From: an uncultured Pelagibacteraceae bacterium
GTDB taxonomy: Bacteria > Pseudomonadota > Alphaproteobacteria > Pelagibacterales > Pelagibacteraceae
Assembly: GCA_902579215.1 (NCBI GenBank)
Contig: CACHGH010000010.1
Span: 1 to 37,265, forward strand
DNA length: 37,265 nt
Reading direction: 5' to 3'
Part shown: in pieces, positions 1 to 37,265 of the stretch
How positions within the stretch are numbered: position 1 is the stretch's first letter
How the letters are laid out: every line of letters starts with the position of its first letter
Translations under genes and position numbers: made by a program
Notes under the pieces: model-generated
What the model saw: the letters and a program-made list of their open reading frames with translations, nothing else
Told to the model about the DNA's origin: nothing
The model's database searches: none

Positions 1-891
1 GCAACGCTTTTAACTTACACAAGTGAAGACCCTTCAGAGGTTACTGGTAACCCTTGGGGTATGAAAACAAACCTAGCATTCACTGCTTCAGGTGATGTTA
101 ATGGTTACACTGTATCTTACTACCAAGCTTCTCAAGACCAATTTGCTGGTATGTCTTCTGCGTCATTATCAATTGACATGGGAGATCTAGGTAAGATCAG
201 ATTTGACCAAGGTGCTGGTTCAGGTTTGGGAAACATTGACGACAAAACTCCAACAGCTGCAGAAGAAATCTGGGATGGTCTAGATGGAACTACTGCTGGT
301 GGTTTAGTTGGTCAAGGTAACTCAGGTACTTGGAACTATGTTAAATCATTAGGTGATGTAAACATCGACTATGCTTATAATCCTAAAGGTGGAAGCAACT
401 CTGACGGATCGTCTTCAGGCGGCGGAACAGATGCAGATTCATCTTGGGGTATAGCTATTACTATGCCAATCGGAGATGCTATCTCTGCTGGTGTTGGTTA
501 TGGTCAGATTTCTAACGCAAACAACGATGTTGGAACTACTGATGATGATGAGCACAGAACAGCGTTCTTAAATTACACTATGGGTTCTGCAACATTTGGT
601 TACCAAATAAGCAGAATTGAAGAAGGTAAACAGTCTGGAACAGACGAAAATACTGACGCATGGGGTATTGCTTGGAACGTAAACGATAACCTTTCTATAT
701 CTTACGGTGAAAGAACGCTTACATATGATGCGCCTGGAACTGATGTAGATGAAGAAGGTGAAGGTATCGCTGTAGCTTACACTATGGGCTCTATCAAAAT
801 TGCTGGTAACCACAACGAAGTTACTAACAATGCTGGTACAGCAGGATCAAATGACGAAATGACAGAGATTGCTCTATCATTCTCATTCTAA
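1..891 (+). CDS. Outer-membrane porin, 3' part (5' end outside the window)
   Basis: The reading frame is open from the first base, so the ATG at 61 is an internal Met and the gene begins upstream of the window. The visible ~296 residues are rich in Gly, Asn, Asp, Ser and Thr. They show alternating polar/hydrophobic stretches such as VNGYTVSYYQ and ATFGYQISRIEEG, ending in IALSFSF with a terminal Phe, the usual signal for beta-barrel outer-membrane proteins. This fits the general Gram-negative porin family, which forms trimeric diffusion channels. There is one internal Gly/Ser-rich loop-like stretch (GGSNSDGSSSGGGTD). Codon use differs from the neighbours: many AAC, GGT and CTA/TCT codons and higher GC, as expected of a very highly expressed gene. 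A strong terminator follows. Specificity cannot be read from sequence. The assignment as a porin is fairly sure; the exact subfamily is not. Confidence 0.82.
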   Translation, partial: ATLLTYTSEDPSEVTGNPWGMKTNLAFTASGDVNGYTVSYYQASQDQFAGMSSASLSIDMGDLGKIRFDQGAGSGLGNIDDKTPTAAEEIWDGLDGTTAGGLVGQGNSGTWNYVKSLGDVNIDYAYNPKGGSNSDGSSSGGGTDADSSWGIAITMPIGDAISAGVGYGQISNANNDVGTTDDDEHRTAFLNYTMGSATFGYQISRIEEGKQSGTDENTDAWGIAWNVNDNLSISYGERTLTYDAPGTDVDEEGEGIAVAYTMGSIKIAGNHNEVTNNAGTAGSNDEMTEIALSFSF

Positions 892-911
892 TCCAAAAAA
901 GTAAAATTATT

Positions 912-945
912 AAAAAGCCCCGATTTTTATCGGGGCTTTTTTTTT
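912..945. terminator. Rho-independent terminator, probably bidirectional
   Basis: There is a perfect 13-bp inverted repeat, 912-924 against 929-941, with a TTTT loop and a GCCCCGAT core. It is followed by a run of T on the plus strand. The flanking A run gives a T tail on the minus strand too. It separates the plus-strand porin gene (stop at 891) from the minus-strand sulfotransferase gene (stop at 957) and probably serves both. Confidence 0.9.
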
Positions 946-956
946 ATCTGAGTATT

Positions 957-2525
957 TTATTTAATTGTTTCGTTAAGGGTTTCTAAATATGGAGAAAATT
1001 TTTCATAAGAATTTAAAGAACTCTTATATAAAGGTTTTCTAGCTTGAGCTGTGCTCATCGTTTTTATTGGTGCTTTATTCTCATGAAAGTTTAAGCATTC
1101 TTCCTCCCAATCTAGTCCACAGAATTCAATTATTTTTTTACTTTCTTCTAATTGATTAGAGAGGATTTTTTCATAATTTGCCTCGTGTATAAAACTAGAA
1201 AACTTTTGGTTCCAAAAAATCATTAAATCTGAATATAAATTATAGAAAGTTCCTAAAGTTTTTTGATCATAACTAAAGTTTAAACCACCTTCAAAGATAT
1301 TTTTGAAAAGTGAAAGACAGTTATCTTTTGAATTTCTTGTGCAATGAATAATTTTTGAATTAGGAAACAGTACTTTTATAAAACCAATCCATCTAAAATT
1401 TAAAGGGGCCTTATCAGTTATATTATTTTCCTTTGTATTAAATTTATCAATATAATCTAAATATTCGTTTGCAATTCTATCTATTTCCTCATTATTCTCA
1501 GTTAATATATTTCTAATTTTTTCTTTGGAAAGTTCGCTTTTATTAAAGAAATTTTTGGAGAGAATTTTTGACAAATACGGTAATTCTCCTGCACCAAATA
1601 CCTTAGAATGTGAACTAATTATTTGTTCCACGAGTGTGGTTCCAGATCGTGGCATTCCTAGAATAAATATGATTTTTTTTTTTGAAGTATTACTATTTAT
1701 TAATTTTTCTATATTTAATTTTTCAAAAGTTTCTTTTAAATCTTTAAATAATTTAATTTCATTATTAAAATTGTAGTTAAGTGAGTCATATTTAAGTTTA
1801 TTGCCATGTTTTAAATTTTCGAAAGAATTTTTTATATCTCCTATATCCTCATATGCTTTTGCGAGAGCAAAATGTAAATTTAACTTTTGTAAATTATTTA
1901 ACTTTAAATTTTTTATTTTATCTTTCATTTCTATAAAGTGCTTATCACCACTATTATATTTTTTAGATTGGCTAATAATTTTGTCTGCTTGAGTAAAACC
2001 TTTATCTAATTTTAATGTTTTATTTGCATAATCTATTGCCAAATCAAATTTACCTATCCCTTGATATGCAAGCGCCAAAGCAAAATTAACGACTGGCAAT
2101 TTGCTTTCTAACTCAAGTGCCTTTTTATATAATTCAATTGCACTCTCAAAGTCATTCATATCTCTTTTTAAATTTCCATAGTTTATAAAAGCGTAAGTGT
2201 ATTTAGGATTTATTTTTATTATTTTTTTAAACAAATCCTCTGATTGATCAAATTCTTCCAGACGCTTATGTGTGTTAGCCAAGTTATTCATTATTGTTAT
2301 ATTGTTTGGATCCATTTTTATAGCTTTTGAAAATGTGCTTCTGGCAAAGTTATGTTCTCCAATTTGTTGATATGCTGATCCTAAAATATTATACAAAATT
2401 AAGTATTCAGGAAACTTTTTGATGATTTTTTTAACTTTAGAAATAACCGCTTCGTGATTTCCAACATTAAACTGGTTTATTATAGAGTTTACTTCTTGTT
2501 CTAATTTTTGATTTTTATCGCTCAT
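957..2525 (-). CDS. TPR-repeat protein with C-terminal sulfotransferase domain
   Basis: This 522-residue protein has two parts. Residues ~40-175 carry tandem tetratricopeptide-like repeats (for example AFINYGNLKRDMNDFESAIE and NFALALAYQGIGKFDLAIDY), a protein-interaction scaffold. Residues ~284-520 are a sulfotransferase domain. It has the PAPS 5'-phosphosulfate loop GMPRSGTTLVEQ at 290-301 and a likely 3'-phosphate-binding motif CTRNSKDNCLSL at 395-406. Such fusions are known in marine proteobacteria and are predicted to transfer sulfate from PAPS to a glycan, lipid or peptide; the acceptor here is unknown. No signal peptide or membrane segment is seen, so it is probably cytoplasmic. Its start overlaps the 3' end of the upstream ThiE-like gene by 11 bp, suggesting co-transcription. 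It ends just before the shared terminator. Confidence 0.85.
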   Translation of the reverse strand: MSDKNQKLEQEVNSIINQFNVGNHEAVISKVKKIIKKFPEYLILYNILGSAYQQIGEHNFARSTFSKAIKMDPNNITIMNNLANTHKRLEEFDQSEDLFKKIIKINPKYTYAFINYGNLKRDMNDFESAIELYKKALELESKLPVVNFALALAYQGIGKFDLAIDYANKTLKLDKGFTQADKIISQSKKYNSGDKHFIEMKDKIKNLKLNNLQKLNLHFALAKAYEDIGDIKNSFENLKHGNKLKYDSLNYNFNNEIKLFKDLKETFEKLNIEKLINSNTSKKKIIFILGMPRSGTTLVEQIISSHSKVFGAGELPYLSKILSKNFFNKSELSKEKIRNILTENNEEIDRIANEYLDYIDKFNTKENNITDKAPLNFRWIGFIKVLFPNSKIIHCTRNSKDNCLSLFKNIFEGGLNFSYDQKTLGTFYNLYSDLMIFWNQKFSSFIHEANYEKILSNQLEESKKIIEFCGLDWEEECLNFHENKAPIKTMSTAQARKPLYKSSLNSYEKFSPYLETLNETIK

Positions 2526-3090
2526 ATTTTTTGTACATTAATAAATTAATATTATCATGTTTAAAAAAATATGAAATCGCAGCAAAACCAAATGATCTTG
2601 TATTTCTTAGTTTATTTAAATTATTATTGTCGATACCACCTAAAGCAATAACATATTTATTTGTTGATTGTGATAAGTAATTAAATTTAATTACATCTAG
2701 AAATTTATTATTTTTTTTTACTCTAAAAATTGGTGATATAAATATTAACCTAGCACCTTGTTTTTCTTTTATCTTTATTTCATTTACTGTATGAGCTGAA
2801 CCTATAATAGTAAAATTTTTATGGTAATTTCTTTTTGTATTTAAAGTTCTATAAAAAGACGGCAAATAAACTCCATCAAGATTTAATTTAGAAGCTAGCT
2901 TTAAATCTTTTGAGATAAAAAATTTTTTTTTAATTTTTTTACAATAATCTCTAATTTTTATTATTAAGTTTTCGTTACTTTTTTTAGAGTAATCTCTATA
3001 AATAATTGCAATTTTTTTATCTAATTTTCTGATATGATTTTTATCAAAGTGATTTATAAAATGATAAAATCTAGGTAAATTTTTATGCAT
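2515..3090 (-). CDS. thiE: ThiE/TenI-like thiamine-phosphate synthase family protein
   Basis: This ~191-residue protein starts at the ATG at 3090; a TTG 12 bp upstream is possible but less likely. ThiE couples HMP-pyrophosphate with thiazole-phosphate to make thiamine monophosphate. Family features are the N-terminal TIM-barrel strand IAIIYRDY, the GSAHTVNEI motif (ThiE G-x-S-x-H), the EKQGARLIFISPIF strand (family: GADY...GPIF) and IALGGIDNNN near the end (family: AIGGI). The glycine-rich phosphate loop is weak, and the usual T-K pair after the GPIF motif is changed to RVKKNNK. It could therefore be a divergent ThiE or a TenI-like paralogue. It is divergent from yggS, with start codons in the same hexamer, and overlaps the sulfotransferase gene at its 3' end. 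The family is likely; the exact reaction is less sure. Confidence 0.65.
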   Translation of the reverse strand: MHKNLPRFYHFINHFDKNHIRKLDKKIAIIYRDYSKKSNENLIIKIRDYCKKIKKKFFISKDLKLASKLNLDGVYLPSFYRTLNTKRNYHKNFTIIGSAHTVNEIKIKEKQGARLIFISPIFRVKKNNKFLDVIKFNYLSQSTNKYVIALGGIDNNNLNKLRNTRSFGFAAISYFFKHDNINLLMYKKYER

Positions 3091-3726
3091 AATAGTGTTC
3101 AAAGTTTAATATCAATACAAAAAGAAATTAGTAATAACAATAGTAATGCTAATATAATTGCAGTATCTAAAACATTTCCAATAGATAAAATAACACCACT
3201 AATAAAACATGGACATGTACATTTTGGTGAAAACAAAGTTCAAGAAGCTGTACAAAAATGGTCAGAAGTAAAAAAAACAAATAATAATATAAAACTTCAT
3301 TTAATAGGTAAATTGCAAACAAACAAAGTTAAGTTCGTTTTACCATTATTTGATTACATTCACTCTTTAGATAGTATTAAATTAGCCGAAAAAATATCTA
3401 TAGAACAAAAAAAAAAAGAATTTAAACCTAAAATTTTTATTCAAGTTAATATTGGAAATGAAAATCAAAAAAATGGCGTCTCAATAAACGAGTTAGAAAG
3501 TTTTTATAAAGAGTGTAAAAAAAATTATAACTTAGATATTATTGGTTTGATGTGTATTCCACCAATTGACAATACCTCAAAATTTTTTTCTAAGATGTTA
3601 GAATTAAATAATTTACTGAATTTAAGTGACTTAAGCATGGGGATGTCTTCAGATTATTTAGAAGCATTAAACTTTAAAGCTACATTTGTTAGAATTGGAT
3701 CTCTAATTTTTGGAGAGAGAATTTAA
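3085..3726 (+). CDS. yggS: PLP homeostasis protein (YggS/PROSC family)
   Basis: This 213-residue protein has the length usual for the family. YggS/PLPBP binds pyridoxal 5'-phosphate without known catalysis and helps control vitamin B6 and amino-acid homeostasis in the cytoplasm. The sequence shows the PLP-lysine motif AVSKTFP (Lys29), HFGENKVQEA, HLIGKLQTNKVK, IHSLDS, VNIGNENQKNGV, GLMCIPP, the phosphate-binding segment LSMGMSSDYLEA, and the C-terminal VRIGSLIFGER. The start at 3085 gives a normal N-terminus. That ATG lies in the palindrome ATGCAT, which also provides the ATG of the divergent ThiE-like gene. Its stop overlaps the 3' end of the convergent L,D-transpeptidase-like gene by 4 bp. 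Confidence 0.95.
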   Translation: MHNSVQSLISIQKEISNNNSNANIIAVSKTFPIDKITPLIKHGHVHFGENKVQEAVQKWSEVKKTNNNIKLHLIGKLQTNKVKFVLPLFDYIHSLDSIKLAEKISIEQKKKEFKPKIFIQVNIGNENQKNGVSINELESFYKECKKNYNLDIIGLMCIPPIDNTSKFFSKMLELNNLLNLSDLSMGMSSDYLEALNFKATFVRIGSLIFGERI

Positions 3727-4214
3727 CCAATTTTAATTTTAGATTTTTTATTTATAATTTTTAATAATATAGTAAAATCTTTTTCACTTATAGCAATGCA
3801 GCCAAGAGTTGGCTTATAATTTTTTGTTAAATGTAAAAATATTGCACTTCCTTTATTAGGTATAACTTTTTTTGTATTATAATTAATAACCACTAAGTAA
3901 TCATACATATCATCTTGACGATAAAGTTTTTCAAATTTAATTTTTCTATTTATTAAAATTTCTTTGTTATAACTTTTTTCTAAAGGATCATCACACCACC
4001 CCATTTTTTTTGTTATCTTTTTTATATTTAGTTTTGTAATGGGTTTTGGAACTTTATCCTGTCTATAATAAAGTTTTCCAAGCGAAAATGTACCTCTTGG
4101 GGATGATTTATCTCCTTCTTTTTTATTTTTTTTGATTCCATTTCTGCCAATTGCACATTTAAATGTAAAATCATCAATTGTTAAGGACGCTTTATTTTTT
4201 ACTTTTATTAGCAT
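3723..4214 (-). CDS. L,D-transpeptidase (YkuD-like) family protein
   Basis: This 163-residue protein resembles the compact L,D-transpeptidase catalytic domain, which forms 3-3 cross-links or attaches proteins to peptidoglycan. Visible motifs are CAIGRNGI near the N-terminus, KSSPRGTFSLGKLYYRQD, the catalytic histidine region IFLHLTKNY (His128) and TLGCIAISEKD with the catalytic Cys139 inside the Gly-Cys motif. The sequence begins MLIKVKNKA and has no signal peptide or transmembrane segment, odd for a periplasmic enzyme. It is divergent from the OmpR-like gene with only 11 bp between start codons and convergent with yggS. The fold is well supported; substrate and location are not. Confidence 0.8.
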   Translation of the reverse strand: MLIKVKNKASLTIDDFTFKCAIGRNGIKKNKKEGDKSSPRGTFSLGKLYYRQDKVPKPITKLNIKKITKKMGWCDDPLEKSYNKEILINRKIKFEKLYRQDDMYDYLVVINYNTKKVIPNKGSAIFLHLTKNYKPTLGCIAISEKDFTILLKIINKKSKIKIG

Positions 4215-4225
4215 AATCTATCTTA

Positions 4226-4804
4226 ATGGATAAACCATCTATAAATATTATAGAATTTAAAGAACTTTACAATATTTTATTAGAGTTAAATTCTATTACT
4301 CATTTTAAAATAAATTATTACAACAATGAATCAGAAATTTTACAATTAGAAGAAAGCAAAAAAATTAACATAAATTATTCTACAATCATTTTAAAAAAAC
4401 CCTCTAAAAAAATTAATGAAAAAAATGTTATTGTATTTGAGAAACTTCCAAATAGAATTGACAAAATTCTAGATAAAATTAATATTCATTTGATAAAACA
4501 GAAGTACAATTTACAATCTAACCTAAAAATTGGTGAATATTCTTTAGATTTGAATTCAAGAACAATTTTTAAAAATCAAAAAAAATTGAATTTAACTGAA
4601 CGTGAAATAGATATTTTAATTTTTTTAAGCAAGCAAAAAGAACCACAAAAAATTGATACTTTGCAAAATAAAGTATGGAATTATTCATCAAATCTTGAAA
4701 CCCACACTGTTGAAACTCATATATATAGACTAAGAAAAAAAATTAAGGATACTTTTAATGATGATAATTTTATTATTAGTAAAAAAGATGGTTACATAAT
4801 TTAA
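4226..4804 (+). CDS. Orphan OmpR-type winged-helix DNA-binding protein
   Basis: This 192-residue protein has a C-terminal OmpR/PhoB-type winged-helix domain at ~100-192. It runs from IGEYSLDLNSRTIF through LTEREIDILIFLSKQ to the recognition helix THTVETHIYRLRKKIK (~159-174), then the wing IISKKDGYII. The N-terminal ~95 residues have the approximate size of a receiver domain but no recognisable acidic pocket or phospho-acceptor Asp context, and are Lys/Ile/Asn rich. It therefore looks like a degenerate, phosphorylation-independent regulator; no kinase gene is adjacent. The stop codon overlaps the start of the ArfA-like ORF (TAATG), implying co-transcription. Targets are unknown. Confidence 0.8.
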   Translation: MDKPSINIIEFKELYNILLELNSITHFKINYYNNESEILQLEESKKININYSTIILKKPSKKINEKNVIVFEKLPNRIDKILDKINIHLIKQKYNLQSNLKIGEYSLDLNSRTIFKNQKKLNLTEREIDILIFLSKQKEPQKIDTLQNKVWNYSSNLETHTVETHIYRLRKKIKDTFNDDNFIISKKDGYII

Positions 4805-4911
4805 TGAAAAAAAGAAATTTTATTGCAAAAGATTTGATGTCACAAAAATTTAAACCAAAAATAGTTAAACCTAAAAAAGGAAAAGGAAGTTTTAAAAGAC
4901 GCAAAAAATAA
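4804..4911 (+). CDS. arfA: ArfA-like alternative ribosome-rescue factor (35 aa)
   Basis: A 35-residue, strongly basic ORF starts in a TAATG overlap with the winged-helix gene. Its second half, KIVKPKKGKGSFKRRKK, matches the ArfA signature (RVEK-KKGKGSY-RK in E. coli). Its first half, AKDLMSQKFKPKI, lines up with the short helix of ArfA (ALL-DPLFRQRV). ArfA binds ribosomes stalled on non-stop mRNA, puts its basic tail in the empty mRNA channel and recruits RF2. This copy is shorter than E. coli ArfA and ends immediately after the basic tail. Its stop is 2 bp from the stop of the convergent kinase gene, with no terminator between. The motif match is clear for so short a protein; function is inferred. 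Confidence 0.72.
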   Translation: MKKRNFIAKDLMSQKFKPKIVKPKKGKGSFKRRKK

Positions 4912-4913
4912 AT

Positions 4914-5843
4914 TTATAGTCTAGCTCCAATTTGTTGGATTACTTTAGAAGACATTTCTGTCCCTTTTTCTAAACTTTCTTTAATTGATAAATTATTTAC
5001 ATGTCCGTGTAGAAAACCAGCAGCAAAAAGATCTCCAGCACCAGTTAAATCAATAATCTTAAGGTTTTTTTGAACACCACATTCAAAAACTTCATTTCCT
5101 TTTATGGCAATAGCACCATTTTCTCCTCTAGTCAGTACTATTAATTTACCAAGTTGTTTTGAAAAGTTTATAACTTCATCAAAATTTTGAGCATCAATTA
5201 AAGATGTAATTTCTTGCTCATTTGCAAAAGTTATATCTAATTTATTTTTAACTAAATCTAAAAAATGAGGTTTATGCCTATCAACACAAAACTGGTCTGA
5301 TAATGACATTGCAACTTTTTTTGCGCTATTAATTGCTTTCTCAAATGCTTTTTTTGGTTCACCTTCATCCCAAAGATAACCTTCAAGAAATATTATCTCA
5401 CTATTTTTAATCACATCAGAACTTACATCATTTTCATTTATTTTTCCTGCCGTACCTAAGAATGTGCACATAGTACGCTCTGAGTCTGGAGTGACTAGAA
5501 TTAAACAAGTGCCAGTTGGTAATTTCTCTTTTTTTTTAGAGTAAAAGTATTCTACATTTTCTTTCTTTAATCCATCTTCATATTTATCTCCAAGATCATC
5601 ATCACAAACTTTACCAATAAAGCCAACTTTATTTCCGAGCTGAGATAAACCTACTATTGAATTCGCTACAGAACCACCTGAGACAGTTTTTTCTATTTTG
5701 AGATTAGATAATAGTTTCTTGAATTCATTTTCATCAAAAATTAGTTTCATGGTGCTTTTTGTTAAACCATTTTGATTAATAAAATTGTCATCAACTTTAC
5801 AGATAACATCTACGATTGCGTTTCCTATCCCTAAAATTTTCAT
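4914..5843 (-). CDS. PfkB-family sugar/nucleoside kinase, adenosine-kinase-like
   Basis: This 309-residue protein belongs to the ribokinase/PfkB superfamily, which phosphorylates sugars or nucleosides with ATP in the cytoplasm. It begins with ILGIGNAIVDVICKVDD, has the substrate-binding GGSVANSIVGLSQLG (~56-70), the FIGKVCDDDLGD motif, and the C-terminal PfkB signature DLTGAGDLFAAGF (265-277) with the anion hole GAGD and catalytic base Asp271. The N-terminus and the GTCLILVTPDSERTM segment resemble alphaproteobacterial adenosine kinases, so adenosine salvage is the best guess, but substrate cannot be settled by eye. It is last in the minus-strand block; only 2 bp separate its start from the stop of nth. 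Confidence 0.85.
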   Translation of the reverse strand: MKILGIGNAIVDVICKVDDNFINQNGLTKSTMKLIFDENEFKKLLSNLKIEKTVSGGSVANSIVGLSQLGNKVGFIGKVCDDDLGDKYEDGLKKENVEYFYSKKKEKLPTGTCLILVTPDSERTMCTFLGTAGKINENDVSSDVIKNSEIIFLEGYLWDEGEPKKAFEKAINSAKKVAMSLSDQFCVDRHKPHFLDLVKNKLDITFANEQEITSLIDAQNFDEVINFSKQLGKLIVLTRGENGAIAIKGNEVFECGVQKNLKIIDLTGAGDLFAAGFLHGHVNNLSIKESLEKGTEMSSKVIQQIGARL

Positions 5844-5845
5844 AA

Positions 5846-6499
5846 TTATGCTTTCTTTGTTTTGATTGGTATTTTTCTATTAGGATAACAAGTCGTACAA
5901 ATTTTACAAGTTAAACCATAACATTCTCTAGCTCTGCAGTATTCTCTTCCATAATAAATAATTTGAAGGTGGAGTTTATTCCAAAATTTTTTAGGAAATA
6001 ATCTTTTTAAATCTTTCTCAGTTTGGACAACATTTTTACCATTAGTTAAGCCCCATCTTTGTGCTAGTCGGTGAATGTGAGTATCTACAGGGAAAGCTGG
6101 ATGACCAAATCCTTGAGCCATAACTACACTCGCAGTTTTATGACCTACCCCTGGTAACTTTTCAAGTTCCTCGAAATTATCAGGAATTTTTCCATTGTGT
6201 TTTTCAATAAGTTGTTTTGATAGTAAATAAACATTCTTGGCCTTCACTCTAAAAATACCTATACTCTTAATTAATCTTTCAATTTTCTTTCTTCCTAACT
6301 TTACAAAATCTTCTGGTTTATTGTGTTTTGGATAAATGTTTTTAGTAACGTTATTTACATTAAGATCTGTAGTTTGAGCGGACAGTAACACAGAAACTAA
6401 TAGAGTGAATTTATTTCTGTGTTTTAAAGGGATTGGTGTTTTTGGATAGATCCTATTTAATATTTTTAATATTATTTTAGATCTTTGAACTTCATTCAT
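5846..6499 (-). CDS. nth: Endonuclease III (DNA glycosylase/AP lyase)
   Basis: This 217-residue protein is a base-excision-repair enzyme that removes oxidised pyrimidines and nicks at abasic sites. It carries the helix-hairpin-helix LPGVGHKTASVV (115-126) with catalytic Lys121, and the PVDTHIHRLAQRWGL motif with catalytic Asp139. The C-terminal cysteine cluster is unusual: Cys188, 193, 198, 201 and 204, rather than the classic C-x6-C-x2-C-x5-C. An Fe-S cluster is still plausible but its ligands are uncertain. The start overlaps the stop of dapB by 4 bp (ATGA type), indicating co-transcription. Confidence 0.93.
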   Translation of the reverse strand: MNEVQRSKIILKILNRIYPKTPIPLKHRNKFTLLVSVLLSAQTTDLNVNNVTKNIYPKHNKPEDFVKLGRKKIERLIKSIGIFRVKAKNVYLLSKQLIEKHNGKIPDNFEELEKLPGVGHKTASVVMAQGFGHPAFPVDTHIHRLAQRWGLTNGKNVVQTEKDLKRLFPKKFWNKLHLQIIYYGREYCRARECYGLTCKICTTCYPNRKIPIKTKKA

Positions 6500-7272
6500 T
6501 TAAAATTTAAAACATCTCTCATTGAATAAAGGCCAGGTTTTTTATTCATTAACCATTTAGCTGCTGTGAATGCTCCTTCTGAATATAAGGTTCTATCAAA
6601 TGCTTGGTGGTTAAGTGTTATTACTTCTTTACCACTTGAGAAAGTTACTTCATGCTCACCTACTACCTCACCTTTTCTTAATGAATTAAAATTAATTTTC
6701 TTTCCATAAGGAAAAGATTTTTTATTTAAATATTTTTTTCCTATTAATTTATAAAAGTCTTTATTCCTTCCAATAGCTATTCCCTTTCCAAGCATTAAAG
6801 CTGTACCCGAAGGATGGTCTTTTTTATGTTTATGATGAATTTCAAAAACTTTACTCGAGAAATTGTTTCCAAGAGATTTTGATGTAATTTCAGTTAAATA
6901 CATCAATAAGTTAATTCCTAAACTCATATTACCAGCTCTAAGTATTGGAATTTTTCTTGAATATTTTTTAATCAAATTTTCTTGTTTTTTAGAAAATCCA
7001 GTAGTTCCAATAACTACTTTTTTTTTTAGTTTTGCTGCAATTTTTAAAACTTCAAAAGTGCATTTAGGAACTGTAAAATCTATTATTAAATTTGCTTTTT
7101 TAAAAGCTTGTTCCGTATTTAAGCTAGGTTTAATTCCACTAATTTTTTTATTAATTATTCTACTTTCTGTAAGAGTCACTATCTTAAAATTTTTATCAGA
7201 TTTTGCAGATTTAATTATTTGCTGACCCATTCTGCCCATACATCCAGTGATAGCTAAATTTATTTTTTTCAT
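6496..7272 (-). CDS. dapB: 4-hydroxy-tetrahydrodipicolinate reductase
   Basis: This 258-residue cytoplasmic enzyme reduces HTPA to tetrahydrodipicolinate with NAD(P)H, in the diaminopimelate/lysine pathway that feeds peptidoglycan. It shows the N-terminal Rossmann motif ITGCMGRMGQQII, the IDFTVP segment, VVIGTTGFS (~86-93), NMSLGINLLMYL, and the catalytic/substrate motif EIHHKHKKDHPSGTA (143-157). Its length is normal for the family. Its ATG follows immediately on the stop of the small membrane-protein ORF, and its end overlaps nth by 4 bp, so it sits in a tight minus-strand run downstream of dnaJ. Confidence 0.96.
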   Translation of the reverse strand: MKKINLAITGCMGRMGQQIIKSAKSDKNFKIVTLTESRIINKKISGIKPSLNTEQAFKKANLIIDFTVPKCTFEVLKIAAKLKKKVVIGTTGFSKKQENLIKKYSRKIPILRAGNMSLGINLLMYLTEITSKSLGNNFSSKVFEIHHKHKKDHPSGTALMLGKGIAIGRNKDFYKLIGKKYLNKKSFPYGKKINFNSLRKGEVVGEHEVTFSSGKEVITLNHQAFDRTLYSEGAFTAAKWLMNKKPGLYSMRDVLNFK

Positions 7273-7440
7273 TTAAAAGATAAAGTATAAAACTATCATA
7301 ACAACTGAAACAATTATAGCCCAAATAGATAGATTAGTTAAAAATTGTTTTAATTTTGAATTAGTTTGTAAAAAAGATGGTAGAACTAATATCAAAACAG
7401 CAATCATAAAAATGGCTGGAACAATTTGATCCCAGTTCAT
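7273..7440 (-). CDS. Small two-helix membrane protein, unknown function
   Basis: A 55-residue ORF exactly fills the space between dnaJ and dapB. Its ATG follows the dnaJ stop without a gap, and its TAA is followed directly by the dapB ATG. The protein starts MNWDQIVPAIFMIAVLILVL, has a short polar loop (PSFLQTNSKLKQFLTNL), then a second hydrophobic segment, IWAIIVSVVMIVLYFIF. It should be an inner-membrane hairpin with two transmembrane helices and a short loop. I do not recognise a family. The exact tiling with both neighbours and the clean membrane-protein pattern argue that it is a real gene. Confidence 0.72.
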   Translation of the reverse strand: MNWDQIVPAIFMIAVLILVLPSFLQTNSKLKQFLTNLSIWAIIVSVVMIVLYFIF

Positions 7441-8565
7441 TTAATTTTTCCAGAAACTCTTGGCTTTTTGAAAGAATTTTTTAATACTCGGGTTTGATTT
7501 TTCATTTTCAATTTCTCTAAATTTTTCAAGTAATTCTTTTTGTTCACTATTTAATGAAACAGGAACTTCTGTATTTACTTGAACATAGAGATCACCATTT
7601 CCACTTCCTCTCATATAAGGCATTCCTTTACCTTTTAATCTAAATTGTTTACCACTTTGAGTTCCTTGTGGGATCTTAATTTTTGCTTTACCTCCATCTA
7701 TTGTAGGTATTTCAATAGATGTTCCCAACGCTGCATCTGCAATTGATATTGGACATTCAAAGAACAAATTTTCATCTGATCTTTTAAAAAGATCGTGAGA
7801 ATAAACGTTAATAAATAAATATAAGTCACCACTACTTGCACCTCTCGAGCCAGCCTCTCCTTTTCCTGCTAGCCTAATCCTTGTTCCGTCATCAACACCT
7901 TTAGGTATTGTTACAGATAATCTTTTTGATGCTTGCTTTTTTCCTTGTCCATTGCAACTGTTACATGGATTAGTTATTTCCTCTCCTGATCCAGAACATT
8001 GAGGACAAGTTTGTTGTACAGTAAAAAACCCCTGACTAGATCTAATTTGTCCATGACCTCCACACATTGAACATGATCCTGCATCATGACCTGGTTTAGA
8101 ACCACTGCCCTTGCAATTATCACATTTTTCAGAGGTAGAAAATTTAATGTCTTGTTTCTTTCCCGTGTATGCTTGTTCTAATGTTATTGACAAATCATAC
8201 CTTAAGTCTGAACCCCTATTATTTGATCTTCTATTTCTTCTTGTTCCTCCACCAAATCCTTCTCCAAAAAAATCTTCAAAAATATCAGAAAAATGACTAG
8301 AAAAATCGAAGTTGCTAAAACCACCTCTTCCTCCTCCATTTTCAAATGCTGCATGACCAAAACTATCATAGTTTTGTTTGCGTTCAGAGTTGGATAAAAC
8401 GTGATAAGCTTCAGAAGCTTCTTTAAATTTTTCTTCTGCAGCTTTATCATCTTTATTTTTATCTGGATGGTATTTTACTGCTAATTTTCTGTAAGCTGAT
8501 TTAATTTGATCTGCAGATGAATTTTTTTTTACACCTAAGACGTCATAATAATCTCTTTTTGCCAT
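7441..8565 (-). CDS. dnaJ: Chaperone DnaJ (Hsp40)
   Basis: This 374-residue type I J-protein stimulates DnaK ATPase and delivers unfolded substrates. It has the J domain with HPD at 33-35, a Gly/Phe-rich linker (~75-107), four CxxCxGxG zinc repeats (CDNCKGSG, CSMCGGHG, CPQCSGSG, CNSCNGQG at ~148-208), and the C-terminal peptide-binding domains, including GEAGSRGASSGDLYLFINV. All expected parts are intact. It lies 26 bp downstream of dnaK on the same strand, as is usual, and is followed directly by the small membrane-protein ORF. Confidence 0.98.
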   Translation of the reverse strand: MAKRDYYDVLGVKKNSSADQIKSAYRKLAVKYHPDKNKDDKAAEEKFKEASEAYHVLSNSERKQNYDSFGHAAFENGGGRGGFSNFDFSSHFSDIFEDFFGEGFGGGTRRNRRSNNRGSDLRYDLSITLEQAYTGKKQDIKFSTSEKCDNCKGSGSKPGHDAGSCSMCGGHGQIRSSQGFFTVQQTCPQCSGSGEEITNPCNSCNGQGKKQASKRLSVTIPKGVDDGTRIRLAGKGEAGSRGASSGDLYLFINVYSHDLFKRSDENLFFECPISIADAALGTSIEIPTIDGGKAKIKIPQGTQSGKQFRLKGKGMPYMRGSGNGDLYVQVNTEVPVSLNSEQKELLEKFREIENEKSNPSIKKFFQKAKSFWKN

Positions 8566-8591
8566 AACTAATTAGACAAGCAGTTGTTAGC

Positions 8592-10520
8592 TTAGGCGCT
8601 TTTTTCTTTATTTTCGTCTTTTACTTCTTCAAAGTCTGCATCAACAACATTGTCGTCTTTTTTTCCTTCTTCTTTTACTTTTGCATCTTTAGGTGCATCA
8701 CCAGGCTTAGCACTTTGTTGAGATTTATAAATTGCTTCACCAAGTTTCATTGATGCTTGAACTAATTCTTGTGTTTTCTTTTTAATATCCTCAACATCTG
8801 TTCCTTTTAAAGCATTTCTTAAGTTAGCAGATGCAGTTTCAATAGCTTTCTTATCTGCATCAGAAACTTTACTTCCATGCTCCTTTAAATTTTTCTCTGT
8901 TGAGTGTAATAAAGTATCAGCTTGATTTCTTGAATCGACTGCTTCTCTTTTTTTCTTATCAGCATCTTTATTGGCTTCAGCTTCTTTAACCATTTTACCA
9001 ATTTCTTCTTCGCTTAAACCACCTGATGCTTGGATTTGAATTTTTTGTTCTTTTCCAGTTCCTTTATCTTTCGCAGATACATTAACTATTCCATTTGCAT
9101 CAATATCAAAAGTTACTTCAATTTGTGGAACTCCTCTTGGAGCAGGGGCTATTCCAACTAACTCAAAATTTCCTAAAATTTTATTATCAGAAGCCATTTC
9201 TCTTTCTCCCTGAAGAACTCTGATCGAAACTGCTGGCTGACTGTCTTCTGCTGTAGAAAATACTTGGCTTTTTTTTGTTGGTATAGTTGTATTTTTTTCA
9301 ATTAATTTTGTAGATACTCCTCCTAAAGTTTCAATTCCTAAAGACAAAGGAGTTACATCAAGTAACAATACATCTTTTACATCTCCTTGTAGAACTCCAG
9401 CTTGAATTGCTGCACCCATAGCTACTACTTCATCTGGGTTTACACTTTTGTTAGGTTCTTTTCCAAAAAAGTTTTTTACTTCTTCCATTACTTTTGGCAT
9501 TCTGGTCATACCACCAACCAAAACTACCTCATTAATTTCTCCCGCTGATAATCCTGCATCTTTTAAAGCTGTTTTACATGGAGGAATAGTTCTAGCAATT
9601 AAATCTTCCACTAAAGCTTCTAGTTTTGCTCTAGTCATTTTTAAATTAATATGTTTTGGTCCGGTTTTGTCGGCTGTAATAAAAGGTAAATTAATTTCTG
9701 TTTGCGTAGCTGAAGATAATTCGATTTTTGCTTTTTCAGCAGCCTCTTTTAATCTTTGTAAAGCTAATTTATCAGATTTTAAATCGATTCCACTTTCTTT
9801 TTTAAACTCATTTAATAAATATTCTACAATCGAGTTATCAAAATCTTCTCCTCCTAAAAAAGTATCTCCATTAGTAGATTTAACTTCAAATACTCCATCA
9901 CCTAATTCTAAAATTGAAACATCAAATGTTCCCCCACCTAAATCATAAACTGCAATTTTTTTATTTGCTTTTTTATCTAACCCATATGCTAAAGAAGCAG
10001 CAGTTGGTTCATTAATAATTCTAAGTACTTCCAGTCCTGCGATTTTTCCAGCATCTTTTGTAGCTTGTCTCTGTGCATCATTAAAGTAAGCTGGTACAGT
10101 TATTACTGCTTTAGTTACTTCTTGCCCAAGATATTTTTCTGCAGTTTCTTTCATTTTTTGTAAAGTAAAAGCAGAAATTTGTGATGGTGAATATTTTTGA
10201 CCTTTTGTTTCTATCCAGGCATCTCCTTTATCAGAACTCACAATTTTAAACGGTGCAGTTTGAATATCTTTTTTTACCGTTGGGTCATCAAAGTTTCTTC
10301 CAATTAATCTTTTTACAGCAAAAATTGTATTCTCAGGATTTGTAACAGCCTGTCTTTTTGCAGGTTGTCCTATTAGTTTTTCATCTCCATCTGTAAAAGC
10401 TACAACAGAGGGAGTTGTTCTAGCGCCTTCAGCATTTTCTAATACTTTAGGCTGTGTACCATCCATTATAGCTACACATGAGTTCGTTGTTCCTAAATCT
10501 ATTCCTATTACTTTACTCAT
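8592..10520 (-). CDS. dnaK: Chaperone DnaK (Hsp70)
   Basis: This 642-residue Hsp70 binds and releases hydrophobic peptides in an ATP-driven cycle with DnaJ and GrpE. It shows the N-terminal nucleotide-binding motif [12 protein letters not shown], the [20 protein letters not shown] segment, the phosphate-2 loop [27 protein letters not shown], the linker [13 protein letters not shown], then the substrate-binding domain and an acidic helical lid ending [12 protein letters not shown]. Full length and intact. A candidate RpoH promoter and an AAGGA ribosome-binding site lie in the 58-bp gap behind grpE. This suggests dnaK-dnaJ can be transcribed separately from grpE under heat stress. Confidence 0.99.
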
Positions 10521-10530
10521 AATTGTTATT

Positions 10531-10535
10531 TCCTT
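10531..10535 (-). promoter_or_regulatory. Ribosome-binding site of dnaK
   Basis: AAGGA on the minus strand lies 10 bases before the dnaK ATG. It is a clear Shine-Dalgarno match in a window where most genes show little or none, as expected for an abundant chaperone. Confidence 0.6.
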
Positions 10536-10541
10536 AAGATC

Positions 10542-10569
10542 ATATAAGAGTTAATTTTTAATCTGCAAG
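10542..10569 (-). promoter_or_regulatory. Candidate heat-shock (RpoH-type) promoter of dnaK
   Basis: On the minus strand, CTTG (10569-10566) is followed after exactly 17 bases by CTTATAT (10548-10542) and then G. This fits the described alphaproteobacterial heat-shock consensus (CTTG, 17-18 bp, CYTATNT-G). It sits 20-50 bases before the dnaK ATG in the only real gap of the chaperone block. A start ~7 bases past the -10 box would give a very short leader beginning around the AAGGA site. Seen by eye only. Confidence 0.45.
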
Positions 10570-10578
10570 TTCATTTGT

Positions 10579-11190
10579 TCATTTTTTCTTTTTTGATTTA
10601 TCTTGATTTTGCTCGTCTTTTTCACTTTTTTGTTTATTACTTTCTGTTGTTTTTGAAACAGCAACTAATGCTGGTCTTAAAAGCCTATCCTTCATCATAA
10701 ATCCTTTCTGAATTTCCTGAACAATAGTTCCAGGCTCTTTTTCATCATCTTCTACTTCCATCATTGCTTGATGAAAATTTGGATCAAGTTTTTTATCGAT
10801 TGAGTCAATTGATTCAATACTATTTTTTTTAAAAATAGACATTGTATCTTTATTTATAATTTCTAGATGCTCTAAAATCTTTTTTAATGCATCAGTATCT
10901 TTTAGACTTGAGTCATTCTGTAAAGTTATTTTTGATCTTTCAAGGTTATCTATCAAATTTAAAGTTTCTTTTGCAAAAGTAAATCCACCATAGTCAAAAG
11001 CATCATCTTTTTCTTTTTCATACCTTCTTCTTTGATTTTCCATTTCAGCTAGAGCTCTTGAAAGTTTATCTTCTAAATCTTTTATTTTTTCCTCAGGACT
11101 TAAACTTTTTTCCTTATTATCATTTTCCTTTTCTTCAACTTCCTCTGAAGTCTGTTTTTGATTTTTAATAGAGCTTTCTTCTTTTTCCAT
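10579..11190 (-). CDS. grpE: Nucleotide exchange factor GrpE
   Basis: This 203-residue protein releases ADP from DnaK. The N-terminal ~45 residues are acidic, low-complexity and Glu/Lys rich. Then come the long coiled coil (KIKDLEDKLSRALAEMENQR) leading into RRYEKEKDDAFDYGGFTFAK, and the C-terminal beta domain with FHQAMMEVEDDE, GTIVQEIQKGFMMKDRLLRP and ALVAVSK, all typical of GrpE. It ends in a basic, Gln/Lys-rich tail. It is upstream of dnaK on the same strand with a 58-bp gap, and divergent from rdgB with 36 bp between start codons. Confidence 0.96.
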   Translation of the reverse strand: MEKEESSIKNQKQTSEEVEEKENDNKEKSLSPEEKIKDLEDKLSRALAEMENQRRRYEKEKDDAFDYGGFTFAKETLNLIDNLERSKITLQNDSSLKDTDALKKILEHLEIINKDTMSIFKKNSIESIDSIDKKLDPNFHQAMMEVEDDEKEPGTIVQEIQKGFMMKDRLLRPALVAVSKTTESNKQKSEKDEQNQDKSKKKK

Positions 11191-11226
11191 GATATCTTAT
11201 ATGGTATGAAATTTAATAATTGCTAG

Positions 11227-11829
11227 ATGTATAATAAAAAAATTTCGAAAATTCTAATTGGAACTAATAATCCTGGAAAAGTTAAAGAAATAAGGGATTT
11301 ATTGCCAAAATCTTTAAATGTTTTTTCAACTAAAAATTTTAAAATCAAAAGTCCTAGCGAAAATGGCAAATCTTTCGAAGAAAACTCATTTATTAAAGCA
11401 AAGTTTTTTTCAAAAAAAACAAAAATGATTTGCTTATCTGACGACTCTGGTTTGGAAATAGATATTTTAAATGGAAAACCAGGAATCCATTCATCAAGAT
11501 GGGGAGGAAAGGATAAAAATTTTAATAAAGCTATAAATAAAGTTTTTCGAGAAATAAAAAAAAAGGATAAAGATTGGAAAAATAAAAAAATTAAAGCTCG
11601 ATTTATTTGTGCATTGACTATTTATTGGCCTGGCGGAAAAATTAAGAAAAGTTCAGGTAAAGTCGAAGGATATATTTCGAGTAAAAAAAAAGGTAAAAAT
11701 GGTTTTGGATATGATCCAATTTTTATTCCTCTAAATAAAAAAAAAACTTTTGGTGAAATCAGTCCTAGGTTAAAATATAAAAGTGATCATCGATATAATG
11801 CATTTAAAAAAATTAAAAAATTTTTTTAA
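11227..11829 (+). CDS. rdgB: XTP/dITP pyrophosphatase (non-canonical purine NTPase)
   Basis: This 200-residue HAM1/RdgB protein hydrolyses deaminated purine nucleotides (ITP, dITP, XTP) to monophosphates, keeping them out of nucleic acids. It shows IGTNNPGKVKEIRDLL at the N-terminus, SDDSGLEIDILNGKPGIHSS (71-90) with the metal/base Asp residues, RWGG, GFGYDPIF and the C-terminal SPRLKYKSDHRYNAFKK. Its length is normal. It is divergent from grpE, as in many alphaproteobacteria, and its last 17 bp overlap the 3' end of the convergent LpoA-like gene. The rph and hemW genes that often accompany it are not here. Confidence 0.96.
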   Translation: MYNKKISKILIGTNNPGKVKEIRDLLPKSLNVFSTKNFKIKSPSENGKSFEENSFIKAKFFSKKTKMICLSDDSGLEIDILNGKPGIHSSRWGGKDKNFNKAINKVFREIKKKDKDWKNKKIKARFICALTIYWPGGKIKKSSGKVEGYISSKKKGKNGFGYDPIFIPLNKKKTFGEISPRLKYKSDHRYNAFKKIKKFF

Positions 11830-12964
11830 AATTATTATCTTCGACCATATAAAAGTTTAGAACATGGCTTATCTTCTTATCATTTATTTCAAATATTCCA
11901 ACTTTGCCTTTAAATTTGTTTTTTTTAACAAAAATATTTTGGTCAATTATAAAATTATTTTGAGCAATTAAATAATAAACTAATCCTACTAAATCATAAC
12001 TTAAAAAAGATAATTGATTTGGATATTCATTAAAATTTTTACTATATAGTGTTTTAAATTCTTCATAGTTTTTTTTATTAATAGAAGGAAAATATATAGG
12101 TTGAGAACTTTTTTCTTTAAGTAGAGATTCATCGAACCATTGGTTCAAAGTTATAAAATGAACTTTTTTTGGAGAAACATCTGTGTATAAAAGAGAAGTT
12201 GTAATGCTTTTTAAAGTTTCATCAAAATCAGCAATAACAATTGAATCAAAACCTATTTTACCAATTGTATCTTTTTTTTCTAATTTTTTTATTTTTAGAT
12301 CTTTGTATTCATCGTCAGAATTTTCTAATCTCTTAATTTCATCTTCTAAGTTTTGTTTTCTTTGTGGGTATCGTGTTACTTTTTCTATTTGTTTAGTTAG
12401 TTTGGTTGGATCAGAGTCATAATAGTAAACTTTTTTAATTTTAATATTAGATTTTTTTATAGCTTCCTCTATTTCATCTTTATAGTTTTTTTTAGGTATA
12501 AGAAATAAAGTTTTGTTTAAGTCATTTAATTTTTTAAATTTAATTATTGTATTTATTTGTGATGTTGCATTTATTCCAGCACTTATAATATTTTTTGGAT
12601 TATTAATAACTTTATTTGTTAAAGATAGAAAAATTATTTCATTTAGTTCCTCTAAATAAATTAAATTTTTATTAAAAACTGGGCCTATAATAATTTTAAT
12701 ACCTTCATCCTTTAGTTTTTTTGCATTCTGCAATGTTATTTCAGGGTTTGCTTGTGAATCTTTAGGTATTATTTCGAGTAATTGGTTATCTATTTTATTA
12801 ATAGCAAGTCTGACTGATTTTAGAATTGAGTTACCTATTTCACTGTGTTCACCACTCAGAGGTACTAAAAGTCCAATCCTAATTTTTTCTTCCGCATATA
12901 TCTTTTGAAAATTTGTAATTAAAAGCAGAAAAATAAAAATTATAATTTTAGTAATTGTTTTCAT
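11813..12964 (-). CDS. Penicillin-binding protein activator, LpoA-like periplasmic-binding fold
   Basis: Start set at the ATG at 12964, giving 383 residues. A longer in-frame extension to 13081 would run into rsmI and place 39 unlikely residues before the signal peptide. The N-terminus, MKTITKIIIFIFLLLITNF followed by QKIYAEEKIRIGLLVPLSG, is a typical signal peptide with cleavage near YAEE; there is no lipobox Cys. The mature part has the type I periplasmic-binding fold: IGLLVPLSGEHSEIG, LQNAKKLKDEGIKIIIGPVF, IVIADFDETL. In alphaproteobacteria this family, next to rsmI, is annotated as LpoA-like activator of penicillin-binding proteins. It could also be an ABC-type amino-acid-binding protein, but no transporter genes are adjacent. 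Divergent from rsmI with a 31-bp gap. Confidence 0.78.
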   Translation of the reverse strand: MKTITKIIIFIFLLLITNFQKIYAEEKIRIGLLVPLSGEHSEIGNSILKSVRLAINKIDNQLLEIIPKDSQANPEITLQNAKKLKDEGIKIIIGPVFNKNLIYLEELNEIIFLSLTNKVINNPKNIISAGINATSQINTIIKFKKLNDLNKTLFLIPKKNYKDEIEEAIKKSNIKIKKVYYYDSDPTKLTKQIEKVTRYPQRKQNLEDEIKRLENSDDEYKDLKIKKLEKKDTIGKIGFDSIVIADFDETLKSITTSLLYTDVSPKKVHFITLNQWFDESLLKEKSSQPIYFPSINKKNYEEFKTLYSKNFNEYPNQLSFLSYDLVGLVYYLIAQNNFIIDQNIFVKKNKFKGKVGIFEINDKKISHVLNFYMVEDNNFKKIF

Positions 12965-12995
12965 TTTAATGTTATTATTATAATGGTTATATTTA

Positions 12996-13859
12996 ATGAT
13001 TCCACTAACTGACATAAAAATTAATAATTTAAAATATGGTTTATATGTTGTTTCTACGCCCATAGGAAATTTAGGAGACATAACTCTCAGAGCAATAGAG
13101 GTTTTACGATTGTCAGACTATATCTTATGTGAAGATACGAGAATATCAAAAAATTTAATATTAAAATATAATATCAAATCAAAACTAATATCAAATCATA
13201 AATTTAATGAAAAAAAAAATGTTTTAAATATTATTAAAGTTTTAAAATCTAAAAAAATTGTATCTATAATTTCTGATGCTGGAACACCAACTATATCTGA
13301 CCCAGGTCAAATAATTATAAACGAGTGTATAAAAAATAATATTAATATATATCCCATACCTGGATCATCTGCTGTTTCTGCTTCATTTTCTGTTAGTGGG
13401 TTCTCTGAAAAGTATTATTTTTATGGTTTTTTTCCACAAAAAAATAAAGAATTAAAAAATGATTTAGAATTTTTATCAAATTTAAATTCTTCTATTATTT
13501 TTTTTATTTCATCTAAAAAAATAAATAAAGCTATACCTCAAATTAAAAAATTTTTTTCAGGTAGAAAAATACTAATTTGTAGAGAAATGACCAAATTTTA
13601 TGAAGAATATATAAGATCAAATGTTGATGATATAAAAATTTTTGAAAAAATTCCTAAAGGTGAATTAACCTTAGTTTTATCTGAAAAATATTCAGAAAAA
13701 AATTTTATAAATAAGCTTAACGAATCAGATAAAAAAAATATAAAGAAAATGTTAAAAACTTTAAGTATAAAAGATATTACACAGTTAATTAGCCAAAATA
13801 AAAATATTTCCAAGAAGGAAATTTACAATTATTGTTTGAAATTAAAAAATGAAAAATAA
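12996..13859 (+). CDS. rsmI: 16S rRNA (cytidine-1402-2'-O)-methyltransferase
   Basis: This 287-residue SAM-dependent enzyme makes the 2'-O-methyl mark at C1402 in the ribosomal decoding centre. It shows the tetrapyrrole-methylase-like fold motifs GLYVVSTPIGNLGDITLRAI, YILCEDTRIS, ISDAGTPTISDPG, PIPGSSAVSASFSVSGF and FYGFFPQK. Its length is normal. It is divergent from the LpoA-like gene and overlaps the DolP-like lipoprotein gene by 11 bp. YraN, often next in alphaproteobacteria, is absent. Confidence 0.96.
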   Translation: MIPLTDIKINNLKYGLYVVSTPIGNLGDITLRAIEVLRLSDYILCEDTRISKNLILKYNIKSKLISNHKFNEKKNVLNIIKVLKSKKIVSIISDAGTPTISDPGQIIINECIKNNINIYPIPGSSAVSASFSVSGFSEKYYFYGFFPQKNKELKNDLEFLSNLNSSIIFFISSKKINKAIPQIKKFFSGRKILICREMTKFYEEYIRSNVDDIKIFEKIPKGELTLVLSEKYSEKNFINKLNESDKKNIKKMLKTLSIKDITQLISQNKNISKKEIYNYCLKLKNEK

Positions 13860-14442
13860 CTTATTATTTTTTTTATTAACATTTTTAATGATCACTAGTT
13901 GTGTGGGAACAGGATCAAAAGGAGTTTTTGGAACGGGAGTTAGTGTGGCATTAGACCCTAGGTCGATTGGTACACAAATTGACGACTCAGTTATGCAAAA
14001 AAGTTTGTCCGCAAGGTTAGTCCTTGAGGAAAAAAGCTATTTATTATCTGTAAATACAAAAGTATTAGATGGTAGAATTTTTTTAACTGGCAAAGTTAAT
14101 AACCCTGAGGAAAAACTTCGAATAACAAAATTAGCTTGGGAAACAAGTGGTGTCAGATCTGTAAAAAATGATATTAAAGTAAAAGAAGCATTTAATTTTA
14201 AACAATCTGCAAAAGATTTATTAATTACATCTCAATTGAGAACAGCTTTGATTTTAAATAAAGATATAAAAGCAACAAATTATCAAATAGATACTTATAA
14301 AAAAAAAATTTATATATATGGAATCGCTTTAACTAGTGAAGAAAGAAAAATAGTTATTAAGGAAGCAAAAGAAATCTTAGATGTGGAGGACGTTATTGCT
14401 AGTATTTTATTAGTTGAAGATTTAAGGATTCAAAAAGATTAA
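13849..14442 (+). CDS. BON-domain outer-membrane lipoprotein, DolP (YraP)-like
   Basis: This 197-residue lipoprotein has signal peptide LLFFLLTFLMITSC with lipobox Cys18, followed by VGTGSKGVFGTGVSVALDPR. Two BON domains follow, roughly 45-115 and 118-193. Each has the alternating strand pattern and conserved Gly, as in LDGRIFLTGKVNNPEEKLRI and KKKIYIYGIALTSEERKIV, followed by VRSVKNDIKV and VEDVIASILL. DolP binds anionic phospholipids at the outer membrane and supports envelope integrity. The gene overlaps rsmI, and the rsmI-lpoA-dolP arrangement is shared with enterobacteria, supporting this identity over a generic OsmY-like protein. Confidence 0.82.
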   Translation: MKNNLLFFLLTFLMITSCVGTGSKGVFGTGVSVALDPRSIGTQIDDSVMQKSLSARLVLEEKSYLLSVNTKVLDGRIFLTGKVNNPEEKLRITKLAWETSGVRSVKNDIKVKEAFNFKQSAKDLLITSQLRTALILNKDIKATNYQIDTYKKKIYIYGIALTSEERKIVIKEAKEILDVEDVIASILLVEDLRIQKD

Positions 14443-14447
14443 TTAAA

Positions 14448-16739
14448 TTAATTAGTTTTCTTTCCGTAATTTATTACTCCAGCAGAATAAGCAGCTACTG
14501 AAGCTAAATTTAATATTTCTGAAGTTGAGGATCTTAAAGGAGCAATTTCTATTGGTTGTCCTAATCCAATTAATAAAGGACCGATTACTTTTGAATCACT
14601 TAACGTTTTCATCATTTTATAAGAAATAGCTGCACTATGTTGTCCAGGCATAATTAAAATATTTGCATTACCAACTATTTCTGAAAAAGGATATAATTCT
14701 TTGTATGCTTCATCTAAAGCAACATCGGGCTGCATATCTCCATCGAATTTAAAATCAACATTTCTATTTTTTAATATTTCCACGGCATTTCTAATATGTT
14801 TAGTTCTACTAGTTATTGGTTGGCCAAATGTAGAATGAGATACGAACGCTACTTTTGGATCAAAACCAAACAATCTTACAACCCTAGCCGCTGATACTGC
14901 TATTTCTGCCAGCTGTTCAGAAGTTGGATATTCGTGGACGGTTGTGTCTCCAATAAAAACAGTTTTTCCCTTATTTACTACCATATTTAATCCAAACATT
15001 ATTTCACCGGGTCTAGAATCGATAACTTTGATTATTTTTTGAAAAGAAGTTCCGAATCTTCTTGTGTTACCTGTAACAGCTCCATCAGCATCACCGCAAG
15101 AAACCATACATGATGCCCAAATTACTCTATCATTTCTAACCATTCTATCACAGTCTCTTTGTAGAAGACCTTGTTCACGCTGAAGCTTTTCAAATAAAAA
15201 ATTTACATATTTTTCTCTTTTTTCTTTGTCATTAGAGTTCGTTATTTCAATGTTTAAATTTTCGCTATAACCTATATTTTTAAGCTGTTCCTTTATCTTC
15301 TCTTTTTTACCAACCAATATAGGAATTCCTAATTTACTATTTTTAAAAGCAATAGCAGCTTTCAAAGTATTTTCATCTTCACCATCTGCAAAAACAATTC
15401 TTTTTTGTGTTTTTTTAATTTGAGAGTTAATTCCCTGCATAATTGTTACAGATGGATCTAATCTTTGTTTAAGTTGATCTCTGTAGACATCAAAATCCTC
15501 AATTTTTCTTCTAGCAACACCACTTTTAATTGCTGCTTTTGCAATAGCCAGAGGTATTTCAGAAATTAATCTCGGATCGAAAGTTGATGGAATAATATAG
15601 TTTTTTCCATATTTAGGACGTTCTCCTCCCATTGCAGCCACAACTTCATCTGGTACATCTTCTCTAGCTAAAGTGGCTATAGAGTTTGCAGCAGCAATTT
15701 TCATATCTTCATTAATTGTTTTAGCCCTTACATCTAAAGCTCCTCTAAAAATATATGGAAATCCTATTAAGTTGTTTACTTGATTTGGATAGTCAGATCT
15801 GCCAGTTGCAACAATTGCATCATCTCTAACCTCTTCTACTTCTTCTGGAGTTATTTCAGGATCAGGATTTGCACAAGCAAAAATAATTGGATTTTTTGAC
15901 ATTTTTTTTACCATATCTTTTTTTAAAGCACCTTTTGAAGATAAACCTAAAAAAACATCAGCTCCATTAATAGCTTCGTCTAAAGTTCTTTTTTTTGTAT
16001 CAATTGCATAAGCTGATTTCCATTGGTTAAGATTATCTCTGCCTCTGTATAAAATTCCTTTACGATCAAGCATTGTAATATTATTTTTGTTGACCCCAGT
16101 TTTGGTAAATAAATTTGCACAAGCCATAGCTGATGCTCCCGCACCATTAATAACTACTTTTACTTCACTAATTTTTTTTTTAGAAATATCAAGTGCATTA
16201 ATTAATGCAGCACAAGTTATTATTGCTGTTCCATGTTGATCATCATGAAATACTGGTATATCTAAAATTTCTTTTAATTTTTCTTCTATAACAAAACAAT
16301 CTGGTGCAGCAATATCTTCTAAATTTATACCACCAAAACTTCCAGCTATATTTTTTATACTTTTAATGATTTCATTTGTATCTGATGAGTCAATTTCGAT
16401 ATCTATAGAGTTAATATCAGCAAATCTTTTAAACAACACTGCCTTACCTTCCATTACAGGCTTAGAGGCTAAAGCTCCCAAGTTTCCCATTCCTAAAATT
16501 GCAGAGCCATTGCTAATTACAGCAACTAAATTACCTTTGGTTGTGTAATCATAAGCACTATCAGGATTTTTAGAAATTTCCCTTACAGGCGCAGCAACAC
16601 CTGGGGAATATGCTAAAGCTAGATCCCTTTTAGTTGTCATAGGTTTAGAGGAAATTATCTCAATCTTGCCAGATTTATTATTATTATGAAATTCTAATGC
16701 TTCTTTATCTGTGTAATGATCAATTTTAGTTTTTTTCAT
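14448..16739 (-). CDS. maeB: NADP-dependent malic enzyme fused to a phosphotransacetylase domain
   Basis: This 763-residue protein decarboxylates malate to pyruvate with NADP reduction. The N-terminal ~425 residues are the malic enzyme: catalytic Tyr44 in ALAYSPGVAAP, GNLVAVISNGSAILGMGN, EDIAAPDCF, PVFHDDQHGTAI and the Rossmann motif VVINGAGASAMACANL. The C-terminal ~330 residues are a phosphate acetyltransferase-like domain (FADGEDENTLKAA, GDADGAVTGNTRR, GLNMVVNKGKTVFIGDT, IGLGQPIEIAPLRSS). In MaeB enzymes this domain is usually regulatory, sensing acetyl-CoA, not catalytic. The length matches the family. It converges on dolP with 5 bp between stops and is divergent from murJ. Confidence 0.95.
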   Translation of the reverse strand: MKKTKIDHYTDKEALEFHNNNKSGKIEIISSKPMTTKRDLALAYSPGVAAPVREISKNPDSAYDYTTKGNLVAVISNGSAILGMGNLGALASKPVMEGKAVLFKRFADINSIDIEIDSSDTNEIIKSIKNIAGSFGGINLEDIAAPDCFVIEEKLKEILDIPVFHDDQHGTAIITCAALINALDISKKKISEVKVVINGAGASAMACANLFTKTGVNKNNITMLDRKGILYRGRDNLNQWKSAYAIDTKKRTLDEAINGADVFLGLSSKGALKKDMVKKMSKNPIIFACANPDPEITPEEVEEVRDDAIVATGRSDYPNQVNNLIGFPYIFRGALDVRAKTINEDMKIAAANSIATLAREDVPDEVVAAMGGERPKYGKNYIIPSTFDPRLISEIPLAIAKAAIKSGVARRKIEDFDVYRDQLKQRLDPSVTIMQGINSQIKKTQKRIVFADGEDENTLKAAIAFKNSKLGIPILVGKKEKIKEQLKNIGYSENLNIEITNSNDKEKREKYVNFLFEKLQREQGLLQRDCDRMVRNDRVIWASCMVSCGDADGAVTGNTRRFGTSFQKIIKVIDSRPGEIMFGLNMVVNKGKTVFIGDTTVHEYPTSEQLAEIAVSAARVVRLFGFDPKVAFVSHSTFGQPITSRTKHIRNAVEILKNRNVDFKFDGDMQPDVALDEAYKELYPFSEIVGNANILIMPGQHSAAISYKMMKTLSDSKVIGPLLIGLGQPIEIAPLRSSTSEILNLASVAAYSAGVINYGKKTN

Positions 16740-16789
16740 TTATGTTAATTAGATATACAAATGGAGCAATTTTAAGACTAATATGATTT

Positions 16790-18319
16790 ATGAACCTTAT
16801 TAAGTCAACAGGCACGTTTAGTTTTTTTACTATAATCAGCAGAATACTTGGTTACATAAGAGATATCTTAATTGCAATTTTTCTTGGCACCGGTCTTTTA
16901 GCTGATGCATTTTTTGTTGCTTTTAGAATACCGAATACTTTTAGACGACTATTTTCTGAAGGAACTTTTAATGCAGCTTTTGTTCCAAGCTACGCGTCAG
17001 AATTAAAAAAAGGCAAATATAGCTCTGATAAATTTGCAACAAAAATATTTAGTTTATTAATTTTAATTTTGTTTTTTGTTGTTTTGTTGATTGAACTATT
17101 TATGCCATTTTTTGTTTTTCTTATCGCTCCCGGATTTAGTGGAGCTGAAGAAAAAATGGATTTAGCAATTAATTTGACAAGAATAACTTTCCCATTTTTA
17201 TTATTTGTAAGCTTATCATCTTTTTTTTCAGCAATTTTAAATTCTCATAATAAATTTGCAGCTGCTGCTTGTGCTCCAATAATTTTAAATATTTTTTTGA
17301 TAATTGTTTTATTTTATGGAAAATTTATAGGAGATGAACTTGTTTACTACTTGTCTTATTCAGTGACAATAGCTGGTATCATACAATTTATATTTCTATA
17401 TTTTTTTGTTAAAAAATTTTATTCACCAAAATTTTTATTTAAAATTTCAATAGATAAAAAAGTAAAGAATTTTTTTTCTAAGTTACTTCCCAGCATTTTT
17501 TCTTCTGGTGTAACTCAGATAAATATTTTGATAGGAACAATAATAGCATCATTCCAAGCTAGTGCTGTTTCATATTTGTATTATGCAGATAGAATTTATC
17601 AAATAAATTTAGCTATTGCAGGGATTGCTATAAGTACTGTTATTTTGCCACAACTTTCAAAACATGTTGCAGGCAACAAAAGTGAAAAAATATCATTAAT
17701 ACAAAATAAAGCTTTAGAGTTAAGTTTATTTTTAAGTCTTCCAGCTGCCGTCGCCTTATTAATTGCTTCAAAAGAAATTATATCTGCTTTATTTGGCTAT
17801 GGATTATTTGATGAGAACTCGGTAGAAAATTCAGCAAAAGCACTATTCTATTTTGCGCTAGGGCTTCCTGCATTTTCCTTAATTAAAGTATTTTCCAGTT
17901 TTTATTTTGCAAGACATAATACAAAAGTTCCATTTTATATTTCTTTGGTTTCGGTTTTTGTAAATATTTTAATCAGTGTAATTTTTTTTAAAAAATTCGG
18001 ATTTATAGTAATACCAATAGCAACAACTATTTCCTCATGGTTTAATTCAATAATTCTATTTATATATTTAAAAAAAGATAAATATTTTAGTTTCAACCCA
18101 ACCTTCGTGAATAAATTTATTAGGATATTGTTCTCAGCAATTATAATGGGCTTATTATTTGTCTTTCTATTGTCTTCTTTTGAAGCGAATCTTGCTTATG
18201 GTGAGAATTATAAATCACTTTATCTTATCAGCCTTGTAATGTTTGGATTAATTACGTATTTGGTAATAGCAATTTTGATCAAGGCTTTTAAAATTAGTGA
18301 TATTAATCTAAAGTACTAA
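16790..18319 (+). CDS. murJ: Lipid II flippase MurJ
   Basis: This 509-residue polytopic inner-membrane protein has about 14 hydrophobic segments. It moves lipid-linked peptidoglycan precursor across the membrane. Typical MurJ/MviN features are the N-terminal [20 protein letters not shown], the positively charged [16 protein letters not shown] segment, and the Arg and Asp positions of the early helices. Only a 50-bp gap separates it from the divergent maeB gene. Next comes trpS after 4 bp, the same murJ-trpS order as in other alphaproteobacteria; mutS and glnD, often upstream, are not here. Confidence 0.96.
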
Positions 18320-18323
18320 ATTA

Positions 18324-19325
18324 ATGTCAAAAAAAATTTTTTCAGGCGTCCAGCCTTCCGGAAACTTACATTTGGGTAACTATTTAGGTGCTATTAAGAA
18401 TTTTGTTGAACTTCAAAATGAAAAAGATAGTGAGTGCGTTTATTGCATTGTAGATTTACATGCAATTACAGTTAAGCAAAATCCCAATGAATTAAAAAAA
18501 AATATTAAAGAAACTTTAGCAACTTTTATAGCAAGCGGGCTAGATCCAAAAAAAAGTATAATTTTTAACCAATCTTCAGTCTCAGCACATTCGGAAGGAG
18601 CTTGGATATTAAGTTGTGTGGCAAGAATGGGTTGGCTAAATCGAATGACACAATTTAAAGAAAAAGCTGGGAAAGATAAAGAAAAAGCGAGTATCGGACT
18701 ATATGCTTATCCAGTTTTAATGGCAGCAGATATATTGCTTTACGATGCAACCCATGTTCCGGTTGGCAATGATCAAAAACAGCATTTAGAATTATGTAGA
18801 GATATTGCTCAACGGTTTAATAATGATTTTAATTCTCCTGATTTTTTAAAAGTTCCAGAACCTTTAATACAAAAACATTTTTCAAGAATAATGAGTCTAA
18901 AAGATGGTACAAAAAAAATGAGTAAATCTGATCCTTCAGATTTAAGCAGAATAAATCTTACTGATGAAAAAGATGAAATAATTAACAAAATTAAAAAAGC
19001 AAAAACAGATACTATGTCTATGCCCGGATCTGGTGAAAATTTATCAAAAAGACCCGAAGTTGAAAATTTATTAGGTATTTATGCAAGCTTATCTAGTCAA
19101 GATTTAAAGGACACAATAAAACAATTTAGTGGAAAAAATTTTTCAGAATTTAAAGAAAATCTTTCAGAACTTGTTGTTGAAAAAATTAATCCTATCTCAA
19201 ATGAAATAAAGAAACTATTAGATGATGAGACATATCTATCAAATATTCTATTTGAAGGATTTCAAAAAGCAGATAAAATCGCTTCAAAAAAAATAAAATT
19301 GATGAAAGAAATAATAGGTTTTTAA
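18324..19325 (+). CDS. trpS: Tryptophanyl-tRNA synthetase
   Basis: This 333-residue class I aminoacyl-tRNA synthetase charges tRNA-Trp. It has the HIGH-type motif [15 protein letters not shown] (11-25), the substrate-pocket segment [20 protein letters not shown], the [14 protein letters not shown] motif and the KMSKS loop [10 protein letters not shown]. Its length is normal for a bacterial TrpS. It lies between murJ and the NfuA gene with spacers of 4 and 1 bp, so it is part of one transcription unit. Confidence 0.98.
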
Positions 19326-19326
19326 A

Positions 19327-19869
19327 ATGTTTGTACAAACTCAAAATACACCAAATCCAAATTCACTAAAGTTTATTCCTGGAAAAAAAGTATCTAATAG
19401 CGGATCTTTTGAAATTTCAGATAAAGAAAAAGTAAATAACGAGCTAGTAAGAAATATTCTTTCTATTAATGGTGTAACTAGTATTTTTTTAGAAGAAGAC
19501 TTTTTATCAGTAAATAAATTAGAAAAATCTGAATGGGAAGATATTAAACATATTGTTATTTCTTTTATTAATGAATTTTATGAAAGTGGAAATGAATTTA
19601 TTATTGATAAAAATGTTCATACAAAAGCAAAACAAAATTATACAGAAATAGAAAAAAAAATAATTAATATTTTAGAAACTAAAGTGAAACCAGCTGTTGC
19701 GAGAGATGGAGGTGATATAAAATTTGAAGAATTTAAAAATGGCATAGTTAAAGTAAAATTACAGGGGAGTTGTTCAGGTTGCCCAAGCTCTACAATGACT
19801 TTAAAACAAGGTGTGCAAAACCTATTGTGTCACTATATTTCTGACGTAAAAGAAGTTATAGCAATTTAA
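19327..19869 (+). CDS. nfuA: NfuA-type Fe-S cluster carrier (NifU-like)
   Basis: This 180-residue protein has an N-terminal Nfu_N domain (MFVQTQNTPNPNSLKFIPGK) and a C-terminal NifU-like domain (~108-175) with VKPAVARDGGDIKFEEF and the Fe-S ligand motif GSCSGCPSSTMTLKQGV, Cys149 and Cys152. Such proteins carry 4Fe-4S clusters to target apoproteins in the cytoplasm. The domain order is the mitochondrial/alphaproteobacterial form, not the A-type fusion of E. coli NfuA. It starts 1 bp after trpS; a NifU-like gene after trpS is common in alphaproteobacteria. Confidence 0.93.
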   Translation: MFVQTQNTPNPNSLKFIPGKKVSNSGSFEISDKEKVNNELVRNILSINGVTSIFLEEDFLSVNKLEKSEWEDIKHIVISFINEFYESGNEFIIDKNVHTKAKQNYTEIEKKIINILETKVKPAVARDGGDIKFEEFKNGIVKVKLQGSCSGCPSSTMTLKQGVQNLLCHYISDVKEVIAI

Positions 19870-19905
19870 ATTTCCAAAATAATAAGCTATATATGATTAC
19901 GAATC

Positions 19906-21036
19906 ATGAATAAAAAAAGAAAAATAACTCTTCATCAGGTTCGAGAGTTTCTATTTAAAAGAGGCTTAATTGCGATTGAAAAGAATAAAAAAAGTTTTTT
20001 AAAAGATAGTTTTAAAGGTTTTTATTATACACTTTTAAGCAGTTTCGTAATAATTGGCCTTTTTTCATTAATGCCTTTTGTCTTTGAATTTAAAAAGAAC
20101 AACTTTGATATTTCAAAAGAAATAACTAACAAATCAAAAACTAATTTTGAAAAGGTATTAGATGGAGGTGTTTTAAAAAATCCCAAATTAGATGAAGGTT
20201 TGGATTTAAAAAATTTATTTGATGACGTATTTCGTTTCGATGATTTGCCTAGTGATACTGTCAGATTAAATGCTGCAACAATTGAACAGTTATTTAAAGA
20301 TACTAATTATAATTTAAAAGATGTGAGGAAAAATAAGTTAGTAAAACCAGTTGTACTATCATTATTGCCTGAAGAAATGAAAATGATTGAAAGCAGTGAA
20401 AAAAGAAAAAATTTATTCATTCAAATTATTTTACCTTTGATTCTTGAGGAAAATAATAGAATTAAATTAGAGAGAAAAAAATTGTTTAGTATTCTTAACA
20501 AAAATAGAAATTCAAATTTAGAAAAAAAATGGTTAAACAAAAAATTTAAACAGTATGGTGTTTTAAATAAAGATTTATCTACATTAAAAATTAGAATGGA
20601 TGAAATCCCTACCTCTTTAGCTATTGCCCAAGCAGCTAAAGAAACTGGATGGGGAACGTCGAGATTTGCTTTAGAGGGAAATGCTTTATTTGGTCAATGG
20701 ACATGGAGTGGCGAAGGAATTAAGCCAGCGGGTGCAGATAATGACTCTACACACAAAGTAATGAAATTCAAAATTTTAAAATCATCAGTTAGGGCATATC
20801 AAAGAAATTTAAATACTCATCCAAGTTATAAAAAGTTCAGACTCATAAGAGCTGAATTAAGGGATAAAGAAGAAAAAATTGATAGTCTTGTTCTTGTAGA
20901 ATATTTAGATAAATATGCAGCAACAGGAAAAGAATATGTTAAAATTTTAAAAAAAATAATTAAACAAAATAATTTGGAAGATTTTGATGATGTAAAACTG
21001 CTTCCATCAAGTCTACAATTAAAAAGTCTGATTTAA
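19906..21036 (+). CDS. Membrane-anchored Bax-like glucosaminidase-family protein
   Basis: This 376-residue protein has a basic N-terminus, one transmembrane segment at ~40-60 (YYTLLSSFVIIGLFSLMPFV) and a long Lys/Glu-rich periplasmic region. The C-terminal domain at ~230-350 is of the FlgJ/Bax glucosaminidase type. Its core AIAQAAKETGWGTSRFALEG holds the likely catalytic Glu246, followed by ALFGQWTWSGEGIKP and SVRAYQRNLNTHPSYKKFR. This is closest to E. coli Bax, a putative peptidoglycan hydrolase. It starts 36 bp after nfuA and converges on the deacetylase gene with a 4-bp overlap of stops. Domain assignment is secure; activity is inferred. Confidence 0.83.
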   Translation: MNKKRKITLHQVREFLFKRGLIAIEKNKKSFLKDSFKGFYYTLLSSFVIIGLFSLMPFVFEFKKNNFDISKEITNKSKTNFEKVLDGGVLKNPKLDEGLDLKNLFDDVFRFDDLPSDTVRLNAATIEQLFKDTNYNLKDVRKNKLVKPVVLSLLPEEMKMIESSEKRKNLFIQIILPLILEENNRIKLERKKLFSILNKNRNSNLEKKWLNKKFKQYGVLNKDLSTLKIRMDEIPTSLAIAQAAKETGWGTSRFALEGNALFGQWTWSGEGIKPAGADNDSTHKVMKFKILKSSVRAYQRNLNTHPSYKKFRLIRAELRDKEEKIDSLVLVEYLDKYAATGKEYVKILKKIIKQNNLEDFDDVKLLPSSLQLKSLI

Positions 21037-22091
21037 TCTATTTTTACAGTAAACTGCACTCCAAACCATCTCCAATTATCATTATCTTTCATTGAGCAGT
21101 TTATTCTTCCTCTTCTAAAATTAAATTTATCTTTAAAATTTATATTTAATTTTTTATCTTCTAATTTTAAATTTGTTTTATTCCATTCATTGCCCTCATT
21201 TGAAAAACAATTAATATTTTCTAAATTTTTTTGATTTTCAAAAAATTCAACGTACATTTTTGGTGGATTATTTTTATTATCAACAAGTTTATCTTCTGGA
21301 TAAATATTTTTATATTCAAGAGGTAATAAATTAATTAAAAATTTAAATCTTTCTAAATCTCCATATTTTTCATTAATTGGAAATCTAGGCAATTCAAATT
21401 TATTTTTATTTAAATCAATTACTCCTGAGTGTTGACCAAAAGCATATTTAAAATGTTCACTTATATAGTTTTGTTGTTGGAGACTATACTCTCCAAATGG
21501 ATAAGAAAAATATATTGGATTATATCCAAGTTTATCTTTAAAAATTTTGATAGATTTTTCTATATCTTCTTTAAATTTTTCGTAAGTGAAATCAATCAAA
21601 TATTCATGAGTATGAGAATGATTTCCAATAAAAGCAAAATCTTCTTTTTCAATTTCTTTTATTTGTTCCCATGTCATATATCCAAATTTTCCCACTGGTT
21701 CTGTTGATACAAATAAAATAAATGGAATTTTATTTTCTTTCAGATAAGGCCATGCATTTTCATAAAAAGAGGAAAAAGCATCATCAATTGTAATTAGTAT
21801 TTTTTTTTCTTTTTTCGCTATATTAAACTCTTTATGGAAAAATTCCGGACTGTAAAAATCAAAATTATTTTCTTTTATTAAATTTATTTGTTTTTTAAAA
21901 ATTTTCATTTCAATATTAGTAGATGGATACTTTGTCTCATTAAATCTGTGGTACATTAATGAAAGTGTTCCAAAATCCTCAGAATAATAATTGCTATTAT
22001 TTTCCTGTGCATTAGAATTTATAGTTAATAATAATAGTATGAATAATTTGATAATAGATGCAGCAAATGAAAAAATTTTATTTAAAATCAT
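21033..22091 (-). CDS. Secreted polysaccharide deacetylase (NodB family)
   Basis: Start set at the ATG at 22091 (352 residues), giving a signal peptide MILNKIFSFAASIIKLFILL ending near TINSNAQ; 19 more codons upstream are open but would spoil it. The NodB domain shows TLSLMYHRFN, the metal motif ITIDDAFSSFYENAWPYL (Asp103, Asp104) and IGNHSHTHEYL with metal His158 and His162, then YFSYPFGEYS. These enzymes remove acetyl groups from N-acetylated glycans. The C-terminal ~100 residues look like a beta-rich accessory domain. The substrate is unknown. Its 5' end overlaps the divergent tsaB gene by 53 bp. Confidence 0.85.
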   Translation of the reverse strand: MILNKIFSFAASIIKLFILLLLTINSNAQENNSNYYSEDFGTLSLMYHRFNETKYPSTNIEMKIFKKQINLIKENNFDFYSPEFFHKEFNIAKKEKKILITIDDAFSSFYENAWPYLKENKIPFILFVSTEPVGKFGYMTWEQIKEIEKEDFAFIGNHSHTHEYLIDFTYEKFKEDIEKSIKIFKDKLGYNPIYFSYPFGEYSLQQQNYISEHFKYAFGQHSGVIDLNKNKFELPRFPINEKYGDLERFKFLINLLPLEYKNIYPEDKLVDNKNNPPKMYVEFFENQKNLENINCFSNEGNEWNKTNLKLEDKKLNINFKDKFNFRRGRINCSMKDNDNWRWFGVQFTVKID

Positions 22092-22416
22092 AACAATTAC
22101 TAAATCATACACTAGCGAATATCCTAACAGTAGAGAAAATTTTGACAAATTAACAATTTTGCTATTTAATTTTTTAAAAGAAAAAAATATGAAAATTAGT
22201 AAGATAGATAATATATTGGTAAATCAAGGCCCAGGTAAGTTTTCTGGAATTAGATCTTCCATAGCTTTAGCAAAAGCTTTAAGTATTACAAATAAGCTTA
22301 ATTTATATGGATTTAATTCTCAACAAATAGAACTAAGAGATTATAAAAAAGTATTAAGTTTACTAAAAAAAGGAATTTTAAAAAAAAATTTGATTAAACC
22401 TAAATATTTAAGCTAA
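22039..22416 (+). CDS. tsaB: Short TsaB-like tRNA t6A biosynthesis protein
   Basis: Start chosen at the ATG at 22039 (MNNLIIDAANEKILFKI), which begins with the usual first strand of the ASKHA fold; an ORF start at 21991 adds 16 unlikely residues. The core motif is NILVNQGPGKFSGIRSSIAL (59-78), matching the TsaB GPG-S-FTG-LR motif. TsaB works with TsaD and TsaE to make t6A37 in ANN-decoding tRNAs. At 125 residues it is far shorter than most TsaB proteins (~200-230) and seems to keep only the N-terminal lobe plus the C-terminal tail LIKPKYLS. Position just before fur and miaB fits alphaproteobacterial gene order; rimI, usually between, is missing. Confidence 0.82.
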   Translation: MNNLIIDAANEKILFKIITITKSYTSEYPNSRENFDKLTILLFNFLKEKNMKISKIDNILVNQGPGKFSGIRSSIALAKALSITNKLNLYGFNSQQIELRDYKKVLSLLKKGILKKNLIKPKYLS

Positions 22417-22424
22417 AATAAATT

Positions 22425-22853
22425 ATGTCACAAAGTATAGAGAAAAAATGTATAGCAAAAGGAGTTAAGCTTACCGAGCAAAGGAAGGTAATTGCAAGAG
22501 TGATGTCCGAGTCCAAAGAAACTTATGGTGAGTCAGATCATCCTGATGTAGACGAATTATATAATAGAGTAACAAAGATTGATCCTAAAATTAGTATAGC
22601 AACAGTATACAGAACGGTAAAACTTTTTGAAGAAGCCGGCATTCTTGCGAAACATGATTTTAAAGGTGGAAAAGCTAGATATGAACAAATAAGCGAAAGC
22701 CACCACGACCATCTGATAGATATAAAATCAGGAGATATAATAGAGTTTGTTGACGAAGAAATAGAAAAACTTCAAAAAAAAGTTGCAGACAAATATGGAT
22801 ATGAATTGGTAGACCATAAACTAGAACTTTATGGGGTAAAGAAAAAATCTTAA
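22425..22853 (+). CDS. fur: Fur-family metalloregulator (Fur/Mur type)
   Basis: This 142-residue repressor has a winged helix with recognition segment ISIATVYRTVKLFEEAGIL (57-75) and a dimerisation/metal domain with HHDHLIDIKSGDIIEF (93-108). The two CxxC zinc motifs of E. coli Fur are absent (the only Cys is near the N-terminus), as is known for alphaproteobacterial Fur/Mur. It probably senses iron or manganese and controls metal uptake or iron-responsive genes. It starts 8 bp after tsaB and ends 3 bp before miaB, in a conserved tsaB-fur-miaB-phoH cluster. I cannot tell Fe from Mn specificity. Confidence 0.92.
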   Translation: MSQSIEKKCIAKGVKLTEQRKVIARVMSESKETYGESDHPDVDELYNRVTKIDPKISIATVYRTVKLFEEAGILAKHDFKGGKARYEQISESHHDHLIDIKSGDIIEFVDEEIEKLQKKVADKYGYELVDHKLELYGVKKKS

Positions 22854-22856
22854 TTA

Positions 22857-24197
22857 ATGTTAAAAAAAGTTTTTATAAAAACATTTGGTTGTCAAATGAA
22901 TGAATATGATTCAAATAGAATATATGAATCAGTTTCAAAAATTGGTTACAAAAAAACCCACAACATGGATGAAGCTAATTGTTATATCCTAAATACTTGC
23001 CACATAAGAGATAAAGCAAAAGAAAAAGTCTATCACGAAATTGGAAGAGTTAAAAAAAACTTTAAATCAAAAGATAAACCAATTGTTATTGTAGCAGGAT
23101 GTGTTGCGCAAGCTGAAAATAATGAAATGATTAAACGTGAACCATATATTGATATTGTTATTGGACCACAAGCATATCATAAAATTAATGACTCAATTTT
23201 AAATTATTCACAAAAAAATGAAAAAAATGAAGAAACTGATTTTGATAGCATATTAAAATTTAGTTATTTCGATAAAATTAAAAATGAAAATACAAAAGTG
23301 TCTTCATTCCTTACAATTCAAGAAGGATGTGATAAGTTTTGTAAATTTTGTGTTGTTCCGTACACAAGAGGCCCAGAATCTTCAAGATCTTTTTATAAGA
23401 TACTTGATGAGGCAAAACAATTAATTAGCAATGGATCAAAAGAAATAACTCTATTAGGTCAAAACGTTAATGCTTACTTGTACGAGAAAAATGGAAAAGA
23501 ATACAGACTTTCAGATCTTATTATGGAACTTGATAAATTTCCTGAATTAAAAAGAATTAGATATACCACCTCACATCCGATTGATATGACTGACGATTTA
23601 ATTCAATGTTATGCAAAAAGTAAAAAATTAGTTCCTTTTATACATTTACCAATTCAAAGCGGATCAGATAAAATTTTAAAGCTTATGAATAGAAATCATA
23701 CAGTAGAATACTATTTATCTATTTATAAAAAATTGAAAAAAATAAATCCAGAAATTGAATTCTCAAGTGATTTTATAATTGCATATCCAGGGGAAACAAA
23801 TAAAGATTTTGAAGATACAATTAAATTAATCAAAAAATTAAAATTTATTAATTCATATTCGTTTATTTTTAGTCCAAGACCTGGTACTGCTGCGTCAAAT
23901 TTAAATTTAATAGATAAAAAACTTGCAAAAGAAAGATTAAAAATTGCGCAAAATGAATTATTTTTAAATCAAATTTTAAAAAATAAAAAAAGTGAAAACA
24001 AAGTAATAAATGTTTTGGTAGAAAATAAAATGAAAAATCAGGAAAAGTTTTTTGGTCGAGCAGAGCATATGACAGCAGTAATTTTTGATGGAAAAAAAGA
24101 TATTGAAGGAAAAATTGTTCCTGTTTTGATAGAAAATTCTAATCAAAATAATTTATTTGGAAAATTAAAAATTAACAAAAGTGTAATAGCAGCATAA
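22857..24197 (+). CDS. miaB: tRNA-2-methylthio-N6-dimethylallyladenosine synthase
   Basis: This 446-residue radical-SAM methylthiotransferase modifies A37 of tRNAs reading UNN codons. The N-terminal UPF0004 domain supplies one Fe-S cluster through Cys12 (TFGCQMNEYDS), Cys48 (ILNTCHIRDKA) and Cys82 (VAGCVAQAE). The radical-SAM cluster is EGCDKFCKFCVVPYTRGPE with Cys158, 162 and 165. A C-terminal TRAM domain follows (VLVENKMKNQEKFFGRAEHM onwards). All catalytic cysteines are present. It belongs to the tsaB-fur-miaB-phoH-ybeY-lnt-metK cluster. Confidence 0.97.
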   Translation: MLKKVFIKTFGCQMNEYDSNRIYESVSKIGYKKTHNMDEANCYILNTCHIRDKAKEKVYHEIGRVKKNFKSKDKPIVIVAGCVAQAENNEMIKREPYIDIVIGPQAYHKINDSILNYSQKNEKNEETDFDSILKFSYFDKIKNENTKVSSFLTIQEGCDKFCKFCVVPYTRGPESSRSFYKILDEAKQLISNGSKEITLLGQNVNAYLYEKNGKEYRLSDLIMELDKFPELKRIRYTTSHPIDMTDDLIQCYAKSKKLVPFIHLPIQSGSDKILKLMNRNHTVEYYLSIYKKLKKINPEIEFSSDFIIAYPGETNKDFEDTIKLIKKLKFINSYSFIFSPRPGTAASNLNLIDKKLAKERLKIAQNELFLNQILKNKKSENKVINVLVENKMKNQEKFFGRAEHMTAVIFDGKKDIEGKIVPVLIENSNQNNLFGKLKINKSVIAA

Positions 24198-24201
24198 AAA
24201 A

Positions 24202-25209
24202 TTGAAAGATAATCCATTAAAAAAAAAAAAATTAGATTTAAAATTCGTTTATTCAGATGATAAATCAATAGGCATAGTTTTTAGTGATAATAATTTGTTG
24301 ATGGGTGTGGTTGGTGAGTTTAATATTAATCTTAAAGAACTAGAAAAACTAACCAAAACAACAATATATTTTAGAGGAAATTCAATAATAATTAAGGGAG
24401 CAAATGAAGATAATGAAATTGTTAAAGATGCAATAACTTTCTTAGCTGAGCAATTTATTAGTAATGGATCAATTGAAAAAAAAGATATAATTTCATCCAT
24501 AAATAAATTTATGATTGAAGAAAAAAATAATAAATCGAAAGAAAATATTGAATATATTATTAAAACACCGAAAAGATCAGTAATACCACGATCAGAAAGA
24601 CAAAAAAAATATGTTAGAGCTCTAAAAGAAAGCGATATAATAATTTCTGCAGGTCCAGCTGGAACTGGAAAAACATACTTGGCCGTAGCTGTTGCTTTAA
24701 CAATGTTATTAGAAAAAAAAATTGAAAGGATAATTTTATCTAGACCAGCAGTTGAAGCAGGAGAAAGATTAGGATTTTTACCAGGAGATATGAAAGAAAA
24801 AGTGGATCCATATTTGAGACCTCTTTATGATTCTTTATATGATTTATTAGATTTTGAAAAAATTCAAAAAAGAATTGAAATAGGAGATATTGAAATTGCT
24901 CCAATAGCTTTTATGAGAGGTAGAACATTAAAAAATTCGTTTGCAATCCTAGATGAAGCTCAAAATGCTACTGACACTCAAATTAAAATGTTTCTAACTA
25001 GAATTGGAGAAAATTCTAAAATTGTTATCAATGGTGATCCTTCACAAATTGATTTGCCAAACAAAAGTCAATCTGGACTTAATAGATCGAAAAAACTGTT
25101 AGGTCACTTAAAAGAAATTTCTGTTGTAGATTTTGATCATACTGATGTAGTTAGACACCCTTTAGTTTCTAAGATCGTAAAGGCATATTCAGATCAAAAT
25201 AATGATTAA
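24202..25209 (+). CDS. phoH: PhoH-like ATPase
   Basis: Translation appears to begin at TTG 24202, 4 bp after miaB, since no ATG is near. The 335-residue protein has an N-terminal KH-like region (KELEKLTKTTIYFRGNSIII), then a P-loop ATPase/RNA-helicase-like domain with Walker A SAGPAGTGKTYLAVAVAL (P-loop 151-158), RPAVEAGERLGFLPGDM, Walker B FAILDEAQNAT, and NGDPSQIDLP. PhoH (YbeZ) works with YbeY in RNA and ribosome metabolism, and ybeY follows with an 8-bp overlap. Codons 6-10 contain a run of 13 A (24219-24231), an unusual slippage-prone tract. Family assignment is secure. Confidence 0.95.
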   Translation: MKDNPLKKKKLDLKFVYSDDKSIGIVFSDNNLLMGVVGEFNINLKELEKLTKTTIYFRGNSIIIKGANEDNEIVKDAITFLAEQFISNGSIEKKDIISSINKFMIEEKNNKSKENIEYIIKTPKRSVIPRSERQKKYVRALKESDIIISAGPAGTGKTYLAVAVALTMLLEKKIERIILSRPAVEAGERLGFLPGDMKEKVDPYLRPLYDSLYDLLDFEKIQKRIEIGDIEIAPIAFMRGRTLKNSFAILDEAQNATDTQIKMFLTRIGENSKIVINGDPSQIDLPNKSQSGLNRSKKLLGHLKEISVVDFDHTDVVRHPLVSKIVKAYSDQNND

Positions 25210-25648
25210 AGCAAACGTTATTTTAGAGTGTTTAAATTGGAAAAAAAAAATAAAAAATCCACAAAACTATCTTAAAAAAAAACTTAAAATAATTTCAAAA
25301 ATACATCAATTTAAAAAAAAAAAACAAGAATTTAGTCTCTTACTAACTAATAATAAAAAGATGAAATTTTTAAATAAAAAATTTAGATTAAAAAGTAAAA
25401 CTACAGATGTTCTTTCATTTCCATTAAATAGTTTTTTTTCGAAAAGTTTTTATCTAGGAGATATAGCTATAAGCTATGAAATTATTAATAAAAGATCTAA
25501 AAAAACCAATTTTTTTTTAGAATTTGATAAAATGTGGGTACATGGTTATTTACATTTAAATGGTTATAAACATAAAAAAAATAAAGATTATTATAAAATG
25601 AAAAAAAAAGAAGATCTAATAATTAAAAATTTTTATCAAAAAACTTGA
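25202..25648 (+). CDS. ybeY: Endoribonuclease/rRNA maturation factor YbeY
   Basis: This 148-residue protein takes part in 16S rRNA 3'-end processing and ribosome quality control. The UPF0054 metal site is present as HGYLHLNGYKH with His114, His118 and His124. The usual Asp just before the third His (GYDH) is Lys here, a departure from the consensus but not a metal ligand. The motif TTDVLSFPLN (67-76) is typical. A run of 12 A (25313-25324) encodes a Lys stretch at ~38-41. It overlaps phoH by 8 bp and lnt by 4 bp, so the three are translationally linked. Confidence 0.93.
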   Translation: MIKANVILECLNWKKKIKNPQNYLKKKLKIISKIHQFKKKKQEFSLLLTNNKKMKFLNKKFRLKSKTTDVLSFPLNSFFSKSFYLGDIAISYEIINKRSKKTNFFLEFDKMWVHGYLHLNGYKHKKNKDYYKMKKKEDLIIKNFYQKT

Positions 25649-27177
25649 AACCAAATTCAAAAAAAAAAATTATTTCTAATTTGGCACCATTTATATTAGG
25701 GGTGGCTACATCATTTAGTCTACCACCATATAACTTTTTAATTATTAATTTTATAATCTTTCCATTTTTAATATTGTTAATTATAGAAAATATCCAAGAA
25801 TCCAAATTTACTGTTTTTAAGATTGGTTGGTTTTATGGATTTGGATATTTTCTTTCGAGTCTTTATTGGATAACGAATGCTTTGACTTTCGAAGAAATTT
25901 TTAAACCCTTAATCCCTATTGCTTTAATTGTTATACCTCTATTTTTAGGTTTATTTTATGGTTTTGGTATATTAATTTTTTCATTTTTTAAATTAGAAAA
26001 AAATTTATTTACAATTTTACTTTTCTCATTAATTTTTTCTGTAATCGAATTTGTAAGAGGATTTATTTTAGGAGGTTTTCCTTGGAATTTAATTGTTTTT
26101 AGTTGGACTGAATATATAAATTCGTTACAAATTTTATCTTTAATTGGAACATATAGTTTTAATTTAATATCAATAACAATTTTTTCATTACCACTAATTA
26201 TTTTTTCTAAACATAGTTTTAGATTTAAATTTATATTGATATTTTTTACTATTTTTATTTTATTATTGAATCATATATATGGCAGTTTAGTAATTAAGAA
26301 AAATAATGAAAATTTTCATGAACTTGATTATAAAATAAAAATTGTATCTCCAAAAATAGAAATTAGTAGATATTTTGAATATGATAATGAAAAAGAAATT
26401 ATTGAAGAGTTAATTGAATTAAGTAATCCTACAAATTTTGAAAATACTATTTTCATTTTCCCTGAAGGAGCACTTGCAGGAGTAAATTTCAATAAATTGA
26501 AAAGTTTTAAAAAATTATTTTTAAACAATTTTTCTTCTAATCACATAATTATAATGGGAATAAATACAGAAAAAAATTCACATACTTATAACTCAATGGT
26601 TGTTTTAGATAACGAGTTAAATTTATTGAACAAATATAATAAAATTAAATTAGTTCCTTTTGGAGAATTTTTGCCTCTTGAAAATATTTTAAAAAAACTT
26701 GGTTTGAGAAAAATTTCTTTTGGATATGAGTCTTTTAGCAAAGGAAAAGACAGGAAGTTGCTTTCTATCGAGAGTAATAAGTTCAGTTTTATACCCCTGA
26801 TCTGCTATGAGATTATTTATTCTGGAAATATTAACAAAGAAGCAAACAGGGCTAGTTTTATAATTAATATTTCAGAGGATGGATGGTTTGGAAATTCTAT
26901 AGGTCCACACCAACATTTTGCACATGGAGTTTTTAGATCAATTGAAGAAGGAAAAAATGTTATTCGATCAACAAATAATGGTATTTCCGCATTCATAGAT
27001 GTTAATGGAAGAGTAATTTCACACTTAGAGTCAACCCAGAGGGGAGTTATAGAAATAACTAAATATAAAAAATTTAATGAGACTCTTTTTTCAAAATTTG
27101 GTAACAAGATATTTTTTTGTATAATAATAATTTATATTGGAATGATATTTTTTGTTAAAAGAAGGGAGCATAAATGA
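25645..27177 (+). CDS. lnt: Apolipoprotein N-acyltransferase
   Basis: This 510-residue inner-membrane enzyme adds the third acyl chain to lipoproteins. The N-terminal ~215 residues hold several transmembrane helices (for example [16 protein letters not shown]). The C-terminal nitrilase-like domain has the triad Glu274 (FPEGALAG), Lys335 ([11 protein letters not shown]) and Cys387 ([10 protein letters not shown]). A further helix lies at the end ([16 protein letters not shown]). The start is TTG at 25645, overlapping the ybeY stop as TTGA, and codons 5-8 contain a run of 11 A. The alphaproteobacterial hlyC-type gene that often precedes lnt is absent. Its stop overlaps metK (ATGA). Confidence 0.95.
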
Positions 27178-28337
27178 AAAAAAATTATTTATTTACGAGT
27201 GAATCGGTTTCAGAAGGACATCCAGACAAAGTCTGTGATAGAATTTCTGATATGGTGGTTGATACTTATTTAAGCAAAGAACCCCAATCAAGAGTTGCCT
27301 GTGAGACATTAACAACAACTAATAAAGTTGTTTTAGCAGGTGAAACTAGAGGTCCGGATATAAATAAAGACGAATTAATTTCAAAAGTAAGAGATTGTAT
27401 AAAAGATATTGGTTATGACCAAAAGGGCTTTACTTGGAAGGATGCCACGAAGATAGATCTTCATTTACATTCGCAGTCAGCAGATATTGCAATGGGAGTA
27501 GACTCAGCTGGTAACAAAGATGAAGGAGCGGGAGATCAAGGAATAATGTTTGGTTATGCTTGCAACGAAACAGATGTTTTAATGCCAGCTCCAATTCATT
27601 ATTCTCATAAAATTTTAAGACTTATGGCAGAGGATAGAAAATCTGGAAAATTGAAAAATATTGAGCCAGACTCAAAAAGTCAAATAACTATTGAGTATAA
27701 AGATGGAAAACCTTCATCAGTTAAATCTGTTGTTATATCAACTCAGCATTCAGCTGACGTTAACCAATCTCAAGTTAGAGAATTAGTTAAACCTTACATT
27801 GAAAAGTCTATTCCAAAAAATCTAATAAATGGTTTAGATGAAACAGAAATATACGTTAATCCAACTGGCAATTTTGTTATAGGTGGACCAGATGGAGATA
27901 GTGGACTAACAGGCAGAAAAATTATTGTTGATACTTATGGAGGTGCAGCACCACATGGAGGAGGAGCTTTCTCAGGCAAAGACCCTACTAAAGTTGATAG
28001 ATCAGCTGCTTATGCTTCTAGATATTTAGCAAAGAACATTGTTGCTTCAAAAATTTCAGACAAATGTTTAATTCAATTAGCCTATGCAATTGGAGTTTCT
28101 AAACCACTTTCAATTTATGTAGATCTTTTTGATAATGATGAAGAAAAAAATAAACATGTAGAAAAATTAATTAATGAAAATTTTGACTTAAGTCCTAGAG
28201 GAATTAGAGAAATGTTAGGATTAAATAAACCAATATACTCAAAAACAGCAGCTTATGGTCATTTTGGACGAGAGCCAGAGTCAGATGGCTCTTTTTCTTG
28301 GGAAAAAACAGACAAAAAAGGAGTTTTTTCAAAGTAA
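27174..28337 (+). CDS. metK: S-adenosylmethionine synthetase
   Basis: This 387-residue enzyme makes SAM from methionine and ATP. It shows [20 protein letters not shown] at the N-terminus with the ATP-binding His-Pro-Asp-Lys, [12 protein letters not shown], the [20 protein letters not shown] region and [20 protein letters not shown], which carry the phosphate- and metal-binding residues. Full length. It overlaps lnt by 4 bp, so there is no room for a SAM riboswitch immediately before it. A terminator follows about 55 bp after its stop. SAM supply links it to the methylating enzymes RsmI and MiaB in the window. Confidence 0.98.
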
Positions 28338-28393
28338 AAAGTTGAAAAATTAAAAAAAGTAAATATATATTCAAGTAACATTATTGAAATTTC

Positions 28394-28420
28394 AAAATGG
28401 GCTTCGGCCCATTTTTTTTT
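28394..28420 (+). terminator. Rho-independent terminator after metK
   Basis: A perfect 9-bp stem (28394-28402 with 28407-28415) is closed by a stable TTCG tetraloop, with a T run after it. It lies in the 103-bp gap between metK and nusA, so it ends the fur-to-metK transcription unit. Because it is only 20 bp before the nusA start, it could also attenuate nusA-operon transcription. The rest of the gap holds no recognisable gene or structure. Confidence 0.88.
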
Positions 28421-28440
28421 GGTATTAATAAAAAGAAAAT

Positions 28441-29403
28441 ATGCTGAATAAAAGAGCTGATAAATTAGAATTACTTAGAATAGCCGAGGCTGTTGCTTTA
28501 GAAAAATCTATTGATAAAGAATTAATTATTAATTCAATGGAGACCGGAATTGCTAAAGCTGCAAAATCAAGATTTGGACAAGACAATGAAATTAAGGTTA
28601 TTATTAATAGAGATAATGGAGATATTGCACTTTACAGAAAACTAATAATTGTCGAAAACCCTGAAAATAATAATACTGAAATAACACTTAAAGAAGCCAT
28701 TAGGTTAGACGAAGAAAATAAAAATAAAAAGATCGGTGAAGAAATTTTACAATTATTACCTTCGTTTGATTTTGGTAGAATAGCAGCCCAGACTGCAAAA
28801 CAAGTCATTAGTTTTAATGTAAGAGAAGCTGAAAGAGAAAGACAGTATAATGACTATATTGATAAAAAAGATACAATAGTAAGTGGAATTGTTAAACGTC
28901 TAGAATTTGGAAATGTGATTGTTGATTTAGGAAGAGCAGAAGCAATAATCCAAAAAAATGAATTAATACCAAGAGAAAATATTAAAGCTGGAGATCGTAT
29001 TAAGGCTTATTGTTTTGATGTTAGAAGAGAGTCTAGGGGGCAACAAATATTTTTATCAAGAGCTCATTCAAAATTTATGGAAAAATTATTTATTCAAGAA
29101 GTTCCAGAGATTTATGATGGATTAATTGAAATTAAATCATCTGCTAGAGACCCTGGGAGTAGAGCAAAAATTTGTGTTAAAGCGGTTGACACTTCATTAG
29201 ATCCGGTAGGAGCATGCGTGGGAATGAGAGGATCGAGAGTTCAAGCAGTGGTTAACGAATTACAAGGTGAAAAAATAGATATAGTTAATTGGTCAGAGGA
29301 TCCAGCTATTGTAGTAACGAATGCATTATCTCCTGCGGATGTTCAAAGAGTAAATGTTAATAGTGAATTAAAAAAAACTCGATGTTATTTTATCGGAGGA
29401 TAA
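28441..29403 (+). CDS. nusA: Transcription factor NusA, N-terminal part of a frameshifted gene
   Basis: This ORF encodes the RNA-polymerase-binding N-terminal domain (~1-127, with LLPSFDFGRIAAQTAKQVI), the S1 domain (~135-200, VSGIVKRLEFGNVIVDLGRAE), KH1 (DPGSRAKICVKAVDTSLDPV, VGMRGSRVQAV) and the beginning of KH2 (GEKIDIVNWSEDPAIVVTNA). After Lys312 the frame leaves the NusA sequence, adds eight unrelated residues and stops at 29401-29403. Removing one A from the A8 run at 29370-29377 restores a continuous 517-residue NusA. NusA governs pausing, termination and antitermination and is normally essential. Thus either the sequence has an indel error, the strain carries a real mutation, or slippage on the A run makes the full product. 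The terminator before the gene and infB after it are as expected; rimP is missing upstream. Confidence 0.9.
   Translation: MLNKRADKLELLRIAEAVALEKSIDKELIINSMETGIAKAAKSRFGQDNEIKVIINRDNGDIALYRKLIIVENPENNNTEITLKEAIRLDEENKNKKIGEEILQLLPSFDFGRIAAQTAKQVISFNVREAERERQYNDYIDKKDTIVSGIVKRLEFGNVIVDLGRAEAIIQKNELIPRENIKAGDRIKAYCFDVRRESRGQQIFLSRAHSKFMEKLFIQEVPEIYDGLIEIKSSARDPGSRAKICVKAVDTSLDPVGACVGMRGSRVQAVVNELQGEKIDIVNWSEDPAIVVTNALSPADVQRVNVNSELKKTRCYFIGG
29370..29377 (+). other. A8 run at the nusA frameshift point
   Basis: There are eight consecutive A after GAATT. With seven, the codons would read Glu-Leu-Lys-Lys-Leu-Asp-Val-Ile and continue directly into the NusA KH2 motif AIGRRGQNV; with eight, the frame closes at 29403. 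Homopolymer A runs are hot spots for sequencing indels and for polymerase slippage, so this run is the most likely place of the shift. Confidence 0.85.
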
Positions 29404-29995
29404 TTTAAGCAAAGCCATAGGTAGAAGAGGACAGAACGTAAGATTGGCAACTAAATTAATGAATTATGAAATTAATATTATGACTGATAAAGAAGACTCT
29501 GAAAGAAGACAAATTGAATTTAAAGAAAAAACAGAAAACTTTGTAAAAAATTTAGAATTAGATGAAACTTTGGGACAGCTGTTAGTTGCAGAAGGATTTT
29601 CTACTATAGATGAAATTAAAGATACAAGCGTTGAGGCATTAACTAAAATTGAAGGTATAGAAGAAGATACAGCCAAAGCGTTGATTGATAGAGCAAAAGA
29701 ATTTTATGTAAAAGATCAAGAAGAAATATCACAAAAAATTAAAGACTTAGGATTAGAAAATGAATTAATAAATCACAAAGGCTTAACGCCAGGTATGCTT
29801 GTTACGTTAGGCGAACAAAAAATATTAACTTTGTCCGATTTTGCTGATTTAGCCTCAGATGAATTAATTGGTGGTTATGATATTGTTAAGGGAGAAAGAG
29901 TGAAAATAAAAGGTTATTTAGAGGATTTCGCCTTATCACAGAGTGAAGCGGATAATTTAATAATGTCTGCAAGAGATATAGTTTATAAAGATTGA
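29378..29995 (+). CDS. nusA: Transcription factor NusA, C-terminal part of a frameshifted gene
   Basis: This frame continues NusA from LDVILSEDNLSKAIGRRGQN. It holds the GxxG loop of KH2 (AIGRRGQNVRLATKL) and two C-terminal helix-hairpin-helix acidic repeats: ETLGQLLVAEGFSTIDEI to IEGIEEDTAKALIDRAKEF, and NHKGLTPGMLVTLGEQKIL to GYLEDFALSQSEADNLIMSA. It has no good start codon of its own; the first possible one is a TTG at 29444, inside KH2, so it should be expressed only as an extension of the upstream frame. The YlxR gene that commonly separates nusA from infB is absent; infB starts 10 bp later. Confidence 0.88.
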   Translation, partial: LDVILSEDNLSKAIGRRGQNVRLATKLMNYEINIMTDKEDSERRQIEFKEKTENFVKNLELDETLGQLLVAEGFSTIDEIKDTSVEALTKIEGIEEDTAKALIDRAKEFYVKDQEEISQKIKDLGLENELINHKGLTPGMLVTLGEQKILTLSDFADLASDELIGGYDIVKGERVKIKGYLEDFALSQSEADNLIMSARDIVYKD

Positions 29996-30005
29996 GTGAT
30001 GAAAT

Positions 30006-32225
30006 ATGGAGAAAAAAAAGACAAAATTAACACTTTCTATAAATACAAAAAAATCTATAGAAAATATTAACTTAGCTAAAACACAGGGTAAAAATTCTGT
30101 AGTTATTGAAAAAAAAACAAATAAATTTCAAAGCAAAGGCTTTTTTGATAAAAAAAAAGCAAGTCATACATTTGAAAAAAAAGATAAATTCAAATCTAAT
30201 AAATTTCCTGGACAAAGATTTAGAAATAATCAAATAAAAATAACACCTCCAACTAATGATTACGAAAAAAGAAAACTGGCTGAGCAAAGAGCAACAAAAA
30301 GATTAAAAGAAGAAACTGCTAAAGAATTTAAAGGAAAAACTAGTAAAAAAAGAGAACAAAAACTAACTGTATCAAGAGCACTAAGTGATAAAATCGAGAC
30401 AAGGGCAAGAAGTCTTGCATCTTTAAAAAGGGCAAAACTTAAAGAAAATAGATCAAAAGAAGAACTTAAAGAAAACTTAAAACCAGTTAAAAGAGACGTA
30501 AATATACCAGAGGCAATAACTGTAAGAGAATTAGCAAATAGAATGGCAGAACAGTCAAGCAGTGTTATAAAACATTTATTCTCCATGGGGGTAAATGTTA
30601 CAATAAACCAAACACTAGCTGCAGATACTGCTGAATATTTAGTTAAAGAATTTGGACATAATCCAATTAGAGAAACTAAAGCAGAAGAAATTATTCAAAA
30701 AATAAAAGACTCAAGAGCGGAAAACTTAAAAAATAGACCTCCTATTGTAACAGTTATGGGTCATGTGGATCATGGAAAAACTTCTTTGTTAGATGTATTA
30801 AGAAGTACTAATGTGGTCTCAGGAGAATATGGCGGAATTACACAACACATAGGAGCATATCAAATCGAAAGTAACTCAAAAAAAATTACTTTTATAGACA
30901 CTCCAGGCCATGCTGCATTTACAGAAATGAGAGCAAGAGGATCAAAGTTAACAGATATTGTAGTTCTAGTAGTAGCCGCAGATGATGGAGTTAAACCTCA
31001 AACTATTGAGTCAATTAATCACGCTAAGGCTGCTAAAGTTCCAATTGTTGTAGCAATAAATAAATGCGATTTACCTGATGCTGATCCACAAAAAATCAAA
31101 AATCAGCTTCTTGAATACGAACTAATTGCTGAAGAGCTTTCAGGTGAAACTTTAATGGTTGAAATATCAACAAAAACAAAAAAAAATTTAGATAAATTGT
31201 TAGAATCAATAATGTTGCAAGCCGAAATTTTGGATTTAAAAACTAACTTTGAGTCAAAAGCAACAGGCGTTGTGTTAGAGTCAAAAATTGATATTGGAAG
31301 AGGACCAGTGGTCACTACAATAATTACATCTGGTACATTAAAACAAAGAGATTATTTTGTTAGCGGTCTCAAATGGGGAAAGGCTAGAGCATTAATAAAT
31401 GATATGGGAAAAAGTATAGAGGAAGCACCTCCTTCATCGCCTATTGAAATACTTGGGATAAATGGAGCGGCACGAGCAGGTGATGATTTTATTGTTTTAA
31501 ATAATGAAAAAGAGGCAAAAACATTGTGTGACTCAAGAATACAAGAAAGTAAAGTTAATAAGAATCCATTAACTTTTGCCACTCAAGAATCTGCATTTAA
31601 AGATAAAGTTTCTGAAGAGTTAAACATTATAATTAAATCAGACGTTCATGGCTCATCTGAAGCAATTAAAAATGCTATAAATAATATTAAACACGATGAA
31701 GTAAAACCAAAAATTATTTTATCAGATGTTGGAATGGTTACAGAGACTGATGTAACTCTTGCTAAAGCCTCTAATGCAGTATTAATCGCTTTTAATGTTA
31801 AACCTAGCAAAGAAGCAAAAAAACTTGCAGAAAGAGAAAAAATATCTATCTCTTCATTTAATATAATCTATGAAGCTTTAGATTATATTAAAAAAAGAAT
31901 GTCTGGACTTTTAGCTCCAGACATCGAGGAAAAAGTAATTGGTTCAGCTGAAATTTTAGAAATATTTAAAGTCTCAAGCGTAGGAAAAGTAGCAGGCTCA
32001 AAAGTATTTGAAGGCGAAATTACGAGTGGATCTAATGCCAGAGTTATTAGAGATAGCGCTGTTATATACACAGGTAAAATTGGTTCAATTTTTAGAGAAA
32101 AAAATCAAGCTAAACAAGTTAGCACCGGACAAGAATGCGGAATAACATTAAAAGATTTTAGCGATTATCAAAAAAAGGACATAATAGAAGCATTTAATTC
32201 TAAAACAACTGAGAGAGTTATATAA
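30006..32225 (+). CDS. infB: Translation initiation factor IF-2
   Basis: This 739-residue GTPase places initiator tRNA on the 30S subunit and promotes subunit joining. The N-terminal ~160 residues are Lys-rich and low in complexity, and shorter than in many alphaproteobacteria. Then come the IF2_N module ([20 protein letters not shown]), the G domain with GHVDHGKT (252-259), [11 protein letters not shown] and NKCD, and domains II-IV ending with [19 protein letters not shown]. Start ATG 30006 is chosen because the nearer ATG at 29999 is out of frame. Its stop overlaps rbfA (TAATG). Confidence 0.98.
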
Positions 32226-32608
32226 TGAGTAATAAAAATAAATATGGAAAACCTATTTCACAAAGACAATTAAGGGTTGGAGAAATGATCAAGCAATCAC
32301 TAGGAATGATTTTCGCAAGAAACGAGGCTAAAGTACCAAACCTAGATACAAATAATATCACAGTAACAGAAGTAAAAATGAGTCAAGATTTAAAAGTTGC
32401 AAAAGCATTTGTGCTACCTCTTGGAGGGAAAAATGCTGAAGAAACTATAACGATATTAAAAGAATTTTCATTTTTAATAAGAAAAACTTTATCAAAAAAA
32501 ATAACGATGAAATTTTTACCAAAAATTCTTTTTGCTAAAGACGAGTCTTTTGAATATGCAGAAAAAATAGAAAATTTAATAAAACAAACAAATAAACAAA
32601 TAGGATAA
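32225..32608 (+). CDS. rbfA: 30S ribosome-binding factor A
   Basis: This 127-residue protein helps late 16S rRNA maturation and cold adaptation by binding the free 30S subunit. The family is recognised from QRQLRVGEMIKQSLGMIFAR near the N-terminus, the KH-like core VTEVKMSQDLKVAKAFVLPL, and the C-terminal KFLPKILFAKDESFEYAEKI. It starts in the stop codon of infB (1-bp overlap) and ends 2 bp before rpsO. The truB gene, usually between rbfA and rpsO, is missing. Confidence 0.95.
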   Translation: MSNKNKYGKPISQRQLRVGEMIKQSLGMIFARNEAKVPNLDTNNITVTEVKMSQDLKVAKAFVLPLGGKNAEETITILKEFSFLIRKTLSKKITMKFLPKILFAKDESFEYAEKIENLIKQTNKQIG

Positions 32609-32610
32609 AT

Positions 32611-32859
32611 ATGAAAAAAAAAATAAAAGAATTAGCTATTCACGAAAAAGATACTGGATCTTCAGAGGTTCAGATAGCACTTCTTACTGAAAAAATTGAA
32701 ACTCTTTCTGGGCATATTAAAAAATTTAGCAAAGATAAGCATTCTTCAATAGGATTATTAAAAGCTGTAAATAAAAGAAAGAGATTGTTGGATTATTTAA
32801 AAAAAAATAAAATAGATTCCTACAAAAATGTATTAACAAAACTAAATTTAAGGAAATAA
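32611..32859 (+). CDS. rpsO: 30S ribosomal protein S15
   Basis: This 82-residue protein is slightly shorter than the usual ~89. It binds the central domain of 16S rRNA (helices 20-22) and contributes to the bridge with 23S rRNA. Diagnostic segments are DTGSSEVQIALLTEKIETL, GHIKKFSKDKHSSIGLL and NKRKRLLDYLKKNKIDSY. The missing residues are at the N-terminus, where the usual leading Thr/Ser-rich segment is trimmed. It abuts pnp with no gap, the usual rpsO-pnp pair. Confidence 0.97.
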   Translation: MKKKIKELAIHEKDTGSSEVQIALLTEKIETLSGHIKKFSKDKHSSIGLLKAVNKRKRLLDYLKKNKIDSYKNVLTKLNLRK

Positions 32860-34929
32860 ATGTTTAAAGTATTTAAAAAAGAAATAGATATAGGTGGAAA
32901 AAAAATTACAATAGAAACGGGTAAAATTGCAAGACAAGCTGATGGAGCGGTAATTGCAACATGTGGTGAAACAGTAGTGATGGCTACTGTTGTAGGTGCA
33001 AAAAAAGTTAATCCAGATATAGATTATTTTCCACTTTCAGTTAATTACCAAGAAAAATATTATGCAGCTGGGAAAATTCCAGGAGGATATTTTAAAAGAG
33101 AAGCTAGACCAACTGAAAGTGAAACTCTAATTTCTAGATTAATTGATAGACCAATAAGACCTTTATTCCCTGATGAATTTAGAAATGAAGTACAATTATT
33201 ACCAACAGTAATATCTTATGATAAAGAAAATGAAGCTGACATTTTATCAATAATTGCATCCTCTGCTGCTTTAGCAATCTCTGGAATGCCTTTCATGGGA
33301 CCAGTCGGAGCTTCAAGAGTTGGTTTTATAGATGAAAAATTTGTGCTTAATCCTTCAAAAGTAGAATTAGCTAAATCCAAATTAGACCTTGTAGTTGCAG
33401 GAACAAAAGATGCAGTTTTGATGGTTGAGTCAGAGGCAAATGGCTTGTCTGAAGAGGAAATGCTTAATGCAGTAAAATTTGGTCATGAAAACTTTATTCC
33501 AGTAATTAAAGCAATTGAAGAACTATCTAAAGAATGTGGAAAACCTGCATGGGAAGTTGAAAAAAAAGATCTTTCAAAAGTTGAAAAAAAACTTGAGAAG
33601 GAATTTACTAAAGATTTAGAAAAAGCTTTTTCAATAAAAGACAAAAAACAAAGATCAGATCTAATTTCAGAAACAACAGAAAAAGCTAAAAAGCTTTATG
33701 AAGAAGATGAAAATATATCAGAACTTGATGTTAACTATGTGCTTAAAAATTTAGAAAAGAGTATAGTTAGAACTAATATATTAAAAAATAAGAGTCGTAT
33801 AGATGGTAGAGGTTTAGCTGATGTAAGACCGATAAATTGTGAAGTTGGTATCTTGCCAAGAACTCATGGATCAGCATTATTTACGAGAGGAGAAACACAA
33901 GCAATTGTGACAACAACTCTTGGAACTTCAGATGATGAACAAAGAATTGAAACTTTAGACGGATTAATCAAAGAAAGATTTATGCTACATTATAATTTTC
34001 CACCTTTTTCAGTTGGAGAAACTGGTAGAATAGGAACTGGCAGAAGAGAAATTGGGCATGGAAAATTAGCCTGGAGAGCAATTAAATCATCTTTACCTTC
34101 TAAAGAAAGTTTTCCTTATACATTTAGAATTGTTTCTGAAATAACTGAGTCTAATGGTTCTTCGTCAATGGCTACTGTTTGCGGAACTTCACTATCTTTG
34201 ATGGATGCAGGAGTTCCAATGAAAACTCCAGTTGCTGGTATAGCAATGGGCTTAATAAAAGAAGGAAATGATTTTAGTGTTCTTTCAGATATTTTGGGAG
34301 ATGAAGATCATTTAGGAGACATGGACTTTAAAGTTGCAGGTACAAAAGATGGGATCACTTCATTGCAAATGGATATTAAAATTACAGGAATAACCTTTGA
34401 AATCATGGAACAAGCTTTAAAACAAGCTAAAGACGGGCGTATCCATATTTTAGGAGAAATGAATAAAGCGCTAGATAAATCAAGAGATGGAGTTGGTAAA
34501 CATACTCCTAAAATGGAAAAAATAACTGTAGATAAAAAAGATATTGCAACGGTAATTGGTAAAGGCGGAGCAACAATTAGAGAGATTGTTGAAAAATCAG
34601 GCGCAAAAGTTGATGTAAACGATGAAGGGATTGTAACGGTTGCTGCTCCTGATGAAGAATCCAGAAATAAAGCTATGCAGTTTATTAAAGATCTTACTGC
34701 AAAAGCTGAAATGAATAAAATTTATAATGGAAAAGTAATTAAAATTATGGAATTTGGAGCTTTTGTTAACTTTCTTGGAAAACAAGATGGTCTAGTTCAT
34801 ATATCTGAACTTGCAAATAAAAGAGTTGCAAAAGTAACAGATGTAGTGAAAGAGGGCGACGAAGTTAAGGTCAAGGTTATAGGTTTTGATAGAGGCAAAG
34901 TAAAATTATCTATTAAAGCTGCTGTATAA
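32860..34929 (+). CDS. pnp: Polyribonucleotide nucleotidyltransferase (PNPase)
   Basis: This 689-residue phosphorolytic 3'-5' exoribonuclease takes part in mRNA decay and the degradosome. It has two RNase PH domains (first ~1-220: [20 protein letters not shown]; second ~315-545: [40 protein letters not shown]), an all-helical linker rich in Lys/Glu, a KH domain ([20 protein letters not shown]) and a C-terminal S1 domain ([20 protein letters not shown]). It lacks the acidic or Gly-rich tail after S1 of some alphaproteobacteria, ending at [10 protein letters not shown]. Last gene of the nusA operon. Confidence 0.98.
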
Positions 34930-34946
34930 TAGAGAATAGCCTTTTT

Positions 34947-35096
34947 TTATTTAGTCTTTTTTGTAAATCTGCTAATTAAAAATAGAGCTATGGCGCTTAA
35001 AAGAGCAAATAACTCAAGTGCATGACCAGAGTCTCCTAAAATTAGTTGGACAAAAGCAAATATTATACAAACAACAAACCATACTAGTATTAACAT
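34947..35096 (-). CDS. Small membrane protein, unknown function
   Basis: This 49-residue ORF starts MLILVWFVVCIIFAFVQLIL, has a short polar turn (GDSGHA), then LELFALLSAIALFLISRF and a basic tail TKKTK. It is predicted to form a two-helix inner-membrane hairpin with both termini probably cytoplasmic. Its ATG overlaps the TGA of the small basic ORF upstream (TGATG), so the two are translationally coupled. It is the last of the minus-strand fab block and ends 17 bp from the end of pnp. I do not recognise a family. Overlap coupling and membrane-like composition support a real gene. Confidence 0.62.
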   Translation of the reverse strand: MLILVWFVVCIIFAFVQLILGDSGHALELFALLSAIALFLISRFTKKTK

Positions 35097-35209
35097 CACG
35101 TATTTTTCTTTTTTTCTCTTTTTAATTTTCTTTTTTCCTTAAGAGAAAGTTTGGCTTTTTTCATTACGCTTGAATCTTTGAATGATTTCCCACTATATCT
35201 TTTAGACAT
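35096..35209 (-). CDS. Small basic protein, unknown function
   Basis: This 37-residue ORF begins MSKRYSGKSFKDSSVMKKAK and is overwhelmingly Lys/Arg in its second half. I chose the ATG at 35209 because it follows the fabI stop by one base; the frame is open further upstream, to 35302, but that part lies inside fabI and is a shadow. The charge pattern suggests binding to RNA, ribosome or acidic lipid, but no family is recognised. Placed between fabI and the small membrane-protein ORF, overlapping the latter by 1 bp. Confidence 0.58.
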   Translation of the reverse strand: MSKRYSGKSFKDSSVMKKAKLSLKEKRKLKREKKKNT

Positions 35210-35210
35210 T

Positions 35211-35996
35211 TTATGAAATATTTTTTGGATCTGGCATTCCAACTTTATTATACCCAGCATCCACATAATGAATTTCGCCTGTAACACCACCACCAAGGTC
35301 ACTTAAGAGATATAAAGCCGAATTACCTACATCATGTATATCAACATTTCTTTTTAAAAATGAGTGGTCTTCATTCCATTTATATAAGAATTTTGCATCT
35401 CCAATTGCTGAAGCTGCTAAAGTTTTAATTGGTCCAGCACTAATTGCATTTACTCTAATTCCCTTTGTTCCTAAATCTCTTGCAAGGTATTTAACACTTG
35501 CTTCAAGAGCAGATTTACAAACACCCATTACATTATAATTTGGAATAGCTTTATTAGACTCATAAGTTAAAGTAAGCATGCTTCCACCCTTTTTCATAAT
35601 TTTTGAAGCTTCTTTTGCAACTTCAGTAAATGAAAAACATGATATCAACATACTTCTTAAAAAATTTTTTCTAGTAGTATTTAGATATTCTCCTGATAAT
35701 TCTGACTTATCTGAAAAGGCAACTGCATGTACTACAAAATCAATTTCTCCCCATTTAGTTTTAATATCTTCAAAAAGTTTTATTACTTCATCTTTTTTTT
35801 CAACATCGCAGCTAAATGTTACATTCGACTTTAATTTTTCTGCTAAAGGTATTACTCTTTTTTTCAATGCATCACCTAGATAGGTAAAAGCTAATTCTGC
35901 TCCAGCTTCAGATAATTTTTGTGAAATACCCCAGGCAATAGATCTTTCATTAGCAACTCCCATAATTAGACCCTTTTTTCCCTGCATCAAACTCAT
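35211..35996 (-). CDS. fabI: Enoyl-[acyl-carrier-protein] reductase (NADH)
   Basis: This ~261-residue short-chain dehydrogenase reduces the trans-2-enoyl-ACP double bond in the last step of each fatty-acid elongation cycle. It shows GKKGLIMGVANERSIAWGIS (cofactor-binding), FSCDVEKKDEV, the catalytic pair in YNVMGVCKSALEASVKYLAR (Tyr-x6-Lys), and VNAISAGPIKTLAASAIGD. The ATG at 35996 gives the normal N-terminus; a TTG immediately before it would add one residue. It follows fabB by 3 bp, the usual alphaproteobacterial fabA-fabB-fabI order. Confidence 0.97.
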   Translation of the reverse strand: MSLMQGKKGLIMGVANERSIAWGISQKLSEAGAELAFTYLGDALKKRVIPLAEKLKSNVTFSCDVEKKDEVIKLFEDIKTKWGEIDFVVHAVAFSDKSELSGEYLNTTRKNFLRSMLISCFSFTEVAKEASKIMKKGGSMLTLTYESNKAIPNYNVMGVCKSALEASVKYLARDLGTKGIRVNAISAGPIKTLAASAIGDAKFLYKWNEDHSFLKRNVDIHDVGNSALYLLSDLGGGVTGEIHYVDAGYNKVGMPDPKNIS

Positions 35997-35999
35997 CAA

Positions 36000-37211
36000 T
36001 TAAACCTTTTCAAAAACTAGAGTTGCGTTAGTTCCTCCAAATCCAAAACTATTAGACATTATAGAATTTAAAGTAACATTTTTTTCAACTTTAGTAACTA
36101 TAGGATATTTTTTTGCTTCGTCATCCATATCATTTATATTTATAGAAGCTGAAATAAAACTATTTTTCATCATAATTAAACTGTAAACGGCTTCATGAAC
36201 TGAAGTAGCACCAAGTGAATGACCCGAAAGAGATTTTGTAGAACTTATTTTAGGAATACTATCTTTAAAAACCTCTCCAACAGCCTTCAACTCAGTTATA
36301 TCTCCAACTGGCGTAGAGGTCCCATGAGTATTTAAATAATCAATTTTATTTTTTGATGTAGCTAAAGCTAACTGCATACATCGTACTGCACCTTCTCCAG
36401 ATGGAGCAACCATGTCGTAACCATCAGAAGTAGCACCATATCCTGTTAATTCAGCATATATTTTTGCTCCTCTTGCTTTTGCATGTTCATATTCTTCCAA
36501 AACCAAAACACCTCCTCCACCTGATATTACAAAACCATCTCTCGTTTTATCATATGGTCTTGAGGCAGTTTGTGGGGCATCATTATATTTTGATGATAAA
36601 GCTGTCATAGCATCGAACATTGCTGTCATCGCAAAATGAACTTCGTCACTTCCACCAGCAAAAACAATTTTTTGTTTTCCTAACTGAATTAATTCCATTC
36701 CATTCCCAATACAATGTCCACTAGTTGCACATGCAGAGCTAATTGTATAATTCACACCTTTAATTTTAAATGGAACAGCAAGAGTTGCAGATGCAGTGCT
36801 TGACATAGTTCTTGGAACAACAAATGGACCCATTTTTTTTGGACTTTTTTCTCTTGTCTTATCTGCAGCTAAGATAACATTTTGTATAGATGGTCCTCCA
36901 GAGCCCATAATCATTCCTGTAGAGATATTACTTACATCTTTTTCTTCTAATCCCGAGTCTTTAACTGCTTCAGCCATCGAAATATAATTATATGCTGAGC
37001 CAGGTCCCATAAATCTAATAAACTTTCTATCAACGTGATCTTCAAGTTTAATATTTGGTTTGCCGTGTACGTTACTTTTTAAATTGTATTCTTTATATTC
37101 TTCAGAAAAAGTTATTCCTGATTTTGAATTTAATAGTGATTGGTAAACTTCTTCCTGGTTATTCCCTAAACACGACACTACTCCAATACCAGTTACAACT
37201 ACTCTTTTCAT
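36000..37211 (-). CDS. fabB: Beta-ketoacyl-ACP synthase I
   Basis: This 403-residue condensing enzyme elongates fatty acids and is specifically needed for unsaturated chains with FabA. The catalytic triad is visible: Cys161 ([16 protein letters not shown]), His296 ([12 protein letters not shown]) and His331 ([14 protein letters not shown]). Other family segments are [18 protein letters not shown] and [17 protein letters not shown] at the C-terminus. FabB rather than FabF is indicated by the adjacent fabA end and fabI. The ATG at 37211 overlaps the fabA stop (TAATG). Confidence 0.96.
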
Positions 37212-37265
37212 TATTTAAATAACCCCACTTTTAAATTTTCTGCTGAGTATATTTGTTTTTGGTCA
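37211..37265 (-). CDS. fabA: FabA, C-terminal end only (gene continues beyond the window)
   Basis: Only the last 17 codons and the stop of a minus-strand gene are in the window, encoding [13 protein letters not shown] at the end. This matches the conserved C-terminus of 3-hydroxydecanoyl-ACP dehydratase/isomerase (IY-A-LKVGLF). FabA introduces the cis double bond used by FabB. The TAA overlaps the ATG of fabB by 1 bp. Identification rests on this short motif plus the fabB-fabI context. Confidence 0.8.

Follow-up and report, generated by a model that had tools for sequence, protein, structure and literature searches.

A conserved minimal ArfA-family gene in SAR11 bacteria with a predicted role in ribosome rescue

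A 35-Codon Gene Behind a Winged-Helix Gene

The window analyzed here, a stretch of 37,265 nucleotides from an uncultured Pelagibacteraceae bacterium (contig CACHGH010000010.1), carries a 35-residue open reading frame on the forward strand at positions 4804-4911, which begins with ATG, ends with TAA and encodes MKKRNFIAKDLMSQKFKPKIVKPKKGKGSFKRRKK. The features of this locus, with the evidence for each, are as follows.

4226-4804, forward strand: winged-helix gene (Trans_reg_C, PF00486), conserved upstream neighbor (Pfam, neighborhood)
4802-4806, forward strand: TAATG, in which the winged-helix stop and the arfA start share one base (sequence)
4804-4911, forward strand: arfA-type mini-gene (PF03889 above gathering score, conserved, under purifying selection)
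4816-4851, forward strand: residues 5-16 (N5 to F16), short helix region, counterpart of residues 14-25 in the RF2-activating part of Escherichia coli ArfA (alignment with E. coli ArfA chains, column counts, AlphaFold helix at 6-11)
4867-4908, forward strand: residues 22-35, KPKKGKGSFKRRKK, predicted mRNA-channel tail with KKGKGS and R32, the equivalent of E. coli R41 (profile, PDB alignment, column counts)
4914-5843, reverse strand: pfkB-family sugar kinase gene, convergent, conserved neighbor (Pfam, neighborhood)

The one-base overlap likely couples translation of the winged-helix gene and arfA, and the winged-helix gene is the probable operon partner. On the other side, a gap of 2 nt separates the arfA stop codon from the convergent kinase gene. 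In the AlphaFold model (alignment A2; pTM 0.32) residues 6-11 form a helix and the tail is uncertain, a result compatible with the assignment below but not discriminating. The winged-helix protein has an OmpR-type DNA-binding domain at residues 119-190, and its N-terminal part had no Pfam match to a receiver domain.

Membership in the ArfA Family

A first-pass annotation, made from the sequence, had proposed an ArfA-like ORF of 35 residues with a ribosome-channel tail and pointed to a search with the Pfam model. The proposal is borne out by the ArfA family PF03889, which matches residues 11-35 at 28.8 bits (E = 8.5e-7), above the curated gathering score of 25.5; the ORF is the sole PF03889 match in its own genome at E ≤ 10. 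A phmmer search of the PDB returned six matches with six distinct sequences, all of them ArfA chains and all weak (E 0.09-0.23), and in the best alignments residues 4-34 pair without gaps with residues 13-43 of E. coli ArfA. Furthermore, a profile of 28 rows from which E. coli was excluded (profile A1) aligned with E. coli ArfA at a probability of 95.7 (E = 8.7e-9), ungapped across KKGKGS. Neither the window ORF nor any of ten further alphaproteobacterial proteins had a match in NCBIfam, and the window protein had no match to the Pfam family DUF7230 (PF23876) at E ≤ 10. By its sequence, the window ORF is a genuine, conserved, minimal member of the ArfA family.

Conservation and Selection in SAR11

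Conservation was assessed in two samples of 147 genomes, one from the family Pelagibacteraceae and one from the order Pelagibacterales. PF03889 matched at E ≤ 0.1 in 111 of the 147 Pelagibacteraceae genomes, 81 of them above the cut-off. A match inside a 141-aa frame (genome G019) was discounted, leaving ArfA in 110/147 genomes, and the weak matches in G034, G135 and G024 were second ones in genomes already counted. In the subset with completeness ≥ 90% and contamination ≤ 5%, 42 of 53 genomes carried the gene. Purifying selection on SAR11 arfA is strong. In 32 disjoint pairs drawn from 89 sequences, the 30 core codons gave a dN/dS of 0.121 (bootstrap 0.092-0.158), and their substitutions were distributed 68/52/236 over the three codon positions. 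This conservation and selection refute a chance ORF as the general explanation.

Neighboring genes were read at 91 ArfA loci. Ninety were parsed, the motif rule leaving out one locus with PRKGKGS (L022), and 89 come from different genomes, a second copy from one genome (L146, same genome as L008) being left out of the counts. An upstream winged-helix gene with a measurable start was present at 83 of the 89 loci, and at 80 of these 83 arfA starts between -29 and +7 nt from the winged-helix stop; the distance at the other three is 54, 660 and 682 nt. With start codons picked by rule, the two genes overlap by at most four bases or abut at 43/83 loci. A pfkB-type kinase gene was present at 81/89 ArfA loci. 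Recurrence of the ORF, and of its place after the winged-helix gene, in other SAR11 genomes had been named in the first-pass annotation as a check on its proposal, and both were found. At six loci (L002, L003, L006, L011, L019 and L117) arfA lacks an adjoining winged-helix gene, which indicates that in some SAR11 lineages it has moved or been re-acquired. Outside SAR11, PF03889 matched above its cut-off in 5 other genomes among 289 searched in the class, and profile A1 matched 21 non-SAR11 genomes among 385 at E ≤ 0.01.

Reviews place ArfA in some beta- and gammaproteobacteria only (PMC8012679, PMC6881298), and Table 1 of a survey of 15,259 genomes gives arfA in 0 of 2,376 Alphaproteobacteria (PMC11633108). 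That survey relied on nucleotide profiles for annotated genes, an approach that may overlook genes this short. We found no report of a chromosomal SAR11 ArfA in the open literature; databases may already list the protein under its Pfam family. A chromosomal ArfA in most SAR11, which are among the most abundant bacteria of the sea, alters the picture of a family confined to the beta and gamma classes.

Residues Compared With Escherichia coli ArfA

Residue n of the SAR11 protein corresponds to residue n+9 of E. coli ArfA; the window ORF begins at the counterpart of position 10, spans 10-44, and has no counterpart of residues 1-9. In E. coli numbering, Asn14, Leu20, Lys33-Lys34-Gly35-Lys36-Gly37-Ser38 and Arg41 (SAR11 N5, L11, KKGKGS and R32) were invariant in all 89 SAR11 copies, the invariance of KKGKGS being partly by construction since part of the motif served to choose the rows. 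Positions 16 and 30 (E. coli Phe25 and Tyr39) were always aromatic. In the window protein, the KGKGS-type tail followed by an aromatic residue and the Arg41 equivalent reads KKGKGSFKRRKK.

In E. coli, Leu19, Leu24 and Phe25 of ArfA hold Trp319 of RF2, and the hydrophobic patch contacts RF2 residues Trp319, Phe217 and Val198 (PMC5378476). Replacement of Ala18 by Thr blocks RF2 activation (PMC5378476, PMC8012679). Among the 89 SAR11 copies the counterpart of Ala18 is Lys or Arg in 83, that of Leu19 is Asp or Glu in 79, and that of Leu24 is Lys in 84, and only Phe25 of the Leu19/Leu24/Phe25 patch keeps its counterpart. The small residue at Ala18 is thus replaced in most copies, and the window ORF lacks the N-terminal residues 1-9, which in E. 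coli fold back on S12 and h44. These are details of the E. coli structure and not of the definition used by Pfam, so their absence weakens the case for an identical mechanism but not for homology. With Ala18, Leu19 and Leu24 replaced, RF2 activation, if any, cannot use all of the same contacts. The suggestion that the N-terminal half is a shortened RF2-recruiting helix needs amending: residues 1-9 are missing in the window ORF, and Ala18, Leu19 and Leu24 are replaced in most copies. We favor a member of the ArfA family that probably opens RF2 in a modified way.

The likeness to E. coli ArfA (YhdL) accordingly lies in the ungapped match to residues 13-43, with KKGKGS, the aromatic residue before R41, Asn14, Leu20 and an aromatic residue at Phe25. 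The two proteins differ in size, E. coli ArfA having 72 aa (52-55 aa when mature; PMC6299226) and the SAR11 protein 35. About 47 residues are reported as needed and sufficient in E. coli, where C-terminal shortening past Asn47 inactivates the protein (PMC5378476), and the SAR11 ArfA is shorter than this.

Rescue Partners in SAR11 Genomes

The genome of the window (82.8% complete) contains SmpB, an alpha-type tmRNA and RF2, and RF1 was not found in it. Its RF2 scored 490.1 bits against TIGR00020 (cut-off 370) and keeps Trp319, a feature shared with the E. coli system, as well as Phe217, with Val198 changed to Ile. SmpB was detected in 124/147 Pelagibacteraceae genomes and alpha-type tmRNA in 116/147; within the subset of ≥ 90% completeness and ≤ 5% contamination, the counts were 52/53 and 50/53. 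Matches to PF00472 numbered at most two per genome except in G028, with three, consistent with RF1 plus RF2. One release-factor match lies within a 5,699-aa open frame (G008 contig 2, 72032-72364).

ArfB is present in 2,022 of 2,376 Alphaproteobacteria according to the survey cited above (PMC11633108). Its model scored above cut-off in 2 of 14 control genomes and in 0/147 from the Pelagibacterales, and SAR11 thus appears to have lost ArfB. The sub-threshold matches listed cover the GGQ part only (about 7-43 of 140 positions), mostly in frames of release-factor length, with one in a 145-aa frame (G180). ArfB was also rejected as an identity for the window protein, whose 35 residues have no GGQ motif, the ArfB model being above cut-off nowhere in the order sample. 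The earlier proposal that a streamlined genome keeps a backup to trans-translation fits these data, as ssrA and smpB occur in the same genome and ArfB scored above cut-off in none of the order. SAR11 ArfA would then be a backup retained in a strongly reduced genome where ArfB was not found.

Absence of a Non-Stop Hairpin

A hairpin renders the E. coli arfA mRNA non-stop (PMC8012679). Given the same treatment as the SAR11 copies, with z scores from mononucleotide shuffles, the E. coli gene showed a 45-nt hairpin of -24.3 kcal/mol (z = -5.1). Such a hairpin is absent from the SAR11 gene as a group: in 89 copies with 60 nt downstream, the best 45-nt windows had a mean z of -0.04 (sd 1.16), and z fell below -2 in two copies (L104, -2.2; L125, -5.0). 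In the window, the stretch at arfA had a z of -0.19 with only short, AT-rich inverted repeats, no terminator-like site was found there, and the stop codon directly follows the basic tail. The traits of a non-stop message (hairpin, RNase III site or terminator, hydrophobic C-terminal tail) were not found in SAR11. Unlike E. coli arfA, the SAR11 gene has an ordinary stop codon, lacks the hairpin and adjoins a winged-helix gene. Given z values near zero and no terminator-like site, SAR11 arfA is probably without E. coli-type feedback, as has been described for ArfT of Francisella tularensis (PMC6299226). The ordinary stop, the lack of an RNase III or terminator hairpin, and translation from the tail of the winged-helix gene point to a probable low-level, constitutive synthesis of SAR11 ArfA that is not confined to failures of trans-translation.

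Two loci from other Alphaproteobacteria carry long-form ArfA, i.e., with GKGS, with longer tails; one has a possible hairpin (L041, z = -3.1) and the other a z of -1.9 (L042). Given the possible hairpin at L041, some alphaproteobacteria may keep the E. coli-type control.

Predicted Mechanism and Alternative Roles

We consider it likely, from these sequence comparisons, that the window ORF encodes a minimal ArfA that is constitutively expressed and backs up trans-translation. The basic tail would enter the mRNA entry channel, which is empty when a ribosome sits at the 3' end of a broken mRNA, and the short N-terminal helix with the aromatic residue at position 16 would engage RF2 and help it to open. 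RF2 would then hydrolyze the peptidyl-tRNA, and the minimal ArfA would in this way back up tmRNA-SmpB in a lineage without detected ArfB.

Factors of similar type are known from other bacteria. BrfA of Bacillus subtilis, compared here by its published description, is likewise release-factor-dependent with a basic channel tail (PMC6881298) but has two N-terminal helices and non-stop control; its origin is disputed, being held separate from ArfA (PMC6881298) or homologous at 21.5% identity (PMC11633108). E. coli ArfA is reported to be inactive with the RF2 or the ribosomes of B. subtilis (PMC6881298). ArfT of Francisella tularensis is described as a protein of 40 aa with a basic tail including a KKGGSTNKK stretch, whose own mRNA is without non-stop control (no terminator or RNase III site) and which uses RF1 or RF2 (PMC6299226). 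The SAR11 protein resembles it in size (35 aa), in the absence of a hairpin and in the loss of Leu19, Leu24 and Ala18, and could be an ArfT-like factor that binds the empty channel as ArfA does and recruits RF1 besides or instead of RF2. We judge this unlikely, given that the SAR11 protein matches PF03889 above cut-off, a comparison in which ArfT enters through its published description alone, and that the RF2 of the same genome keeps Trp319 and Phe217.

Within the SAR11 protein, conservation is highest in the tail (KKGKGS and R32 in 89/89), and the activating part is altered, with no counterpart of E. coli residues 1-9 in the window ORF. A peptide that shares only the tail with ArfA, and that occupies the channel of vacant ribosomes but does not activate a release factor, for instance in storage or regulation, would fit this pattern. 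Yet the helix part also keeps N5, L11 and an aromatic residue 16 in 89/89 copies, which a mere tail would not need, and we regard such a peptide as very unlikely. The small size, the basic composition and the lack of an NCBIfam match could also be those of a decayed or spurious ORF with a chance likeness in a lysine-rich, AT-rich genome. A dN/dS of 0.121, presence in 110/147 genomes with hardly any second match, and the conserved place of the gene speak against this and make it extremely improbable.

A GKGS-Less Short Form and DUF7230

Many of the matches to profile A1 share a core of N-P-x-A-x-x-L-x4-F/Y-x-x-x-V/I and a K-K...Y-x-R-K tail without GKGS. This short form comprises ArfA relatives of 35-45 aa in ArfA-less SAR11 lineages and in other Alphaproteobacteria, with examples at the following loci.

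L169, 1462-1596, reverse strand: short form
L336, 1492-1626: short form
L338, 1510-1614: short form
L346, 1495-1623, reverse strand: short form

Twelve genomes that lack ArfA were inspected in the genus of the window. In the ten with a kinase match, the winged-helix gene abuts pfkB with no arfA between them, and two (G240 and G242) had no kinase match. One of the profile A1 matches of the short form lies in an ArfA-less, single-contig SAR11 genome (G003). A short-form profile was run on 40 genomes and, once enlarged, on the 147-genome sample of the order, where 79 genomes had the long form, 47 the short form, none both and 21 neither. The 47 comprise 5 genomes of the genus of the window, 2 of genus g5 and 40 of family f2. 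Where ArfA is present, what the short-form profile picks up is the arfA locus. The same limits of completeness (≥ 90%) and contamination (≤ 5%) leave 105 genomes of the order, of which 96 had exactly one form, none had both and 9 had neither, so ArfA is dispensable. The genomes without either form or an ArfB above cut-off that are at least 92% complete are G017, G026, G035, G074, G206, G240, G242, G052 and G149; SmpB and tmRNA were found in all five neither-form genomes within the family sample (G017, G026, G035, G074 and G052). Some matches were discarded: those of G150, G153 and G205 in frames of 366-371 aa, the second ones of G127 and G248 in 436-aa frames, and that of G026 (E = 0.026) in a 24-aa frame.

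A kinase tree was built from 91 loci, 20 of 111 being left out for lack of a full kinase in the fetched stretch. The ArfA label changes four times on it, at least three of the changes being forced by supported branches, and with four changes the six ArfA-less groups are not all independent. The short form occurs in three of these groups (a five-genome clade, g5, and f2 except G149); the others, with neither form, are G035 with G206, G026 with G074, and G017. The genomes being related, the substitution pattern amounts to a handful of lineages and not to 147 separate observations. Short-form genes occupy several different loci and are under purifying selection, with a ratio of 0.075 over 16 disjoint pairs in which some genomes occur twice.

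Profile-profile comparison of the short and long forms gave probabilities of 96.9-97.2 (E 1.8e-10 to 4e-11), and the score of 45.4 compares with at most 12.2 for 40 column-shuffled controls and 12.8 for a reversed profile. The short forms were found by an A1 search, and their likeness to A1 is therefore partly by selection. Support independent of that selection comes from DUF7230, from the column-shuffle control, from the substitution pattern and from E. coli ArfA alone, which the short-form profile matched at a probability of 63.5 (E = 6.8e-5) with a three-residue gap inside KKGKGS. DUF7230 (cut-off 27 bits) scored 42.8 at L166, 41.4 at L170, 27.8 at L338 and 27.0 at L339, these members belonging to other Alphaproteobacteria and one SAR11-family genus. 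L155 fell below both cut-offs (DUF7230 E = 3e-4, ArfA E = 0.04), and L169, L336, L160, L346 and L351 matched neither family in Pfam. DUF7230 shares the N-P-x-A-x-x-L...F/Y...K core but is without GKGS, and the window protein is not a member. A literature search on DUF7230 returned no paper.

The short and long forms probably belong to a common family, and the short form may likewise rescue ribosomes. More tentatively, the mini-ArfA and the GKGS-less proteins, including DUF7230, could together make up a single ancient family of alphaproteobacterial rescue factors that recruit release factors, its two forms replacing each other at different SAR11 loci without co-occurring in the 147 genomes of the order sample, with marine phages carrying the long form and the beta- and gammaproteobacterial ArfA as one branch; we rate this proposal as plausible, a little short of probable. 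If it is true, DUF7230 would be an unrecognized ribosome-rescue factor. Reviewers expect that more small rescue factors exist which escape sequence searches (PMC8012679). The GKGS-less counterpart in ArfA-less SAR11, a defined candidate family whose members replace ArfA in a genomic pattern, makes this stated problem testable.

ArfA Copies in Marine Phages

A tblastn search of phages with the 35-residue protein, a basic low-complexity query run with the filter on, found no match, and phage copies were therefore sought by profile and with longer viral proteins. The long form is common on viral contigs: at least 215 copies were confirmed among the 600 pattern matches listed, and several of the best 80 have additional sequence fused at the N or C terminus. 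Pfam placed ArfA above cut-off in all six longer viral proteins searched, with no other domain above its own cut-off. A search of PHROGs with ArfA returned weak, unnamed families only. Ten neighboring proteins from five viral loci were also compared with PHROGs; four matched (a clamp loader and an S6-modifying enzyme at L191, exonucleases at L249 and L184) and six matched nothing.

A PF03889-type match lies at 15786-15932 of pelagiphage HTVC027P (MN698241.1), whose gp30 is annotated as ArfA and is expressed during infection (PMC12753301). It shares with the window protein its PF03889 assignment and comes from a virus of SAR11, but it is phage-borne, and the account of gp30 in that paper does not speak of a chromosomal counterpart in SAR11. 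ArfA has also been reported in phage RXM (PMC8953757).

In three viral proteins of 138-163 aa (L189, 2887-3300; L204, 2989-3414; L232, 2935-3423, which reaches the end of its stretch) the ArfA domain is accompanied by a C-terminal stretch with ...NKAGNYTKPTMRK...QWSARKAQMLA..., and in L204 this stretch has matches among the hypothetical proteins of pelagiphages, roseophages and HMO-2011. Three others (L186, 2720-2920; L200, 2929-3096; L249, 2926-3132) carry a KWDGKSR-type N-terminal stretch before ArfA that has no Pfam match above cut-off. An unannotated ArfA-like stretch lies on the reverse strand of Caulobacter phage Cr30 (KF301602.1/NC_025422.1, 11145-11237), with 74% identity to viral ArfA over 31 residues.
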